NCBI GenBank assembly: GCA_009676745.1
Contig: CP046062.1
Coordinates: forward strand, 915,501-979,500
From: Leuconostoc mesenteroides subsp. mesenteroides
GTDB lineage: Bacteria; Bacillota; Bacilli; Lactobacillales; Lactobacillaceae
Direction of reading: 5' to 3'
DNA length: 64,000 nt
Shown: positions 1 through 64,000 of the stretch, piece after piece
Layout of the letters: every line of letters starts with the position of its first letter
Numbering within the stretch: the stretch's first letter is position 1
Made by a program: the position numbers and the translations under genes
The notes under the pieces: model-generated
What the model saw: only the letters and a program-made list of their open reading frames with translations
Told to the model about the DNA's origin: nothing
The model's database searches: none

Positions 1-81
1 CGATTAAATGAGTTTGAAAACATCATGTTAAAGTAAAATATTTGTTTATAAATTAAATAGTAATTACTAAACATGTATGCA

Positions 82-114
82 AAAAAACTAATCAGTCCTT
101 GTGGCTGATTTTTT
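82..114 (+). terminator. Intrinsic terminator of an upstream gene
   Basis: A 6-bp stem, AATCAG (90-95) with CTGATT (105-110), is preceded by an A-run and followed by TTTT. It probably ends transcription of a gene outside the window, just before cdd. Confidence 0.55.
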
Positions 115-122
115 GCTAAAAT
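114..122 (+). promoter_or_regulatory. Extended -10 promoter candidate for cdd
   Basis: TGCTAAAAT (TGN plus TAAAAT) follows the terminator and lies 7 nt before the cdd ribosome binding site. No good -35 box is visible, as is typical of extended -10 promoters. Assignment is by inspection only. Confidence 0.4.
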
Positions 123-141
123 GATATTAGGAGAAATGATC

Positions 142-531
142 ATGGCCCCACGAAAACTTGTTGAAGTTGCGAATCAAGCACTGAATGATACATATACACC
201 TTACTCTCATTTTCCTGTCGGTGCTGCGTTACTCAGCGAAAACGGTGAAATTTTCAAAGGCGTAAATATTGAAAATGTATCATTTGGTTTAACCAATTGT
301 GCCGAGAGAACTGCAATTTTTACAGCTATAGCAGCAGGGCAACGCCATTTTCAGGGGTTAGTTATTTCAGGACGTACAGATGAGCCTATAGCGCCGTGTG
401 GCGCTTGTCGACAGGTGATGGTGGAGTTTTTTGACCCCAAAATGCCGATTTGGTTAATTAACGATCAAGGTAAAGAAATTGAAACAAGTGTTGCAGAATT
501 AATGCCAGGATCCTTTAATTCATTAAAATAA
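142..531 (+). CDS. cdd: Cytidine deaminase
   Basis: Hydrolytic deamination of cytidine and deoxycytidine to uridine and deoxyuridine in pyrimidine salvage; cytosolic, zinc-dependent. The protein has 129 residues, the usual size of the short tetrameric form. The zinc site is visible as CAE (Cys53, Glu55) and PCGAC (Cys86, Cys89). I chose the ATG at 142 because AGGAGA (129-134) sits 7 nt upstream; earlier in-frame ATGs at 121 and 136 overlap or precede that site. It is followed 16 nt later by a nucleoside deoxyribosyltransferase, so the pair forms a nucleoside salvage unit. Confidence 0.95.
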   Translation: MAPRKLVEVANQALNDTYTPYSHFPVGAALLSENGEIFKGVNIENVSFGLTNCAERTAIFTAIAAGQRHFQGLVISGRTDEPIAPCGACRQVMVEFFDPKMPIWLINDQGKEIETSVAELMPGSFNSLK

Positions 532-547
532 AGAAAGAAGAATAATA

Positions 548-988
548 ATGTCACAAATTTATCTTGCAGGCCCTTTTTTTTCAGATGAACAAATCGATCG
601 TATGAAACGTATTGAAGCTGCTCTGGATTCGAACCCAACTGTTACTGATTATTACTCACCCCGCAAACATCAAAAGACTGAAAATCCTGAATTTACCGCT
701 CCGTGGGCAGCAGAAATTTTTAAACGTGATACTAAAAATGTTACAGATGCGGAAGTTATTTTGTCAGTTATTGATTATCGTGATGATGATGCCGATTCAG
801 GAACAGCATTTGAGCAGGGTATGGCGTGGGTACAAAAAAAACCTATTATTGTATTTAATGAATTGAAGTTCCCAGTGAATTTGATGCTATCAGAATCTCT
901 GACTGCCTACATAACTAATTTTGATGATGTTGCAACCTATGATTTTGACAAAACACCAAAGTTACCATTTACGGGAGAACTATTCTAA
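548..988 (+). CDS. ndt: Nucleoside 2-deoxyribosyltransferase
   Basis: Expected to transfer 2-deoxyribose between nucleobases, a salvage route characteristic of lactic acid bacteria; cytosolic. The 146-residue protein starts with the family's β-strand/nucleotide motif (IYLAGPFFS) and carries SGTAFEQGMAW at about 84-94, where Glu89 is in the position of the catalytic glutamate; the Asp-rich stretch before it is also typical. It follows cdd by 16 nt, and its stop overlaps the next start (TAATG at 986-990), so the three genes are probably one transcript. Base specificity (class I or II) cannot be told from sequence. Confidence 0.85.
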   Translation: MSQIYLAGPFFSDEQIDRMKRIEAALDSNPTVTDYYSPRKHQKTENPEFTAPWAAEIFKRDTKNVTDAEVILSVIDYRDDDADSGTAFEQGMAWVQKKPIIVFNELKFPVNLMLSESLTAYITNFDDVATYDFDKTPKLPFTGELF

Positions 989-1917
989 TGAAAAAAGTAT
1001 TAGTGGCTAGTATGACATCTCCAAAAGCTGTTGACTACCTTGAATTCAAAGGATACCAAGTAATTAAAAGTGATCAGGCCTCAGATGATGATTTTCTGGC
1101 ACATTCAGATGTTGATGGTATGCTAATTATGATGCATCCTTTTGGTGAAAGTTTGATGTCTAAAATGCCCAATCTCAAAGTTGTTGCGCGTCATGGTGTT
1201 GGATATGATAATGTTGATTTAGATGCAGCTAATGTCCATAATATTGTTGTGACAAATACCCCTGGAGCTAATGCAACTGCGGTCGCCGAAACAGCTGTGA
1301 TGCATATGTTGATGGCTGGACGATTATTTTACCAACGGCGTCAAGCTATCACTGATAATAGGAACCAGCCTTATTTAGCAGCACATAACGGTCAAGAGTT
1401 AACGGGAAAAACGGTTGGCATTATTGGCTATGGGCATATCGGCCAAGAAATTAATCGTATGTTGACAGGATTTAATGTAAAAGTACTGGCTTATGCACGA
1501 CACCAACATGAGGTAACTAACGGTCGTATGGCAACGCTAGATGAAATATATGAGCAAGCCGACTTTGTGGTGACAGCGTTGCCAGCAACTCATGAAACAA
1601 AGCATATGATTAATGCGGATGTTTTTAAAAAAATGAAAAAGAGTGCAGTGTTAGTTAATATCGGACGTGGGGCACTTGTTGATGAGGTTGCATTGGTTGA
1701 GGCATTAACTAATGAGGAAATTGCTGGTGCTGGAGTAGATGTTGTTGAAAAAGAACCCATTACAGCAGAAAATCCATTGCTACATTTGCCTAACGCATTT
1801 GTTACACCGCATGTCGCTATGATTTCCAAGGAGGCCATGGACAATGTCGCGTTGAAGGCGGCAGAAGATATTGTTCGTGTTTTGGAAGGTGAACAAGCTG
1901 TATTTCAAGTGAATTAA
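988..1917 (+). CDS. D-isomer-specific 2-hydroxyacid dehydrogenase
   Basis: NAD(P)-dependent reduction of a 2-keto acid or the reverse; cytosolic. The 309-residue protein has the NAD-binding motif GYGHIG at 147-152, the active-site arginine in NIGRG (Arg227), the glutamate of DVVEKEP (Glu254) and histidine in TPHVA (His275). It belongs to the phosphoglycerate dehydrogenase/hydroxyacid dehydrogenase family, but the sequence does not fix the substrate, and neighbours in nucleoside salvage do not suggest one. A second family member lies at 57201-58142 in a sugar-acid operon. Translation is probably coupled to ndt through the TAATG overlap. Confidence 0.85.
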   Translation: MKKVLVASMTSPKAVDYLEFKGYQVIKSDQASDDDFLAHSDVDGMLIMMHPFGESLMSKMPNLKVVARHGVGYDNVDLDAANVHNIVVTNTPGANATAVAETAVMHMLMAGRLFYQRRQAITDNRNQPYLAAHNGQELTGKTVGIIGYGHIGQEINRMLTGFNVKVLAYARHQHEVTNGRMATLDEIYEQADFVVTALPATHETKHMINADVFKKMKKSAVLVNIGRGALVDEVALVEALTNEEIAGAGVDVVEKEPITAENPLLHLPNAFVTPHVAMISKEAMDNVALKAAEDIVRVLEGEQAVFQVN

Positions 1918-1935
1918 CTAAAAAAGGGGGTTATG

Positions 1936-2304
1936 ATGGTTAAAAAAACAAAAAATACTGAAAATACTTTGTGCAAGAACTTTACGTGTACTTTCGAACT
2001 TTTGGGCCGTAAATGGAACGGACTAATTATTGAAACATTGCTTATTAGTGGGGCCAAAAGATTTTTAGAAATATCACGTGCTGTTTCAGGTTGTTCGGAT
2101 CGTGTATTAGTTGAGCGTCTAAAAGAGCTTGAGGCTGCAAACATAGTAATTCGTCAAACTTACGAAGATTCGAACTTGATTGAATATAAATTAACTGAGG
2201 CGGGAGAAGCAATGCGACCTATGATGGCCGCGATTCATGAATGGTCAGACCAATTTAATAACGTTGCTAACTTGGAAGAACCTGACAGTGCAACGAAATT
2301 TTGA
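1936..2304 (+). CDS. HxlR-family winged-helix regulator
   Basis: DNA-binding transcriptional regulator of about 122 residues. It shows the HxlR layout: an N-terminal Cys-containing segment (LCKNFTCTFELLGRKW), winged helix through about residue 90 with ERLKELEAANIV, and a short C-terminal dimerisation helix. The two nearby cysteines could sense thiol-reactive compounds, as in some HxlR members; that is inference. ATG at 1936 is preferred to 1933 because the GGGGG run (1926-1930) is then 5 nt away. It lies 18 nt after the dehydrogenase, so that gene is a plausible target. Confidence 0.8.
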   Translation: MVKKTKNTENTLCKNFTCTFELLGRKWNGLIIETLLISGAKRFLEISRAVSGCSDRVLVERLKELEAANIVIRQTYEDSNLIEYKLTEAGEAMRPMMAAIHEWSDQFNNVANLEEPDSATKF

Positions 2305-2310
2305 TATACT
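2282..2310 (+). promoter_or_regulatory. Promoter of the pheST T-box transcript
   Basis: CTGACA (2282-2287), a 17-nt spacer and TATACT (2305-2310), with an extended TGA before the -10. It lies in the 3' end of the HxlR gene and directly precedes the T-box leader. Confidence 0.65.
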
Positions 2311-2317
2311 AAATAAG

Positions 2318-2542
2318 CATACGATGAATGACCCAGTAATTGTATTGATGCCCTCAGCGAACGGTGACTAGTGAAAGACCGTGGCTAAGATACGGTGAAA
2401 TTCAGTCAGGAGTATTGGTTTAATCACCAACGGTTGTCTCCGTTATAGACACCTAAGCTGGATTTATCCAGGAATTTGGGTGGTACCACGGTATTTAACG
2501 TCCCATGTAGTTCTTTTTTGGAAGAATTACATGGGACTTTTA
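2318..2542 (+). promoter_or_regulatory. T-box leader sensing uncharged tRNA-Phe
   Basis: The conserved T-box GGGTGGTACCACGG is at 2478-2491. Downstream an intrinsic terminator pairs GTCCCATGTA (2500-2509) with TACATGGGAC (2528-2537), followed by TTTT. Upstream the stem I start resembles GATGA..CCAGTA, and ACCGT/ACGGT makes an apical hairpin. A TTC codon at 2401-2403, flanked by GAAA and A in specifier-loop style, matches phenylalanine. Uncharged tRNA-Phe should stabilise the antiterminator and allow pheST expression. The specifier was placed by eye. Confidence 0.93.
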
Positions 2543-2604
2543 ATTTGTAAAGTATAGGTGGCTGGTAAAGATAAAAACTAGTCACAATAGTGAAAGGAAA
2601 AAAT

Positions 2605-3654
2605 ATGGGCTTAATTGAAGATCTTACGGCTTTAAAAGATTCAGCAGTGGAACGGATTAATGATAAAAATGCTGATATTGAGCAATTACGTGTAAAATTA
2701 TTAGGAAAAAAAGGTGAGTTAACAGGTTTGCTGAAGGGGATGAAGGATGTCGCCGCAGAAAATCGTAAAATGGTTGGTGAAGTTGGTAATGATGTTCGTC
2801 AAACGATCACAGAATTATTACAACAAAAAAAACAAGCTCAAGAAGAATATGCTTTAAATCAACAATTATTAGCAGAAAAAATTGATGTTACTCTACCAGG
2901 TAGCGCGCATCCGGTGGGACAACCACACGTTTTACAACAAATTATTGATGAAATTGAACAACATTTCTTGGGCCTTGGTTTTGAAATAATCGATGATACA
3001 GTTGATTCACCAGAAGTTGAAACTGATGAATATAACTTTGAACGTGAAAATTTGCCTAAGGATCATCCTGCTCGTGATATGCAAGATACATTTTACATCA
3101 CGCCAGAAATTTTATTGCGTACGCAAACCTCTCCAGTTCAATCTCGATCGCTTGAAAAACATGATTTTTCAAAGGGACCACTGAAAATGATTGCCCCTGG
3201 AAAAGTCTATCGTCGTGATACCGATGATGCTACTCACTCGCATCAGTTCCATCAAGTTGAGGGCATGGTAGTTGGCGAAAATATCACAATGGCTGATTTA
3301 AAAGGAACATTGCTTTCGATTATGCAAGAATTATTTGGTGAAAAACATCAAATTCGCATGCGACCTTCTTATTTTCCGTTCACTGAACCGTCTGTGGAAG
3401 TAGATGTTTCTTGGAATGAAGTGACACCGGATATGAATCCAGAAGACATTGAGTGGATTGAAGTTCTTGGAGCTGGAATGACACACCCAAATGTATTAAA
3501 AATGGATGGCATTGATCCTGAAAAGTATTCAGCTTTCGCTTTTGGCTTAGGGCCGGATCGGTTTGCTATGTTGAAATATGGTGTAGATGATATACGCCAA
3601 TTTTACTTGAATGATGTGCGTTTCTTATCACAATTCAATCGAAAGGGGAACTGA
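2605..3654 (+). CDS. pheS: Phenylalanyl-tRNA synthetase alpha subunit
   Basis: Catalytic subunit of the α2β2 enzyme that charges tRNA-Phe. The 349-residue protein has the N-terminal coiled-coil tRNA-binding arm (to about residue 85), then class II motifs: motif 2 around [22 protein letters not shown] and motif 3 around [12 protein letters not shown] near the C-terminus. ATG at 2605 is chosen over an in-frame GTG at 2590 because AAAGG (2593-2597) is 7 nt upstream of it. The T-box leader controls it, and pheT follows after 2 nt. Confidence 0.97.
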
Positions 3655-3656
3655 TT

Positions 3657-6113
3657 ATGAAAACAAGCTTAACATGGTTAAATGAATATCTGAATAATGC
3701 AATTGATTTGCACCCTAAATCAGTGAGTGATTTAGCGGAAAAGGTAGAGCGTACAAGTGTAGAAATCGATAGTAACACAACGATTGCTTCAGGGCAAAAT
3801 GGTCTTGTAGTAGCTAAAATATTATCAGTCATGCCACATCCAGATTCTGATCATATGGTCATTACACAGGTGGATACTGGTGAATCAGAACCAATACAAA
3901 TTGTCACAGGCGCGCCTAACGTAGCTGAGGGGCAAATGGTTATTTTAGCTAAAGTCGGTGCACATATTATTAATCGTGAAAATGGTGAGCTAATTGAGTT
4001 AAGTGCAGTTAAGCTACGCGGAGAATCCTCTTACGGCATGTTGGTTGCACTACAGGAGATAGGCTTTAGTGAAAAAATTGCCCCCAAAGCGTTTGAAGCA
4101 GGGATTTATGTTTTTAATGAAAGTGATGATGTCAAACCTGGAGATGATGCGCTTGTTGCTTTGGGCATGAATGAGCCGGTACTAGATACTGATTTAACAC
4201 CTAATCGAGCAGACATGCTATCAATGATCGGTACAGCTTATGAATTTGGAGCGATGCTAAATAAGCCAATTACGCTACCATCATTTGAGCTGGTTGAATA
4301 CGAACAAAAAGCAGACAGTCAAGTTGCTGTCCACATTGATGATCAGGAATTGGTTTCAAAATATGCGTTGCGTGTTGTGAATAATGTAACCATAAAGGAT
4401 TCTCCCTTATGGTTACAAAAACGCTTATGGAATGCTGGTATGCGACCAATTAACAACATCGTTGACATCACGAATTATATGATGCTAACTTATGGTCAAC
4501 CACTACATGCATTTGATTTAGACAAATTAAATGGTTCAGATATTTACGTACGCCGTGCGCAAGATGGTGAAAAATTAGTAACCTTAGATGGTGAAGAACG
4601 ATCATTGCGATCTGGTGAAGACATAGTCATTGCTGATGAATCAAAAGGGTTAATGTTAGCTGGTGTCATGGGTGGTATGGACTCTGAAATTGATAATAGC
4701 ACGAAAAATATCGTGATTGAAAGTGCTATATTTAATCCAAGTTTGGTTCGAGCAACTGCAAGACGGCATAATTTGCATTCTGAGGCTTCATCGCGATTTG
4801 AACGTGGGTTAAATTGGGACGCAACACTTGACGCTTTGGATCATGCAGCTAGTTTAGTGGATGAATTAGCAGATGGTCAAGTAGCACGTGGACAAATTAT
4901 TGCTGCTGATGATGTTCGTAAAGATATCCAATTATCATTATCAACGCAACGAGTAAATAAAATTTTAGGTACTTCATTAGAAATGGATGAAATTACCAAT
5001 ATTTTTGATAAGCTGAACTTTGTTTATGAAAAAAATGATGAAAAAATAGTTGTTGATGTGCCAGCACGTCGCGCTGATATTTCTATTGAGGCTGATTTAA
5101 TCGAAGAAGTCGCACGCTTGTACGGTTATGACAACTTACCAGTTACATTACCGTACGGACCTACAACGGCGGGAAAATTGTCTAAAGAACAACGTCAAAT
5201 TCGTGCTAGTAGACATATTATGGAAAGTTTGGGATTAAATCAAGCAATTTCATACGTGCTAACAACGAGTGAAAAAGCCCAGTTATTTGCTGAGGATAAG
5301 GCAGATGGTGTTGTAACATTAAACTATCCGATGAGCTTGGACCGTACAACGGCTCGTCAGAATTTGTTGGCAGGTTTATTAGATGATGTCAGTTATAACG
5401 TGAGCCATTTTGTACCTAATGTTGCGTTATATGAGCAGGGTCGAGTGTTTATTGCTAATGAACCGAATGAGCAACCAAAAGAAATTGAACATGTAGCGGG
5501 AATACTGACTGGTAATTTACAAAAGTCATCATGGCAAGAATCTAAGCAAAAAAAATCTGTTGATTTTTATGATATCAAGGGAATTGTAGAAAGTTTTTTG
5601 GATCAAATTGGTGTCGATAACGTCCGTTATGTTGCGACAAAACGCCATGAAAGTATGCACCCTGGTCAAACGGCTGATGTTTATATTGGGGAACAATATG
5701 TCGGTTTTGTTGGTCAAATTCATCCAAAAATTACAAAAAAACAAAAGCTAGCGGCAGTGTTTGGGTTTGAGCTTAATTTATTTACTGTATTTAATCATGT
5801 AACAGATGCTATTCAATTTAATCCTATTTCACGTTTTCCACAGATTAGTCGTGATGCCGCATTACTAGTTGATCAGATAATAACAAATAGTGAAATTAGT
5901 GAGACAATTGCAGATACAGCAGGAGAACACTTGGTAGATGTGACTTTGTTTGATGTTTATACGGGTGACAACTTGCCAGAAGGCAAAAAGTCACTTGCCT
6001 ACACGTTAACTTATCAAGATAGTGACGGCACATTGTTAGAAAGTGATGTAAGTTCTGATTTTGAACGTATTATGAGCAAATTGCAATCTAAATTTAATAT
6101 AGAAATACGCTAA
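3657..6113 (+). CDS. pheT: Phenylalanyl-tRNA synthetase beta subunit
   Basis: Editing and tRNA-binding subunit of PheRS; partners with PheS. At 818 residues it has the usual length. In order: N-terminal EMAP-like tRNA-binding domain (residues about 40-150, with PHPDSDHMVITQVDTGE), B3/B4 editing region (about 200-400, with GQPLHAFDLDKL and ASSRFERGLNWD), B5 domain, catalytic-like core, and a C-terminal ferredoxin-like anticodon-binding domain (ISRFPQISRDAALLVD). AGGGGAAC before the ATG gives a good ribosome binding site. Co-transcribed with pheS. Confidence 0.97.
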   Translation: MKTSLTWLNEYLNNAIDLHPKSVSDLAEKVERTSVEIDSNTTIASGQNGLVVAKILSVMPHPDSDHMVITQVDTGESEPIQIVTGAPNVAEGQMVILAKVGAHIINRENGELIELSAVKLRGESSYGMLVALQEIGFSEKIAPKAFEAGIYVFNESDDVKPGDDALVALGMNEPVLDTDLTPNRADMLSMIGTAYEFGAMLNKPITLPSFELVEYEQKADSQVAVHIDDQELVSKYALRVVNNVTIKDSPLWLQKRLWNAGMRPINNIVDITNYMMLTYGQPLHAFDLDKLNGSDIYVRRAQDGEKLVTLDGEERSLRSGEDIVIADESKGLMLAGVMGGMDSEIDNSTKNIVIESAIFNPSLVRATARRHNLHSEASSRFERGLNWDATLDALDHAASLVDELADGQVARGQIIAADDVRKDIQLSLSTQRVNKILGTSLEMDEITNIFDKLNFVYEKNDEKIVVDVPARRADISIEADLIEEVARLYGYDNLPVTLPYGPTTAGKLSKEQRQIRASRHIMESLGLNQAISYVLTTSEKAQLFAEDKADGVVTLNYPMSLDRTTARQNLLAGLLDDVSYNVSHFVPNVALYEQGRVFIANEPNEQPKEIEHVAGILTGNLQKSSWQESKQKKSVDFYDIKGIVESFLDQIGVDNVRYVATKRHESMHPGQTADVYIGEQYVGFVGQIHPKITKKQKLAAVFGFELNLFTVFNHVTDAIQFNPISRFPQISRDAALLVDQIITNSEISETIADTAGEHLVDVTLFDVYTGDNLPEGKKSLAYTLTYQDSDGTLLESDVSSDFERIMSKLQSKFNIEIR

Positions 6114-6131
6114 TTATTTTTCTAATGTTAT

Positions 6132-6160
6132 TTGAGTTGTCATTGTAAATACGATATAAT
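6132..6160 (+). promoter_or_regulatory. Promoter of murA
   Basis: TTGAGT (6132-6137), 17-nt spacer and a perfect TATAAT (6155-6160), about 34 nt before the murA start. Confidence 0.7.
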
Positions 6161-6193
6161 GGGTTGCAGACTACAAAGTTACAGGATAATTTC

Positions 6194-7480
6194 ATGGCAA
6201 AAATAATCGTACACGGCGGTAAACGCATACGTGGAGAAGTCACAATTGGTGGCGCTAAAAATTCAACAGTAGCATTAATCCCGGCGGCCATTTTAGCTGA
6301 TACACCGGTGAAATTTGATACGGTACCACAAATTCTAGATGTTAAAAATCTGCAATTGATTTTGCAAGCAATGAATGTGACATCTAAGTTTGAAAATGGC
6401 GTGCTAGATATTGACCCAACACGTATTGAAGAAAGTGATTTGCCTAGTGGCGCTATTAAGTCATTACGCGCTTCTTATTACTTTATGGGTGCATTGCTTG
6501 GCCGATTTGGTCGTGCAACAGTAACTTTCCCTGGTGGTGATAATTTAGGTAGACGGCCTATTGATCAACATATAAAAGGGTTCGAAGCACTAGGAGCCGT
6601 GGTGACTGAGAGCAATGATATTATTCATATTGATGCAACAGACCATGGCCTGATTGGTGCGCGTATCGCTTTAGATACCGTATCTGTTGGTGCCACTATT
6701 AATATCGTTTTGGCTGCGGTTCGAGCAAAAGGTCAAACAGTTATTGAGAATGCTGCACGAGAACCTGAAATCATTGATATTGCAACATTTTTGAATAACA
6801 TGGGTGCCAACATTCGTGGTGCGGGGACAGATACTATTCGTATTGCTGGCGTCCCGACTTTGAAAGCACGTAATACGCATACTGTTATTCCAGATCGTAT
6901 TGAAGCTGGAACATACATGAGTATGGCAGCAGCGTACGGTGATGGTGTAACGATTAAGAATGTTATTCCAGAACATTTAGAATCATATACATCAAAACTA
7001 ATTGAAATGGGTGTTAACCTTGATATTGGTGAAGACGCAGTTCATGTATACAAATCAGATGCACTAAAGCCAGTTGCCATCAAAACGATGCCTTACCCTG
7101 GTTTTGCTACTGATTTGCAACAACCCATCACTCCTTTATTGTTAATAGCACAGGGTGAAAGTACAATTACTGATACTATTTATCCAAAACGAGTAAAGCA
7201 TATTGCTGAATTACGTCGTATGGGTGGCGATATTGCTTCAGCTAAACCAGGCGAAATTAAAATTAATCAGTCTCCACGTTTGGTCGGTACAGATGTCGAG
7301 GCAGCGGAAATTCGTGCAGGAGCGGCGTTAGTCATTGCAGCAATTATGGCTGATGGTAAGACAATCATTAACGATGCCGATCATATTTTACGTGGATATG
7401 ATCGTATTCAAGAGAAGTTAACAAGTTTGGGTGCTGATATTAATATCGAAGGCATCGACCTCATTAATTTAATGCCATAG
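6194..7480 (+). CDS. murA: UDP-GlcNAc enolpyruvyltransferase with Asp at the catalytic Cys position
   Basis: First committed step of peptidoglycan precursor synthesis: transfers enolpyruvate from PEP to UDP-N-acetylglucosamine. The protein has about 428 residues, a normal length, with the N-terminal [16 protein letters not shown] motif. In the active-site loop the usual PGGC is PGGD: Asp116 (codon GAT at 6539-6541) replaces the Cys that fosfomycin alkylates. In characterised MurA enzymes Cys-to-Asp keeps activity and gives fosfomycin insensitivity, so intrinsic resistance is likely. ATG at 6194 fits an AGGAT site better than the longer frame from 6164. The murA-rpmE2 pairing is typical of lactobacilli (murA2/murZ type); a second murA may exist elsewhere. 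Confidence 0.95.
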
Positions 7481-7484
7481 TGTA

Positions 7485-7513
7485 TTGCGTTACGAATTAA
7501 TATTTGGTATACT
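7485..7513 (+). promoter_or_regulatory. Promoter of rpmE2
   Basis: TTGCGT (7485-7490), 17-nt spacer, TATACT (7508-7513), directly after the murA stop codon. It gives rpmE2 its own transcript with a leader of about 50 nt. Confidence 0.75.
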
Positions 7514-7531
7514 AGTTTGGTTAATAACTGA

Positions 7532-7553
7532 CTCTGGGTCACGAGACTCAGGG
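7532..7553 (+). promoter_or_regulatory. Leader hairpin before rpmE2, possible L31 autoregulatory element
   Basis: CTCTGGGTC (7532-7540) pairs with GACTCAGGG (7545-7553) through a 4-nt ACGA loop, just before the AAGGAG site. Ribosomal protein genes often carry leader structures bound by their own product, and L31 leaders are known in Firmicutes. Membership in that RNA family is not established here. Confidence 0.4.
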
Positions 7554-7572
7554 CGCTAAGGAGAAATGAACA

Positions 7573-7839
7573 ATGCAAGCAGAAATCCACCCAGATTATC
7601 ATCAAGTTGTTTTCATTGATGCTTCAACAGGAAAGAAGTTTTTATCAGCTTCAACTGTAACATCAAATGACACAACTGATTTTGAAGGTAAAGAATATCC
7701 AGCAGTTCGTATGGATATTACATCTGACTCACACCCATTCTATACAGGTAAGCAAAAGTTTACGCAAGCCGATGGTGCAGTCGACAAGTTCAACAAGAAG
7801 TTTGCTGGATTTGGTTTCAAGAACAACGAAGACAAGTAA
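7573..7839 (+). CDS. rpmE2: Ribosomal protein L31 type B
   Basis: Component of the large ribosomal subunit near the central protuberance. The 88-residue protein is the long, zinc-independent type B form: it has no cysteines, so the CxxC zinc ribbon of type A L31 is absent. The N-terminus ([20 protein letters not shown]) and the [11 protein letters not shown] motif are characteristic. AAGGAG (7558-7563) lies 9 nt before the ATG. It has its own promoter and terminator, so it is monocistronic. Confidence 0.97.
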
Positions 7840-7849
7840 TTGTTCTTTT

Positions 7850-7877
7850 AAAAGCGTTCACTTTAGTGAACGCTTTT
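7850..7877 (+). terminator. rpmE2 terminator
   Basis: AAAGCGTTCACT pairs with AGTGAACGCTTT around a TT loop, followed by a T-run. The following methyltransferase gene starts 2 nt later. Confidence 0.85.
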
Positions 7878-7878
7878 T

Positions 7879-9270
7879 ATGTATGAGGTGAAAATTATCG
7901 CACGCACAATTTTACCAGTAAAATTAAATCAAGAGTTGACAGCTGTTATTGATGATATTCGAATCGATGGTATGGGTATTTTTTATGTTACATCAGAGTA
8001 TCCACTGTATGTTGCTGATGCACTACCAGGAGAGAAAGTTCATTTACTGGTAACCCAAGTAGACAAATTTTCTGGCTATGCTAAAGTTCTTAATCGACTG
8101 GAAAGTTCAGATAAACGACAAAATAGTGATCGACAATATTTGATTGATGCCGGTACAGCACCACTAGTGAATCTAAAATATGATGCACAACTTGAACTAA
8201 AACAAGCCCAGGTGAAGAGACTTTTTGAAAAGCAGCATATTGATGTGTCAGTTGATCGAACAATTGGGATGGACAATCCAACATACTATCGTAATAAGAC
8301 TATTGTCCCTGTAAAATGGCAAAATAATCATCTGACCAGTGGGTTTTACAAAAGAGGGACACATGATTTAGTACCCATGGATGACTATTTTGTTAATGAT
8401 GCAAAAATTGACCAAGCAATTATTGTGATTAGAAATATTTTGGAGAAGTATGATATCACGGCATTTGATCCTGATTTAGAACATGGTGCCATTCGTTATA
8501 TAATGATACGCCGTGGCTATTATTCTCATGAATTAATGGTTGTATTAGTTTCAAATGAAGAAGTCATTTCGCACGAAACAGAAATTATTAATGATATCAG
8601 AAGTCAACTGACAGAATTAAAAAGCTTAATTTTGAATTATAGTCCTAAAAAAGACTATGTTTTATTAAGTCCAAATAATCGAACACTATGGGGTGAAAAA
8701 GCCATTTATGATACTTTACTTGGATATAAGTTCATTATTGGTCCTAATTCGTTTTATCAAGTTAATCCGCAAACCACCGAAGTTCTATATGATTTAGCTG
8801 CCCAAAAAGCTGATTTGAAGCCGACAGACACTGTTATTGATGCTTATTCAGGTATAGGAACAATTGGCATTAGCGTTGCTAGTCGGGTTAAAAAAGTACT
8901 TGGCGTTGAGGTTGTTCCCGGTGCAGTTGCTGATGCACAGTTTAATTTACAAGCCAACAATATTACTAATGCTGAATATATTTTGGCTGATGCACCTGTG
9001 CAATTTAAAAAATGGCAAGAACAAGGACTGAAACCAGATATTGTTTTCGTGGATCCGCCAAGACGTGGCTTAACGACTTCTCTCATTCAAGCCACAACCG
9101 ACATGTCACCCCAAAAGATAGTATATATTAGCTGCAATCCAGTAACTTTGAGTCGCGATGCCGTTGAAATTATTGAAAATGGTTATCATATTGATGGTTC
9201 GGTCTTACCAGTAGATCAATTCCCACAGACCTCTCACGTCGAAAGTATTACAGTGTTCCGAAAGGATTAA
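7879..9270 (+). CDS. 23S rRNA (uracil-5-)-methyltransferase, RlmD/RlmCD type, lacking Fe-S cysteines
   Basis: SAM-dependent m5U methylation of 23S rRNA. The protein of up to 463 residues has an N-terminal TRAM domain (about 14-75), SAM-binding DAYSGIGTIG, DPPRRGL, and the catalytic cysteine in YISCNPVTLSRD. The region that normally binds a [4Fe-4S] cluster (CGGC before the QHLSYEAQL-like stretch) reads AGTAPLVNLKYDAQL at about 91-105, with all cluster cysteines gone. The start is uncertain: ATG 7879 abuts the rpmE2 terminator and has no ribosome binding site, while GAGGTG (7885-7890) lies inside the frame, with only GTG 7888 or ATT/ATC codons (7894, 7897) close behind. murF follows 1 nt after the stop. 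Confidence 0.88.
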   Translation: MYEVKIIARTILPVKLNQELTAVIDDIRIDGMGIFYVTSEYPLYVADALPGEKVHLLVTQVDKFSGYAKVLNRLESSDKRQNSDRQYLIDAGTAPLVNLKYDAQLELKQAQVKRLFEKQHIDVSVDRTIGMDNPTYYRNKTIVPVKWQNNHLTSGFYKRGTHDLVPMDDYFVNDAKIDQAIIVIRNILEKYDITAFDPDLEHGAIRYIMIRRGYYSHELMVVLVSNEEVISHETEIINDIRSQLTELKSLILNYSPKKDYVLLSPNNRTLWGEKAIYDTLLGYKFIIGPNSFYQVNPQTTEVLYDLAAQKADLKPTDTVIDAYSGIGTIGISVASRVKKVLGVEVVPGAVADAQFNLQANNITNAEYILADAPVQFKKWQEQGLKPDIVFVDPPRRGLTTSLIQATTDMSPQKIVYISCNPVTLSRDAVEIIENGYHIDGSVLPVDQFPQTSHVESITVFRKD

Positions 9271-9271
9271 A

Positions 9272-10600
9272 ATGAATTACTCAGTAAAAAAGATAGGCCA
9301 GATATTACATGCGACAACTCAAATAGATTCCAAAATAGTAATTGGTGTATCTTTTGATTCTCGTAAAGTCAAACCTGGAGATTTATTTGTTGCTCTTGTT
9401 GCTGAAAACGACGGGCATGACTATGTGGAACAGGCGATGGCAAAAGGGGCCACAGCCGTTTTAGTGGACGATAAGCACCAAATTGATTCAAAAATACCAG
9501 CTATTATTGTATCAGACACATTGTTAGCTCTTCAGCAATTGGGAGAATATCGTCGTCACCAAATTAATCCTAAAGTTATTGCTATTACAGGTTCAAATGG
9601 CAAAACAACAACAAAAGATATGACGTCAGCCATAGTAGGTTCTCAATACAAAACCTTTAAAACGCCCGAAAACTTTAACAATGAAATCGGTGTGCCTTTG
9701 ACATTGCTCACCATGCCAGATGATACAGAAGTTTTAGTAGTAGAGTTAGGTATGGATCGTCCTGGCCAATTGACGACATTATCTGAGTTAGTAAGTCCAG
9801 ATATTGCCATTATTACTATGATTGGTGAGGCACATATTGAGTTTTTCAAAACACGTGAAAATATTGCTAAAGCAAAACTTGAAATTACTAAAGGTCTCAA
9901 ACCAGAAGGGACATTATTGATTCCTTATGATGAACCTCTTCTAACAAAGGCACAAGTTAAACAAAATGTGCAAATTTTTGGACAAGATATTACAAATATA
10001 AATTCATTAATGTCAAAGACAACTTTTACTTATCAAAATACTCGATTTGCTATTCCGCTGTTAGGTCGGTATAATATAATGAATGCGCTCGCAGCGATTT
10101 CAGCGGGTATCTTATTACATATTGAATTAAAAAACGCTGCAGAAGCGCTTCAGCATTTTGATTTGACAAAAAATCGCACAGAACAGCTCACTACATCTCA
10201 CGGCGTGAACTTGATTAGTGATGTTTATAACTCAAATCCAACAGCTGTTGCTGCTGTCTTGGCAACATTAAAAATCATACCGGCCACGCACAAGTATGTT
10301 GTGTTAGGTGATATGTTAGAATTAGGCGAACAAGCTGCAAGCTTGCACGCTTGTCTGGCAGAAACGGTGATAGATGCGAATGTTGATGGCGTTTACTTGA
10401 TTGGACCATTGATGAACAAGTATTTATATCCAATCTTGCAACAACGCTTTGATTCAGCGCACTTGCACCAATATGAAACAGATCAGTTAGCCGAATTAAT
10501 CAAAGATTTACAGACGTTAGGTGAACATGGGGACATGATTTTGTTAAAAGCAAGTCATGGGATTCATCTTGAGAACGTTGTTAACGCATTGGTAAAATAG
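9272..10600 (+). CDS. murF: UDP-MurNAc-tripeptide:D-Ala-D-X ligase
   Basis: ATP-dependent addition of the terminal dipeptide to UDP-MurNAc-tripeptide, the last cytosolic step of precursor synthesis. The 442-residue protein has the N-terminal substrate domain (to about 100), the ATP loop GSNGKTTT (107-114), a central domain with NFNNEIGVPLTLL, and a C-terminal domain with DVYNSNPTAV. Leuconostoc walls end in D-Ala-D-Lac, which makes them vancomycin resistant; if this is Leuconostoc, MurF must accept that depsipeptide. That is inference from the genus, not from residues I can identify here. Probably translated together with the methyltransferase before it. Confidence 0.93.
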   Translation: MNYSVKKIGQILHATTQIDSKIVIGVSFDSRKVKPGDLFVALVAENDGHDYVEQAMAKGATAVLVDDKHQIDSKIPAIIVSDTLLALQQLGEYRRHQINPKVIAITGSNGKTTTKDMTSAIVGSQYKTFKTPENFNNEIGVPLTLLTMPDDTEVLVVELGMDRPGQLTTLSELVSPDIAIITMIGEAHIEFFKTRENIAKAKLEITKGLKPEGTLLIPYDEPLLTKAQVKQNVQIFGQDITNINSLMSKTTFTYQNTRFAIPLLGRYNIMNALAAISAGILLHIELKNAAEALQHFDLTKNRTEQLTTSHGVNLISDVYNSNPTAVAAVLATLKIIPATHKYVVLGDMLELGEQAASLHACLAETVIDANVDGVYLIGPLMNKYLYPILQQRFDSAHLHQYETDQLAELIKDLQTLGEHGDMILLKASHGIHLENVVNALVK

Positions 10601-10623
10601 TTTTATGTGTTGAGGGGCACAAA

Positions 10624-11766
10624 ATGAAACGCAGTCAGAAGCCACAACTTAAGATTAGAAAATGGGCTGCGTTCTTAGTATTAGTTTGTACCGCAGGATT
10701 AGTGTTATGGCCGCATCGGTTGAATGAAGGTCAATATATGATTAATCCAGTTACTGATGACAAGTATAGTGTTAATAGTCTGTCAGCACTGAAAAGCAAT
10801 ATCTCACCGCAAAATGAATTTGCTGAGACATTAGATCAAAAACTTCAGTCAGAAAACTATATAGGTACAGCACTGATTGTGCACCATAATAAAATTATTT
10901 TGCAAAAAGGTTATGGTGAGGCTGATGAACAACAGCATCGTCATAATGATGCTTCAACACTTTTTCAGTTGGCCTCAATTGAAAAAGCAATGACTGCTGT
11001 ATTAATCATGCAGCAAATAGAATCAGGTAAACTGTCATTTGATAGCAAGTTGAGTGATTATTATCCGAATGTGGTTAATGCTGATAATATTACGATTAGA
11101 GATTTAATCACCATGAGCAGTGGTTTAAGCCAACGCATACAACCAACGACATTTGAATCCGAAGAGGATAACATTGAGTTTTCCGCTATTCATGCTGTTA
11201 AAATTGGTGAACCAGGTAATGGAATTGGTTGGTCTTATCAGCCCGTTAATTATCGTTTGTTAGCCGGTATTTTGATGAAACTCACTAATAAAACGTTTGC
11301 TGTATTGTTGAACCAAGTATTTAATAATACTTATCATCTAGATGCGAGAAGCTACCAAGATTTCATCAAATCTAAACATCGTTCTATTGGTTATGATAAT
11401 AGTTACGACAAAGCTTATGGTGAAAATCAAGTGATATATAATCGGGAAACTGGTACTGGAAATATTGCTATGACAACTGGTGCATTGTATCGTTTCTATC
11501 GATTAATGATTGATAAGGTAATTATTAAGCATCCCAGTCAACTATGGCAAACACGAGTTGGTGAAACATATGCCGCGGGAATGTATCACGAGGGAAAGTA
11601 TTTTAATGCTCATGGTATTTTGCCAGGATTCGAACCCACGGTTGTTATAAGCAATACTGGACAGGATGCGGTAATATTACTTAGTAACCAATATTATAAG
11701 AACCATAGTTTTCAACCATTAGCCAGAGAATTATTTACAAAAATGACTGCCATTCCAACAAAGTAA
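10624..11766 (+). CDS. Membrane-anchored serine hydrolase of the β-lactamase/class C PBP family
   Basis: Extracytoplasmic penicillin-binding-protein-like serine hydrolase, probably acting on cell-wall peptides or esters. The 380-residue protein has an N-terminal membrane segment (about 13-30) and the SxxK motif SIEK (118-121) in FQLASIEKAMTAV. The second motif, normally YSN, reads YQP (205-207) in WSYQPVNYRLLAG, so the Asn is replaced by Pro. A third-motif HG is seen in NAHGILPGFEP. Variants of this motif occur in Lactobacillales homologues, so it may still be active. It lies between murF and the helicase gene; a true substrate cannot be named. Confidence 0.75.
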   Translation: MKRSQKPQLKIRKWAAFLVLVCTAGLVLWPHRLNEGQYMINPVTDDKYSVNSLSALKSNISPQNEFAETLDQKLQSENYIGTALIVHHNKIILQKGYGEADEQQHRHNDASTLFQLASIEKAMTAVLIMQQIESGKLSFDSKLSDYYPNVVNADNITIRDLITMSSGLSQRIQPTTFESEEDNIEFSAIHAVKIGEPGNGIGWSYQPVNYRLLAGILMKLTNKTFAVLLNQVFNNTYHLDARSYQDFIKSKHRSIGYDNSYDKAYGENQVIYNRETGTGNIAMTTGALYRFYRLMIDKVIIKHPSQLWQTRVGETYAAGMYHEGKYFNAHGILPGFEPTVVISNTGQDAVILLSNQYYKNHSFQPLARELFTKMTAIPTK

Positions 11767-11801
11767 TGGCAAACGTGCACGAAGCACAAGGAGAAAAAAT
11801 T

Positions 11802-13379
11802 TTGAAATTTAGTGAATTAGGTTTGTCACAAGACATTTTGGATGCTATTGCAACGCACGGATATGTTGAAGCTACACCAATCCAAGAAAAGACAATTCCA
11901 TTAACATTAGCAGGTCGTGATGTCATTGGACAAGCACAAACAGGAACTGGTAAAACAGCAGCATTTGGTTTACCAATCTTGGAGCACATTGATTTAAATA
12001 ATAAAAACATTCAAGCATTGATTGTATCACCAACACGTGAATTAGCAATTCAAACAGCTGAAGAATTAAAAAAATTGGGACGCGACAAGCGTGTTGATGT
12101 ACAGGTTGTCTTTGGTGGTGCTGACATTCGCCGTCAAATCCAAAATTTGAAGTCACATCCACAAATTCTAGTTGGTACACCTGGTCGTTTACTTGATCAC
12201 ATTAACCGTAAGACTGTAAAAATTGATAGTGTTCGTACATTAGTATTGGATGAAGCCGATGAAATGCTGAATATGGGCTTCTTAGATGATATTGAAGCAA
12301 TTATTGCCAAGACACCAGCAGAACGTCAAACACTATTGTTCTCAGCAACAATGCCACCAGCAATTAAGCGTATTGGTGTCAAGTTTATGACGAACCCTGA
12401 ACATATTCAAATTGAAGCAAAAGAATTAACAACTGATTTAGTTGATCAATACTTTGTTCGTATGCGAGAAAACGAAAAGTTTGATACCATGACACGTATC
12501 TTTGATGTACAGGCACCAAAATTGGCAATCGTTTTCGGTCGTACAAAGCGACGCGTTGAAGAATTGTCAAGAGGATTGGAAGCACGTGGTTATCACGCGG
12601 CTGGCTTGCATGGTGATTTAACACAACAAATGCGCTCACGTGTGTTGGCTCAATTTAAGTCACATGAAATTAATATTTTAGTAGCAACGGACGTTGCTGC
12701 GCGTGGTTTGGATGTTAAAGACGTATCTCACGTTTATAACTTTGATATTCCACAAGATCCAGAATCTTATGTTCACCGTATTGGACGTACTGGTCGTGCT
12801 GGCGCCAAGGGTGTGTCTGTGACTTTCGTTGCACCAAACGAAATGGATTACTTACGTGCTGTTGAAGATTTGACTAAAAAGCGCATGACGCCGCTTGAAC
12901 CAGCATCTTTAAAGGATGCCCGTATTGGAAAGATTAACAATGCTGCTGGCGAAGTTGCTAAGTTAATTGATACAACTGAGGTTTCAGAAATTCAATCTCA
13001 GGTAGATGCGTTGACAGCAAAGTATACAGCTGAACAATTGGCTGCTGCTGTATTATCTAGCGTTGCTGATTTAGAAAAGCAAAATACACCAGTTGAAATT
13101 ACTCGTGAACGTCCATTACCACGTCGTAAGGGTGGTAATGGTGGTCGCGGTGGTTCACGTAATGGCGGTGGACGTCGTAATGGTGGCGGTTACCGTGGTA
13201 ATCGTGAACGCCGTGGTAATGGTGACAACCGCAATAATGATCGCCGTCGAGGCAATGGTGCTACTTCTAGCGAACGTCGTTTTGGAGATTACAAGCGTCG
13301 TGACGGCCGCTCAACTGAAAGTCGTCGCAATAGTGGTGGCGGATCACGTCGTGAATTTACTGTACGTGAAAAAGATTAA
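11802..13379 (+). CDS. cshA: DEAD-box RNA helicase, CshA type
   Basis: ATP-dependent RNA helicase of the CshA/DeaD group, acting in ribosome assembly and mRNA turnover, often cold-induced. Motifs: QTGTGKT (46-52), PTREL, DEAD (150-153), SAT, and HRIGRTGRAG. The C-terminus is a basic Gly/Arg/Asn-rich low-complexity tail (from about 440) that binds RNA. I start it at TTG 11802: AAGGAG (11788-11793) is 8 nt upstream and the product begins MKFSELGLS, as in relatives. ATG 11766, overlapping the stop of the hydrolase gene, would add 12 atypical residues. Confidence 0.93.
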   Translation: MKFSELGLSQDILDAIATHGYVEATPIQEKTIPLTLAGRDVIGQAQTGTGKTAAFGLPILEHIDLNNKNIQALIVSPTRELAIQTAEELKKLGRDKRVDVQVVFGGADIRRQIQNLKSHPQILVGTPGRLLDHINRKTVKIDSVRTLVLDEADEMLNMGFLDDIEAIIAKTPAERQTLLFSATMPPAIKRIGVKFMTNPEHIQIEAKELTTDLVDQYFVRMRENEKFDTMTRIFDVQAPKLAIVFGRTKRRVEELSRGLEARGYHAAGLHGDLTQQMRSRVLAQFKSHEINILVATDVAARGLDVKDVSHVYNFDIPQDPESYVHRIGRTGRAGAKGVSVTFVAPNEMDYLRAVEDLTKKRMTPLEPASLKDARIGKINNAAGEVAKLIDTTEVSEIQSQVDALTAKYTAEQLAAAVLSSVADLEKQNTPVEITRERPLPRRKGGNGGRGGSRNGGGRRNGGGYRGNRERRGNGDNRNNDRRRGNGATSSERRFGDYKRRDGRSTESRRNSGGGSRREFTVREKD

Positions 13380-13411
13380 TAAATTAAAATGTTGTTTGAG
13401 GCGTATTGTTG

Positions 13412-13417
13412 TATAAT
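13412..13417 (+). promoter_or_regulatory. -10 box of a leader transcript before folC
   Basis: TATAAT is perfect, but the -35 region is weak (TTGTTT at 13392 is only 14 nt away). Transcription from here would cross about 60 nt and meet the terminator at 13483-13510 before folC. Confidence 0.4.
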
Positions 13418-13482
13418 GTCTTATAAACAGGTGGTCTTCAGCTATTATTAAGTTGTTATCCGCACATTTTGTAACACGATGA

Positions 13483-13510
13483 AACCGTCCAAACATTTTG
13501 GACGGTTTTT
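13483..13510 (+). terminator. Intrinsic terminator immediately upstream of folC
   Basis: AACCGTCC (13483-13490), 9-nt loop, GGACGGTT (13500-13507), then TTT. The folC ribosome binding site follows within 10 nt, so this either ends the helicase transcript or acts as an attenuator for folC. Confidence 0.8.
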
Positions 13511-13525
13511 AGTTGGAGAAAGTAA

Positions 13526-14707
13526 ATGAAAACAGTTGAAGACGCTATATCTTATATCCATAATCGGCCAAAAGGTGGTCAAAAAGAATCACTATACCGT
13601 ATGACCAGACTGTTAGCAGCCTTGGGGAATCCACAAAAAGATTTACCATGTGCCATACATGTTACTGGTACGAATGGGAAAGGCTCAGTATCAACAATGG
13701 CTAGTAACATGCTACGTGTGGCCGGTTATGATACTGGTTTGTTTGTTTCACCTTTTATTACTAACTTTCGAGAAAGAATTCAAATTAATAATGAAATGAT
13801 TTCGAAAGATGATTTATTGTATACTACTAACAAAGTGGCGCAAGTACTAGTAAATGTTGATGCAGAATTATATCCGGATATTCCTGTTGAATTTGAAGTT
13901 TTGACAGCAATTATGTTTACTTATTTTGCTTCAAAAAAATTGGATGCATTAGTGATAGAGGTAGGTATCGGTGGCTTACTTGACTCTACTAACATGATGC
14001 CAAACACAAAAGTAGCGGTTATCACCAGTGTAGGATTGGATCATCAGAAAATGTTGGGCAATACAATTACTGAAATTGCATCACAGAAGGCTGGTATTAT
14101 TCACGATGGTGTTGCTGTTGTTACCGGTGATTTACCAGCTGAAGCACGTTCAATCATTGAAAAAAAATGCTCACATGTGATAACAGGTTTGCAGCATGAA
14201 TTTCAATCCGGATTGCCAGGAGAATATCAGATAGAAAATACAGCTACTGCTGTTGCAGCAGTACGTGCTTTTGATCAAAATATTTCTAATGATATCATTG
14301 TAAAAGGGCTAGAAGAGAGTCACTTTTCAGGCCGGTTTGAATTAATTGCACCAAATATTATGGTAGATGGTGCGCATAATGCTCAAGGACTTCGTGCTTT
14401 ATACAAGTCGTTGGTAGCAGCATATCCAAGGAAAAAAATCACTTTGATTATTGGTAGTTTGATGGATAAAAATGTTACTATTGAATTCAACGAAATATTG
14501 GAAAATGGCAGATTTAATATTGTGCTTGTGCCCTTTACTGGACCTAATGGTCGCCCTAGTTTATCCATTGATCAGACATTAAAACAGTATCAAGTATCTG
14601 CGATGCCACATTGGCAGGAGGCAGTTGAACAGTCAACCGCGGATTTAACAGTATTAACTGGATCATTATATTTTATAAGTGAGGTAAGAGAGCAATATGG
14701 TAGATGA
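13526..14707 (+). CDS. folC: Folylpolyglutamate synthase/dihydrofolate synthase
   Basis: Adds glutamate to folates (and possibly to dihydropteroate), retaining them in the cell and raising enzyme affinity. The 393-residue Mur-ligase-type protein has the P-loop GTNGKGSVS near residue 50, the VEVGIGGLLDSTN motif, and the C-terminal MVDGAHNAQG sequence. It is slightly shorter than the usual 420-440 residues. TTGGAGAAAG precedes the ATG. Its last 11 nt overlap the start of the MFS transporter gene. folD and thyA nearby use its product. Confidence 0.92.
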   Translation: MKTVEDAISYIHNRPKGGQKESLYRMTRLLAALGNPQKDLPCAIHVTGTNGKGSVSTMASNMLRVAGYDTGLFVSPFITNFRERIQINNEMISKDDLLYTTNKVAQVLVNVDAELYPDIPVEFEVLTAIMFTYFASKKLDALVIEVGIGGLLDSTNMMPNTKVAVITSVGLDHQKMLGNTITEIASQKAGIIHDGVAVVTGDLPAEARSIIEKKCSHVITGLQHEFQSGLPGEYQIENTATAVAAVRAFDQNISNDIIVKGLEESHFSGRFELIAPNIMVDGAHNAQGLRALYKSLVAAYPRKKITLIIGSLMDKNVTIEFNEILENGRFNIVLVPFTGPNGRPSLSIDQTLKQYQVSAMPHWQEAVEQSTADLTVLTGSLYFISEVREQYGR

Positions 14708-16085
14708 TAAGTTATCACCACGTTTAGTGCTAAGTGTCTTAGCGATTGGATTACTGGGATTTACTGATATTATGTTGGAAACTGCCTTGAATGTCAGCTT
14801 TCCAATGTTGATGACAGAATATAAGGTAACTTCTAGCACAGTACAATGGTTGACCTCAGGTGTCATCTTATTGACAAGCATGGTAGTTATTTTGTCTCCA
14901 TGGTTGAAGAAAAATTTCACTAATCGAAGTCAATTTCTAGTTGCCACAGTTATATCGATTATAGGTGTGTTGATTGATGCTGTAAGTCATACTTTTATGA
15001 TTACATTGTTCGGCCGATTATTACAAGGCATTGGTGGTGGGGTCGGCTTACCATTAATGTATAACGTTATTTTCGAACAGGTTCCTGAGAAAAAACGTGG
15101 CACGATGGTCGGGCTTGGTGCATTAATTATTTCTTTTGCCCCAGCAATTGGTCCAGCGTTTGGTGGTTATCTAACTCAAAATTACGGTTGGCACATGGTA
15201 TTTTGGGTTGTGCTGCCCGTTCAAATTGTTTCTCTCATACTTGGGTGGGTAACAATTAGGCAAGTCTCAACAATTAAAAAAGAAAAATTAGATATTGTTG
15301 GCTGGCTGTTATTAAGTCTTTTTTTTGTCTCTGGCATTTTTGTTATTGAGAGAATCAGCACACATGGATTAGTAAATCCCTTAAGTTTGTTGATGACTGT
15401 GGCAATGCTTGTCGGTATTATTGGTTATATTCTTTATGCCAAAAAAGTTGATAATCCATTGTTAAGTCCAGAAATATTTAAATTTAAGGTTTTTCGTTTT
15501 GGTATAGCGGCAGCATTTATAGCTCAAATAGTCAATCTAACATTTAACTATGCAATACCGATGGTTTTACAAATAGTTTTGCTTAAAAATCCACAAGTTG
15601 CTGGTCTTGCCTTACTTCCAGGGGCTTTAAGTTATGCTATGATGGCCATAATTTCTGGCCGTCTATATGATCGATATGGTGCACGGTTACCAATTACAAT
15701 TGGTGTAACATTGATGTTTGTCGGGACATTATTAATTGCCTTTATCCCAATCAATCTCATCAGTTTAACAGGTGGCTTCATGGTTATTCAGATAGGGGCT
15801 GGTTTCTGGTTTGGTAATAACATGACCTATTCGGTAAGTAGTGTGCCAGTTGAATTTCAAAGTTCAGGAAATTCTATTTTTTCTGCAACAACGAATTATT
15901 CTGCTGCAGTGGGTATTGCACTTGCTGCTGGCATTATTGCTACATTTCAAAATCACGCAATTAACGTCAATGAGTTGGCTTCATCAACAAGCAGTGGTGC
16001 GTTATGGACATTTAGAGTAGACATCGTACTGATTCTTCTAGCTGCTATTCTTTCATTAAGTACTTTGGGGTCTACGAGAAAATAG
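14697..16085 (+). CDS. MFS drug/metabolite efflux protein, DHA2 type
   Basis: Proton-coupled exporter of the 14-helix EmrB/QacA group, in the cytoplasmic membrane. The 462-residue protein is almost entirely hydrophobic with regularly spaced segments; motif C-like sequence appears in PAIGPAFGGYL and a motif A-like GRLLQGIGGG loop follows helix 3-4. Export substrate unknown. GTAAGAGAGC before the ATG is a modest ribosome binding site, and the gene overlaps folC by 11 nt, so the two are translationally linked. Confidence 0.85.
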   Translation: MVDDKLSPRLVLSVLAIGLLGFTDIMLETALNVSFPMLMTEYKVTSSTVQWLTSGVILLTSMVVILSPWLKKNFTNRSQFLVATVISIIGVLIDAVSHTFMITLFGRLLQGIGGGVGLPLMYNVIFEQVPEKKRGTMVGLGALIISFAPAIGPAFGGYLTQNYGWHMVFWVVLPVQIVSLILGWVTIRQVSTIKKEKLDIVGWLLLSLFFVSGIFVIERISTHGLVNPLSLLMTVAMLVGIIGYILYAKKVDNPLLSPEIFKFKVFRFGIAAAFIAQIVNLTFNYAIPMVLQIVLLKNPQVAGLALLPGALSYAMMAIISGRLYDRYGARLPITIGVTLMFVGTLLIAFIPINLISLTGGFMVIQIGAGFWFGNNMTYSVSSVPVEFQSSGNSIFSATTNYSAAVGIALAAGIIATFQNHAINVNELASSTSSGALWTFRVDIVLILLAAILSLSTLGSTRK

Positions 16086-16120
16086 CGAGAATGTCGTATC
16101 ATATTGTAGAGGTAAACAAT

Positions 16121-16729
16121 ATGGTCAAAGAAAAAGTAGAGAAATTTTACAATGTTTTGGGATATAAGGAAAAGAAAGATATTCATATTTTTCAACGTTA
16201 TTTTCCAAATAACTATAATTTAAATGAATTGACAAATGATCTAGTAGAAGATTTTTTATCTCATAATCCAATTGCCAATGAAGCTTTGCTATTAGGAATT
16301 GAAATTGGGAAACACGTTGCACATCAACGACGGCCGCAGTTACTAAATGCCAAATATTCAGCAGAAATAGGCCGGTTTGCGCAACAACAAATTGGTAATT
16401 TAATGCAGGAACAATTAAGTGTAGCTTTGCTTGATACGCAGTTGAATGTTATCGGTTGGGAAGTAGTATTTGTGGGCACTTTAAGTCAAGTACAAGCTTC
16501 ACCACGAGAGATATTTCAACGCGTTTTAAAGGCCAATGCATTTGGATTCATGATTGCACATAACCATCCCAGTGGTAATATAATGCCTTCCAATGCAGAT
16601 ATTAATTTCAGTCAGCGTTTGGCAACAATCGGTCATCAAATGGATTTACGTTTATTTGACTCATTCATTGTGACACAAAATGAGTATTGGAGTATGTCAG
16701 AAAATCAACAATTAAAAAAAGTTATCTGA
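16121..16729 (+). CDS. radC: RadC-like JAB1/MPN domain protein
   Basis: JAMM metalloprotease-fold protein of the RadC family; once called a DNA repair protein, actual function unsettled. The 202-residue protein has the zinc motif HNHPSG (147-152) followed by the Asp of SNAD (160). It lacks an obvious N-terminal helix-hairpin-helix domain and starts with a divergent segment. ATG at 16121 is chosen since AGAGGT (16108-16113) lies just upstream; the longer frame from 16091 has no such site. It ends inside the bidirectional terminator shared with thyA. Confidence 0.8.
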   Translation: MVKEKVEKFYNVLGYKEKKDIHIFQRYFPNNYNLNELTNDLVEDFLSHNPIANEALLLGIEIGKHVAHQRRPQLLNAKYSAEIGRFAQQQIGNLMQEQLSVALLDTQLNVIGWEVVFVGTLSQVQASPREIFQRVLKANAFGFMIAHNHPSGNIMPSNADINFSQRLATIGHQMDLRLFDSFIVTQNEYWSMSENQQLKKVI

Positions 16730-16748
16730 AAAATCAGATAACTTTTTT
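16721..16748. terminator. Bidirectional terminator between radC and thyA
   Basis: GTTATCTGA (16721-16729) pairs perfectly with TCAGATAAC (16734-16742) around AAAA, with T-runs on both strands. It serves the convergent radC (+) and thyA (-) genes; the radC stop lies inside the stem. Confidence 0.9.
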
Positions 16749-16750
16749 AT

Positions 16751-17719
16751 TTAGACAGCAACGGGCGCTTTAATGGCTGGTTCACTATCGTAATCTAATA
16801 TTTTAATATCATCCATCGTATAATCAAACAATGATTTAACTTCTGGATTTAACCATAATTTTGGTAATTTGTGCATAGGTCGCGACAATTGTTCTGATAT
16901 TTGATCAACATGATTATTGTAGATATGTGTATCACCAATAGTATGAATAAATTCACCAACTTCGTAGCCAGTTTGCGCTGCCACCATGTGAAGCAACAGT
17001 GAATAGCTGGCAATATTGAATGGAACTCCAAGGAAAAAATCACCAGAGCGTTGATACATTTGCAAACTGAGTTTACCGTCTGCAACATAAAACTGGCTAA
17101 GCACGTGACAAGAAGGTAGAGGTGCTTGCGGTGTGGTTTCGGCATTCCAAGCTGTTAAAATAAGTCGACGTGAATTTGGTGTTTCCTTAATTTGATCAAT
17201 AAGTCGGGCAACTTGATCAATAGTTTCATCACCAGCGGTTAGACTATTTGTTTCCCAGCTGCGCCACAGTTTTCCATAAACATTACCAATATAACCAAAT
17301 TCTTCTTTGAATTTGTCATCATTTAGAATGTTATTCACGAAAATTTCTTTTTGTTCTTTGTATATTTCGGCAAACGCTGCATCGGTTTGTGAACGAAGAC
17401 CAAAATCAGTCATATCAGGACCGGTGTACTTATCCGATTCAATCCATTTTTTAAATGCCCACTCATCCCAGATATGATTATTGTGTTCAAGTAGGAATCG
17501 GATATTATTATCTCCTCTTAAGAACCATAATAGTTCACTTTTAATCAAGCCAAAAAAAACTTTTTTAGTAGTTAAAAGAGGGAAACCTTCAGCCAGGTTA
17601 AATCGCATTTGCGTACCGAACAATGAACGAGTTCCAGTACCAGTGCGGTCTCCTTTATGTGATCCTTCATCAAGAATCTTTTGTGCGAGGTCGAGATATT
17701 GCTGCTCATTTTGAGACAT
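16751..17719 (-). CDS. thyA: Thymidylate synthase
   Basis: Converts dUMP to dTMP using methylenetetrahydrofolate. The 322-residue protein is the long Lactobacillales ThyA type, with [12 protein letters not shown] near the start, catalytic Cys204 in [12 protein letters not shown], and the [13 protein letters not shown] motif. The ATG at 17719 matches the family start and an in-frame TGA lies two codons upstream, yet no Shine-Dalgarno sequence precedes it. It is downstream of the dCMP deaminase gene on the same strand but separated by 203 bp with its own promoter candidate. dCMP deaminase supplies its substrate and FolD, divergently encoded, its cofactor. Confidence 0.96.
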
Positions 17720-17821
17720 GTGTCAAAATACGTAATGTGTACGACTAAATCATTGGCATGAAATGCCTTTAGGTGATTCCTTATCAAACACATTTCCTTT
17801 CAAAATTAATCTTTAATTAAA

Positions 17822-17850
17822 ATACTAACGAAAACATCGCTAAATAGCAA
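17822..17850 (-). promoter_or_regulatory. Promoter candidate of thyA
   Basis: On the minus strand TTGCTA (17850-17845), 17-nt spacer and TAGTAT (17827-17822). This would give thyA a 5' leader of about 95 nt. The 203-bp gap holds no other feature I can support beyond a short antisense-free leader reading frame starting at 17793. Confidence 0.55.
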
Positions 17851-17922
17851 ATAACTCAGCGCTGTTTTTGCAGTGGTTTTTCTTTCTATATATGAATTGA
17901 AAAAATCTGATGTATATCACTT

Positions 17923-18399
17923 TCATACAATGAATTGGTTCATATCGATTTGCTGTGCTGTAAGTGCTGAAAGTGGCACTTGTTTTAATTCAACTCCTTT
18001 TTGTACTAATAATTCTTCGGCAAAGGTATTATTTCGATAATCTCTCATAAAATAAATTTTATTGATGCCAGCTTGTAAAAGTAGTTTGGTACATTGGACG
18101 CAAGGAACGTCTGTTACATAAACTTCCGATCCATCAATTGTTATCCCCATTTTTGCTGCTTGCATCAAGGCGTTTTGTTCTGCGTGAACTGCTCGAATAC
18201 AATGGCCGTCAACCATCAAGTCACCAACTTCTGTACAATGGGGAGTACCAGATACAGAGCCATTGTACCCACTAGCAATAATGCGATGGTCGCGAACAAT
18301 AATGGCACCAACGTGTAATCGTGTGCAGGTAGATCGTGTCGATAATATTGCTGCCTGTGCAATGAAATATTGATGCCAACTAATACGTTGATCTGCCAT
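17923..18399 (-). CDS. comEB: dCMP deaminase (ComEB family)
   Basis: Zinc-dependent deamination of dCMP to dUMP, feeding thymidylate synthase. The 158-residue protein shows the CDA-fold zinc motifs: HAEQNALMQAA and PCVQCTKLLLQAG; an additional structural Cys/His pair is seen in GTPHCTEVGD...HC. AAAGGAAG precedes the ATG. The name ComEB comes from its place in the Bacillus comE operon, but here it sits next to thyA, which points to dTMP synthesis as its job. Transcribed divergently from folD. Confidence 0.9.
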   Translation of the reverse strand: MADQRISWHQYFIAQAAILSTRSTCTRLHVGAIIVRDHRIIASGYNGSVSGTPHCTEVGDLMVDGHCIRAVHAEQNALMQAAKMGITIDGSEVYVTDVPCVQCTKLLLQAGINKIYFMRDYRNNTFAEELLVQKGVELKQVPLSALTAQQIDMNQFIV

Positions 18400-18470
18400 G
18401 AATAACTTCCTTTATCAAATAAATCTGTTAGAATGATAATAACACATTTTTATTTGAAGGAGCAAAAAAC

Positions 18471-19316
18471 ATGACAGAGATTTTAGATGGTAAGGCGGTT
18501 GCAAAAACCATCAATGAACAAACAAAAACACGTGTGGCTAAACAAGAAAAACCTGTCACTTTAGCAGTTATTTATGATCCTTCAAATGATGGTAGTCAAT
18601 TATATGTTGGTATGAAGTCACGTCAAGCAGCTAAACTAGGCATTACAACCCGAGATATACCAATTTCAACTGATGCAACAACAGAAAGTGTTATTCAATT
18701 GGTAGAAAAGCTAAATGATGATGATAGTATTACAGGAATTCTTGTCCAGAGTCCATTAGCTAAAGGCATTAAAGAACGACAAATTTTTTCTGCTGTCGCA
18801 CCGCATAAAGATGCTGATGGTCTAGGAGCGACAGTTCAAGGAATGCTATTTGGCGATGCTTTGGAGAATTATACTGTTGCGGCAACGCCTCAAGGTGTAA
18901 TGACACTTTTGGCGCAATATGATATTCCCTTAAAAGGGAAAAATGCGGTGGTTGTTGGCCGCTCACAATTGTTTGGCCGGCCAATGTTTGCTTTGCTCAC
19001 TAATGCAGACGCTACGGTAACGCTAGCACACCGCTATACTGAACCAACAACGTTAAAGACACTTTTAAAAAATGCAGACATTGTGGTCGTTGGTGTTGGA
19101 ATTCCACACTTTATTCAAGGTGAAGACCTGAAAAAGGGTGCTACAGTAATTGATGTTGGTATGAATGTTGTGGATGGAAAAGCCACTGGGGATGTGGATT
19201 TCTCCTCAGCTCAAGGAATAGCTGACTATATAACGCCTGTTCCAGGTGGTGTTGGACCAATGACAATTGCAACGCTGTTAGAAAACACGGTAACTTTAGC
19301 AGAACAGCATCAATAA
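18471..19316 (+). CDS. folD: Methylenetetrahydrofolate dehydrogenase/cyclohydrolase
   Basis: Bifunctional one-carbon enzyme interconverting 5,10-methylene- and 10-formyl-tetrahydrofolate. The 281-residue protein has the normal length; the catalytic Tyr-Lys pair lies in YVGMKSRQA, with the motifs ILVQSPLAKGI, VVVGRSQLFGRPM (where family members usually read VGRSxIVGxP) and PVPGGVGPMT. AAGGAG precedes the ATG at 18471. It is monocistronic by its own terminator and divergent from the dCMP deaminase gene, placing cofactor and substrate supply for ThyA side by side. Confidence 0.96.
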   Translation: MTEILDGKAVAKTINEQTKTRVAKQEKPVTLAVIYDPSNDGSQLYVGMKSRQAAKLGITTRDIPISTDATTESVIQLVEKLNDDDSITGILVQSPLAKGIKERQIFSAVAPHKDADGLGATVQGMLFGDALENYTVAATPQGVMTLLAQYDIPLKGKNAVVVGRSQLFGRPMFALLTNADATVTLAHRYTEPTTLKTLLKNADIVVVGVGIPHFIQGEDLKKGATVIDVGMNVVDGKATGDVDFSSAQGIADYITPVPGGVGPMTIATLLENTVTLAEQHQ

Positions 19317-19327
19317 AAAGACAAACA

Positions 19328-19364
19328 AAAAAGCATCTGGCATATTCGCCAGGTGCTTTTTTGT
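19328..19364 (+). terminator. folD terminator
   Basis: AAAAAGCATCTGGC (19328-19341) pairs with GCCAGGTGCTTTTT (19348-19361) around ATATTC, with one G-U pair, and ends in a T-run. Confidence 0.9.
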
Positions 19365-19422
19365 GCGAAAAAATAGCTAAACTCGTATGATATTGTGAGC
19401 TCAAAAAAGAAAGGAGTTAATA

Positions 19423-20364
19423 ATGGAAATTGATCAATTACTTGATAAGGCTGTTGCCGAAGAAACTAGTGATATTTACATATTGCCTAATGATGATAAG
19501 TTTATGATAAAGTTTCACGTTGGTGGCTCAATAGTCATGCAAGAATATTTGGACACTAAGACTGCTGAAAAAATGATTTCAGCTATAAAATATCGTGCTA
19601 AGATGAATATTTCTGAGCGGAGAAGGCCACAACTCGGACGTTTTCAAAAACAAGATATTTGGATACGTGTCTCGACGGTAGGAGATTTTTTGAACCGAGA
19701 AACAGCTGTTTTGCGTGTAATTTATCCAGGTCACCGTACACAAAATTGGTTGGCTAAAAAGCAATTCGATGAGATGAAATCAAAGTTACCTGATTCAGGA
19801 TTATTTTTAATTTCAGGACCAACTGGATCAGGTAAAACAACCACACTATATCATTTATTAAAAAGCATTGCTGAAAATAAATTAGTATTAACCATTGAAG
19901 ATCCCGTAGAAATTAATGCCCCGGAATTCGTTCAACTGCAGGTTAACGAGACAGCGGGTATTGACTATACAGAATTAATTAAAGTAGCTTTACGCCACCG
20001 ACCGGAAATTTTACTAATCGGGGAAATTCGTGATGTTAAAACAGCTCAAGCTGTGATACAAGCAGCCTTGAGTGGCCATCTGGTTTTTAGTACTATCCAC
20101 GCAATGTCAACAAAAGATGTCGCTCTACGACTGTTGGAGCTAGGCATTGATAAGAGTCAGCTGGAAGCAGTACTAACCAAAACTGTTTATCAAAGATTAG
20201 TGCCCACGATAGACAATAAACAGGCAGCTGTTGCTGATGTTGTAGAAGGAATGCCTTTAAACAGTTCACCAAAATTTACTAATAGATGGCGAGAAACGCT
20301 TGCGGATGCCTTGAAGGAAGGAAAAATAACAAGTGAAACCTATCAAAAATTTAGCGCACTTTAA
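19423..20364 (+). CDS. comGA: Competence pilus ATPase ComGA
   Basis: Secretion-type ATPase that powers assembly of the DNA-uptake pseudopilus; cytosolic, membrane-associated. The 313-residue protein has Walker A GPTGSGKT (132-139), Asp box LTIEDPVE, Walker B LLIGEIRDVKTA, and the His box FSTIHAMS. AAAGGAG is 8 nt before the ATG. First gene of a seven-gene comG operon in which every gene overlaps or touches the next. Promoter unclear: a TATGAT at 19386 with TTGTGC 19 nt upstream overlaps the folD terminator; I see no convincing SigX com-box. Confidence 0.93.
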   Translation: MEIDQLLDKAVAEETSDIYILPNDDKFMIKFHVGGSIVMQEYLDTKTAEKMISAIKYRAKMNISERRRPQLGRFQKQDIWIRVSTVGDFLNRETAVLRVIYPGHRTQNWLAKKQFDEMKSKLPDSGLFLISGPTGSGKTTTLYHLLKSIAENKLVLTIEDPVEINAPEFVQLQVNETAGIDYTELIKVALRHRPEILLIGEIRDVKTAQAVIQAALSGHLVFSTIHAMSTKDVALRLLELGIDKSQLEAVLTKTVYQRLVPTIDNKQAAVADVVEGMPLNSSPKFTNRWRETLADALKEGKITSETYQKFSAL

Positions 20365-21343
20365 TAAGCGAGACCAGGTATTATTTTTCCAAGAGTTGGG
20401 GGAACTATTATCATCAGGTTATAGTATCGCACAGAGTATTGATATTTTAGCTAGCGCCCATCAAAAATGGCAATTAATACTTAATCAGGTTCAGGAAGGT
20501 TTATCAACAGGGCAAACATTATATCAAGCACTCGAGTCGTTTATTAGCCCAAATATTTTATTGCAATTACGATTATCAGACCAACATGGTAATATTTCAA
20601 ATACACTAGTTCGAATTGGGCGGACCCTTGCCAAATTTCAGCAACAACAAAATAAATTATCACAGGTCATGCGTTATCCAATTATTTTACTGGCTATTCT
20701 TGGTTTGTTGTTGATTGGACTAAAATGTTTTTTGTATCCAATGATTAATCAATGGCGAGAAACTAATCAAGAAGTAACCAATCATCCATATGCATTTATT
20801 TTCTGTACTGGAATCTTAATTTTAACCTTCTTAATGATGTGGTTATGGTATTGGTGTCATTTATCATTGATTCAACAATTAAATTTACTGGCTAAATTAC
20901 CGTTTGTGGGGACGATGGTGCGCAGTATTGTTACCTATCAAGTTAGTCAACAATTATCGATGTTAATGTTTAGTGGACTAACGTTACCAGAAATTATTGA
21001 TGAAGTTGCACAACAAAATAATAAAACATATTCAGTGGCGCTGGCGCATGATATTCAAAAACATCTTAAATTGGGCGACAATATCGAAAGATACATATTA
21101 TCACAGTCATTTGTTAATGATTCATTAGCTGGATATTTTATTCGTGGACATCAGCCGAAGATACTGGCTCGATATCTCGATTATTATGCAAAAACACAAT
21201 TCAAATTACTTATGCAACAAACTGACCGTTTTATTGGCATGCTACAACCATTATTTTTTGGTATTATCGGCATTGCAATTGTTGGTCTGTATATAAGCAT
21301 GCTATTACCAATGTATCAAACCATCGGAGGACTATATCAATGA
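20333..21343 (+). CDS. comGB: Competence pilus membrane platform ComGB
   Basis: Polytopic inner-membrane GspF/PilC-type platform protein of the competence pilus. The 336-residue protein shows the family pattern: cytosolic domain (LGELLSSGYSIAQSIDIL), membrane helices around 117-140 and 160-180, a second cytosolic repeat, and a C-terminal helix (IGMLQPLFFGIIGIAIVGLYISMLLPMY, split here by position at about 300-330). GTG at 20333 overlaps comGA by 32 nt and follows AAGGAAGG; no ATG fits better. Confidence 0.9.
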   Translation: MKPIKNLAHFNKRDQVLFFQELGELLSSGYSIAQSIDILASAHQKWQLILNQVQEGLSTGQTLYQALESFISPNILLQLRLSDQHGNISNTLVRIGRTLAKFQQQQNKLSQVMRYPIILLAILGLLLIGLKCFLYPMINQWRETNQEVTNHPYAFIFCTGILILTFLMMWLWYWCHLSLIQQLNLLAKLPFVGTMVRSIVTYQVSQQLSMLMFSGLTLPEIIDEVAQQNNKTYSVALAHDIQKHLKLGDNIERYILSQSFVNDSLAGYFIRGHQPKILARYLDYYAKTQFKLLMQQTDRFIGMLQPLFFGIIGIAIVGLYISMLLPMYQTIGGLYQ

Positions 21344-21651
21344 ATATTTTAATAAAACCGAAAAAAGCATTCACACTAATTGAAGCAGCAATTGTGCTGT
21401 TTATTATTAGTTTGTTAATGTTACTTATTTTGCCAAATTTAAATGTACAACGTAAACATGCGGTGGAAAGTCATGCGACAGCGATGGCATCAACCGTTCA
21501 AACACAAATTGATTTGTATCAAAATGATCATCCCAATCAGGATAATGTGACACTCGCCACACTGAAGTCAGAAAATTATTTAACTGAGAAACAATTTCAA
21601 AAAGCACAGGATCTTAAAATAACAATTGTTCATAATGAAGCACGTAAATAG
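21340..21651 (+). CDS. comGC: Major competence pseudopilin ComGC
   Basis: Main subunit of the competence pilus; made as a prepilin and cleaved by ComC peptidase. The 103-residue protein begins with a short basic leader followed by KKA/FTLIEAAIVLF, the class III signal with cleavage before Phe11 and the conserved Glu5 of the mature form, then a hydrophobic helix ending LILPNL. Ala rather than Gly occupies the -1 position, as in several ComGC proteins. ATGA overlap with comGB. Confidence 0.92.
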   Translation: MNILIKPKKAFTLIEAAIVLFIISLLMLLILPNLNVQRKHAVESHATAMASTVQTQIDLYQNDHPNQDNVTLATLKSENYLTEKQFQKAQDLKITIVHNEARK

Positions 21652-22036
21652 TGGGTTCACATTAATCGAGTCCACTTTAACATTAACGATTGTGAGTTTA
21701 CTACTTCTTATTGGGACACAAACATTCACACAACCCAAAATAGACAATCAACAATGGTTAGCGACATTTCAAACCTATTGGCAAAATGCAAGACTAACCG
21801 CACAACATGAACAAAAAGCAGTTGAGATTATTTTTGATAAAGAAGAGGTTAGATTTAATGATCAAGTGTTAATTTATCCCAAAGGCATAAAAAAGGATAC
21901 ACGACAAAAAATAAATGTCTTAGCAACAGGCTATGTTGCGCCAACCACAGTGACACTGACAGGAGAGCAGACAATCAAATTAATATTTAGTCTTGGAGGA
22001 GGAGAATATCGTGTTGAAACAAATAATTCAAAATAA
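21635..22036 (+). CDS. comGD: Minor pseudopilin ComGD
   Basis: Minor competence pseudopilin with a class III signal: MKHVNSG/FTLIESTLTLTIVSLLLLIG. About 133 residues from the ATG at 21635, overlapping the comGC end by 17 nt; a TTG nine bases earlier is an alternative. The rest is a soluble β-rich pilin-like domain without recognised motifs. Assignment is by motif plus operon position. Confidence 0.85.
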   Translation: MKHVNSGFTLIESTLTLTIVSLLLLIGTQTFTQPKIDNQQWLATFQTYWQNARLTAQHEQKAVEIIFDKEEVRFNDQVLIYPKGIKKDTRQKINVLATGYVAPTTVTLTGEQTIKLIFSLGGGEYRVETNNSK

Positions 22037-22223
22037 GCAGTCCGCATTTGTTTTGGCAGAATCAATGTTAGCTCTAACACTAGTTTCAGTTTGCATATCA
22101 TTTGAGTATGAACAAGTTCATCAATTTAACCTTCAAAAGAGCAACTTGGAAAAAAAATTAAAAATTGCAGAACGAGAGCGAATTGATGCTATAAATCAGT
22201 GGGAAGAGTGTAATGAAGAGTGA
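22011..22223 (+). CDS. comGE: Minor pseudopilin ComGE
   Basis: Short pseudopilin-like protein (about 70 residues) in the ComGE position. Its N-terminus has a weak prepilin motif (SA/FVLAESMLAL) followed by a hydrophobic stretch and a charged helical tail. GTG at 22011 is preferred: the GGAGGAGGAG run (21995-22004) is 6 nt upstream and overlaps the comGD end. It is poorly conserved between species, so identity rests on position. Confidence 0.75.
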   Translation: MLKQIIQNKQSAFVLAESMLALTLVSVCISFEYEQVHQFNLQKSNLEKKLKIAERERIDAINQWEECNEE

Positions 22224-22626
22224 TGGATTTACATTGCTAGAAGCTCTGATATCATTGATTATAGCTTCGTTAGTTTTGGCTTCTTTACAATTTACTATTC
22301 CTTTTCTAAAGCAAATTTCTGATGTTCCAAAGGAAACGGTTATGCAAACAATCACGCACCAACTCGAAACTCAAAAATATACCATTACATCAACAACATT
22401 GACATCAGCAAAACTGAAAAGCTACGAGGGTAAAAATATGTATCTTGAAGTCAAAAATAATAAATTACAAATAAGTGGCAGTGGTGCGGGACAGATAATT
22501 TTAATGCAAAACGTAACAGAGTTAGCAGTGGATGACTGCGGTAATTATTTGAACTTAACAATTACAACTAATAAAGGTAAATGTTCCGGTATATTGCACT
22601 TAGAAAAGACAGTACAAAATGAATAA
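22213..22626 (+). CDS. comGF: Minor pseudopilin ComGF
   Basis: Competence pseudopilin of 137 residues with the prepilin motif SDG/FTLLEALISLIIASLV, followed by a globular part of the ComGF type that contains two cysteines near the C-terminus (DDCGNY and GKCSG). These could form the intramolecular disulfide known in Bacillus ComGF-type pilins; that is inference. Overlaps comGE and comGG. Confidence 0.83.
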   Translation: MKSDGFTLLEALISLIIASLVLASLQFTIPFLKQISDVPKETVMQTITHQLETQKYTITSTTLTSAKLKSYEGKNMYLEVKNNKLQISGSGAGQIILMQNVTELAVDDCGNYLNLTITTNKGKCSGILHLEKTVQNE

Positions 22627-22906
22627 AAAAAATGCCTATGTCCTAGTACCAACTATTCTTATTTTAGGAACATTAAGTATGTTATTTATTTTGCAGAATA
22701 TGGCCTTTAATCAACAACTACGTGCACAAACTCATTTGATTGAAATAGCAAAGATTGACAAGATACAAATGAATGTTAGTACCCAAGTATACAAAAATAA
22801 TACGACTAAATGCCATTTTGATGAGGCTAAGGTTACCGTTGTTGATAAACAAATAAAAATCGACTTAGGGAATCGAATATATCAGCGCGATTTGCTTGTG
22901 AAATAA
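22619..22906 (+). CDS. comGG: Minor pseudopilin ComGG
   Basis: Last gene of the comG operon, a 95-residue protein with an N-terminal hydrophobic segment (AYVLVPTILILGTLSMLFIL) and a small soluble domain. The prepilin cleavage site is not canonical. Assigned by position, size and membrane segment. With it, all seven comG genes are present and open. Confidence 0.75.
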   Translation: MNKKNAYVLVPTILILGTLSMLFILQNMAFNQQLRAQTHLIEIAKIDKIQMNVSTQVYKNNTTKCHFDEAKVTVVDKQIKIDLGNRIYQRDLLVK

Positions 22907-22908
22907 CC

Positions 22909-22937
22909 TTGAAAAGTAGGCATAAAACCGCTAAAAT
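22909..22937 (+). promoter_or_regulatory. Promoter of the methyltransferase gene, predicts leaderless mRNA
   Basis: TTGAAA (22909-22914), 17-nt spacer and TAAAAT (22932-22937). Only 6 nt separate the -10 from the ATG at 22944, so transcription should start at or next to the start codon. No Shine-Dalgarno sequence is present. Confidence 0.7.
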
Positions 22938-22943
22938 AAACCT

Positions 22944-23927
22944 ATGACACAAGAAAAAATAGCACAATATTTTGATGCTTTAACTAACGCTTCACAATCT
23001 CTGGTTAAAGATACGAACATCAGTTACATCGACGCACTAATTGAGATACTGGAAGACATTAATTCGCGTACTGTCCATCGTGAGTTTGATAAGCCAAGTA
23101 AGGATGTAGTACAAGTAATACAGTCAGCAATTGATATGGATTGGTCTTCATTATCACCAGCTGAAAAACGTAAAACACTACAGTTAGCTATTTTGAAAGC
23201 TAATAAAGAGGATCAAACTCCTGCTAATTATCAAATCACCCCCGATGGAATCGGTTACTTATTGGCTAATTTCATCAACCAGACAGCTGGTTTACAAGAT
23301 GGTAATACGATTATCGACATGAACGTTGGTTCAGGTAATCTTTTATGGACAATAAGCGAGATGCTAGATGTTTCAGTTAAACGTATAGGAATTGATAATG
23401 ATGAAACACAACTAGCACTCGCATCCGCCACAGATGAAATAATCAACAGCGATGAAACAACGTTATACAAAGGAGATGCCATTAGCATAGAAGATACTCC
23501 TAAAGCTAAAGTTGTTATAGCTGATTTACCAGTTGGGTATTATCCACTCCAACCAAGTGACAAATTGACAACTCGTCATCAAAATGGGCGTTCCTTTGTC
23601 CATCACCTACTCATTGAAAAATCATTGGATTTTGTTGCAGATGATGGATGGATATATTTACTTGTACCCGCAAATGTTTTGAACGGTGATGAAGCAAAAA
23701 AGGTATTACAATTTGTTACATCACAGGCACAGCTAAAAGCATTTCTACAATTACCAAATGAATTTTTCCAAGACGCGCGTGCAGCCAAAGCTATTTTAGT
23801 GCTTAAAAAGCAGAGAACTAAAAATAATGAAGTGCTCATGGGCCAATATCCCTCGCTCAAAGATCTAAAATCATTGCAAAATTTTTTGCAAGAAATCGAA
23901 GCGTGGGTTAAACTAGAGAATGAATAA
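22944..23927 (+). CDS. Class I SAM-dependent methyltransferase, YtxK-like
   Basis: Predicted N6-adenine-type methyltransferase of 327 residues, target unknown. It has a helical N-terminal part (to about 100), the SAM motif IIDMNVGSGNLLWTISE, and ADLPVGYYP in place of the NPPY catalytic motif, as in this family. Its position between comG and ackA is conserved in Lactobacillales and streptococci. No restriction partner is adjacent, so a restriction-modification role is unlikely. Its promoter lies 6 nt before the ATG. Confidence 0.8.
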   Translation: MTQEKIAQYFDALTNASQSLVKDTNISYIDALIEILEDINSRTVHREFDKPSKDVVQVIQSAIDMDWSSLSPAEKRKTLQLAILKANKEDQTPANYQITPDGIGYLLANFINQTAGLQDGNTIIDMNVGSGNLLWTISEMLDVSVKRIGIDNDETQLALASATDEIINSDETTLYKGDAISIEDTPKAKVVIADLPVGYYPLQPSDKLTTRHQNGRSFVHHLLIEKSLDFVADDGWIYLLVPANVLNGDEAKKVLQFVTSQAQLKAFLQLPNEFFQDARAAKAILVLKKQRTKNNEVLMGQYPSLKDLKSLQNFLQEIEAWVKLENE

Positions 23928-23929
23928 AA

Positions 23930-23960
23930 TTGATGTATTCGTGGTACTGCCACTTATAAT
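23930..23960 (+). promoter_or_regulatory. Promoter of ackA
   Basis: TATAAT (23955-23960) is perfect; TTGATG (23930-23935) is 19 nt upstream. The spacer contains an interrupted inverted repeat GTGG-tactg-CCAC (23941-23953), which could bind a regulator. Confidence 0.5.
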
Positions 23961-23995
23961 TTAGGTAAGGAAGAAAGACAGGTAAAAAGAATATC

Positions 23996-25255
23996 ATGGC
24001 TAAAACAATGGCTGTTAACGCAGGTAGCTCATCACTAAAGTTTCAATTATTAGAGATGCCTGCAGAACAAGTAATTGCACAAGGTGTCATCGAACGTATT
24101 GGGATGGACGATGCCATAGTAACGATTAAATACGGTGCAGAAATCAATGCAGAACGCTTGGTTGGCCATTCAGAAGATGACGAACATATTACTTTATCCA
24201 AAGATGGTAAGGGTAAGAAGTACGAAAACGTTACTGCAATTAAAGATCACCAACAGGCTATTAACTTTATGTTGCAAAAGTTAACAGACCTAGGGATTAT
24301 TAAGGACTTTAATGAAATCACTGGTGTTGGACATCGTGTAGTTGCTGGTGGTGAATGGTTTAATCATTCCGTGGTAGTCACAAATGATGTGTTAGCTAAA
24401 ATTGATCGTCTTGCAGATTATGCACCACTTCATAACCCAGCCAATGCTATGGGAATACGTGCTTTCCAAAAGCTTCTACCTGATGCACTGTCAGTGGCAG
24501 TTTTTGATACATCTTTTCATCAAACAATGCCTGATGAAAACTTTCTTTATGCTTTGCCATATGAATACTACACACGTTATGGTGCTCGTAAGTATGGTGC
24601 TCATGGCACATCACATCGATATGTTGCATCACGTGCAGCTGAAATGCTCGGTAAAGATTTAAAGAGCTTGAAATTAATCACACTGCATTTGGGTGCCGGA
24701 GCCTCAATTACCGCTATTAAAGATGGTAAGTCATTAGATACTTCTATGGGATTTTCTCCCTTAGCTGGTGTTGCTATGGCAACACGTTCAGGAGATGTTG
24801 ATGCCTCGTTAGTTGATTATATTCAAGAACGCGAAGGACTTTCTAACGAAGAAATGTTAAATATACTGAACAAAAAGTCTGGTTTACTTGGTATTTCGAC
24901 AATTTCAAGTGACATGCGTGATCTATTAGATGTCCAAGATACTAATGAGCATGCTGATATGGCGATTAGAATATTTATTAATCGCGTTGTGAAATATGTA
25001 GGACAGTATGTTGCTGAAATGGGAGGGGTCGATGCTATTGTATTTACAGCTGGAATTGGTGAAAATTCAGTTCCAGTCCGTAAAATGATTATTGATAAAT
25101 TAAACTACTTTGGTGTGAAATTAGATGAAGAGAAAAATAATGTTCGCGGCAAAGAAGTTGAAATATCAACAAATGATTCCGAGGTAAAGGCCTTACTAAT
25201 CCCAACCAATGAAGAACTAATGATTGCTAGAGATGTTGAATCTTTGAAAGCATAA
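23996..25255 (+). CDS. ackA: Acetate kinase
   Basis: Converts acetyl phosphate and ADP to acetate and ATP; in heterofermentative bacteria it gains ATP when acetyl phosphate from phosphoketolase is not reduced to ethanol. The 419-residue protein has the sugar-kinase-superfamily motifs: MAVNAGSSSLKFQL at the start, GHRVVAGGE, HLGAGASITAIKDG and FTAGIGENS. The ATG at 23996 is preceded by AGGTAAAAAG. Own promoter and terminator, hence monocistronic. Confidence 0.97.
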   Translation: MAKTMAVNAGSSSLKFQLLEMPAEQVIAQGVIERIGMDDAIVTIKYGAEINAERLVGHSEDDEHITLSKDGKGKKYENVTAIKDHQQAINFMLQKLTDLGIIKDFNEITGVGHRVVAGGEWFNHSVVVTNDVLAKIDRLADYAPLHNPANAMGIRAFQKLLPDALSVAVFDTSFHQTMPDENFLYALPYEYYTRYGARKYGAHGTSHRYVASRAAEMLGKDLKSLKLITLHLGAGASITAIKDGKSLDTSMGFSPLAGVAMATRSGDVDASLVDYIQEREGLSNEEMLNILNKKSGLLGISTISSDMRDLLDVQDTNEHADMAIRIFINRVVKYVGQYVAEMGGVDAIVFTAGIGENSVPVRKMIIDKLNYFGVKLDEEKNNVRGKEVEISTNDSEVKALLIPTNEELMIARDVESLKA

Positions 25256-25276
25256 TTAGATGTAAAAGTATGCAGA

Positions 25277-25303
25277 CGGCTAGTGGACAACACTAGCCGC
25301 TTT
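25277..25303 (+). terminator. ackA terminator
   Basis: CGGCTAGTG (25277-25285) pairs perfectly with CACTAGCCG (25291-25299) around GACAA, followed by CTTTATT. Confidence 0.85.
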
Positions 25304-25325
25304 ATTACGATGTAAGAGGTGAGAT

Positions 25326-26621
25326 ATGCAGTCTAGAAAAGAAAGACATCAGCACGAAATCAAAAATGCTGAAGCGATTGAGAGAGGCCTCGATCCATTT
25401 GCTAATACAACGAGTAGTGAGGGCGGTGGGCCTAGAAAAAAACGTAGGAAGCCCCATCGTTTGATATTACTTCTGTCACTTTTAGTGATAGTGATAGGTC
25501 TATTTTTTGGTTTGAAAGTATTGTTGACAGATAATACAGCTGCATTAGATCCGAATGATACAACGTTCAAAACCGTGAAAATACCATCCGGATCTACACC
25601 CTCTCAGATGGCAAAAGCATTGCAAAAACAAAATGTTATTAAGAATTCTGATGCTTTTTATAAATATTCATTAAAGCACGGTGCTGAAAATCTTCAAGCA
25701 GGTACCTATAAAATATCACCTTCTCAAACTGTGCAATTGATTTTTAAACAGTTGACACTCGGGCCTAATGCTGGTCCTCAATTAGGTAAAGGATATATTT
25801 TGGTGGCAACCGGTCAAGATCAGGGGACTATCGCCAAAAACATTGCCAATGAAACTAAATTGTCACAAGACAAAGTGAATCAGGCATTTAGTGATAAATC
25901 TATTATTTCTAGTATGAAATCAAAGTATCCGGATTTATTGAAAAATATGTCTTCTAAGAGTAACTTGGCCGATTACGTTTACCCAGCAGCATACGATTTA
26001 AATAAAGTGACAGATATTACTGATTTAATGACAAAATTGTTGGCAACTTCAGACAAACAATTAAAGTCTTATTATAAAGATTTGAACAAAGACGGTATAA
26101 ATAAGCCTGCTGTTATAACATTGATGGCCACTTCTGGTAAAGGTGAATTCGAACACCGTTTGGCTTTTGTCAATAAAATTGCGCCATATGCTCAAACGCT
26201 TAGTAAGAAATATGGTATTTTAGCATCAATATCGATAGCTCAAGCAGCGCATGAGTCGAACTGGGATAACTCAAAACTATCATCTAAATACAATAACTAT
26301 TTTGGTGTTAAAACTCAAGATGAAACACCTGGAAAATCAGTTGTTTTGGAAACGACGGAGTATGTTGATGGGAAACCTGAAATACAAAAAGCACGTTTTG
26401 CTGTGTATAGTGATTGGAAAGATAGCATGAAAGAACATGCTGAAACCTTAGTAAATGGTAATACTTGGAATCCTAATCAGTTCCAAGACGTGTTAGATGC
26501 AAAGAACTATAAGGAAGCTGCTACTGCTCTGTATAAGAATTCATATGCAACCGACATTAATTATCCAAAATTGATTGTAAATCTGATTGAGACATGGAAT
26601 TTACAACGGTTTGACAAATAA
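25326..26621 (+). CDS. MltG-like membrane protein fused to a GH73 glucosaminidase domain
   Basis: Peptidoglycan-cleaving membrane protein of 431 residues. Order: cytosolic basic tail (1-44), one membrane helix (45-66), an MltG/YceG-like region (about 80-285; FKTVKIPSGSTPSQMAKAL, LQAGTYKIS, ADYVYPAAYDL), then a GH73 N-acetylglucosaminidase domain (about 292-431; SISIAQAAHESNW with catalytic Glu310, and NNYFGVK). In true MltG the segment LTLASIVEKE carries the transglycosylase glutamate; here it reads ITLMATSGKGE (264-274), so that glutamate appears lost and GH73 may supply the cutting activity. mltG usually lies next to greA in Firmicutes; greA is two genes away, which suggests this is the rearranged mltG locus. 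Confidence 0.85.
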   Translation: MQSRKERHQHEIKNAEAIERGLDPFANTTSSEGGGPRKKRRKPHRLILLLSLLVIVIGLFFGLKVLLTDNTAALDPNDTTFKTVKIPSGSTPSQMAKALQKQNVIKNSDAFYKYSLKHGAENLQAGTYKISPSQTVQLIFKQLTLGPNAGPQLGKGYILVATGQDQGTIAKNIANETKLSQDKVNQAFSDKSIISSMKSKYPDLLKNMSSKSNLADYVYPAAYDLNKVTDITDLMTKLLATSDKQLKSYYKDLNKDGINKPAVITLMATSGKGEFEHRLAFVNKIAPYAQTLSKKYGILASISIAQAAHESNWDNSKLSSKYNNYFGVKTQDETPGKSVVLETTEYVDGKPEIQKARFAVYSDWKDSMKEHAETLVNGNTWNPNQFQDVLDAKNYKEAATALYKNSYATDINYPKLIVNLIETWNLQRFDK

Positions 26622-26630
26622 AAAAATGTA

Positions 26631-26665
26631 ACCGATCATCTAGATTTTCTGGATGATCGGTTTTT
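26631..26665 (+). terminator. Terminator of the MltG/GH73 gene
   Basis: ACCGATCATC (26631-26640) pairs with GATGATCGGT (26652-26661), then a T-run. Confidence 0.9.
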
Positions 26666-26875
26666 AATATGCAGTATAACTGAGTATGTTGTTAATAACT
26701 ATTTCTTATTTGATTTTAAGAAAAAGTATCAATTTATAAAAATAATCGTATAAATAATTGTATATTACTTAATAAAAGTAAGTGTAAACCTTTAGTAATA
26801 GATATTATCAATAGTATTATAATATAATTTTTTTCATGATTTTTATTCCAAAAGTTTAAGAAATTAACAAGCATT
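26666..26875. other. AT-rich intergenic stretch without recognised gene
   Basis: About 210 bp of very AT-rich sequence before the cre sites of the sugar transporter gene. I see no reading frame, RNA structure or repeat that I can support. Confidence 0.5.
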
Positions 26876-26889
26876 TGAAAACGTTTACA
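26876..26889 (+). promoter_or_regulatory. cre site 1 (CcpA) upstream of sugar transporter
   Basis: TGAAAACGTTTACA matches the consensus TGWAANCGNTNWCA at all positions. It lies just upstream of the -35 box (26907), a position compatible with activation or repression by CcpA. Confidence 0.8.
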
Positions 26890-26906
26890 GAAATTGTAAA
26901 AAAGAC

Positions 26907-26935
26907 TTGTGTAAACGGTTTCACTAATGTAAAAT
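26907..26935 (+). promoter_or_regulatory. Promoter of the GlcU-type transporter gene
   Basis: TTGTGT (26907-26912), 17-nt spacer, TAAAAT (26930-26935). Confidence 0.65.
26910..26923 (+). promoter_or_regulatory. cre site 2 (CcpA) inside the promoter
   Basis: TGTAAACGGTTTCA matches the cre consensus completely and occupies the end of the -35 and the spacer, where binding should block RNA polymerase. Confidence 0.85.
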
Positions 26936-26995
26936 AAACAGTGTTAAAAAATGATGTCTCGCAGAACATCATATGAAAAAGGAGCAATATATAGC

Positions 26996-27961
26996 ATGAG
27001 TTTAGCAATCTTATTGGCCCTAGTGCCTGCACTAGCTTGGGGTTCTGTTGGAATCGTCAACACGAAAATGGGAGGAACAGCAGGGCAACAGACATTAGGT
27101 ATGACCTTTGGTGCTTTGATATTTGGCCTAGCAACAATGTTTTTCTTTGTTATCCCACGTCACATTGAATTAAGTAGTCATATTTGGGTTGTCGGTATTG
27201 CTTCTGGATTAGTCTGGGCAGTGGGAACAGCCGGTCAATTTTTGGCTATCAAAGATTTGGGTGTTTCACTTGCTATTCCATTGTCAACGGCCGGCCAAAT
27301 TGTAGCAAATGCGTTAATGGCTGCGGCTGTCTTAGGTGAATGGAAAACTGCTAAAATGTGGGCAATTGGTGTGATTGCAATCATTACGGTTGTCATTGGA
27401 GCAAGTTTAATTTCCGCGCGTGATAAAGCAAAAAACAGCGCGGGAATTGAAGCGCAAGAAGAGAAAAAAGATTGGACCAAAGGCTTCATCTATCTGATTG
27501 TTTCAACTATCGGATTCATGTTCTACTTTGTTTTACCAAACTTTTTAAATAAAGTTGGTTACATCTCTGATGCTATTAAAGCACGTGGTAATGGTGTCGA
27601 TTATATGACTGCCATTGTGGGACCACAAGCTATCGGTCAAGTTATTGGTGCCTTTCTAATTGTTGCCTTCGTTCTGAAAGAATCAAGTATCATGTTTAAG
27701 TTACCAACTTGGCGCAATATTCTAACAGGTTTAGTTTGGGCTGCTGGTAATATTTTCATGTTCATCTCAGCTGCCAACCCTGATGTTGGTCAAACTATCG
27801 CGACAACATTCTCACAATTAGGTATCATTGTTGGTACTTTTGGTGGTATTTATATATTAGGAGAGAAGAAGTCAAGTTATCAGATGAAATTAATTGTAAT
27901 TGGTACAATATTAGTTGTGATTGGTGCAATTATCATCGGCAATATTTATACTTTCGCATAA
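26996..27961 (+). CDS. GRP-type sugar uptake protein (GlcU/RbsU family)
   Basis: Ten-helix membrane transporter of the glucose/ribose porter family, likely sugar:H+ symport. The 321-residue protein begins LAILLALVPALAWGSVGIVNTKMGG, typical of GlcU/RbsU, and has about ten hydrophobic segments with a charged loop near 145-160. ATG at 26996 is supported by AAAGGAG about 10 nt upstream; the longer frame from 26951 starts within the leader. Two perfect cre sites at its promoter show carbon catabolite control, which favours a sugar used when preferred carbon is absent (ribose as likely as glucose). Substrate not determined. Confidence 0.85.
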   Translation: MSLAILLALVPALAWGSVGIVNTKMGGTAGQQTLGMTFGALIFGLATMFFFVIPRHIELSSHIWVVGIASGLVWAVGTAGQFLAIKDLGVSLAIPLSTAGQIVANALMAAAVLGEWKTAKMWAIGVIAIITVVIGASLISARDKAKNSAGIEAQEEKKDWTKGFIYLIVSTIGFMFYFVLPNFLNKVGYISDAIKARGNGVDYMTAIVGPQAIGQVIGAFLIVAFVLKESSIMFKLPTWRNILTGLVWAAGNIFMFISAANPDVGQTIATTFSQLGIIVGTFGGIYILGEKKSSYQMKLIVIGTILVVIGAIIIGNIYTFA

Positions 27962-27964
27962 TAT

Positions 27965-27996
27965 AAAACGTCTGAACATTATTTCAGACGTTTTTT
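27965..27996 (+). terminator. Terminator of the sugar transporter gene
   Basis: AAAACGTCTGAA (27965-27976) pairs perfectly with TTCAGACGTTTT (27983-27994) around CATTAT. Confidence 0.9.
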
Positions 27997-28005
27997 AATG
28001 TAATA

Positions 28006-28031
28006 AAAAAGCACCTAAGCAGGTGCTTTTT
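28006..28031 (-). terminator. greA terminator
   Basis: AAAAAGCACCT (28006-28016) pairs with AGGTGCTTTTT (28021-28031) around AAGC; the T-run on the minus strand follows the greA stop. Confidence 0.9.
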
Positions 28032-28042
28032 GAATATTGAAA

Positions 28043-28525
28043 TTATTTAGTTACGTTAATTATTTCAACATCAATGCTAATACCATTTGGTAATGGAACG
28101 GCAACAGTCTCTCCGACTTTTTTACCAATTAAGGCATTAGCCATTGGTGACTCGTTGGAAATTTTTCCTGCCAAAGGATCCGCTTCTACAGAACCAACAA
28201 TAACATATGTTTCAGGCTCTTCATCTGGTAATTCTTTGAATGTTACCGTCTTACCTAATGAGACCTCGTCTTTAGCTGTTGCATTAGAATCAATGATTTC
28301 AGCATTATCAATCATGTTTTTTAATGTTTGAATACGACCTTCTACAAAGGCCTGTTCATCTTTAGCTGATTGATATTCTGAGTTTTCTGATAAATCACCG
28401 TATGATCTTGCAATCTGAATACGCTTTGTAATTTCTGGTCGTTGGTTAGCAATAAGATCTTCCAACTCAATTTGAAGCTTGTCACGGCCTTCAGCAGTCA
28501 TTGGATATGTTTTTTCTTCAGACAT
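28043..28525 (-). CDS. greA: Transcription elongation factor GreA
   Basis: Rescues backtracked RNA polymerase by stimulating transcript cleavage. The 160-residue protein has the N-terminal coiled coil with acidic tip ([24 protein letters not shown]), where the DLSENSEY tip residues are intact, and the C-terminal FKBP-like domain ([16 protein letters not shown]). GAAAGGAA precedes the ATG. It is on the opposite strand to the MltG-like gene, unlike the usual mltG-greA order, with a sugar transporter between them. Confidence 0.97.
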
Positions 28526-28580
28526 AAGTGTTTCCTTTCAATTTGCGTTTTTTTTCGCAAAATATAACGGAAAAAGCATA

Positions 28581-31190
28581 TCATGTGTGGATTTTTTTTG
28601 CAATAGATTTTCGATTAATTATTAATAATATCAACAAGGCGAGTAAGCTAATGATCACACCGTAATAGAACAGAGGTGGTGTATAAACAAAAGATATCTT
28701 ATGAAGGCCCGGCTTTGTTTTTACTGCTATAAAATAACTAGCTACTTCGGTCGTTTTGACTATTTTACCGTCAACCTTAACTTGCCAGCCTGGAATTGAC
28801 GGAATAGTTGTCATAATAAGTGGATTTTTTGTTGTTGTTTTGACAGTGCCTTCAATACGTCGCTGTGAGCGTTTGCTTATCTCGAGACTATTCTGTTTCA
28901 AATTAGTTGAATCATTGGCTATTCGCTTATTATCAATGTGATACAGCGTCACATTTGTCAGCGCTAGTGTCTGGGTATCTTTAAGCCTGAGCGTAATAGT
29001 TTGCAGTTTATTTTTGGCATTTGTGGCCAAATTAACAACAACAGTGTGCCGGTAAGTATTGAATTGCGTGATGACCCTACCGTTAATTAATAAATCAAAA
29101 TTTTTAATGTCTAATCCGTTACCAATCGTTAGATAATAACTATCATTTGTTGTGGGTGTAAATTGTAAGTCAAGGCTTGCAGGTTTTGTAGGATTTTGTC
29201 GAGTGATGATTGAACCTGTAATCATACTTGGTGCGATAAGATTATGCCCAATAGACTTTTGAAAATTATCTACATGAACAGTTGAATCGGTTGATCCTGT
29301 TATACCTTGCCAAAGATTACCTTGATTCTGAATGGGATTATTCAAAAGCATTTTGGTGTTCAGTGCACCGGAACTCGCTGCAAATGCGAGTGGTAAAGCA
29401 TTTTTATTTTGATAGATATTTGTGGTTTTGGTGGTGGCCTTAAGTTGATACTGTTTAGTATCAGGACGGAAACCAATTAAATGTTGGCTAGGCTGGCCAG
29501 CATCTTTGTCATCTTTACCGTTTGGCGCAATCAAATATTTCATTCCTAAAAATGCATCAGATAATACGCTACCATTACTATAAACAACATAATTATCACC
29601 TTCTGGTTGACCGAAATTGCCAAAGAAAGTCGGTGTTGTTTTTGGTAGCGCCGAACTAAAATGAGCACCACCGTAGTAATTAAACATCATTGAATCGCCA
29701 CGTGTTCGTTGAAATGTTTGTGCCACGCGGTACCAAGAGTGATCTTTTTTAATTTTTTGATTTGCATCGGAAAGAGCGTGAATGGCATTCTGGTATTCGG
29801 TGTTCGTAAGATATGAAAAATGATTCAGTGTTAGTGCTAAATTGCTACCAAGAGAAATGATAGTGATTAGACTGAGTATCGGTAGCCAAATACGATCGTG
29901 ACTTTTAAAAGTGAATTGGGCTAGTGTTAATAAAGCTAATCCAATAAAAATGGCAATGCTATTACTGTCTATGTAGCTTATCTTTTTGTCGTTAATGAAC
30001 GCATATGCCGTGATGCCTACAATCGCGAAAAATAACAGAACTAGTGTTATTTTGTGAGGTTGCCAGGTTGGTTGCCAACTCATTGCCGCTAAGTAAATAA
30101 CAAAAAAACTAATTAGAAAACTAAACCGGTAAGGATACCAAACTGGATATTGAAAACCATGAAAAAGTAAGGTTAGGGGGGACCATGTTGTTGCCAGGAT
30201 GAGAAAACTTAAAATAACAAACGCACCAATTTTGACACGCCAATGTATGACACGAGTGGTAATAAAGGAAACCAATGTAATTAAAATAAATGCGCTAACA
30301 TAGAAATTGGCTTGACCACTCTGCATCTGTTCAAAATCAAAGCTGCCGGGAATTAGCTTGAGCAATAACTTTAAAGGATTGTTATCGAATTTAAAAGAAA
30401 ATTCGGAATTATATTGTGATTTACCAAGTGTTAATTGGAAGTAGGTTGGTAAAATAAGCCACGCAGACAATGCACCGCCAATAATAGAACCAAGAACAAA
30501 ATGCCATAAAATAATGAGACGACGCTGAATATTAGGCCAAGTGAAGCGCCATAAAAAATAAAGAACAATAAAGATGGCTACCATGAAGCCAATATAATAG
30601 TTTGTGATGATAGTAATAGACAACAAGATGCTATAACGCCACCAGGTTTGACGGTAGAATATTTGTTCAAGTTGATAAATGACAAGGGGCAGCATGACAG
30701 CTGTATCAAGCCACAATAAATTAAGATTATTAGCGACAAACCAACCAGATAAGGCATAATTGATTGCAAAGAGAGTAACATAGTAATTATGCTGTAAATG
30801 CAATTTTTGTAAAAGATAACCCATTGAGAGACCGGCTGCACCAATCTTTAAACAGATAGTCAATAGAATCGCAGCAGGTAAATTAGTGTTTGGCACAAAA
30901 ATAAAAATGAAGTTAAATGGGCTCATCAAATAATAGGCCCATTCGCCCAACATATCTCCACCTAGTGCGTTGGAAAATGAATAAAAAAAACTGGAGGGGT
31001 GATGTAAAATAGTGTACTTGAATGCTGCAAATTGATCAATGTATTGTTGACCTAGATCAACCGTCAGAATAGAATTGGTACCAAAAGGTGCCATTTTTCG
31101 ATAAGCAAAATATACTATTAAAACAAGAAAAGGAATCCAGAAACTAAGTGCAAACGGTGAAATTGTGTATTTTTTTATTTTACTTTTCAT
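28581..31190 (-). CDS. YfhO family membrane protein
   Basis: Large polytopic membrane protein of about 869 residues in the YfhO family, which is linked to glycosylation of teichoic acids and other surface polymers. Around 12-14 membrane segments occupy residues 10-470, with the family sequence DLGQQYIDQF and YSFSNALGGDMLGEWAYYLMSP cut across the first extracellular loop; a long extracytoplasmic domain follows (about 490-840) and one C-terminal helix with a KKIHT tail. I use the ATG at 31190; one at 31202 is possible. A weak TGGTAATAT -10-like sequence overlaps that region and no good ribosome binding site is seen. Confidence 0.82.
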   Translation of the reverse strand: MKSKIKKYTISPFALSFWIPFLVLIVYFAYRKMAPFGTNSILTVDLGQQYIDQFAAFKYTILHHPSSFFYSFSNALGGDMLGEWAYYLMSPFNFIFIFVPNTNLPAAILLTICLKIGAAGLSMGYLLQKLHLQHNYYVTLFAINYALSGWFVANNLNLLWLDTAVMLPLVIYQLEQIFYRQTWWRYSILLSITIITNYYIGFMVAIFIVLYFLWRFTWPNIQRRLIILWHFVLGSIIGGALSAWLILPTYFQLTLGKSQYNSEFSFKFDNNPLKLLLKLIPGSFDFEQMQSGQANFYVSAFILITLVSFITTRVIHWRVKIGAFVILSFLILATTWSPLTLLFHGFQYPVWYPYRFSFLISFFVIYLAAMSWQPTWQPHKITLVLLFFAIVGITAYAFINDKKISYIDSNSIAIFIGLALLTLAQFTFKSHDRIWLPILSLITIISLGSNLALTLNHFSYLTNTEYQNAIHALSDANQKIKKDHSWYRVAQTFQRTRGDSMMFNYYGGAHFSSALPKTTPTFFGNFGQPEGDNYVVYSNGSVLSDAFLGMKYLIAPNGKDDKDAGQPSQHLIGFRPDTKQYQLKATTKTTNIYQNKNALPLAFAASSGALNTKMLLNNPIQNQGNLWQGITGSTDSTVHVDNFQKSIGHNLIAPSMITGSIITRQNPTKPASLDLQFTPTTNDSYYLTIGNGLDIKNFDLLINGRVITQFNTYRHTVVVNLATNAKNKLQTITLRLKDTQTLALTNVTLYHIDNKRIANDSTNLKQNSLEISKRSQRRIEGTVKTTTKNPLIMTTIPSIPGWQVKVDGKIVKTTEVASYFIAVKTKPGLHKISFVYTPPLFYYGVIISLLALLILLIINRKSIAKKIHT

Positions 31191-31235
31191 AAATATTACC
31201 ATACCAAATTTTATTTAAATGGCGAAAAATTAAAA

Positions 31236-31267
31236 CCAGAATCTTCTTCCTTATTAGAAAATTCTGG
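31236..31267 (-). terminator. Terminator of the NAD(P)-binding protein gene
   Basis: CCAGAAT (31236-31242) pairs with ATTCTGG (31261-31267), with an inner TTCT/AGAA helix; the minus strand continues TTTTAATTTTT. It separates this gene from the YfhO gene downstream. Confidence 0.7.
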
Positions 31268-31278
31268 CCAAATTACTG

Positions 31279-31896
31279 TTATTTAGTTGAAGAAATGGCA
31301 ACAGATTCTGTAATATGTTGCTCGGGGTTTAATAATAGCTGAGCAATAAACTCCGCGACGCTTGTTCTAGTGATTGGGCCACCAATAATTTTTTCGTGAG
31401 GATCAATTTGGACATTCAGCTGTTGCATTTTATTATCATCTGTTAATTCATTGGGGCGAATGATTGTATAATCTAATTGAGACTCTTCGATACGTTTAGC
31501 TGCAGCAGCTTGATCACCCATGTAGGTATTTTCATTGTCTGGGGTACCCAAAATATTGCGCCAAATGTCAGCAGTTTCGGTAGGTATCTCATTGTAAATC
31601 CCAATTGTTGCGATCCAAATCAAACGCTTTACGCCAGCAGTATGCATGGCATTAACTAATGCATTAGCGACATTTTTTTGCCGACCTTCAGCGCCAATAT
31701 TGGCATAAACAATATCGATGCCTTTTAGTGCATGAACTAAGTCTTCTTCTTTCGTTGCATCAAGTGATTTGATGGACTTTTCAGGTCGAGCGTGAAGAGA
31801 GGTTAATTTAATTTTTGTATCGGTATTTACCATTATGTCAATCACGATTTTAGCAATTTGACCGTTGGCACCGAGGATTAAAATGTTTTTTGTCAT
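31279..31896 (-). CDS. NAD(P)-binding (NmrA/SDR-like) protein
   Basis: Atypical short-chain dehydrogenase/NmrA-like protein of 205 residues, with the Rossmann motif ILGANGQIAKIV at the start and the YTIIRPNELTDD segment common to this group. No YxxxK catalytic pair is clear, so it may be a redox sensor or isomerase rather than a dehydrogenase. A TGCTAAAAT extended -10 ends 6 nt before the ATG, predicting a leaderless transcript. It has its own terminator. Confidence 0.8.
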   Translation of the reverse strand: MTKNILILGANGQIAKIVIDIMVNTDTKIKLTSLHARPEKSIKSLDATKEEDLVHALKGIDIVYANIGAEGRQKNVANALVNAMHTAGVKRLIWIATIGIYNEIPTETADIWRNILGTPDNENTYMGDQAAAAKRIEESQLDYTIIRPNELTDDNKMQQLNVQIDPHEKIIGGPITRTSVAEFIAQLLLNPEQHITESVAISSTK

Positions 31897-31902
31897 GTCT
31901 TC

Positions 31903-31911
31903 ATTTTAGCA
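31903..31911 (-). promoter_or_regulatory. Extended -10 promoter predicting leaderless mRNA
   Basis: Minus-strand TGCTAAAAT (31911-31903) with 6 nt (GAAGAC) before the ATG at 31896. GAAG could act as a weak ribosome binding site if transcription starts upstream. Confidence 0.5.
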
Positions 31912-32020
31912 CGATTGTTTGTGTTGCGGTAGAATATACTTAGAAAGGGTATAGAAATAAACGTGGTGATAGTTATTAGCTTTTACACACGGTTGGCTAT
32001 ACATAAAACATGGGGTTTAT

Positions 32021-33172
32021 ATGAGTTTAACTTATCAAAAATTATTAGTAGCTGTACCTTTAATTTTACGTGGTGGTAACGTACCGACAATTGTGGGTGA
32101 AGCTGGAATTGGCAAGTCGGCCCTTGTTGCTGAAATAGCTAAAAAATTAGATGCAAAACTTTTTACAACAGTAGTTTCACTATCGGAAAAAGGAGATTTA
32201 GCAATTCCAATTCCACCTTTGAATGAGACAGCATTTTTGCAAACTAAAGATTATGGTCGATTGGCTGATATTAAATTTGGTTATACCCACACTTTGATAC
32301 AGATTATAGAACAAGCTGAAATCGAACCGGATCGAACAATTATTTGGTTTTTAGATGAATTCAACCGAGGGTCACAAGCGGTACAAGGTGAACTAATGAA
32401 TCTCGTTTTACAGCGACAGATCAATGATTTGGTATTGCCTGATAATGTTAAACTCATCCTCGCAGAAAATCCTGATGATTCAATGCGAGGATTTGAGAAT
32501 GCCGAATATGCAGTGCAAACATCTGATGCAGCGATTAAAGATCGAACTACGCGATTGGTTATGGATGTTTCGGTTCGTGATTGGTTGCAATGGGCCGCAT
32601 CTGGAAAAAAGCGGGCACATATACACGAATTGGTTCGCCAATTTATTGCCGAAAATGCCGAATTATTATACCCAAAAAATCGAGACATTGATTTGAACCC
32701 TACACCGCGTGCGTGGCAGCGCGTATCTGATCATTTATTCCAGTTGCAACAATTAACCGATGAGCAGCAGGATGAACTGCTATTTGATATCGTGGCAGGA
32801 GATCTTGGAGACAATTGTGCCACACAATTTGTGACTTTTGTCCAAGAAAAAACAACTAGTTTAACAGCTGAAGATGTCTTTAATTCAGCACCAAGTGGTC
32901 CCAAATTACCACAGACAATACGGGAAAGATTTCAGAATTTTTCAGAAATTCAAAAACTAAACGTGATGAAAACCTTATTATTAACGGCGGATATGAGACT
33001 AGATAATAATGCTGGTCGCTTCAGTGAGTTACTCAATTTGATTGCACCTGATGGGCAGTATGCACTGGTAAAACAAATGACGAGCGCGCCAATTTTGGAT
33101 GATTTATTTGCTTCTGACAACCATTATGCCAACGTGTTGTATCAGCAGATTATGGATATTGCTACACGATGA
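32021..33172 (+). CDS. MoxR-type AAA+ ATPase
   Basis: AAA+ ATPase of 383 residues, probably a chaperone-like activator of the VWA protein encoded next. Walker A GEAGIGKS (26-33), Walker B WFLDEFNR (109-116), sensor-1 region LILAENPD (146-152) and an IKDR arginine-finger-like sequence follow in the usual MoxR order; the C-terminal part is helical and not conserved by eye. MoxR proteins pair with VWA proteins to load metals or remodel complexes. GGGG 5-8 nt before the ATG is the ribosome binding site. First of four overlapping genes. Confidence 0.85.
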   Translation: MSLTYQKLLVAVPLILRGGNVPTIVGEAGIGKSALVAEIAKKLDAKLFTTVVSLSEKGDLAIPIPPLNETAFLQTKDYGRLADIKFGYTHTLIQIIEQAEIEPDRTIIWFLDEFNRGSQAVQGELMNLVLQRQINDLVLPDNVKLILAENPDDSMRGFENAEYAVQTSDAAIKDRTTRLVMDVSVRDWLQWAASGKKRAHIHELVRQFIAENAELLYPKNRDIDLNPTPRAWQRVSDHLFQLQQLTDEQQDELLFDIVAGDLGDNCATQFVTFVQEKTTSLTAEDVFNSAPSGPKLPQTIRERFQNFSEIQKLNVMKTLLLTADMRLDNNAGRFSELLNLIAPDGQYALVKQMTSAPILDDLFASDNHYANVLYQQIMDIATR

Positions 33173-34326
33173 AATTGGAGAATGACAATCTAATTATTGA
33201 TGGTGTTAAAACATTGCTTGATGTATCGCCTCTCTATGGTAATATTGTAATGAATTTAGTCCGAGAGATTAATCCACAGGCTGCTAATGCATTAGCATTA
33301 AAATGGCAAGGACATCACTGGTGTTTAGTAGTTAATCCTAATTTATTAAGGGTACGTTTTACATCACACAACCAGGTTGCTGCTGCTTTAGCTCATGAGG
33401 CTCTTCATGTTATTTGGCAGCATCCGACTCGTTATGCGCTAGAACGAGAGCATAATCAAATGGTTGACGTAGGTACTGACTTAGCGGTCAATCAATATTT
33501 ACCAAGAGATTTGGGCGAATTACCTGGTGCGATATCTTTTCAAAGCATTAATGAACTCTATCACGTTAAATTGCCGCACAATCAGGATTCATCGACCTAC
33601 ATTTCTTTATTGTCAGAAGTTAATCAAAAAAAATCACAGGCAAAAAAGAAGACTTTGCCAAAACATACAGAATGGCAAAGCGCAAGTAATGCAATAGAAG
33701 AAGCTGAATCTGCACTTAAAACTGTGATAAAAAAAGCTAATGACGATACGAAATACGCTGGGCGTGGTAATGTATCGGGTGCGGTTTTGCAAAAAATTAG
33801 TGAGGTTGTTGTACCAAAACGTAACTGGAAAAGTATTTTGCGAGCTAGTATTAGTCAAGTGCCGAATAAAAAGAAAGATTCACGAGCTAGATTTAATCGC
33901 CGACAGGCTTATCGACTTGATCTACCAGGAGAAATTAGTCGTTATGATACGGAAATTGCTGTTTTTATCGATAATTCTGCCTCGATATCTAATTCACAGG
34001 CAAGTATGTTTTTAGCTAATGCAATGCAAATAACAACACAATTTGATATTAATGTGCATTACTTTTCATTTGATACGAAGGTGCATCAAATAAAAAATAT
34101 AAAAAATTGGCAACGCCATGCCGGTGGTGGGACAACTTTCCAAAGCATATTTGATTCATTGCCTGCTTTAAAATTTTCTCCTTTGCAAACACTGGTAGTT
34201 ATTTTTACGGATGGTGATGGCGAAAAGGAGGTGATCCAAACCAAATTTAAACGTGTGTATTGGTTACTACCACCGGGGCAAACCTTAAGCATACCATCAC
34301 CATTTGGAAAGGTTATCACGCTATGA
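33169..34326 (+). CDS. Putative metallopeptidase with C-terminal VWA domain
   Basis: 385-residue cytosolic protein. The N-terminal half carries a zinc-protease motif AHEALHVIWQH (HExxH at 76-80) with a likely third ligand Asp104 in VGTDLAVNQYLP. A Lys/Glu-rich linker (about 150-200) leads to a VWA domain with a complete MIDAS: DNSAS (268-272), GGGTT (319-323) and FTDGDG (346-351). This matches the VWA-like/DUF2201 arrangement that co-occurs with MoxR ATPases. The start overlaps the ATPase stop by 4 nt (ATGA). Its physiological substrate is not known. Confidence 0.85.
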   Translation: MKLENDNLIIDGVKTLLDVSPLYGNIVMNLVREINPQAANALALKWQGHHWCLVVNPNLLRVRFTSHNQVAAALAHEALHVIWQHPTRYALEREHNQMVDVGTDLAVNQYLPRDLGELPGAISFQSINELYHVKLPHNQDSSTYISLLSEVNQKKSQAKKKTLPKHTEWQSASNAIEEAESALKTVIKKANDDTKYAGRGNVSGAVLQKISEVVVPKRNWKSILRASISQVPNKKKDSRARFNRRQAYRLDLPGEISRYDTEIAVFIDNSASISNSQASMFLANAMQITTQFDINVHYFSFDTKVHQIKNIKNWQRHAGGGTTFQSIFDSLPALKFSPLQTLVVIFTDGDGEKEVIQTKFKRVYWLLPPGQTLSIPSPFGKVITL

Positions 34327-34613
34327 AATTAAAACCTCGAGATCTTAAGAGTTTTATTGATAAGGACATGCGTTACAAACGGGCAGAAGCATTATTGAAT
34401 GGCCAGTGGGAATCATTGCTACTAAATGAGCCGTGGGGTATGACGATGATTACACGAGCTGATGTTTCTTTTGCCAAAACATTAAAAGAAGCAAATATTG
34501 TCAAAACAAATGTTGATTTGTCAACGTTTAAGGGCATACAAATATTTATAAGCTACAACAGTCATCGACTAACACCAGATGTTGTTCAACTATTAAAGGA
34601 GCCGTTTTTATGA
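34323..34613 (+). CDS. Unrecognised 96-residue protein of the MoxR/VWA operon
   Basis: I do not recognise this gene. The 96-residue product is basic at its N-terminus (MKLKPRDLKSFIDKDMRYKRAE), predicted soluble, and without cysteines or membrane segments. ATG at 34323 overlaps the VWA gene stop (ATGA), and its own stop overlaps the next gene, so it is translated with them and probably works with the ATPase-VWA pair. The longer frame from 34260 would run within the VWA gene and is not supported. Confidence 0.7.
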   Translation: MKLKPRDLKSFIDKDMRYKRAEALLNGQWESLLLNEPWGMTMITRADVSFAKTLKEANIVKTNVDLSTFKGIQIFISYNSHRLTPDVVQLLKEPFL

Positions 34614-35116
34614 AAGTCAACTTAGTATTAGCACCAGAACAGTCAGTTTCGGAACTGTTAACATTACAAAATGCGCAACCAAAAAATATATTTTATTTAG
34701 GCAAAATTTCTCAACTTGCCGGGACAAATTTACTTATCGTTGATGCACAGGATATTGTTACAAAATTTGCCCGCCCCATTGGATTTGACAGTCGCGTAGT
34801 TATTGGACCATTGAAGGGGAGTGTTGTCCATCAAATTGCCTTTCAGGCTAAAGATAACAATGATGAATTGATTGCAAAGTTATTAACTGGGAATGCTATT
34901 ATGGCTCAAAATGATAATGGTAAGTCAGAGTATATGATTTGGTCGTTTTGGTCTACTCATGATGAATTAGCACGATTTCTGGCTAGTGAAATCTATCAAC
35001 AAATGCACGCTTTGATGAAAAATCCGTATACTACAACTTATCAACGAGTGATGGATGCTTCGCAGTTATCCTTGACGACTAGAATGCGTGACTTTGACAA
35101 GGAGTGGTGGGGATAA
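34610..35116 (+). CDS. Unrecognised 168-residue protein ending the MoxR/VWA operon
   Basis: I do not recognise this gene. The 168-residue soluble protein has a first part of alternating β-like segments (NIFYLGKISQLAGTNLLIVDAQ) and a helical C-terminal half rich in aromatic residues, ending FDKEWWG. Start overlaps the preceding gene (ATGA; GGAG at 34600-34603 upstream). Being the last of four tightly coupled genes, it is a candidate substrate, adaptor or regulator of the ATPase-VWA pair. Confidence 0.7.
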   Translation: MKVNLVLAPEQSVSELLTLQNAQPKNIFYLGKISQLAGTNLLIVDAQDIVTKFARPIGFDSRVVIGPLKGSVVHQIAFQAKDNNDELIAKLLTGNAIMAQNDNGKSEYMIWSFWSTHDELARFLASEIYQQMHALMKNPYTTTYQRVMDASQLSLTTRMRDFDKEWWG

Positions 35117-35169
35117 GAAATGACGAAAGATAATTTCTACATTTTTATTGTGTGAAGTCCGATATGTCC

Positions 35170-35198
35170 TTGACAATGTTTTTACCGGCCTGTATGAT
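35170..35198 (+). promoter_or_regulatory. Promoter of the liv operon leader
   Basis: A perfect TTGACA (35170-35175), 17-nt spacer and TATGAT (35193-35198). Strong match, about 30 nt before the leader peptide start. Confidence 0.85.
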
Positions 35199-35231
35199 AT
35201 TAGATATTAAGAAATTAGGAGGCAACGCATC

Positions 35232-35294
35232 ATGAAAAATATGAATCAAAAGCAAAACTCATCTCAAGCCCTCCTTCTCCTCCTCATGCTGTAG
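35232..35294 (+). CDS. Leucine-rich leader peptide of the liv attenuator
   Basis: A 20-codon reading frame with a strong ribosome binding site (AGGAGG, 35217-35222, 9 nt from the ATG). Residues 14-18 are five consecutive leucines, followed by Met and a final Leu. The leucine codons are mainly CTC, which is rare in the surrounding genes (TTA/TTG preferred), so translation should be sensitive to charged tRNA-Leu. The stop TAG (35292-35294) lies inside the first strand of the downstream hairpin array. It functions as a sensor, not as a protein. Confidence 0.85.
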   Translation: MKNMNQKQNSSQALLLLLML

Positions 35295-35421
35295 TCATGA
35301 TGAGGTTTTTCGCGCTCATGACTAACTGGTATCAGTTTTCATGGGTGTTGAAGTGATGAGTATAACTACTATCATTATTAACGATTAGTGACCCATGAAT
35401 CTTGGTATTCATGGGTTTTTT
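35292..35421 (+). promoter_or_regulatory. Leucine-responsive transcription attenuator of the liv operon
   Basis: Five segments share a CATG core. A TAGTCATGA (35292-35300) pairs with B TCATGACTA (35316-35324). B plus flank, GCGCTCATGA (35312-35321), can instead pair with TCATGGGTGT (35339-35348) of C. C TTCATGGGT (35338-35346) pairs perfectly with D ACCCATGAA (35391-35399). D CCCATGAAT (35392-35400) pairs with E ATTCATGGG (35407-35415) plus T6, the terminator. Model: with leucine, the ribosome stops at the TAG and covers A, so B:C forms and D:E terminates. Without leucine it stalls on the Leu codons, A:B forms, C:D forms, and transcription continues. Confidence 0.8.
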
Positions 35422-35466
35422 GTTTGTGAAAAGAAGGAATAGAGAGAAGAAATTGGAGAAGAAAGA

Positions 35467-36642
35467 ATGAAAAAAATTATAATTGTTGGCGCTGCATTTA
35501 TTGTTGCTGTTGGTGGTATTGCTGCATTTGGAGTAGTCAATAAGTCTAGTAAAGTATCGACATCAAATGTGATCAAAATCGGGGGTGTTTTTGATACATC
35601 TGGTGATGCATCTTCATATGGAAAAGCTGAACAAGATGGTGCTGATTTTGCTATTAAGCAAATTAATGCTAATGGTGGTGTTAAAGTTAACGGAAAAAAT
35701 TATAAGTTTAAAATCATTAACAAAGATGCGAAGACGGACAATACTGAAACTGCTTCGGTAACAAGTAGTTTGATCAACAACGAAAAAGTTAGTGCTATCG
35801 TTGGCCCTGTGATTACCTCTGGTGTTCAGTCAGCAGTACCAGTTGCCACTCAAGGTAAGACACCAATGATTTCACCAACCGCTGGTGCAGACAATATTAC
35901 TTTGCAAAAGAATGGGGATGTTCAACCTTACGTATTCCGTGCACAATACAAAAATTCTTTTATGGGTACAAAGATGGCGCAGTTTGCCACAGAAAATTTA
36001 AAAGCTAAAAATATTGTAATTTTCCAAGACAATTCTTCCGATTATGGTACAGGGATCACATCTGCATTTAAAAAAGCTTTCAAGGGTAACGTTGTAGATG
36101 TTGAATCTTATCAAGCAGGTACGAAAGACTTTCAAGCAGTCTTGACAAAAATTAAGGATAAAAAGTTTGATGCTATTGCAATTAATGGTTATTACACTGA
36201 GGGTGGCGCAATTTTGAAACAAATGCGTGATATGGGGATTAATGTGCCGGTTATTGGACCAGATGGCATTGGTGATCCTAAAACAGCTGAAATTGCAGGA
36301 AATAAAAATACAAGCAATGTTTATTACGCATCGCATTTCTCAGTTGATGCACCAGCTACTAAGGTTTCAGCGCCATTTGCCAAAGCTTATAAAAAAGCTT
36401 ACGGTAAGTATCCATCACAATTTACAGCTTTGGCTTATGATTCAGTTCGCATGATAAAAGCAGCTATTGAAAATGAAAATTCAACTAGCAAATCGGCAAT
36501 TACTAAGGGATTGGCTAACTTGAAAAACTTTGATGGTGTAACTGGTAAGATGTCAATTGACAAAGACCACAATCCTGTCAAATCAATGGTTATGGTCGGT
36601 ATGACTGATGGTAAAGAGTCATCTGCCGTAGTTGTTAAGTGA
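35467..36642 (+). CDS. livJ: Branched-chain amino acid ABC transporter binding protein
   Basis: Extracytoplasmic substrate-binding protein of a Liv-type importer (type I periplasmic-binding fold). The 391-residue protein begins with an N-terminal hydrophobic segment (about 4-24), then KIGGVFDTSGDASSYG, the family start with ligand-binding SGDASSYG, and later FTALAYDSVRM. No lipobox cysteine is present, which is unusual for a Gram-positive binding protein; it may be held by an uncleaved membrane helix or be released. GGAG precedes the ATG. First gene after the leucine attenuator. Confidence 0.92.
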   Translation: MKKIIIVGAAFIVAVGGIAAFGVVNKSSKVSTSNVIKIGGVFDTSGDASSYGKAEQDGADFAIKQINANGGVKVNGKNYKFKIINKDAKTDNTETASVTSSLINNEKVSAIVGPVITSGVQSAVPVATQGKTPMISPTAGADNITLQKNGDVQPYVFRAQYKNSFMGTKMAQFATENLKAKNIVIFQDNSSDYGTGITSAFKKAFKGNVVDVESYQAGTKDFQAVLTKIKDKKFDAIAINGYYTEGGAILKQMRDMGINVPVIGPDGIGDPKTAEIAGNKNTSNVYYASHFSVDAPATKVSAPFAKAYKKAYGKYPSQFTALAYDSVRMIKAAIENENSTSKSAITKGLANLKNFDGVTGKMSIDKDHNPVKSMVMVGMTDGKESSAVVVK

Positions 36643-36699
36643 ACATATTTTCTAAGAAACGTATGAAACCACTACGTTTTATAATATTTTGAGGTTAAA

Positions 36700-37578
36700 A
36701 TGACTACTTTCATTCAACAATTAATCAATGGGCTTATGCTAGGTAGTGTATATGCACTACTAGCTTTAGGCTACACAATGGTCTACGGTATTATTAAATT
36801 AATCAACTTTGCACATGGTGATATATACATGCTCGGTGCGTACTTTGGCTATTTTTTCATCAAGGTGTTACATTTAAATTTCTTTATAGCATTAATTCTG
36901 GCAATGGTAGTAAGCGCCGTTATCGGCGTGGTCATTGAGTACATTGCCTATCGACCATTACGTCATTCTCCAAGAATTGCGGTTCTAATCTCTGCTTTAG
37001 GTATATCGTTTTTTCTAGAAAATGGTATGACTTATTTATATGGATCAGATCAACGTTCATTTCCACAGGCTATTAAGACAGTACAGTACCAATTTTGTGG
37101 CATACAAATTTCAAACATTCAGTTGATTATCGCTGTAACTTCAATAGTTTTGATGCTGTTATTGACTTACATTGTTAAAAATACAAAAATGGGTCGTGCG
37201 ATGCGGGCAGTATCCGCAGATCCAGATGCAGCTTCATTAATGGGCATCAATATCAATCACACAATTTCATTTACATTTGCAATTGGGTCAGCATTGGCGG
37301 CGGCTGGTGGCGTTTTGATTGGATTATATTATAACAGTATTGATCCACTGATGGGGATGACACCTGGGTTGAAAGCGTTCGTTGCTGCTGTTTTGGGCGG
37401 TATAGGAATTATTCCAGGAGCAGCAGTAGGCGGTTGGCTAATCGGTATATTGGAAACAATGGTTCAAGCGACACCTTTTTCAGATTACAAAGATGCGATT
37501 GTGTACGCTATGTTGATTGTCATATTACTTATTAAACCGACTGGTATTTTAGGGAAAAACAAGCGGGAGAAAGTTTGA
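36700..37578 (+). CDS. livH: Branched-chain amino acid ABC transporter permease LivH
   Basis: Integral membrane subunit of the Liv importer. The 292-residue protein starts with QLINGLMLGSVYALLALGYTMVYGIIKLINFAHGD, the LivH signature, and contains GRAMRAVSADPDAASLMGI, the EAA-like cytosolic loop that contacts the ATPases, with about eight membrane segments. A 57-nt gap after livJ holds a small hairpin-forming sequence that might moderate expression relative to livJ. The stop overlaps the livM start (TGATG). Confidence 0.94.
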   Translation: MTTFIQQLINGLMLGSVYALLALGYTMVYGIIKLINFAHGDIYMLGAYFGYFFIKVLHLNFFIALILAMVVSAVIGVVIEYIAYRPLRHSPRIAVLISALGISFFLENGMTYLYGSDQRSFPQAIKTVQYQFCGIQISNIQLIIAVTSIVLMLLLTYIVKNTKMGRAMRAVSADPDAASLMGININHTISFTFAIGSALAAAGGVLIGLYYNSIDPLMGMTPGLKAFVAAVLGGIGIIPGAAVGGWLIGILETMVQATPFSDYKDAIVYAMLIVILLIKPTGILGKNKREKV

Positions 37579-38552
37579 TGGATCAAGCGCATATTAAATA
37601 CACATTATCTTGGGCATCTTTGGCTGCAATGGGGTTCATTTTAATATTTGTAGCACAAATGGTTGGCCTTATTGGTCATTATGGTATCACAACAATTGTG
37701 CTAATCGGTATTAACATCATTGCTGCACTGGGACTTAATCTGGTAGTGGGTATTTCGGGACAGTTTTCGTTAGGACACGCCGGATTTATGGCTATCGGTG
37801 CTTATGCAACAGCATTAGTTATGGAAGTTGTTCCCGGTGTCATTGGCTTTATTTTGGGAATGGTTTCAGGTATCGTAGTCAGTGGTGTGATTGCCTTAGT
37901 TGTTGGGATTCCAACTTTGCGTTTACGTGGTGATTATTTAGCTATTGCAACATTAGGATTTGCTGAAATTATTCGAATTGTCATTATGAATTTGAAAATA
38001 ACTAACGGGCCAGCTGGTATCTTTGGTATCGCACCTTTTGTGAGTTGGCAATTAGTTTATGTATTAGCAGTCATAACATTGATTATTGTGGTTAACTTTG
38101 TTCGTAGTATGCCGGGGCAAGCTATTATTGCTGTTCGTGATAATGAAATTGCTGCTGAGTCTCTAGGGATTAATACAACTAAGTATAAAGTAATTGCTTT
38201 TGTGACGGGCGCATTATTTGCTGCTATGGCTGGTAGCTTGCGTGCAAGTTTCATCCAATCTATCGCGCCTAAAGATTATGCTTTTATGCAAAGTATTATG
38301 ATCTTAATCATTATTGTGATAGGTGGGATTGGATCAATGAGTGGGACAGTTGTGACAGCAATTGCGTTAGGTCTGTTAGACACGATGTTACAAAATTTTG
38401 GTTCTTTGCGTATGGTTATCTATGCTGCTATTTTAATTGTTGTGATGTTAATTAGACCTCAAGGTATTTTCGGTAGTCGAGAACTATCGTTAAAAAAATG
38501 GTTATTTGATGAAGGAGACAGACATGGCTCAGACAATACTGAAAACGCGTGA
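37578..38552 (+). CDS. livM: Branched-chain amino acid ABC transporter permease LivM
   Basis: Second membrane subunit of the Liv importer, about 324 residues, with LVVGISGQFSLGHAGFMAIGAYATAL (LivM signature, split across about 56-82) and GQAIIAVRDNEIAAESLGIN as the ATPase-contact loop. About ten membrane segments. ATG at 37578 overlaps the livH stop; the C-terminus overlaps the livG start by 29 nt. Confidence 0.94.
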   Translation: MDQAHIKYTLSWASLAAMGFILIFVAQMVGLIGHYGITTIVLIGINIIAALGLNLVVGISGQFSLGHAGFMAIGAYATALVMEVVPGVIGFILGMVSGIVVSGVIALVVGIPTLRLRGDYLAIATLGFAEIIRIVIMNLKITNGPAGIFGIAPFVSWQLVYVLAVITLIIVVNFVRSMPGQAIIAVRDNEIAAESLGINTTKYKVIAFVTGALFAAMAGSLRASFIQSIAPKDYAFMQSIMILIIIVIGGIGSMSGTVVTAIALGLLDTMLQNFGSLRMVIYAAILIVVMLIRPQGIFGSRELSLKKWLFDEGDRHGSDNTENA

Positions 38553-39309
38553 TTTAAGTATCCGTTTTGGCGGTGTAACTGCTGTTGATGGTGTTAATAT
38601 TGAGGCTGCCGAGAATGAGCTAATTGGTTTAATTGGGCCAAATGGTGCTGGTAAAACCACATTATTTAATTTATTAACAGGTGTGTACTCACCAAGTGAG
38701 GGAGAAGTACTCTTATTTAATGGTCAGCAGTTAGCTAATGTTAACCATCAATCTCCTGCAAAACGTGCTCGATTAGGTGTTGCGCGTACTTTTCAAAATA
38801 TTCGCTTGTTTGAAAGTCGAACGGTATTAGAAAATGTTATGATTGCTATGAATTCTAATACTCAGGCACATGTGTTCAGTTCATTATTTCGTTTACCTTC
38901 ATTTTATAAAAATGAAGAGCAACTAAAAAACGAAGCTCGTCAGCTGCTAAGTATTTTTGATATGCTGGCAGTACAAGATACATTGGCAACAAACTTACCA
39001 TATGGGCAACAACGACGTTTAGAAATTGTGCGAGCATTGGCCACTAAACCTAAGATTTTATTTTTAGATGAGCCAGCAGCTGGTATGAATCCACAAGAAA
39101 CTGCAGATTTAACACGTTTAATTAAACAAGTGCAACAAGATTTTAAAATGACAATTATTTTAATTGAACACGATATGAATCTTGTTATGGCTGTTAGTGA
39201 GCGATTATATGTTTTAGAGTATGGCAAGTTATTAGCCAGCGGCACACCATTAGAAATACAGCAGAATGCCGATGTGATCCGAGCATATTTGGGAGAAAAG
39301 AACGAATGA
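38524..39309 (+). CDS. livG: Branched-chain amino acid ABC transporter ATPase LivG
   Basis: ATP-binding subunit of the Liv importer. About 261 residues with Walker A GPNGAGKTT, a LivG-type insertion (VFSSLFRLPSFYKNEEQL), the degenerate signature YGQQRRLEI, Walker B ILFLDEPAAGMNP and switch His in IEHDMN. ATG at 38524 with AAGGAG (38509-38514) is chosen; the frame open from 38506 lies inside livM. Overlaps livF by 4 nt. Confidence 0.94.
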   Translation: MAQTILKTRDLSIRFGGVTAVDGVNIEAAENELIGLIGPNGAGKTTLFNLLTGVYSPSEGEVLLFNGQQLANVNHQSPAKRARLGVARTFQNIRLFESRTVLENVMIAMNSNTQAHVFSSLFRLPSFYKNEEQLKNEARQLLSIFDMLAVQDTLATNLPYGQQRRLEIVRALATKPKILFLDEPAAGMNPQETADLTRLIKQVQQDFKMTIILIEHDMNLVMAVSERLYVLEYGKLLASGTPLEIQQNADVIRAYLGEKNE

Positions 39310-40019
39310 GTGCATTACTGACAGTTGAAAATTTAAACGTAAGTTATGGTGCCATTAAAGCAGTACAAAATGCTAACTTCATGGTGAATAATAATGAAAT
39401 CGTATCATTAATTGGGGCTAATGGTGCTGGAAAAACGACAATTTTACGTACGATTTCAGGATTAGAAAAACCTACTAAAGGACGTATTTTATTTGAAAAT
39501 CAAAATATATTGACGATGAATTCAGAGCGAATTGTCTCAAGTGGCATTGCTCAAGTGCCAGAAGGTCGACGTGTCTTTTCTGGCATGACTGTTCAAGAAA
39601 ATCTACAGTTGGGTGCTTTTACTCGAAGCAAGAGTATTAACTTGAAAGATGAATATACTCTTATTTACGATCAGTTTCCCATTTTAAAAGAAAGACGTAA
39701 CCAAGATGCAGCGACATTATCTGGTGGTGAACAGCAAATGCTAGCTATGGGTCGTGCATTAATGGCAAAACCGAAATTGTTATTACTAGACGAGCCTTCC
39801 ATGGGCTTGGCACCGCTATTTATTGAGAAAATTTTTGATATTATTAAAAATGTTAATGCACAAGGAATGACAGTATTAGTAATCGAACAAAATGCGAATC
39901 AAGCGCTAAAAATTGCGGATCGTGGCTATGTTTTGGAAAGTGGAAAAATCACGATGGCAGGAACGGGAGCAGAGCTGCTTGCATCAGATGACGTGCGTAA
40001 AGCATACTTAGGTGGTTGA
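39306..40019 (+). CDS. livF: Branched-chain amino acid ABC transporter ATPase LivF
   Basis: Second ATP-binding subunit, 237 residues, with Walker A GANGAGKTT, signature LSGGEQQMLAMGRAL, Walker B LLLLDEPSMGLAP and IEQNANQAL. Forms a heterodimer with LivG. Last gene of livJHMGF; no strong terminator is visible before the thiM leader promoter, whose -35 overlaps the livF end. Confidence 0.94.
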   Translation: MSALLTVENLNVSYGAIKAVQNANFMVNNNEIVSLIGANGAGKTTILRTISGLEKPTKGRILFENQNILTMNSERIVSSGIAQVPEGRRVFSGMTVQENLQLGAFTRSKSINLKDEYTLIYDQFPILKERRNQDAATLSGGEQQMLAMGRALMAKPKLLLLDEPSMGLAPLFIEKIFDIIKNVNAQGMTVLVIEQNANQALKIADRGYVLESGKITMAGTGAELLASDDVRKAYLGG

Positions 40020-40044
40020 TTATTCATATGGATTCAGGTACACT
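40016..40044 (+). promoter_or_regulatory. Promoter of the thiMDE riboswitch transcript
   Basis: TTGATT (40016-40021), 17-nt spacer and TACACT (40039-40044), with the riboswitch starting about 20 nt later. Confidence 0.6.
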
Positions 40045-40063
40045 GAAGTAGAATTAAATAAAT

Positions 40064-40133
40064 ATCTGGGGTGCCCATGCGGGCTGAGAGATACCCATTG
40101 AACCTGATTACGGTAATTCGTGCGAAGGAAGAT
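40064..40133 (+). promoter_or_regulatory. TPP (THI) riboswitch
   Basis: Shows the conserved THI pieces in order: GGGGTGCCC, GGGCTGAGA, ACCC, GAACCTGAT, CGGTAATTCGTGCGAAGGAAGAT, with P1 closing between ATCT (40064-40067) and AGAT (40130-40133). It should bind thiamine pyrophosphate and favour the terminator at 40174-40213, turning off thiMDE. Confidence 0.96.
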
Positions 40134-40173
40134 TATAATAATGAACTATTTTGGTGTATAAATATGCCTATTT

Positions 40174-40213
40174 AGCCGTTGACTAATCTTTTCTGATAGT
40201 TAGCGGCTTTTTT
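40174..40213 (+). terminator. TPP riboswitch expression-platform terminator
   Basis: AGCCGTTGACTA (40174-40185) pairs with TAGTTAGCGGCT (40197-40208) through two G-U pairs, followed by a T-run. A 6-codon frame (40141-40161) lies between aptamer and terminator; I do not count it as a gene. Confidence 0.88.
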
Positions 40214-40294
40214 ATTCGTTACTATTCATTTTTAAAATAAATGAAGATATCTGCTTAAAAACACGGAGCCAAATGAGAAAAAAGGAATTTGATC

Positions 40295-41074
40295 ATGAAT
40301 ATTACAGATATTAGAATGAAATCACCTCTTGTCCTTACTTATGCAAACTTTGTTACGCCACAATTTGTAGCTAATGCAGTTAATATTATTGGTGCCTCAC
40401 CATTAATGAGTCGTGAACCAGCAGAATTTAACGAATTAGCAAGAATTGCCAATACGGTGATTATTAATACTGGTACACTTAAAAAATCAGAAATTAACGA
40501 TATTATTGAACTTTCTCAGGAAGCATACCAATTAGGGAAGCCAGTTGTATTAGATCCGGTTGCTGTATCAATGCCATTTAGGTCGAAAGCTATTACACAA
40601 TTTTTAGCTTCTGGTCATGTTGATGTGATTCGTGGCAATGCAGCCGAAATTGCTTGGTTTGCCGATATGCATTTTGCTAGTCAAGGTATCGATGCTACTG
40701 GAAAAGGTGACGTGATTGAAATTGCACAGCGTGCCGCCCGAAAAACAGGTGCAGTGATTGCGTTGAGCGGAGCTTGTGATGTGGTCAGTGACGGTCAATA
40801 CACAGAAATACTTGATATAAATGTCAAGCAACTATCTACCATTGTAGGTACAGGAGATGCCTTATCATCATTAATCGGCGCTTTTATTGCTGATGATCTA
40901 AAAGTTTCTAACGTGATGCATGCAATGGCTACATTTAAACTTGCTGGGCAAAAAGCCGCTGCAAAAACGAATCAACCAGGCTCTTTTACAAATCAATTAT
41001 TAGACGAATTATTTGTTATTGATAATATAGCTATTCAAAATTTTATTAAGGAAAGAGTGCTGAATCATGGTTAA
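40295..41074 (+). CDS. thiM: Hydroxyethylthiazole kinase
   Basis: Phosphorylates 5-(2-hydroxyethyl)-4-methylthiazole in thiamine salvage. About 259 residues with the ribokinase-like features: SPLVLTYANFVTPQFVANA at the start, SPLMSREPAEF, VLDPVAV, and the C-terminal VGTGDALSSLIGAF with catalytic Asp. AAAGGAATTTG precedes ATG 40295. The operon keeps only salvage genes (thiM, thiD, thiE); no thiC/thiG type genes are seen here, so the organism may need thiazole and pyrimidine or thiamine from outside. Confidence 0.94.
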   Translation: MNITDIRMKSPLVLTYANFVTPQFVANAVNIIGASPLMSREPAEFNELARIANTVIINTGTLKKSEINDIIELSQEAYQLGKPVVLDPVAVSMPFRSKAITQFLASGHVDVIRGNAAEIAWFADMHFASQGIDATGKGDVIEIAQRAARKTGAVIALSGACDVVSDGQYTEILDINVKQLSTIVGTGDALSSLIGAFIADDLKVSNVMHAMATFKLAGQKAAAKTNQPGSFTNQLLDELFVIDNIAIQNFIKERVLNHG

Positions 41075-41900
41075 TCAAACACCGCAAGTTTTAACAATTG
41101 CTGGTATGGACAGTAGTGGTGGCGCTGGAATTAGTGCAGATTTAAAGACATTTGCTGCTCAAGGTGTTTATGGCGCTAATGTTATTGTTGCTTTAACAGC
41201 ACAAAATACGATGGGTGTACAGCAAGTTTCGATGACGCCACTATCTATGATCCATGCACAACTAAAATCAGTTGCTGATGACTTGAAAATAAGCGCTGTA
41301 AAAAGTGGCATGCTTGGCGATATGACTACAGTAGAAGCAGTTGCTGAATTTTTACAGCAAGCAGATTTTGGTGACTATGTGTTAGATCCGGTCATGGTTG
41401 CGAAAGGAGGGGCGCACTTATTGAGTGACGAGGCTATAGGTGCTATTCAAGCTGTTTTGCTACCTTTGGCAACGCTCATTACGCCTAATATACCAGAAGC
41501 CGAAGTCTTAAGTGGGTTAAATATTAATCACCATAAAGATGTCATACAATCGGCTTCAAAGATACAACAATTAGGCGTTGAAAACGTATTATTAAAAGGC
41601 GGACACACTTCTGGAAAAGAAGTTTATGACTATATTCTACTGGCTGATGGTCGTCATTTTTGGCTTAAAAGCTCACGGGTAGATACAATTAGAACACACG
41701 GTACGGGGGATACTATTTCTGCAGCTATTACTGCACGTTTAGCTTTGGGAGACGATATGAAAACGGCTATTATTCATGCGAAAGCTTATGTTGATGCTAC
41801 CATTCGTGAAGGTATTGATGTTGGTCATGGGCATGGACCGCTTAATCACCAAGCAAGAGTGACTGAAGGACATTTTCCAGAGGTGCTGGAAAATGTTTGA
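41067..41900 (+). CDS. thiD: Hydroxymethylpyrimidine/phosphomethylpyrimidine kinase
   Basis: Phosphorylates HMP and HMP-P for thiamine synthesis. The 277-residue protein shows IAGMDSSGGAGISADLKTFAAQGVYG, VKSGMLGD, VLDPVMVAKGG, ITPNIPEAE and GTGDTISAAI, all typical of ThiD. Overlaps thiM by 8 nt and thiE by 8 nt, with AAGGAAAG upstream. Confidence 0.95.
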   Translation: MVNQTPQVLTIAGMDSSGGAGISADLKTFAAQGVYGANVIVALTAQNTMGVQQVSMTPLSMIHAQLKSVADDLKISAVKSGMLGDMTTVEAVAEFLQQADFGDYVLDPVMVAKGGAHLLSDEAIGAIQAVLLPLATLITPNIPEAEVLSGLNINHHKDVIQSASKIQQLGVENVLLKGGHTSGKEVYDYILLADGRHFWLKSSRVDTIRTHGTGDTISAAITARLALGDDMKTAIIHAKAYVDATIREGIDVGHGHGPLNHQARVTEGHFPEVLENV

Positions 41901-42528
41901 TCCGAGTATATTAGTAAATTATCTGGTATTAGGAACTCAGGATACCAATGGAGAAAGACATTTTTTTGAAGTCCTAGAGGAAGCACTACAATCGAAAATC
42001 AGTGTATTTCAATATCGAGAAAAAGGGCGACTGGCTTTAACTGGGGCTGAAAAGTTACGAGTAGCCAAAAAAGTCCGGCAACTAACAGCTGACTACCATG
42101 TGCCATTGATTATTGACGATGACATTCAACTAGCCCATGAAATTGGTGCCGAAGGTGTTCATTTTGGGCAAAAAGATGGCGATATTATAAATAATATTCA
42201 GTTAGCTGGAAGTCTAGCAGTTGGGGTGTCGGTATCCAATAGTAGCCAGTATCAGAGAATAGAAAACATTAGAGGGATTGATTATATCGGAATTGGTCCT
42301 ATTTTTGCAACGGTAAGCAAATCTGATGCCAATCCAGAGGTTGGGATTGCAGGGTTACAATATTTAACAAGCAAAAGTAAATGGCCAAGTGTAGCAATCG
42401 GTGGAATATCGGAAACAAATTTGCCATCTGTTTTATCTACCGGCGTTAATGGTGCTGCTGTAATCAGTATGATTAGTCAAAGTTCAAATATAAGTGCTAC
42501 TTTAAAATATTGGCGTTCGTTATATTGA
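41893..42528 (+). CDS. thiE: Thiamine-phosphate synthase
   Basis: Joins HMP-PP and thiazole phosphate into thiamine phosphate. The 211-residue TIM-barrel protein has QYREKGRLALTG, LIIDDDIQLAHEIGAEGVHFGQKD, GIDYIGIGPIFATVSKSDA and AIGGISETN, the ThiE signatures. Last gene of the TPP-controlled operon. Confidence 0.94.
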   Translation: MFDPSILVNYLVLGTQDTNGERHFFEVLEEALQSKISVFQYREKGRLALTGAEKLRVAKKVRQLTADYHVPLIIDDDIQLAHEIGAEGVHFGQKDGDIINNIQLAGSLAVGVSVSNSSQYQRIENIRGIDYIGIGPIFATVSKSDANPEVGIAGLQYLTSKSKWPSVAIGGISETNLPSVLSTGVNGAAVISMISQSSNISATLKYWRSLY

Positions 42529-42538
42529 TAAATATGTT

Positions 42539-42568
42539 TTGCTGAAAATATCACAAACAAAATATACT
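42539..42568 (+). promoter_or_regulatory. Promoter of the aldehyde dehydrogenase gene
   Basis: TTGCTG (42539-42544), 18-nt spacer, TATACT (42563-42568), leaving a leader of about 70 nt without a recognised structure. Confidence 0.55.
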
Positions 42569-42647
42569 TTGCAAATAAATAAAGGTGTTATAGTGAGGAT
42601 GTTTAGAACAGAAATGTAATTTGTTAATTGAAGAAAGGTCGGATACA

Positions 42648-44054
42648 ATGAGCTATCAAACAATTAATCCATTTAACGATGAAGTTATTCAAACATTCCA
42701 TAATCATGATGACGCTTATGTGGAAAAGGCCGTTACCAAAGGCCATGCGCTGTATAAAAAGTGGCGTAATGACCCGGCTAGTAGTCGTGCAGAGATATTA
42801 AACAAAATTGCTGACTTGATGGAAGAAGATGCTGATCGTTTAGCCAAGGTGCTTACTATTGAAATGGGTAAGCGGTTTGTTGAGGCGCAAGGTGAAGTGG
42901 CATTAAGTGTTTCAATTGCTCGTTACTATGCCAAAAATGGTGCAGATTTCCTTAAGCCAGAATCAATCAAATCCTCGATGGGGGATGCACAGGTAATTTC
43001 GCGTCCTACAGGTATATTGATGATGGTTGAACCATGGAATTTCCCTTACTATCAAATTATCCGTGTGTTCGCGCCAAATTATATAGCTGGCAACCCAATG
43101 CTGTTGAAGCATGCAAGTAATACACCAATGGCCGCATCAGAATTTGAAAAGATTGTTGAAAGGGCTGGCGCACCTACTGGTGCGTTTGCGAATTTATTCA
43201 TTGATTATGATCAAGTAAATAAAATTATTGCTGATAATCGTGTACAAGGAGTGGCGCTAACTGGTTCAGAACGTGCCGGAAAATTAATTGCTGCCGAAGC
43301 TGGTAAAAATATGAAGCAAAGTTCACTGGAACTTGGTGGGAGTGATCCATTCATTGTTCTCGACGATGCCGATTTAACTGAGATTAAAAAAATTATCGGT
43401 GGTGCTCGCCTATACAATGCCGGACAGGTATGTACTTCGTCTAAACGATTTATTGTGACCGAAAAAAACTACGATGCGATACTTACAATGTTAAAAGATG
43501 CCTTTTCTGAAGCCAAGTTAGGTGATCCAATGTCAGCAGATACGACATTAGCACCATTAAGTACCAGCAAGGCTAAGGAAAATTTGACCAAACAAGTAAA
43601 AGCGGCGGTTGATGCCGGTGCAAATCTTGAATATGGTAGTCTTGCCCAAGATAAACCCGCTGCCTTATTTGATCCCGTTATTTTAACTGGTATCACAAAA
43701 GATAACCCAGCATATTATCAGGAATTTTTCGGTCCAGTTGGGCAAGTTTACAAAGTGAAAGATGAAGAAGAAGCAATTACACTAGCTAATGATTCTCATT
43801 ATGGCTTGTCGGGTGTGATATTTGGTGGTTCACCTGAGCATGCGACAGAAATTGCTTCTCGTATTGAAACGGGAGCTGTTTATGTGAATAGTTTTGGTGG
43901 AACATTGCCCGAGTTACCATTTGGTGGTGTTAAAAATTCTGGCTATGGGCGTGAGTTAGGACGCTTTGGTATCGAAACCTTTGTGAACAAGGAACTTATT
44001 GTAACTAAAAAGGAACCAATTGATTTAGATAATGCTTTTGGTGGGTTTGTTTAA
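42648..44054 (+). CDS. NAD(P)-dependent aldehyde dehydrogenase, succinate-semialdehyde type
   Basis: Oxidises an aldehyde to its acid. About 468 residues in the ALDH superfamily: VEPWNFPYYQIIRVFAPNYIAGN, catalytic Glu in LELGGSDPFIVL, nucleophile Cys262 in AGQVCTSSKRF, and the C-terminal ELPFGGVKNSGYGRELG. The sequence resembles the succinate-semialdehyde dehydrogenase group (GabD-like), but lactic acid bacteria often use such enzymes for general aldehyde detoxification. ATG at 42648 has GAAAGG upstream; the frame from 42621 is longer without support. Monocistronic. Confidence 0.88.
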   Translation: MSYQTINPFNDEVIQTFHNHDDAYVEKAVTKGHALYKKWRNDPASSRAEILNKIADLMEEDADRLAKVLTIEMGKRFVEAQGEVALSVSIARYYAKNGADFLKPESIKSSMGDAQVISRPTGILMMVEPWNFPYYQIIRVFAPNYIAGNPMLLKHASNTPMAASEFEKIVERAGAPTGAFANLFIDYDQVNKIIADNRVQGVALTGSERAGKLIAAEAGKNMKQSSLELGGSDPFIVLDDADLTEIKKIIGGARLYNAGQVCTSSKRFIVTEKNYDAILTMLKDAFSEAKLGDPMSADTTLAPLSTSKAKENLTKQVKAAVDAGANLEYGSLAQDKPAALFDPVILTGITKDNPAYYQEFFGPVGQVYKVKDEEEAITLANDSHYGLSGVIFGGSPEHATEIASRIETGAVYVNSFGGTLPELPFGGVKNSGYGRELGRFGIETFVNKELIVTKKEPIDLDNAFGGFV

Positions 44055-44202
44055 AAATTACTAAATGCTGGTTTTAGGTGGCTAAATAATTAGGTTCCTA
44101 TTAACACGGAATTTATCAAAAAATACAGACAAGAATACTTGGATAATTATAGATACAAGTGGATGCGTTACACAACAATTAAAAAATTAAAAATATTGAC
44201 TA

Positions 44203-44238
44203 AAAAAGCTTAAAGTGTTGTTACACTTTAGGCTTTTT
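44203..44238. terminator. Bidirectional terminator between aldehyde dehydrogenase and pepF
   Basis: AAAAAGCTTAAAGTG (44203-44217) pairs with CACTTTAGGCTTTTT (44224-44238), one G-U pair, with T-runs on both strands. Confidence 0.88.
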
Positions 44239-44243
44239 TATGT

Positions 44244-46055
44244 TTATTTTATAAATTGTTCAGAGAGTGACAAGAATTCGTCAATATCTTTTTTAACCAA
44301 ATCGGCACCAGTCTGCCAAAATTTTGGCTTCGTTAGATCAACACCAAGATGCTTCTTTGCTAATTCTTCTGAAGTCATATTAGCAGTGTCACGTAGCAAA
44401 GCAATATATTTTTCTTCAAAATTATCACCATCTTGTTGTGCTTGTGCGTAGATGCTTGATGAGAATAAATAACCAAATGTATAAGGGAAATTATAAAAAG
44501 GCACAGAATCAATGAAAAAGTGCAGTTTTGATGACCAGAAGTGAGGATGGCGAATATCTAAAATACCATCAAACGCTTCTTTTTGCGCATTATCCATCAG
44601 TTGATTGAGACGTTGTGGTGTCACTAGACCATGCTTACGCTCTGTGTAAAATGAGTCTTCAAATAAGAAGCGCGCATGTATATTTAGAAACATAGCGATA
44701 GGATTAGTCATTTTTGCATCTAATAATACAATTTTCTCGGCATCTGTTTTTGCTTCTCTTACATTTGCGTCATTCACAATCAATTCGGCAAAAGTTGAGG
44801 CTGTTTCGGCGACGTTCATAGCGTAAGCATCACGCCAAAATGGTAAATCAGTTAGCTGGGCAGAGTGAAATGCATGACCAAGTTCATGTGCAATTGTTGC
44901 AGCATCATTTACTGAACCGGTGTAAGTGAGAAAGATTCGAGATTCGTGTAGATCAGGGACAGATTCCATATAACCACCTGGTTGTTTACCTGGGCGGTTC
45001 TCAGATTCAATCCAATTATTCTCAAAAGCCTTCTGGGCAAATGACGCCATCTTAGGTGAAAATTTACCAAATTGTTCGATAATAAATTTAGCAGCATCAT
45101 CGTAAGAAACCTCTGATGGTTGGTAGTCACCAATGTTGGTTAGTGGTGCGACTTGATCTTGCCAACCGATAGACTGCAAACCAAGTAATTGCTTTTTACG
45201 TTCGAAATATGGTTTAAACATACTTTTGTTGGCATCTACAACCTGCCACATAGCATCCAATGTTCCACGAGACATACGGTTAAGCTCCAATGGCTGTTCT
45301 AAGTGTGATTGGCGACCATGAGCTTCTTGATTGGTTAGACGGAATCCAGCCAAATGATTTAATGTATCACTCGTTAAGTTTTCAGCTTTTGCCCACATTT
45401 TTTCATAGTTTGTCATGAGGTTAGCTCGTACTTCATTATCGGGCTCACCATCTAACATGTTCAAAGCTTGTCCAGCAGAAATTTGACGAGTGATATTGTT
45501 TTCGTCAGTATAGTTCATCGATAATGACGCAGATATTGTGTCATAATGTTGGGACCAAGCTTGCTGACCATCAAGATCAAATTTGTTAATCAACATTTCT
45601 GTTTTATCGTCAAGTAAGCGCTTAGCATTAGTACGCAATTCTGTTAAGTAAAAAGCAATTGGTGCAAGACGGTTGGTAGTAATCGCTTTACCAAATGTTT
45701 CATCATCTAATGTTGAAAGTAGTTTTTGAAAAGCGTTTAGTGGAGATGAGAAAGACACCCATAAGTTTCCCAATTTATTAAAATGAGGCGCATAAGCACT
45801 GTTACCATAATCTACAGATGACCAGCCATTAACAAAAATATTGGCAGTGGAAATTCCGGCACCAATAGTTTGTGCTAAATCAGCTAAATCAGCCAACAGC
45901 GTGAAATCCTTGTCTTTTGTGAGGTCGTATTCTGCTATCTTATTAGTAAAATTTTTGATTTGCTTTGCGATAAGCTCGTATTTTTGAGTAAGTTGTGGTG
46001 AAGTTATACCACCTGGGAAGATACTTTCTAAATTCCATTTTTGTGAGTAGGCCAC
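44244..46055 (-). CDS. pepF: Oligoendopeptidase F
   Basis: Cytosolic zinc metallopeptidase (M3B) that cuts peptides of about 7-17 residues after uptake. The 603-residue protein is the normal length, with HELGHAFHSAQ (HExxH at about residue 388), the further ligand Glu in AETASTFAE, and the C-terminal FYNFPYTFGYLFS motif. The start is a GTG (46055-46053) with GAGG nine bases upstream. Single gene between convergent and divergent neighbours. Confidence 0.95.
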   Translation of the reverse strand: MAYSQKWNLESIFPGGITSPQLTQKYELIAKQIKNFTNKIAEYDLTKDKDFTLLADLADLAQTIGAGISTANIFVNGWSSVDYGNSAYAPHFNKLGNLWVSFSSPLNAFQKLLSTLDDETFGKAITTNRLAPIAFYLTELRTNAKRLLDDKTEMLINKFDLDGQQAWSQHYDTISASLSMNYTDENNITRQISAGQALNMLDGEPDNEVRANLMTNYEKMWAKAENLTSDTLNHLAGFRLTNQEAHGRQSHLEQPLELNRMSRGTLDAMWQVVDANKSMFKPYFERKKQLLGLQSIGWQDQVAPLTNIGDYQPSEVSYDDAAKFIIEQFGKFSPKMASFAQKAFENNWIESENRPGKQPGGYMESVPDLHESRIFLTYTGSVNDAATIAHELGHAFHSAQLTDLPFWRDAYAMNVAETASTFAELIVNDANVREAKTDAEKIVLLDAKMTNPIAMFLNIHARFLFEDSFYTERKHGLVTPQRLNQLMDNAQKEAFDGILDIRHPHFWSSKLHFFIDSVPFYNFPYTFGYLFSSSIYAQAQQDGDNFEEKYIALLRDTANMTSEELAKKHLGVDLTKPKFWQTGADLVKKDIDEFLSLSEQFIK

Positions 46056-46212
46056 GTTAATATACCTCGTTTTCTTTATAATTTATGATACCATTTTTAA
46101 TGAAATTCTAGGGATAATAATTTATTAAGTGGCAATTTTAATTATGATTTGTTTGCTCCATGACCAAAATTAGCGTACAATTTGATGGATTGATTATAAG
46201 GGAAAGTGATTT

Positions 46213-47142
46213 ATGAAAAGAAAGTATAAATGGTTAATTGGTTGTTTGGTTTTTATTGTTATTTTATTATTATCAGCTGGCATGTATTTCTTTCATGTTG
46301 CTGAGGTTCGTGATGTAGCAGCAAACAAACCAGACAAGTTACGCACCAAAAAAAATTCACTTTATCACTATGAACATGATTTTTTGTCTCGTGAAAAGCA
46401 AACATGGACACAAAAAACATCAGATAATTTGAAACTAGTCGCTTGGTATGTACCAGCTGAGAAAAAAACAAGTAAAACTGCTATTCTGGCTCATGGCTGG
46501 CATAACAATAAAACGACGATGGCTGTATATGGTGAACTATTCCATGAGTTAGGCTACAACGTGTTAATTCCAGATAATCGGGCGCACGGTGATTCGCAAG
46601 GAGAAATGATAGGTTATGGCTGGTTAGATCGGCGCGACTACATCGGCTGGTTGAATCAAATTTTAGAAAAGAATGGTCAAAAATCGGATATTGTCATGTA
46701 TGGCATGAGTATGGGTGCTGCCACAGTGTTATCAACTTCTGGTGAAAATGATTTACCGAATCAGGTAAAAGCAATTATTGCTGATTCGTCCTACACTAGT
46801 GTTATGGAAGAAATAAAACACGAAGCAGGAGATATGTATGGTTTACCATGGTTTCCGCTTGTTAATGTGGTGTCGGGTATCTCAAAGATACGAGCCGGAT
46901 ACTCATATGAGGAAGCGAGTCCCTTGAAGCAAGTAGCCAAAAACACGCGGCCAACCTTTTTTATTCAAGGTGGTGCCGACACTTTTGTGCCAACCAAAAT
47001 GGTTTACCCGTTGTACAATGCTTCTAAGGGACCAAAACAGTTATGGATTACTAAGGGCTCAAAACATGTTCAAAGTTTTAATGATTACCCAGACGCGTAT
47101 AGGAGTAAAATAAAAATATTTTTAGAAAAATATGATAAATAA
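46213..47142 (+). CDS. Membrane-anchored α/β-hydrolase
   Basis: Serine hydrolase of unknown substrate. The 309-residue protein has an N-terminal membrane segment (about 9-28), an oxyanion HGW at 94-96, DNRAHGDSQG, nucleophile Ser166 in YGMSMGAA, Asp in GGADTFVP and His in GSKHVQSF. The catalytic domain is predicted to face outside. This family (YqkD/BAAT-like) is common in lactic acid bacteria. GGGAAAGTGA precedes the ATG. Confidence 0.85.
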   Translation: MKRKYKWLIGCLVFIVILLLSAGMYFFHVAEVRDVAANKPDKLRTKKNSLYHYEHDFLSREKQTWTQKTSDNLKLVAWYVPAEKKTSKTAILAHGWHNNKTTMAVYGELFHELGYNVLIPDNRAHGDSQGEMIGYGWLDRRDYIGWLNQILEKNGQKSDIVMYGMSMGAATVLSTSGENDLPNQVKAIIADSSYTSVMEEIKHEAGDMYGLPWFPLVNVVSGISKIRAGYSYEEASPLKQVAKNTRPTFFIQGGADTFVPTKMVYPLYNASKGPKQLWITKGSKHVQSFNDYPDAYRSKIKIFLEKYDK

Positions 47143-47174
47143 AAGGATCACTTCACACTGAAGTGATCCTTTTT
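47141..47174 (+). terminator. Terminator between α/β-hydrolase and fur-like gene
   Basis: AAAAGGATCACTTCA (47141-47155) pairs perfectly with TGAAGTGATCCTTTT (47159-47173) around CAC; usable in both directions. Confidence 0.92.
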
Positions 47175-47202
47175 GAAACAAAGTGATTATTTATTAGAAA
47201 TA

Positions 47203-47607
47203 CTACGAGTCTTCTGAATTAACCCCAAAGACCTCAATATGGTATCCTGTAATATTTAAACCGCTAGCTTTACGGGCTGCGTCAAATAACGGAGCCATAT
47301 TGAAATTGTCGGCATCAATAATTTCACTAGTTTGTTGATTGATAATGTGATAGTGTGGCTCACCATAATAATCAAAGTGACGTTTACCATCATCATGAAT
47401 GTCTATAGCGATGATTAATCCCGTTTCAATTAATTTATCAAGCGTATTATAAACCGTTGCCAAACTAATGTTATTTAAATCTTCGTGAATCATTTCTGCT
47501 GTGGGGTGAGTTTTATGTGTAACGAGATATTCTAAAACAGCCATTCGTTGATACGTAGCTTTTAAACCGTGTTCTTGCAATATTGTACGCAATTTTTGAT
47601 CAGTCAT
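47203..47607 (-). CDS. Fur-family regulator (PerR-like) without structural zinc cysteines
   Basis: Metal-responsive DNA-binding repressor of 134 residues. The Fur fold is clear: KATYQRMAVLEYLVTHKTHPTAEMI, SLATVYNTLDKLIETGLI, and the HFDYYGEPHYHIIN hinge. The structural CxxC after the HYH is replaced by Asn90-QQ-Thr93, and the second C-terminal CxxC is absent, so the Cys4 zinc site of Fur/PerR is missing. His and Asp residues for the regulatory metal (H85, H87, D-rich region) remain. It is divergent from two VIT-type metal transporter genes and probably controls them and itself through the two operators at 47646-47660 and 47700-47714. GGAGG precedes the ATG. Confidence 0.85.
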   Translation of the reverse strand: MTDQKLRTILQEHGLKATYQRMAVLEYLVTHKTHPTAEMIHEDLNNISLATVYNTLDKLIETGLIIAIDIHDDGKRHFDYYGEPHYHIINQQTSEIIDADNFNMAPLFDAARKASGLNITGYHIEVFGVNSEDS

Positions 47608-47630
47608 AAGAATCCTCCATAGTTACTACT

Positions 47631-47660
47631 ATTGTACCATGATATGTAGAATTGTTCCAA
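47631..47660 (-). promoter_or_regulatory. Promoter of the Fur-family gene
   Basis: Minus strand TTGGAA (47660-47655), 18-nt spacer, TACAAT (47636-47631) with an extended TGG. Operator copy 1 covers the -35. Confidence 0.55.
47646..47660. promoter_or_regulatory. Fur/PerR-type operator, copy 1
   Basis: GTAGAATTGTTCCAA matches copy 2 at 12 of 15 positions and overlaps the -35 of the regulator gene, consistent with autoregulation. Confidence 0.55.
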
Positions 47661-47665
47661 ATAAC

Positions 47666-47694
47666 TTGATTTATGAAAGTATATGAGTTAAAAT
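47666..47694 (+). promoter_or_regulatory. Promoter of the VIT transporter genes
   Basis: TTGATT (47666-47671), 17-nt spacer, TAAAAT (47689-47694). Confidence 0.6.
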
Positions 47695-47699
47695 GTTTA

Positions 47700-47714
47700 T
47701 TAGAATAGTTCTAA
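47700..47714. promoter_or_regulatory. Fur/PerR-type operator, copy 2
   Basis: TTAGAATAGTTCTAA is a perfect inverted repeat (TTAGAA/TTCTAA) resembling the PerR box TTATAATNATTATAA. It lies at the transcription start of the VIT genes, a repressor position. Confidence 0.65.
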
Positions 47715-47729
47715 CAACAGGGGGAAGTT

Positions 47730-48416
47730 ATGTCTGAAAAATCTGAAAAAACAAGCTTTATGCAACGAAATAATATTATTCGTGCAGCAGTTATGGGTGC
47801 CAATGATGGCATTTTATCAGTATCAGGTATTGTTTTGGGTGTTGCCGGTGCCACAAGTCACACAGGTACAATTTTACTAGCGGGGTTTGCTGGTATGTTA
47901 GCTGGAACTGTGTCGATGGCAATGGGTGAATTTGTTTCAGTCAATTCTCAACATGATGCACAAGAAAAAGTACGTCAAATTCAAACTCAAGCCGTTGCAA
48001 ACGATTACGAGGGTGAATTTTCTTTTGTACAGAAAAAATACGAAGAAACAGGAATATCATCAACATTAGCGCAACAAGCTACGCAAGAAATGATGTCCAA
48101 AGATCCCTTGGTCACATCTGTTCGTGAGCGGTATGGATTTTCATTAAATCAAGAATTAAGTGCCGGGCACGCTGCTTTGGCATCATTGATTAGTTTCCCC
48201 ATAGGATCCATATTGCCAATGGTTGCTATTTCTGTAGCGCCTCAGGGAACACGAGAAATAGCGACATTTATTGCTGTTATTGTGGCTTTAGCCATCACAG
48301 GATATGCAGCAGCTCACGTAAATGGTGCAAATAAAAAACATTCCGTTATACGTAATGTCATTGCTGGTATCTTTACAATGATTGTGACGTTCTTAATCGG
48401 TAGTTTGTTTAGATAA
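47730..48416 (+). CDS. VIT1/CCC1 family metal transporter, first copy
   Basis: Membrane protein of the VIT1/CCC1 family, which moves Fe2+ or Mn2+ out of the cytosol. The 228-residue protein has the family start (AVMGANDGILSVSGIVLGVAGA), SMAMGEFVSVNSQHDAQEKV, a hydrophilic metal-binding loop and three C-terminal helices, about five membrane segments in all. Paired in tandem with a paralogue; the gene order and a Fur-type operator imply metal export under metal control. GGGGGAAG precedes the ATG. Confidence 0.88.
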   Translation: MSEKSEKTSFMQRNNIIRAAVMGANDGILSVSGIVLGVAGATSHTGTILLAGFAGMLAGTVSMAMGEFVSVNSQHDAQEKVRQIQTQAVANDYEGEFSFVQKKYEETGISSTLAQQATQEMMSKDPLVTSVRERYGFSLNQELSAGHAALASLISFPIGSILPMVAISVAPQGTREIATFIAVIVALAITGYAAAHVNGANKKHSVIRNVIAGIFTMIVTFLIGSLFR

Positions 48417-48430
48417 GAGGGGGAACTGAA

Positions 48431-49114
48431 ATGGGAAAAGAAAAAAAACACGAAACCATGGATGAACGATTAAATGCTATTCGAGCAGGGGTTCTAGGCT
48501 CTAATGATGGTATACTAACTGTTGTTGGGGTTTTGTTTTCAGTAGCAGCCGCAACGACCAATCAATTTGCAATTTTTATTGCTGGATTAGCCGATTTAGT
48601 ATCATGTGCTTTATCAATGGCTTCAGGAGAATATGCCTCTGTCAGTTCACAGTCAGACAGCGAAAAGGTAGCTGTTGAAACTGAAAAAGAATTGTTAAAG
48701 ACTGACATGCCAGGGCAACACCGTTCTGTACGAGACTTTTACATGGAACGTGGTGTATCTGAAACAACAGCAAATGCGATAGCTGATGAATTGTTACAAA
48801 AAAAGCCTTTAGAAACGGTATTGAGTGTTAAATATGATATCACACTAGGACATTATATGAGTCCGTGGTCAGCTGCTTGGTCATCATTGTTTTCTGCAGC
48901 TTTAGGTGGAGCTTTCCCATTGCTGACATTGTTGATTGTGTCTGGAAAGTATCAATTCGTTGCTACAATTGCAGCAACGGTAGTAGCAGTTGCACTTACT
49001 GGATTCCTTAGTGCAAAAATTTCTAATGGTCTAGTTAAGCGTGCGGTTATTCGTAATATTGTTATTGGTCTCATTACAATTGCAATCCACTTTGGCATAG
49101 GAAAAATATTCTAA
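48431..49114 (+). CDS. VIT1/CCC1 family metal transporter, second copy
   Basis: Paralogue of the preceding protein, 227 residues, with RAGVLGSNDGILTVVGVLFSVAAA and SMASGEYASVSSQSDSEKV. The two copies differ throughout while keeping the same layout, so the duplication is old, and a heteromer is possible because VIT proteins act as dimers. It starts 14 nt after the first gene with GAGGGGG, hence the same transcript. Confidence 0.88.
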   Translation: MGKEKKHETMDERLNAIRAGVLGSNDGILTVVGVLFSVAAATTNQFAIFIAGLADLVSCALSMASGEYASVSSQSDSEKVAVETEKELLKTDMPGQHRSVRDFYMERGVSETTANAIADELLQKKPLETVLSVKYDITLGHYMSPWSAAWSSLFSAALGGAFPLLTLLIVSGKYQFVATIAATVVAVALTGFLSAKISNGLVKRAVIRNIVIGLITIAIHFGIGKIF

Positions 49115-49155
49115 CTCGTATCAGTTAATAATGTCTGTTATATTTTTAATTCATG

Positions 49156-49185
49156 TTGCTGAATATAGTCTATGTTTGAGATAAT
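49156..49185 (+). promoter_or_regulatory. Promoter of the YihY gene, predicts leaderless mRNA
   Basis: TTGCTG (49156-49161), 18-nt spacer and GATAAT (49180-49185). Exactly 6 nt lie between the -10 and the ATG at 49192, and no Shine-Dalgarno sequence is present. Confidence 0.6.
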
Positions 49186-49191
49186 ATTAGT

Positions 49192-50052
49192 ATGAATAAA
49201 AAAATTATGCAAAAATGGCGTGTTTTAGATGCACGATTAAAAATTTCAGCTTTAAGTACTTTTTTTACACGTGCACAAATTGGCTACGTTGGGCCGACAT
49301 TTGCTTATTATGCACTGTTAACAGTGTTTCCTATATTGATGGGAGCAGCGTTGATTGTTTCTTTCACGAGTATTAGTACTGGTGATTTACTTACAATGAT
49401 GCGCAATATATTACCAAAAAACGTTGAGAATATTGTGATTCCAATTATGGAATCTGTTTTATCATCAAGAAGTACTTCGCTACTTTCTTTTTCCGTCTTG
49501 TTTACGATTTGGTCAATTTCACGTGTGATTGCGGTCTTTCGTCAGTCATTTAATGCTATTTCAGATGTTAAAGAACACATCAATGGTTTGTTTACACGAG
49601 CCTTTTCGTTTATATGGTTATTGTTTATTTTGACATTGTTTACTTTGTTAATGGTTGGCAGTAATATTTTGACTATTGTCATTCAGCACTTGCCATATTC
49701 AGAGTGGACTAACTTTTTACAACATCAGACGCGTTGGTTTATATGGTTAGGTATTTGGCTGGCTCTGGTCATGATGAACTTTTTTTTACCTGCAAAAGAT
49801 GCTCGAGCACCATTTCGCTTTGTTTTAGTGGGTAGTTTTCTTGAATTAGTGATGTTGAATCTCTTGAACAGAGGATTCACGTTTTATGCGCAATTTGCTT
49901 TGGGAAAATATGATTTTTATCAATCCGTGAGCTCTATGATTGCTATGTTGATTTGGTTAAACTTGATTGCTACGATTTTGGTATTAGGTTATGTAGTTAT
50001 TAAATGGTTATCGGTCATTAGTTGGAGGAAAGAAGATGTTTCGAAACAATGA
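49192..50052 (+). CDS. YihY/UPF0761 family membrane protein
   Basis: Polytopic membrane protein of 286 residues with six hydrophobic segments, of the YihY family formerly called ribonuclease BN. The family sequences GPTFAYYALLTVFPILMGAALIV and YQSVSSMIAMLIWLNLIATILVLGYV are present. True function unknown. It overlaps the following DUF1054 gene by 17 nt. Its promoter sits 6 nt before the ATG. Confidence 0.85.
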   Translation: MNKKIMQKWRVLDARLKISALSTFFTRAQIGYVGPTFAYYALLTVFPILMGAALIVSFTSISTGDLLTMMRNILPKNVENIVIPIMESVLSSRSTSLLSFSVLFTIWSISRVIAVFRQSFNAISDVKEHINGLFTRAFSFIWLLFILTLFTLLMVGSNILTIVIQHLPYSEWTNFLQHQTRWFIWLGIWLALVMMNFFLPAKDARAPFRFVLVGSFLELVMLNLLNRGFTFYAQFALGKYDFYQSVSSMIAMLIWLNLIATILVLGYVVIKWLSVISWRKEDVSKQ

Positions 50053-50629
50053 TTTTGATGTTTTTGAAGACAAAACGTTAAACGGTCGAATGGAAAAAAT
50101 AAAAACAATTATTGATCCAAAGTTTGAAGCGTTTGCCTCGATTGCGTTACCTATATTGAATACAGATGGGCAAAAATGGTATGCACACGTAGCTAAACAT
50201 TTACGTAGAACAACTTATGCGCCGGATAATACGTGGGTAGCCTTTGCGCCAAATAAACGTGGTTATAAAATGTTACCACATTTTGAACTAGGTATTTGGG
50301 AAGACAACATCTATTTTTATCTTGCTGTTGAAGAAAATATGAAACCTGCTCAAACCGATATAATCACTAAAAAACTGCGTGAGGTGAGTCCGCTAGTGAA
50401 AAAATTACCGGATTCATACCGCTTAAGTCAAGATCATATGGTAAACAAGACATATTCATTATTACAATATGACGATTCAGTAGAACGTTATGAATCAGTT
50501 AAACATAGTGAAGTATTGATTGGAATAGAGATAAAACGTGGTGATAAAATTTTGGATGACAATGGCATCGTAGATGCCTTGGTGCTAGCAATAAAAAATC
50601 TGTTACCAATCTACGAAAAAATTAAATAA
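50036..50629 (+). CDS. DUF1054 family protein (YktB-like)
   Basis: Soluble protein of 197 residues of the YktB/DUF1054 family, function unknown. Typical sequences: FEDKTLNGRMEKIKTIIDPKFEAF, HVAKHLRRTTYAPDNTWVAFAPNKRGYKMLPHFELGIWED (split across about 50-90). GGAGGAAAG is 6 nt before the ATG. Translation is likely coupled to the YihY gene, whose end it overlaps. Confidence 0.88.
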   Translation: MFRNNDFDVFEDKTLNGRMEKIKTIIDPKFEAFASIALPILNTDGQKWYAHVAKHLRRTTYAPDNTWVAFAPNKRGYKMLPHFELGIWEDNIYFYLAVEENMKPAQTDIITKKLREVSPLVKKLPDSYRLSQDHMVNKTYSLLQYDDSVERYESVKHSEVLIGIEIKRGDKILDDNGIVDALVLAIKNLLPIYEKIK

Positions 50630-50630
50630 A

Positions 50631-50675
50631 AAATAATGGCTAGACTTTGTATGAAAGTCTAGCCATTATTTTTTT
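50631..50675. terminator. Strong bidirectional terminator
   Basis: An 18-bp perfect stem, AAATAATGGCTAGACTTT (50631-50648) with its complement (50654-50671), closes around GTATG and has T-runs both ways. It serves the DUF1054 gene and the convergent antiporter gene, whose stop it touches. Confidence 0.93.
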
Positions 50676-52761
50676 AAGAATCCATTGCTTCTATCTGGTT
50701 AATTTGTTGTAATTCTAACATTTGGGCTTCATTTATTTCATTGTATAGCACTGCTGCCAGTGTATTCGGGATTATACCTGTCGAGCTGGCTTGTTGAATA
50801 TAATTATATTCAAATTGAAATGCTTGAATATATAAATCACTGTTGATAGTTGGTATTTCTTTATTATAATCACGTTTTATTAAATTAAAATAACGGTCAA
50901 ATCTTTGACGAACATGACTGATGTATTGGAGGTCATCAGTGTCATTCTCTAAACTATTACGTAAGAGATTATCTAGATACTGATTAACCTCATCAATAAC
51001 ATCGTTATTTAATAGCAGTAATCCTTCGTGAATATTTTCCCATTGTTGCACACTACCTTGATGCTCTTTGGCCCATTTTTTACGATCCTTTAACCGTTGT
51101 TTTTTCGTCATTTGACCATTTTGTATATGCCACTTGACGTGACGGTATCGCGCCCTTATATAGTGAAAAAATCTTTGTAGGGGACTGTGTTGGAAAAAAT
51201 TGTTAATTTTGAGACGATTAAGAATTTTTTCATATGCATCAATTACTTCAGCACTATATTTTTGTTCAACACTTTCGCTATGTAGATACTGAACAATAAA
51301 GTCTTTCGTGTTGTTTATCAGCGTATTATATTTTTGAGAATTATGATTTTTTGTTGAGTGACTGTCGTTTAACCAACCTTTTTGTGACTGTAATTGTATC
51401 ATAATTGCTTCTCGAACAGCAGAGTCTTTAGTAATCTCAGAAATTTTTAACGAAGCATAGTCAACCATTTTGTTACGTGTGTTTTCTAAGTCAGCTTTAG
51501 TATAGGTGATTGCTTTCTTTGGGAGGGCGATAGGTAAAATAATTGCACTCATTAACATACTAATTAAGATAATCAAAGTGGCGACTACAATAAGTTCAGC
51601 ACGATAGGGGAAAGCATGGTTGGCAATAGTTAGCGGTAAGGAAAATGCCATGGCCAGTGTCATGGTACCATGGACACCACTAATGGCGAATATATGGGAC
51701 AAAAAACGATGTTGTTTGGGATTGCTATGGCTGTCAAAGAAAGTATTAGCTGAATGATTTTCTTCTCGAAATGCCCAAATATATCGCACAGCGTACATCG
51801 CAATATAAATTAAAATACTTAAGCCTAATAGTTGCATGATGCCAACTAAGCCCATCTGAATAATTTCTTGCCAAACAATCGGCAAAGAAATACCTAAAAT
51901 AATGAAAACAATGCTATTTAAGACATTCGATATTGATGCCCAGATAGTGTTGGAAGTCAGTTGTACTCGTGTTGATGTTAAGCGAAGCTTATTGGATTCC
52001 CAATTATGTACAATACCAGTAGCAACTACGGCTAAGATACCAGAAGTACCAAATGATTCTGCTAAAAGATAAACAATAAACGGAGTTAAGAGGCTAATTG
52101 GGATGATTGTGGTTTCTGGGCTAATAGTTCTGAAAGTAATATTGGTTCGAATAGCAACAAGCAGAAAACCGGCAATCACACCAATTAGTGCACCACCAAC
52201 TGCAACAAACAAGAAGTGCCCAATTCCTACGACAAGAGAAAATTTTCCTTGTTCAAGCACGGATAAAGATAAATCTAGTAAGACTAGTCCTGTGGCATCG
52301 TTGAATAGCGATTCTAGCTCCAGAGCTTCGCCCACACCACTAGGCATATCAACTGATGAGGTCATTGATTTGACAGCAACGGCATCAGTAGGTACAACGA
52401 TTGCAGCTAGCGCAATTGCTAACGGTAATGTCCACTGCACTTCCACTCGATTTGCTAGTAAACCAACCACTATGGCGGTGGCCACAGCGAGAACTACTGA
52501 TAAAAGAAAGATAATTGAAAAACGTTTTTTAATTTTGGCAAATGATTGCTTTTGTCCATCTAGAAACATTAATGGAGCAATAATCATCAGCATAAAAAAC
52601 TCAGGTTCAAGTTCGAAATGCTGAAATATTGGTGTAAATGACAGGCCAATACCAACAATAATTAGGATGAATGGTTCCGGGATTTTTGGAATAAATTGTT
52701 TAATTAGGTTAGTACCAATCACACCGATTAACAATAAAGCTAATGCATATAGTGTTGACAT
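50674..52761 (-). CDS. Na+/H+ antiporter, CPA1 (NhaP) family
   Basis: Membrane monovalent cation/proton antiporter. The 695-residue protein has about 12 membrane helices in the first 420 residues, with the ion-binding motif FNDATGLVLLDL and IVPTDAVAVKSM, then a cytosolic C-terminal region of about 270 residues rich in charged helices that probably regulates activity. CTTAAGGAGG precedes the ATG. Likely role in pH and sodium homeostasis; ion preference is not evident. Confidence 0.9.
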   Translation of the reverse strand: MSTLYALALLLIGVIGTNLIKQFIPKIPEPFILIIVGIGLSFTPIFQHFELEPEFFMLMIIAPLMFLDGQKQSFAKIKKRFSIIFLLSVVLAVATAIVVGLLANRVEVQWTLPLAIALAAIVVPTDAVAVKSMTSSVDMPSGVGEALELESLFNDATGLVLLDLSLSVLEQGKFSLVVGIGHFLFVAVGGALIGVIAGFLLVAIRTNITFRTISPETTIIPISLLTPFIVYLLAESFGTSGILAVVATGIVHNWESNKLRLTSTRVQLTSNTIWASISNVLNSIVFIILGISLPIVWQEIIQMGLVGIMQLLGLSILIYIAMYAVRYIWAFREENHSANTFFDSHSNPKQHRFLSHIFAISGVHGTMTLAMAFSLPLTIANHAFPYRAELIVVATLIILISMLMSAIILPIALPKKAITYTKADLENTRNKMVDYASLKISEITKDSAVREAIMIQLQSQKGWLNDSHSTKNHNSQKYNTLINNTKDFIVQYLHSESVEQKYSAEVIDAYEKILNRLKINNFFQHSPLQRFFHYIRARYRHVKWHIQNGQMTKKQRLKDRKKWAKEHQGSVQQWENIHEGLLLLNNDVIDEVNQYLDNLLRNSLENDTDDLQYISHVRQRFDRYFNLIKRDYNKEIPTINSDLYIQAFQFEYNYIQQASSTGIIPNTLAAVLYNEINEAQMLELQQINQIEAMDS

Positions 52762-52806
52762 ATATCCTCCTTAAGAATAAAGCTTTTATGGTTACGATAG
52801 TTCTAG

Positions 52807-53796
52807 TCAAAGAGATTTTCTAATTTGGATTGTTGATGGGATTCGAATTTTTTTGGACAAAGTGTTTTCATCACTCATAAGTTGCATTAAGTTGGCTGCA
52901 GCCGTTCGGCCTATTTCTTTTGGGTTTTGTGATACAGAAGTAATTTCAGGTGAAATCATGTCGGCAAACATAGCATCATCATAACCAATGATACCAACAT
53001 CATCAGGAATGGTAATATGATGCTTTTTTAAAAAGCGAATAATTGCCCATAAAACTTCTCCGTTAAGCGCATACAGCGCTTTTTTTGTGGGTGATTTAAG
53101 CATGGATTGTAGTGTGTTTGGCCAGTCCAGATCGTCATCAATTTCGATTAGTTTAATCGTAACATTTGTGTTTACAATACCTGTTTTTATACCATTATAA
53201 CGGTTCATACGACTAGATACACCATTGATATGATTAGATAAAACAATAATTTCTTCGTAGTTTTTTGATTTTATTAAATCTGCCACTTCTAGTGATTTTT
53301 GAAAATTGTCCGACACCACTGCTGGCCAAGTAAATGGTTCAGTATAACGATCGACTTGAACGACAGGAATATTTTCATCAATTAGTAGCTGGTAATGATC
53401 AGTTTTGTGAACTAGTGGTTGTAAGATAATACCGTCGATTCTCTCGGTGACCATTTTTTCCAAATTACTATGCTCACGTTCAATTGAATTATCACCGTCC
53501 ATAATTAAAACTTGATAAATTGTATTTTGAAAATAATCACTAATACCTTTTAACAGACGCGAGGTATACATATTAGAAATATCTGCCACAGAGATACCGA
53601 TTAATAAAGAATTTTTCGCTTTTAAGGCTTGTGCTTGGCGACTAGGATGATAATCTAATTCAGCAATGGTTTCAGCAATGCGCTCTTTTGTTGCTTCTGA
53701 CATATTATCGAATTTCCCGTTTAAAAAGCGGGAAACTGTTGTTTTTGAAACCCTTGCCATTTCAGCTATAACGTTGATAGTCACTTTTTTACTCAT
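52807..53796 (-). CDS. LacI-family transcriptional regulator of the kgu-like operon
   Basis: Repressor with an N-terminal HTH (TINVIAEMARVSKTTVSRFLNGK) and hinge helix (YHPSRQAQALK), then a periplasmic-binding-like effector domain with VSDNFQKSLEVAD and IGYDDAMFADMISPEITSVSQ. It has 329 residues from the ATG at 53796; a longer frame from 53835 would run through the promoter. The -10 TATAAT (53808-53803) ends 6 nt before the ATG, predicting a leaderless mRNA. It is divergent from the sugar-acid operon, and by analogy with PtxS of Pseudomonas it would be induced by 2-ketogluconate. Confidence 0.88.
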   Translation of the reverse strand: MSKKVTINVIAEMARVSKTTVSRFLNGKFDNMSEATKERIAETIAELDYHPSRQAQALKAKNSLLIGISVADISNMYTSRLLKGISDYFQNTIYQVLIMDGDNSIEREHSNLEKMVTERIDGIILQPLVHKTDHYQLLIDENIPVVQVDRYTEPFTWPAVVSDNFQKSLEVADLIKSKNYEEIIVLSNHINGVSSRMNRYNGIKTGIVNTNVTIKLIEIDDDLDWPNTLQSMLKSPTKKALYALNGEVLWAIIRFLKKHHITIPDDVGIIGYDDAMFADMISPEITSVSQNPKEIGRTAAANLMQLMSDENTLSKKIRIPSTIQIRKSL

Positions 53797-53802
53797 GACA
53801 AC

Positions 53803-53808
53803 ATTATA
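53803..53808 (-). promoter_or_regulatory. -10 box of the LacI-family gene
   Basis: Perfect TATAAT on the minus strand, 6 nt before the start codon. The -35 is weak (TCAACC-like, 18 nt upstream), and its region overlaps the -35 of the divergent operon. Confidence 0.55.
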
Positions 53809-53828
53809 CGACAAATTAAAAAAAGGGG

Positions 53829-53857
53829 TTGACAAATATTTGAAAGCGTTTACAATA
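53829..53857 (+). promoter_or_regulatory. Promoter of the kgu-like operon
   Basis: Perfect TTGACA (53829-53834) with TACAAT (53851-53856, 16 nt) or ACAATA (17 nt). Confidence 0.75.
53841..53854 (+). promoter_or_regulatory. cre site (CcpA) in the kgu-like promoter
   Basis: TGAAAGCGTTTACA matches TGWAANCGNTNWCA fully and fills the spacer and -10, so CcpA should repress the operon. Confidence 0.85.
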
Positions 53858-53862
53858 TATCA

Positions 53863-53877
53863 TGTAAACCGGTTTCC
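53863..53877. promoter_or_regulatory. Probable operator of the LacI-family regulator
   Basis: TGTAAACCGGTTTCC contains a 10-bp perfect palindrome AAACCGGTTT (53866-53875), the usual CCGG-centred form of LacI-family operators. It lies about at the transcription start of the operon. The CCGG centre separates it from a cre site. Confidence 0.65.
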
Positions 53878-53913
53878 GAAAACGATACACGTGCAAAACA
53901 GAGGATTAGAAAA

Positions 53914-54168
53914 ATGAAAAATAAGCAGTTACATATTGATCCAGAAAAGTTTGCGTTACAATTTCTTGAATCTTTTAAACTAAATTTTGATACTAAAAAT
54001 CTTGAGGGTATGGCGAAACAACAGCTTGCAGCCTATCTTTCTGCTTACTTTTTAGTTGAAAAATTTAATGAAATTGAAAGTAAAAACTTTGATCAATCAC
54101 AACCCAGTCTATCGGATTTAGGATTTGACGAGTTATTGAAACATGTATCAGAACTAAATAACTATTGA
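53914..54168 (+). CDS. Unrecognised 84-residue protein, first gene of the kgu-like operon
   Basis: I do not recognise this gene. The 84-residue product is predicted helical, soluble and acidic towards its C-terminus (SLSDLGFDELLKHVSELNNY), without cysteines, histidine clusters or membrane segments. GAGGATTAG gives a good ribosome binding site, and the next gene follows after 10 nt, so it is a real operon member. It has no counterpart that I know of in the Pseudomonas kguEKTD operon. It might be an enzyme-binding or regulatory protein. Confidence 0.75.
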   Translation: MKNKQLHIDPEKFALQFLESFKLNFDTKNLEGMAKQQLAAYLSAYFLVEKFNEIESKNFDQSQPSLSDLGFDELLKHVSELNNY

Positions 54169-54178
54169 GGAATGAATA

Positions 54179-54922
54179 ATGAGAAAAGAACAAATTGTTT
54201 TGAATAATCTAGTATTCATGAATGATCATGAGCAGGGCATGCAACAACTTGACATGTTAAAAAAAGCTGTGTCTTTCGGTGTTTCATCGGTTGAATTACG
54301 ACGCGAATATTTTGATGACATTGTTAAAGAAACTTCTGCCATTGCAGAGTTTGCAGCTGATCATAAATTACGTTTATTTTATTCCGTGCCAGATGAGGTA
54401 TTTGTGAATCATCGTCTTAATCCAAAATTGACACAGTACTATGATGAAGCACAAGCGCTTGGTATTTATGCGATTAAATTTAATATTGGAGATTTTGAAA
54501 TGTTATCTTCAGAAGAGGTATCTGCATTAAACCAACTATTAAAGCGTGGCATTCAGACAAATATTGAAAATGATCAAACTCAAGTTTCCGGGAAAATAAA
54601 CGACATTGAAAAGTTTATGTCTGTTGTTACGGAAAATCATTTAGATATTCGCTATGTTTATGATATGGGTAATTGGCGTTATGTTGGTGAAGACGAAGTT
54701 GTGGCAGCTGAAAAACTAAGACAGTATGTACGCTATATTCATGTTAAAGATGCTCAAGGCCAAGGTGATAATTTGGCAACTGTACCGCTTAATGTGGGAG
54801 ATATTTCATGGCAATCAATTTTGAATATTTTGCCAAGTAATGTTCCTGTAGCAGTTGAATATCCAACAGTTAATGATACAGTTATTCAAGATGGCGTTCA
54901 GGCACTCGCCATGTTTAATTAA
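54179..54922 (+). CDS. Sugar-phosphate isomerase/epimerase family protein, KguE-like
   Basis: TIM-barrel (AP endonuclease 2 family) protein of 247 residues, with metal-binding candidates Glu and His in NIENDQTQ, YDMGNW, YIHVKDAQGQG and VEYPTVND. In Pseudomonas kgu operons a member of this family (KguE) accompanies 2-ketogluconate use, with an unclear step, possibly anomer or epimer interconversion. TTGAGGAATG places the ribosome binding site close before the ATG. Function by analogy and context. Confidence 0.72.
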   Translation: MRKEQIVLNNLVFMNDHEQGMQQLDMLKKAVSFGVSSVELRREYFDDIVKETSAIAEFAADHKLRLFYSVPDEVFVNHRLNPKLTQYYDEAQALGIYAIKFNIGDFEMLSSEEVSALNQLLKRGIQTNIENDQTQVSGKINDIEKFMSVVTENHLDIRYVYDMGNWRYVGEDEVVAAEKLRQYVRYIHVKDAQGQGDNLATVPLNVGDISWQSILNILPSNVPVAVEYPTVNDTVIQDGVQALAMFN

Positions 54923-54937
54923 AGGGGTGCAAGACTT

Positions 54938-56215
54938 ATGACTAATATCATTATTAGTATTTTGCTCTTACTAACATTCGTAGGATTTATTTATTACATT
55001 GTTAAGGGTGGCAATTTAGTTATTGGTTTCTTTGTAATGGCGCTTCTCTGGTCTGTTATTGGACTGGTACCTTTCAACCAAGTTGTTCAAAAGGTTATTG
55101 CAGAGCCAGCATTGAATTATGGACCAACAATTATTTATATTGTTTTTGGTTCATGGTTTGGTCGTGTACTAGTTGATTCGGGTATAGCTGGGTCCATTTC
55201 GGCACAAACTGAAAAGGTTGGACGAAAAGCCCCCATTTTCGCAACGATATTAGTTGTACTCGTTACAGCGTTAATTTTCTCGTCAGCATACGGCGTTGGT
55301 TCGGTTATCGCCATCGGTGTTATATTAATTCCAATTCTCTTGTCGATAGGTGTTCCTAAAAAGGTCGCCATTCCAGCATTCACAATGGCTATTGGTGCGC
55401 CAATGTACATTAACGTAGTCCTATTTAATCAAATAAAAGCGTTCTTCCCGTCAGTTAGTTTTTCGGGAAAATACTTGATTTTTGGTCTAGCAGCCATGAG
55501 TGTTCAATTAGTAGGCGTTATTATCTTCATACTACTTAATAGTAAAAGCATCAAAAATGGTGAAATTGAAACAATTGATGACAGTAAGCAAGCAACCTTC
55601 CAGAAGACGCACCCAATTACATTTATCATCCCCGTTTTGCCAGTAGCTCTGAATATGTTCTTCCATTGGGATGCTATTCCTGCACTGTTATTAGCAACAA
55701 TTATTGCATTATTATTGACAGGGCAAATGAAATCTTATAAAGGATTAGTTGCTTTTATCAACAAAACAGTTTCACAAGCAATCAATGATATTTCTGGTTT
55801 GATTGTATTCTTGATGGCATTGGTGATGTTTGCTGGAGCAGCTACCATGAACGTGCCCCATTTCAAAAGCATGATTGAAGTTATTTTACCAAGTAGCCCC
55901 CTAGTTTTGGCAATTGCCATTGGTATATTAGCCCCATTAGCTTTGTTCCGTGGACCTTTGCATGTTTGGGGCGCTGGAGCGGCTACGGCGGCAGTTTTAG
56001 CTGCTACAGGTACTTTCCAACCAATATTCTTACTACCACTTCTTTACACGGCTAGTATTATGGCAGTCTCTATTGATTTAACACAGTCATGGAATACATG
56101 GGCGTTAACTTACTCAAAGTTGGAAACAAAAGAATACCTAAAAATGGGTATTCCAGTCATGTGGATAGTATCTTTTGTGAACGAACTATTAGTTTATGGA
56201 TTTTTTGGACACTAA
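54938..56215 (+). CDS. Sugar-acid or organic-acid permease
   Basis: Polytopic membrane protein of 425 residues with about 11-12 hydrophobic segments; features GSWFGRVLVDSGIAG, SSAYGVGSVIAIGVILIPILLS and FRGPLHVWGAGAATAAVLAA. It resembles carboxylate permeases of the ion transporter superfamily (GntP/CitMHS type) rather than the MFS KguT of Pseudomonas. With kinase and reductase genes downstream, an uncharged-phosphate sugar acid such as 2-ketogluconate is the likely cargo. AAAGGGGTG precedes the ATG. Confidence 0.72.
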   Translation: MTNIIISILLLLTFVGFIYYIVKGGNLVIGFFVMALLWSVIGLVPFNQVVQKVIAEPALNYGPTIIYIVFGSWFGRVLVDSGIAGSISAQTEKVGRKAPIFATILVVLVTALIFSSAYGVGSVIAIGVILIPILLSIGVPKKVAIPAFTMAIGAPMYINVVLFNQIKAFFPSVSFSGKYLIFGLAAMSVQLVGVIIFILLNSKSIKNGEIETIDDSKQATFQKTHPITFIIPVLPVALNMFFHWDAIPALLLATIIALLLTGQMKSYKGLVAFINKTVSQAINDISGLIVFLMALVMFAGAATMNVPHFKSMIEVILPSSPLVLAIAIGILAPLALFRGPLHVWGAGAATAAVLAATGTFQPIFLLPLLYTASIMAVSIDLTQSWNTWALTYSKLETKEYLKMGIPVMWIVSFVNELLVYGFFGH

Positions 56216-56236
56216 AAAGAAATTAGGAGAAATAAG

Positions 56237-57199
56237 ATGAGTGAAATTTTAACATTAGGGGAACCGGTAGTGACATTTGCTTCCACCGACTTAAATAAAG
56301 GGTTAGTTGATAGTATTAATTATTATAAATTTTTGGGTGGTGCTGAACTAAATGTTATGATTGGTGCTACTCGATTAGGTCATGACACGGAATATATTTC
56401 TCAGGTTGGTGCAGATCCGTTGGGTCAATTTACGATTAAAGAAATAGCGCGTTATAATGTTGGCAACCACTATATTGCCACAGATAAAAATAATTGGACA
56501 GCATTTCAGTTAAAAGAATTAGTTGATCAGGGTGATCCATCAACCTTTAATTTTCGTAGAAATTCAGCTGCGGCACACTTTAACAAATCATTAATTGATC
56601 AAGTTGATTTTTCTGATGTAAAGATAGCCCATTTATCAGGAATTTTCCCAGCGATTTCGCTTCAAGCACGTGAGGCATTCCGTTATTTTGCTGAACAATT
56701 AATTGAGCATGGTATTAGAACCACGTTTGATCCAAACTTACGACCTGCTTTATGGGAGTCTAGAGAAGTGATGATTGAAACGATTAATGATTTAGCAAAA
56801 TATGGTGAGATTGTTTTACCTGGTGTTGATGAAGGTGAAATTTTAATCGGATCAAGAGATCCAGAAACCATTGCCGATTTTTATCTGAATAACAGTGACC
56901 GAACAGAAACGGTCGTTGTCAAAATTGGATCTGATGGCGCCTATGTCAAAAACAAGAGCGGTGAGCGTTACGTTGTTAATGGGTTTAAGGTTGAAAAGGT
57001 TGTTGATACTGTTGGTGCGGGGGATGGATTTGCGCTAGGCTTAATTACAGGTTTGATTGAAGGATTGTCTATAGCAGATGCTGTACGACGGGGGAATGCG
57101 GTGGGCGCTCTACAAGTTCAAACACCAGGTGACAACGATGGGTACCCAACACAGGAAGAACTAGAAAAATTTTTAGTAGATAATAAGAGAGAGGCATAA
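56237..57199 (+). CDS. PfkB-family sugar-acid kinase, KguK/KdgK-like
   Basis: Phosphorylates a keto-sugar acid at C6, such as 2-ketogluconate or 2-keto-3-deoxygluconate. The 320-residue protein has the ribokinase N-terminus (LTLGEPVVTF, FLGGAELNVMIGATRLG), TFDPNLRPALW, and the catalytic VDTVGAGDGFALGLITG. No KDPG aldolase gene is nearby, which favours the 2-ketogluconate route over the Entner-Doudoroff-type route. Followed after 1 nt by the dehydrogenase. AGGAGA upstream. Confidence 0.82.
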   Translation: MSEILTLGEPVVTFASTDLNKGLVDSINYYKFLGGAELNVMIGATRLGHDTEYISQVGADPLGQFTIKEIARYNVGNHYIATDKNNWTAFQLKELVDQGDPSTFNFRRNSAAAHFNKSLIDQVDFSDVKIAHLSGIFPAISLQAREAFRYFAEQLIEHGIRTTFDPNLRPALWESREVMIETINDLAKYGEIVLPGVDEGEILIGSRDPETIADFYLNNSDRTETVVVKIGSDGAYVKNKSGERYVVNGFKVEKVVDTVGAGDGFALGLITGLIEGLSIADAVRRGNAVGALQVQTPGDNDGYPTQEELEKFLVDNKREA

Positions 57200-57200
57200 T

Positions 57201-58142
57201 ATGACAAAACAAGTATACTTACCAGATGATATTCCAGCAGTTGGGAAAAAGATTCTTGAAGATGCAGGCTTAAAAGTAGTTATTGGTTCTGGGCGCAACC
57301 CTGAAAAAATGAAAACTGAAGGGGCAGAGGCAAGTGCTGTATTGATCGGTACACAAAAATTTGATGCAGATATCATGGACGCTATGCCAAATTTAAAGGT
57401 TATTGCACGTAACGGTGTTGGTTATGATGCTGTTGACGTGGATGCTGCAACTCAGCGTGGTATTTACGTTGTGAACACACCTAAAGCTTTATCAGGATCT
57501 GTTGCAGAAACGGCTGTCTCGGAGTTGTTAGCTATCAGCAAAAACTTATATCAAGATTCAAAAGCAATTCATGATGATAATTGGCAGTATCGAAAGGCAC
57601 ACCCAGGACGTGATATTGAGGGGAAAACGGTTGGTATTTTAGGGTTTGGTCGTATAGGTCAGCAAGTGGCTAAAAAATTGAGTGGGTTTGATGTTAAAGT
57701 CATTGCCTTTGATCCCTTTGCCAAGGATGTGCTCAATGTTGAGTTGGTTGATCGTGAAACAATTTTTAAAACTGCTGACTATGTGATGGTCCATTTGCCT
57801 GCCTTACCTGAAACGCAGTATTCAATTGGCGCAGATGAGTTTAAGTTGATGAAAAATGATGCATTTCTAATTAATATGGCACGGGGTTCTATTCTGGTTG
57901 AAGCTGACTTGGTTTCAGCTCTAAAATCGGGTGAGATAGCTGGTGCGGCTTTAGATGTTTTTGAAGAAGAACCGTTACCTGTTACAAACCCATTGGTTGC
58001 ATTAGAAAATGTTTTACTCACACCACATATTGCCTCTAATACTGTTGAAACTAAGGCACGTATGGCGGTTGATGCAACTAATGATATTGTTCGAGTATTA
58101 TCTGGTCAGGACCCAGAATCAGCTGTGAATAAAATTAATTAA
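57201..58142 (+). CDS. 2-hydroxyacid dehydrogenase, likely 2-keto-6-phosphogluconate reductase (KguD-like)
   Basis: NAD(P)H-dependent reductase of the D-isomer-specific family, 313 residues, with GILGFGRIGQQ, NMARGSILVE (Arg), ALDVFEEEPLP (Glu) and LTPHIASNT (His). In the kgu pathway KguD reduces 2-keto-6-phosphogluconate to 6-phosphogluconate, which here would enter the phosphoketolase pathway. Context supports this; a phosphoglycerate dehydrogenase role is less likely because no serine genes are adjacent. Confidence 0.78.
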   Translation: MTKQVYLPDDIPAVGKKILEDAGLKVVIGSGRNPEKMKTEGAEASAVLIGTQKFDADIMDAMPNLKVIARNGVGYDAVDVDAATQRGIYVVNTPKALSGSVAETAVSELLAISKNLYQDSKAIHDDNWQYRKAHPGRDIEGKTVGILGFGRIGQQVAKKLSGFDVKVIAFDPFAKDVLNVELVDRETIFKTADYVMVHLPALPETQYSIGADEFKLMKNDAFLINMARGSILVEADLVSALKSGEIAGAALDVFEEEPLPVTNPLVALENVLLTPHIASNTVETKARMAVDATNDIVRVLSGQDPESAVNKIN

Positions 58143-58150
58143 TAACGAGA

Positions 58151-58178
58151 AAGATGACTGTTTAAAAGTCATTTTTTA
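58151..58178 (+). terminator. Terminator of the kgu-like operon
   Basis: AAGATGACT (58151-58159) pairs with AGTCATTTT (58167-58175) around a 7-nt loop, followed by a T-run. Short but well placed. Confidence 0.6.
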
Positions 58179-58226
58179 ATTTCAAGGTGTATAATGTAGC
58201 TATTCTAATAGATTACAGGAGCAAGC

Positions 58227-60761
58227 ATGACTCAATTCACACGGCTTTATAATAAATTTCAACCTGAACATTATAATATCTATTTAAATATTAATCGTGA
58301 AACGAAACAGTTTAGTGGTAAAACAAAGGTTAGTGGTAATGCACTGGTCAATGATCTTGCTTTACATCAAAAAAACTTACAAATTCAGTCTGTTCAGATT
58401 AATGAAAAAGAGGTTCCATTTGTTGTTGACGACAACGCTGATTTAATTAAATTTTCGACAGAAATTATTGGTCGTATAGATATCACTGTGATTTACAAAG
58501 CGAGATTAACCGACACAATGATGGGGATTTATCCTTCGTATTACGAGTTAGATGGTGTTAAAAAACAAATTATCGGTACACAATTTGAAACAAGTTTTGC
58601 TCGTCAAGCTTTTCCAAGTGTGGACGAACCGGAAGCTAAAGCGACATTTGCTTTATCAATCAAGTTTGATGAACAGCCAAACGAAAGCATTTTAGCCAAT
58701 ATGCCAGAGATACGCACAGAAAATGGCATACATTATTTTGATACAACAGTGCGGATGTCAACTTATTTAGTGGCCTTTGCCTTTGGTGAATTACAAGGTA
58801 AGCAAACGGTTACTAACACAGGGGTAAAAGTTGGTGTGTTTTCTACCAAGGCACATGCTCCCAAAGAATTGGATTTTGCACTAGACATTGCTAAACGATC
58901 GATTGAGTTTTTCGAAGATTTTTATCAAACACCTTACCCATTGCCACATTCTTGGCAATTAGCCTTGCCTGATTTCTCTGCAGGAGCAATGGAAAACTGG
59001 GGATTAGTAACTTACCGTGAAGCTTATTTACTGCTTGATCCTGAAAATTCAGCATTGCATACCAAACAAATTGTTGCTACAGTTATTGCTCACGAATTAG
59101 CACATCAATGGTTTGGTGACTTAGTCACAATGAAATGGTGGGATGATTTGTGGCTCAATGAAAGTTTTGCTAATATGATGGAGTATGTAGCAATTGATGC
59201 GATTGAGCCCAGTTGGCATATTTGGGAAAGCTTCCAAACAAGCGATGTTGTTTCAGCATTGAAAAGAGACAGTACAGAAGGCGTACAATCAGTTCATACT
59301 CAAGTAGAACATCCAGCTGATGTTGATGCTTTGTTTGATCCAGCAATTGTTTATGCTAAAGGGGCAAGACTGTTGGTGATGGTTCGTTCGTTGATTGGAG
59401 ATAAGGCCTTACGTGAAGGATTAAAAAGATACTTCACTCGCCATCGCTATGCAAACGCAACAGGAGCTGATTTGTGGGACGCTTTGGGTGAAGCTTCAGG
59501 CCAAAACATTAAAGCAGTGATGGACTCTTGGTTAGAACAACCAGGATATCCAGTGGTTTCAGCAAAAGTGATTGATGGTCAGTTAACGCTATCTCAAGAA
59601 CAATTTTTCATTGGTGGATATGAAGAAAGAAATCGTCAGTGGCAAATTCCCTTAAACAGTAACTATGATGCGGCCCCCGACATACTAGCCAATAAACATG
59701 CAGTGATTGGTGATTATGCTCAATTACGTGAATCAGTTGGCACACCTTTTAGGCTAAATGACGGCAATGATTCGCATTTTATTGTTCAATATGATGCTCA
59801 ATTACTAACAGATATTTTAGAACATCTTGATGAATTGGATAATATTTCGCAAAGACAAATTCTTCAGGATTTACATTTACTTGCTGATGGTAGGCAAATT
59901 GCCTACGCTGATATCGTGCCACTGTTGGCTAATTTTGCGCACAAAGATGCCATGTTGGTTAATGCAGTATTATACGGTATACTTTCAGATTTGAAGAAAT
60001 TTGTCGCATCAGATTCAGCTGCAGAAAAAGCTTTAAAACAATTCTATGATGTACTAAGTAGAAAACAAGTAAAACGTTTGGGATGGGTTGGAAAAAGCGG
60101 TGAACCATACGATGACCAGCTAACACGGCCTTATGTTTTGGATGCTTCTTTGTATGCAGAAAATCCTGATACAATTGCACTCGCTCATGAATTATTTGAA
60201 CAAAACAGTGATAATCTACAAAACTTATCTGCTGATATTCGTCACTTTGTACTAACTAATGAATTAAAGCATTTTGGCAATATGTCATTGTTTGAACAAT
60301 TATTGACTACTTATAAAAAGTCTTCTGATGCTAGTTATAAAGCTGACTTACGTTCGGCCTTGACTAGTACGCCAGATACAGATTTAATTGTGAAATTGAT
60401 TGGTCATCTAAAGGATGCTGACACGATTAAACCGCAAGACCTCCGTGGGTGGGTCCATGGCCTGCTAGTTAATGATAAAAGTCAACAGTTCATTTGGGAT
60501 TGGGTTCGTGAGCAATGGCAGTGGCTAGAAGATACGATAGGTGGTGATATGGAATTTACGATGTATATTACTGTTATTACCGCTACGTTCCATACACCAG
60601 AACGACTAGCTGAATTTAAGGCATTCTTCGAACCCAAGTTGAATACACCTGGATTAACACGTGAAATTACCATGGCTATTAAGGTAATCTCGAGCCGTGT
60701 GGATTTGATTGTAGCTGAGAAGGATGGTGTGAATAGAGCTATTTCTGAGGCTATCAAATAA
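58227..60761 (+). CDS. pepN: Aminopeptidase N
   Basis: General cytosolic metalloaminopeptidase (M1) releasing N-terminal residues from peptides. The 844-residue protein is full length, with the substrate motif GAMEN (253-257), zinc site HELAHQW (289-295) and third ligand Glu312 in LNESFAN, followed by the long helical C-terminal ERAP1-like domain. CAGGAGCAAG precedes the ATG, and a TATAAT at 58191-58196 is a plausible -10. Part of the PepF/PepN/PepX set. Confidence 0.97.
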   Translation: MTQFTRLYNKFQPEHYNIYLNINRETKQFSGKTKVSGNALVNDLALHQKNLQIQSVQINEKEVPFVVDDNADLIKFSTEIIGRIDITVIYKARLTDTMMGIYPSYYELDGVKKQIIGTQFETSFARQAFPSVDEPEAKATFALSIKFDEQPNESILANMPEIRTENGIHYFDTTVRMSTYLVAFAFGELQGKQTVTNTGVKVGVFSTKAHAPKELDFALDIAKRSIEFFEDFYQTPYPLPHSWQLALPDFSAGAMENWGLVTYREAYLLLDPENSALHTKQIVATVIAHELAHQWFGDLVTMKWWDDLWLNESFANMMEYVAIDAIEPSWHIWESFQTSDVVSALKRDSTEGVQSVHTQVEHPADVDALFDPAIVYAKGARLLVMVRSLIGDKALREGLKRYFTRHRYANATGADLWDALGEASGQNIKAVMDSWLEQPGYPVVSAKVIDGQLTLSQEQFFIGGYEERNRQWQIPLNSNYDAAPDILANKHAVIGDYAQLRESVGTPFRLNDGNDSHFIVQYDAQLLTDILEHLDELDNISQRQILQDLHLLADGRQIAYADIVPLLANFAHKDAMLVNAVLYGILSDLKKFVASDSAAEKALKQFYDVLSRKQVKRLGWVGKSGEPYDDQLTRPYVLDASLYAENPDTIALAHELFEQNSDNLQNLSADIRHFVLTNELKHFGNMSLFEQLLTTYKKSSDASYKADLRSALTSTPDTDLIVKLIGHLKDADTIKPQDLRGWVHGLLVNDKSQQFIWDWVREQWQWLEDTIGGDMEFTMYITVITATFHTPERLAEFKAFFEPKLNTPGLTREITMAIKVISSRVDLIVAEKDGVNRAISEAIK

Positions 60762-60769
60762 ATTAGTTA

Positions 60770-60800
60770 AAAAGCAAACAATTATATGTTTGCTTTTTTG
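60770..60800 (+). terminator. pepN terminator
   Basis: AAAAAGCAAAC (60770-60780) pairs with GTTTGCTTTTT (60789-60799) around AATTATAT. Confidence 0.9.
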
Positions 60801-60831
60801 ATATTAACTATTTTGTGGCAATCCTTTTGAA

Positions 60832-60861
60832 TTGCTAATTAATACTGACCTAGAGTAGAAT
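60832..60861 (+). promoter_or_regulatory. Promoter of oleate hydratase
   Basis: TTGCTA (60832-60837), 18-nt spacer, TAGAAT (60856-60861). Confidence 0.55.
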
Positions 60862-60871
60862 GAAGTTGTAT

Positions 60872-60885
60872 TGAAAGCGTTTTCT
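60872..60885 (+). promoter_or_regulatory. cre-like site before oleate hydratase
   Basis: TGAAAGCGTTTTCT matches 13 of 14 cre positions and lies about 5-18 nt after the expected transcription start, a roadblock position. Confidence 0.55.
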
Positions 60886-60903
60886 ATCGGAAAGGAGATT
60901 ACG

Positions 60904-62676
60904 ATGTATTATAGCAATGGTAATTATGAAGCATTTGCCACACCACGCAAGCCCAAAAACGTAGATCAGAAATCAGCATATATTGTCGGTTCAGGACTAG
61001 CAGGTTTGGCTGCTGCGGTATTTCTTATTCGTGACGGTCATATGAAAGGAGAGTCAATTCATATATTTGAAGAACTCCCACTGGCTGGCGGTTCATTGGA
61101 TGGAATTCAACGGCCTAATGTTGGTTTTGTTACACGCGGTGGCCGTGAAATGGAAAACCATTTTGAGTGTTTATGGGATCTATATCGTTCAGTACCGTCA
61201 TTAGAAATCCCCGGTGCTTCTTACCTAGATGAGTATTATTGGTTAGATAAGGATGACCCTAATTCATCAAATTGTCGATTGATTTATGATCGCGGAAATC
61301 GTGTGCCTAACGACGGTGATTATACATTAGGTAAATCAACTGAAGAAATTATTAAATTGATTATGACGCCTGAAGCAAAATTAGGTACAATGACGATTGA
61401 AGATTATTTTTCAGAGGACTTTTTCAAAAGTAATTTTTGGATATATTGGGCAACAATGTTTGCCTTCGAAAAATGGCACTCAGCAATCGAGATGAGACGT
61501 TATGCAATGCGTTTCATTCATCATATTGATGGGTTACCGGATTTTTCAGCATTGAAGTTCAATAAGTACAATCAATATGATTCGATGGTTTTACCTTTGA
61601 TCAAGTATCTCGAAGATCACGGAGTTGACGTACAGTTTGATTCTACGGTTGATAATGTCGTTGTGAATTTTGATCATGGCAACAAAGTTGTCAAGGAATT
61701 ACAGCTCACTGTTGCGGGTCAGCCAGAAACGAAACAGCTTACAGCCAATGATTTAGTTTTCATAACAAACGGTTCCATTACCGAAAGCACGACCTATGGG
61801 AGCCATTTTGAACCGGCGCCAGTTACAAGTGAACCTGGTGGTTCATGGCGCTTGTGGGAAAAATTAGCTGAACAATCAGATGAATTTGGTCATCCAAGTG
61901 TGTTTTATCAAAACTTGCCAGCAAAAAGTTGGTTTGTTTCAGCAACGGCAACAATTAAAAATACTGAAATTAATCCCTATATTGAACGACTTACCAAGAG
62001 GGATATACATGATGGTAAAATTAATACAGGTGGCATCGTAACCATTACCGACTCAAATTGGCTGATGAGTTTTGCTGTTCATCGCCAACCACATTTTAAG
62101 CAGCAAAAACCAAATGAAACAACTGTTTGGATTTACGGACTATATTCTGATGTTCCTGGCAACTATGTTAAAAAGACCATTGTAGAGTCTTCGGGCCAAG
62201 AAATTACACAAGAATTTTTGTATCATCTAGGCGTCCCTAAAAGTAAAATTAATCAGCTAGCTCAGCAAGAGTCAATTAACACTGTTCCGGTATACATGCC
62301 GTTTATTACAAGTTATTTTATGCCACGTGTCATGGGCGATCGTCCAAAAGTAATACCAAATGGATCTGTCAATTTGGCATTTATCGGGAACTTTGCTGAG
62401 TCACCTTCGCGAGACACAGTCTTTACTACAGAATATTCAGTAAGGACTGCTATGGAGGCTGTTTATAGTTTGCTAGATGTTGAACGTGGTGTACCAGAAG
62501 TCTTTAATTCAATTTACGATATTAGAGAATTATTGCGAGCCATGTACTATATGAATGATAAAAAACCACTGAGCGAAATAGATTTGCCAATTCCTAAACT
62601 CATACAAAAGGTTGGTCTTAAGAAAATCAAAGGTACTTGGTTAGAAGAATTATTGACAGAAGCACACCTTTTATAA
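60904..62676 (+). CDS. ohyA: Oleate hydratase
   Basis: FAD-containing enzyme (formerly myosin-cross-reactive antigen) that adds water to cis-9 fatty acids, giving 10-hydroxystearate; thought to detoxify unsaturated fatty acids at the membrane. The 590-residue protein is full length with FAD-binding [12 protein letters not shown] (29-40), [27 protein letters not shown] and [25 protein letters not shown] (split near the C-terminus). ATG at 60904 has AAGGAG 8 nt upstream; the frame open from 60871 covers the cre-like site and is not used. Confidence 0.95.
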
Positions 62677-62684
62677 ACTTTGTC

Positions 62685-62713
62685 AAGCACTCGTCCGCAG
62701 ATGAGTGCTTTTG
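62685..62713 (+). terminator. Oleate hydratase terminator
   Basis: AAGCACTCGTC (62685-62695) pairs with GATGAGTGCTT (62700-62710) around CGCA, one G-U pair, then TTTTG. Confidence 0.85.
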
Positions 62714-62748
62714 TCGTATAATGAGATAAAAACAAAAAAAGGGATAAT

Positions 62749-64000
62749 ATGATTAATCAGTATGGTCGAATTGCTGTCGATGCAACAACCGAATTACAAG
62801 AGCTAAGAGCTGTTGGTTTTGATAGTGAAGACTTTGAAACGCTATTGCGACGCGCTTTAACAAATTATAAAACTTATGAAGCTCAAAATGACTGGTTACG
62901 TGAACATCTAGCTACCGATGAGCAAAATGTTTTTCTTTTCTTAGAAAAAGACCAACCACTCACACAAGCTGTCTTTTATCGTGTCGCTGCCCAACTGTTA
63001 GGATATACGGATATTTTGGCAGCTAATGAATATAATGGGGTCGCTACATTTCGGCAATTAGGCTTACCAGTAATGACGGTAAACAATTTACATCATGCGT
63101 GGTATGAATTGCTAAATAGCCACACAAATAATGGCTTGTTATTTATTGATGAATTGGCAAGCCGAGGATATTTTGAATCTGATAATCAGCGTTTACTTTT
63201 TAATGGTAAGTCTTTGCCAACCTATAATACAAACCAATTAATTCGCGAGTCAGTTTGGGTGGAAACTTCTGTCGACACTGATAATGACGGGCGGTTTGAT
63301 TTAGTTCAAGTAGATATTATAAGACCAAATACAAATGAAAAATTACCGGTTCTATTTACAGCATCACCCTATTATCAAGGCTTAAACGAGAAAGAAAATG
63401 ATGCCAAATTGCATGATGTTAACGTGCCATTAACAAGAAAGGACACGCGCCAACCAGCTCTGAGTAATTTAAATCATATCGAAAAGATTGTTACAAAACC
63501 GTTTGCACGTCAAATTAATGGTTACGCTGAAGAAGCTTCTGTGAACTTTACGCAAGAAGCGGGGAAACCTGTTGACTTAAATCAGTATTTTTTGTCTCGT
63601 GGTTATGCAGTTGCTTATTCTGCAGGTATTGGCACACGTCATTCTGATGGTATGCAAGACACAGGATCTCCAGAGCAAGTTGAATCGATGAAAAATGTTG
63701 TTGAATGGTTGGCAGGTAATAGAGTGGCCTTTACTGACCGTACAAGTAATATTGCCATTGTAGCTAATTGGTCAAATCATAATATTGCTATGACTGGACG
63801 CTCTTATTTGGGAACTTTAGCCACAGCAGTTGCTACCACAGGTGTCTCTGGTTTGAAAACGATTATTTCTGAGGCTGCTATCTCCAATTGGTATCAATAT
63901 TACAGAGACAATGGTCTAGTTATTGCGCCCGGTGGCTTTCCCGGTGAAGATATGGATGTACTAGCCGAATTAGTATATTCACGGATAAAAGATCCAGCTG
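62749..64000 (+). CDS. pepX: X-prolyl-dipeptidyl aminopeptidase, 5' part
   Basis: Cytosolic serine peptidase (S15) releasing X-Pro dipeptides, central to casein peptide use. The frame is open from ATG 62749 to the window end, giving the first 417 residues of a protein that normally has about 760-790. Visible: the N-terminal helical domain (to about 145), then the catalytic α/β-hydrolase region with nucleophile Ser352 in TGRSYLG. A TATAAT at 62717-62722 and AAAGGGA before the ATG support promoter and start. Asp and His of the triad lie beyond the window. Confidence 0.95.
   Translation, partial: MINQYGRIAVDATTELQELRAVGFDSEDFETLLRRALTNYKTYEAQNDWLREHLATDEQNVFLFLEKDQPLTQAVFYRVAAQLLGYTDILAANEYNGVATFRQLGLPVMTVNNLHHAWYELLNSHTNNGLLFIDELASRGYFESDNQRLLFNGKSLPTYNTNQLIRESVWVETSVDTDNDGRFDLVQVDIIRPNTNEKLPVLFTASPYYQGLNEKENDAKLHDVNVPLTRKDTRQPALSNLNHIEKIVTKPFARQINGYAEEASVNFTQEAGKPVDLNQYFLSRGYAVAYSAGIGTRHSDGMQDTGSPEQVESMKNVVEWLAGNRVAFTDRTSNIAIVANWSNHNIAMTGRSYLGTLATAVATTGVSGLKTIISEAAISNWYQYYRDNGLVIAPGGFPGEDMDVLAELVYSRIKDPA

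Follow-up and report, generated by a model that had tools for sequence, protein, structure and literature searches.

Ribosome-mediated attenuators of the his, leu and trp type in enterobacteria have a run of regulatory codons and a chain of alternative hairpins, with the terminator last. In the order to which Leuconostoc belongs, attenuators of branched-chain amino acid (BCAA) biosynthesis, with a BCAA-rich leader and a terminator, were reportedly predicted by Godon in 1992 and by others for Lactococcus lactis and Streptococcus; these lie on biosynthetic operons. BCAA attenuators have been worked out for biosynthesis in Staphylococcus aureus (PMC5794164) and Listeria (PMC5864092). The S. aureus ilv-leu attenuator has a Leu/Ile-rich leader peptide, a terminator and leucine-dependent repression, and its antiterminator is proposed to pair with the poly-U tail (PMC5794164). 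In Listeria, the ilv-leu operon is controlled by Rli60 (Rfam RF02414), which combines a short BCAA-rich leader ORF with overlapping hairpins and an intrinsic terminator. A reporter for it responded to BCAA, and mutants of its start codon, ribosome binding site and terminator behave as those of an attenuator; that study describes four segments, a 13-aa leader and ilvD as the first gene (PMC5864092). Leaders of his genes are known in some Firmicutes (PMC2965389, PMC9413887). According to one review, ribosome-mediated attenuation is common for BCAA biosynthesis in Gram-positive bacteria, and the passages on transporters considered here do not mention it (PMC6123439). For amino acid transporters of Firmicutes, T-boxes are described, in which tRNA binds the RNA directly and which have no leader ORF (PMC2494555).

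The locus described here lies in a 64,000-nt stretch of Leuconostoc mesenteroides DNA (the window, meaning the whole stretch that was analysed). It shares the BCAA-rich leader ORF and the terminator with the S. aureus and Listeria systems, and the competing hairpins with that of Listeria, but those control biosynthetic operons, whereas this one precedes an importer operon. The control of transporter transcription by amino acid supply is the task that T-boxes perform elsewhere, but there is no T-box at this locus. The initial annotation had called such attenuation of an amino acid importer unusual for a Gram-positive bacterium. Attenuators of this kind have been published in Gram-positive bacteria for BCAA biosynthetic operons, so that only the use on a Liv importer is unusual. 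The upstream ORF ends at 35116 and livJ begins at 35467; a promoter, a leader ORF and a terminator sit in the gap, with the following features read from the letters and, for the operon, from Pfam matches:

35170..35198, plus strand: promoter TTGACA -17- TATGAT, 11 of 12 consensus matches (-35 element TTGACA at 35170-35175, 17-nt spacer, -10 element TATGAT at 35193-35198)
35217..35222, plus strand: Shine-Dalgarno sequence AGGAGG of the leader ORF
35232..35294, plus strand: leader ORF of 20 codons plus TAG, MKNMNQKQNSSQALLLLLML, present in five Leuconostoc genomes
35271..35285, plus strand: regulatory codons CTC CTT CTC CTC CTC (Leu14-Leu18)
35292..35294, plus strand: stop codon TAG of the leader ORF
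35467..36642, plus strand: livJ, substrate-binding protein (PF13458)
36700..37578, plus strand: livH, permease (PF02653)
37575..38552, plus strand: livM, permease (PF02653)
38506..39309, plus strand: livG, ATPase (PF00005 and PF12399)
39306..40019, plus strand: livF, ATPase (PF00005)

The first reading of a strong promoter ahead of a 20-codon leader is borne out by the 11 promoter matches and by the AGGAGG in front of the ORF. Two other promoter-like sites are listed downstream on the plus strand, at 35348-35375 (9/12, within the attenuator) and at 35454-35483 (10/12, overlapping the livJ coding start). Likewise, the five consecutive Leu codons are mostly rare ones, as had been claimed: four are CTC, the rarest Leu codon among window ORFs that are 200 aa or longer (72 of 1749, 4.1%). 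One further Leu codon, CTG at 35289-35291, follows the run. The intrinsic terminator lies about 50 nt upstream of livJ. Hence, a short ORF with a ribosome binding site is placed between a promoter and a terminator, and its five Leu codons precede an operon whose Pfam domains make up a full Liv importer, with a binding protein, two permeases and two ATPases. Elsewhere in the window there is a T-box leader at 2315-2508 (107.6 bits), ahead of the apparent pheS (2590-3654) and pheT (3657-6113) ORFs. A TPP riboswitch at 40057-40147 (66.8 bits) precedes an apparent thiM/thiD/thiE cluster of ORFs (40289-42528).

Folding of the transcript places the following strands between the Leu codons and the U run:

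35279..35289, plus strand: strand L, Leu codons that pair with 35294-35305 in the minimum free energy fold (L:A, -11.4 kcal/mol)
35292..35300, plus strand: strand A, TAGTCATGA, which holds the stop codon
35316..35324, plus strand: strand B, TCATGACTA
35339..35346, plus strand: core of strand C (the B:C helix spans about 35334-35348)
35391..35398, plus strand: strand D, 5ʹ arm of the terminator and antiterminator partner of C
35408..35421, plus strand: strand E (35408-35416) and the U run, 3ʹ arm of the intrinsic terminator

The initial annotation had described an array of five strands, A to E, with the stop codon in A. The stop codon does lie within A, and A:B, B:C, C:D and D:E can all form, with nine perfect pairs in A:B and eight between the C core and D; but the pairing of the Leu codons with 35294-35305 had been overlooked, so there are six strands, not five. 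The strands have CATG in common, which is self-complementary and could make the claimed pairs trivial; all strand pairings were therefore checked. Of the 15 possible pairings, the five strongest are the five adjacent ones (L:A -11.4, A:B -12.3, B:C -16.1, C:D -14.3 and D:E -15.4 kcal/mol), and the strongest non-adjacent pair is B:E at -10.3 kcal/mol. D:E (35390-35417) is the sole terminator-like site found within 34900-35600. The leader fold has a z-score of -4.3, with an equally stable fold in none of 200 shuffles. We reject a chance origin of the strand array, since the chain of four 7-bp links in the real stretch occurs in only 2/500 dinucleotide shuffles and in 0/962 other 133-nt pieces from both strands of the window. 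In the folding calculations the antiterminator and terminator helices are mutually exclusive. The chain of L and A to E has the same topology as the his leader of enterobacteria. Unlike the enterobacterial his, leu and trp attenuators, however, the element belongs to a Gram-positive bacterium, precedes an importer operon and has no Rfam leader match at its locus.

The element is very probably a leucine-responsive, ribosome-mediated transcription attenuator of livJHMGF. We infer that the leader is translated and that the ribosome stalls on it according to the leucine supply. When charged tRNA-Leu is plentiful, the ribosome would reach the stop codon and cover A; B:C would then form, leaving D free for E, and the D:E terminator would end transcription in the cell ahead of livJ. 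When leucine is scarce, the ribosome would stall on the CTC run, which would also remove strand L from A. A:B and C:D could then form, E would be left without a partner, and transcription would continue into livJ. Underlying this proposal are the strands, their conservation, their covariation in relatives, the identity of the codons and the folds preferred while E has yet to be transcribed, all of which the analysis shows.

The proposed direction of the switch was examined by masked folding of a transcript ending at D, with an assumed ribosome footprint of 31 nt. The probability of C:D is 0.38 with the ribosome at Leu14, 0.71 at Leu16, 0.06 at Leu18, 0.01 at the stop codon and 0.60 with no ribosome. 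Since C:D is high for early Leu codons and low for the stop codon, an early stall tips the fold towards the antiterminator, and occupancy of the stop codon tips it towards the terminator. The sign assigned to the switch by the initial annotation thus stands for Leu14, Leu16 and the stop codon but not for Leu18, the last codon of the run, where a stall would not antiterminate in the masked folding. With E included, D:E has an equilibrium probability of 0.98-0.99 in every ribosome state. Hence, the choice would have to be made during transcription, before E emerges. Without a ribosome the window element folds partly into A:B and C:D (0.6), so super-attenuation is not reproduced. For transcripts ending at D, the claimed sign appears in all five genomes of the window's group.

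We searched 19 Leuconostoc genomes, found a LivJ match in 14 and scanned all 14 upstream regions (LivJ is 91% identical in the relatives L003 and L002, pseudomesenteroides and falkenbergense). A Leu leader precedes the operon in 14/14, and its RNA sequence differs in nine. In five genomes, one per species (G000, G054, G208, G112 and G210), the window-type leader lies directly ahead of livJ. Among these five, none of the 61 columns in the strands and the Leu run is variable, as against 19 of 97 in the rest of the attenuator and 19 of 48 upstream of the expected start site. The nine other genomes (loci L022, L023 and L051-L057) have no leader near livJ, but in 9/9 a Leu leader (e.g. MTNTFNKQVNNALLLNLLLI) was found farther upstream, about 1400 nt from livJ. 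It lies ahead of a gene of 380 aa, itself followed by livJ, that has equal length and similar ends in all nine; in L053 its product is a PTS EIIC (PF13303). The nine genomes keep a chained array in other letters, which in L053 reads A AGTCTAGTAG, B CTACTAGACT, C TAGTAGCTGGTTAGG, D TCCTAAC and E CGTTGGGGCG. Across the nine leaders, 96.3% of the A:B and D:E pairs are formed and two pairs have changed on both sides; B:C has one two-sided change and is not clearly above shuffles (57/500). The masked folding does not reproduce the sign in these nine leaders, in which D pairing is the same across ribosome states (0.58-0.71). In this second Leuconostoc type, C:D is compatible with most of B:C, and A:B is highest in the stalled states in three of the five leaders examined. 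In the window's own genome a second Leu leader, MSSTAIQHMNNHEVLLLNLLSVYLTS, with a terminator behind it, lies at leuA (L247, contig C1 near 507 kb, minus strand).

A search for LivJ in 201 genomes of the family gave 62 matches in 51 genomes. The plasmid collection gave no match. We examined 60 of the 62 upstream regions, leaving out the second copies of two tandem pairs, and found a leader of this kind in 38 (five in Leuconostoc and 33 in others). In the other 22, nine of which were read by eye and 13 scanned for small ORFs, no such leader was found; one of these (L036) has only 54 nt of upstream sequence. A model that includes the Leu codons, R1, gave a single weak partial match in the 22 (L084, at a contig end, 12.3 bits, E 0.29). 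The search of other liv operons that the initial annotation had suggested supports its reading: a Leu leader is present in 14/14 LivJ-bearing Leuconostoc genomes, and a related leader at 33 other Lactobacillaceae loci. The 33 leaders outside Leuconostoc (alignment A1) have a common core, with ...Q.L(A/V)LLLK.KDP as the peptide in most. The core continues with A AAGGACCCGAC and a hairpin that varies between leaders; B GUUGAGCCCUU, C AAUGAUGAGGGCU, D CCUCAUUC and E GAAUGAGG follow, and a U run ends it. At three aligned positions Leu is encoded by 96/96 codons (TTA 60, TTG 17, CTA 11, CTC 5 and CTG 3), counted in 32 sequences with exclusion of L070, whose Leu-Ile-Ile-Ile run is not aligned in frame. 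Genome G059, from which L070 comes, has two liv copies, one with this Leu-Ile-Ile-Ile leader (ARLIIIK) and one with a Leu leader (L083, RALLLF); this is a natural codon swap.

Covariation had also been proposed as a check. When strands are exchanged between species, the native pairs of the 33 leaders are more stable than the swapped ones for A:B (z -6.2), B:C (-7.1), C:D (-4.7), D:E (-10.5) and L:C (-7.1), and 0/2000 permutations reach any of the five pairings. The ten other pairings have z-scores of +1.9 to -2.8 (reached by 5/2000 permutations for A:E, 88/2000 for L:E and 101/2000 for C:E). In a column count, L:C, A:B and D:E together have 95.0% of cells paired, and 0/500 shuffles reach any of five measures. 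By columns C:D and B:C are weak (reached by 25/500 and 46/500 shuffles), the B:C count being made on an alignment partly out of register in C; both tests are uncorrected for kinship. Each claimed pairing is thus supported by the swap test, and A:B and D:E also by columns, but C:D and B:C by columns are barely beyond shuffles. In the leaders of lactobacilli, the partner of L is C, and their helix encloses A:B; such a pairing is not known from the enterobacterial attenuator. A stalled ribosome in these leaders would therefore act twice, by freeing C from the codons and by letting A take B.

R1 at E <= 0.01 matched 157/397 family genomes and 71/295 order genomes, but it also matches pheS leaders in other families (L128, L133, L134 and L138, by eye), so our counts rest on a second model, R2, built from strands A-E alone because R1 contained the Leu codons. 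R2 was trained on 33 liv and 15 leuA/leuB leaders (alignment A2). In A2, columns 5/64 and 7/62, inside the A:B helix, have non-standard pairs in 34/48 and 29/48 leaders, mostly A-C in liv-type leaders, with A-U and U-A in leuA-type leaders; these positions may tune the helix. At E <= 0.001, R2 matched 50/201 family genomes and 45/295 order genomes, with some genomes in both sets. It gave 98 distinct sites, of which 92 were inspected (39 training members and 53 new); G081 (a contig end), G484, G505, G451, G544 and G629 were left out.

A leader ORF preceded by a Shine-Dalgarno sequence is present at 90/92 of these sites, and at the other two the run is visible by eye. At least four BCAA residues in five occur in 68 of the 90 leaders and three in the other 22, compared with 18% and 38%, respectively, of 1137 control small ORFs from the same loci. 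This test took the best ORF where a site had several candidates; sites with a single candidate have at least four BCAA residues in 61/83. The 53 new sites contribute 51 leaders with 44 different peptides, and in 37 of these leaders the count of BCAA residues is four or more. A codon test in any frame proved too permissive: four consecutive BCAA codons occurred in 43/82 sequence windows, compared with shares of 13% in shuffles and 8% in 540 other windows, and three of four were common everywhere, so it was replaced by the test based on ORFs. The runs at R2 sites are Leu only, Ile only or mixed. The genes 3ʹ of the sites, from translations read by eye, include livJ, leuA, leuB, ilvD, a branched-chain aminotransferase, oppA/dppB-type and CstA-type genes; further ones are SBF-like transporters (one weak Pfam match), iron-containing alcohol dehydrogenase (Pfam) and an amino-acid-binding-type gene. 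Ile-rich leaders in other families of the order (L199, L201, L202, L214, L217, L218, L233 and L236) precede livJ-like, aminotransferase and SBF-like transporter genes, which hints at branched-chain amino or keto acids as the cargo of these SBF-like proteins. At L157 and L158, a leader with QALLMLSIKDPIII lies ahead of an iron-containing alcohol dehydrogenase gene. Masked folding of the 90 leaders leans the expected way by more than 0.1 in 62, is neutral in 23 and leans the opposite way in five (58 and five, respectively, with rounded values). With the A-C stretch shuffled, 128 of 360 lean the expected way, 184 are neutral and 48 lean the opposite way.

Could the RNA sense its ligand directly, as a riboswitch or by T-box-like binding of tRNA, with the Leu-rich ORF incidental? 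Strong structure and a terminator ahead of a transporter are typical of riboswitches, and many amino acid genes of this bacterial order are under T-box control (PMC2494555, PMC9413887). Nevertheless, we consider direct sensing very unlikely. No Rfam family was found at the locus, although a T-box and a TPP riboswitch were detected elsewhere in the window; the only T-box (RF00230) match in the window is that at 2315-2508. A search with Rfam for a T-box or known riboswitch likewise gave nothing at the leaders of 20 liv loci. In an Rfam scan of eight loci, rli60 was above the cut-off at L234 and below it at L204, and Phe_leader reached 36 bits at L199 (cut-off 55). Furthermore, the codons of relatives change synonymously and still encode Leu, the RNA core persists where the run ahead of other genes has become Ile or mixed BCAA, and the Leuconostoc clades retain the Leu leader with RNA of different letters.

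Equally slight is the chance that the leader is translated but that the stall is set by the nascent peptide or the general rate of translation rather than by leucyl-tRNA. Residues flanking the run (Q.L(A/V)LLLK.KDP) are conserved beyond Leu in lactobacillar leaders, as such a stall would predict; yet they are missing in Leuconostoc and leuA-type leaders, which keep the BCAA run, and the conserved AAGGACCC, which encodes KDP, doubles as strand A. Least credible of all is a mere constitutive terminator with a chance Leu run in the leader: D:E alone is a good intrinsic terminator that forms in every state at equilibrium, but a promoter is located between the upstream gene and the leader, and the chance tests, the conservation pattern and the comparative evidence all oppose this explanation.

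Attenuation by a translating ribosome thus remains the preferred reading, and Rli60 is among the described systems nearest to it. R2, which was trained on lactobacilli, finds an rli60 site: L234, ahead of ilvD, matches Rfam rli60 at 183.6 bits and has a 13-aa leader, with the mixed run MKTTKSVITILLL as opposed to the Leu run of the window. However, the window element has no match to RF02414 at gathering score, and R2 also misses it, with a best match of 6.8 bits (E 0.23) in the wrong place. The sequences therefore do not make the window element a recognisable homologue of Rli60, and the link of the other Lactobacillaceae leaders to Rli60 runs through one model. As a case of ribosome-mediated attenuation, the window element is well supported.

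What is the significance of a leucine leader ahead of an importer operon? In titles and the openings of abstracts, among the matches listed and with subscription journals mostly outside the scope, we found no report of a Leu leader ahead of a liv operon in lactobacilli or Leuconostoc. This kind of mechanism is known; its placement on an importer, its breadth and the pairing of the codon strand with C are, as far as we have seen, new. We lean, with modest confidence, towards a single attenuator family with exchangeable codons (Leu, Ile or mixed BCAA) that would serve importers and biosynthesis alike across Lactobacillales (in the GTDB sense, which includes Listeria), in the role that T-boxes fill elsewhere. 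In lactobacilli its codons would sequester C, which would give a stalled ribosome its double effect, and in Leuconostoc the same logic would be written in different letters in two clades. If so, ribosome-mediated attenuation in Gram-positive bacteria would no longer be a matter of single biosynthetic operons; it would control amino acid uptake throughout a lineage and be programmable through its codons. The natural Leu-to-Ile swaps would make the sensing step directly testable. The element would also provide a leucine sensor that food bacteria possess naturally, and would offer a handle on the tuning of leucine import in Leuconostoc and lactobacilli.
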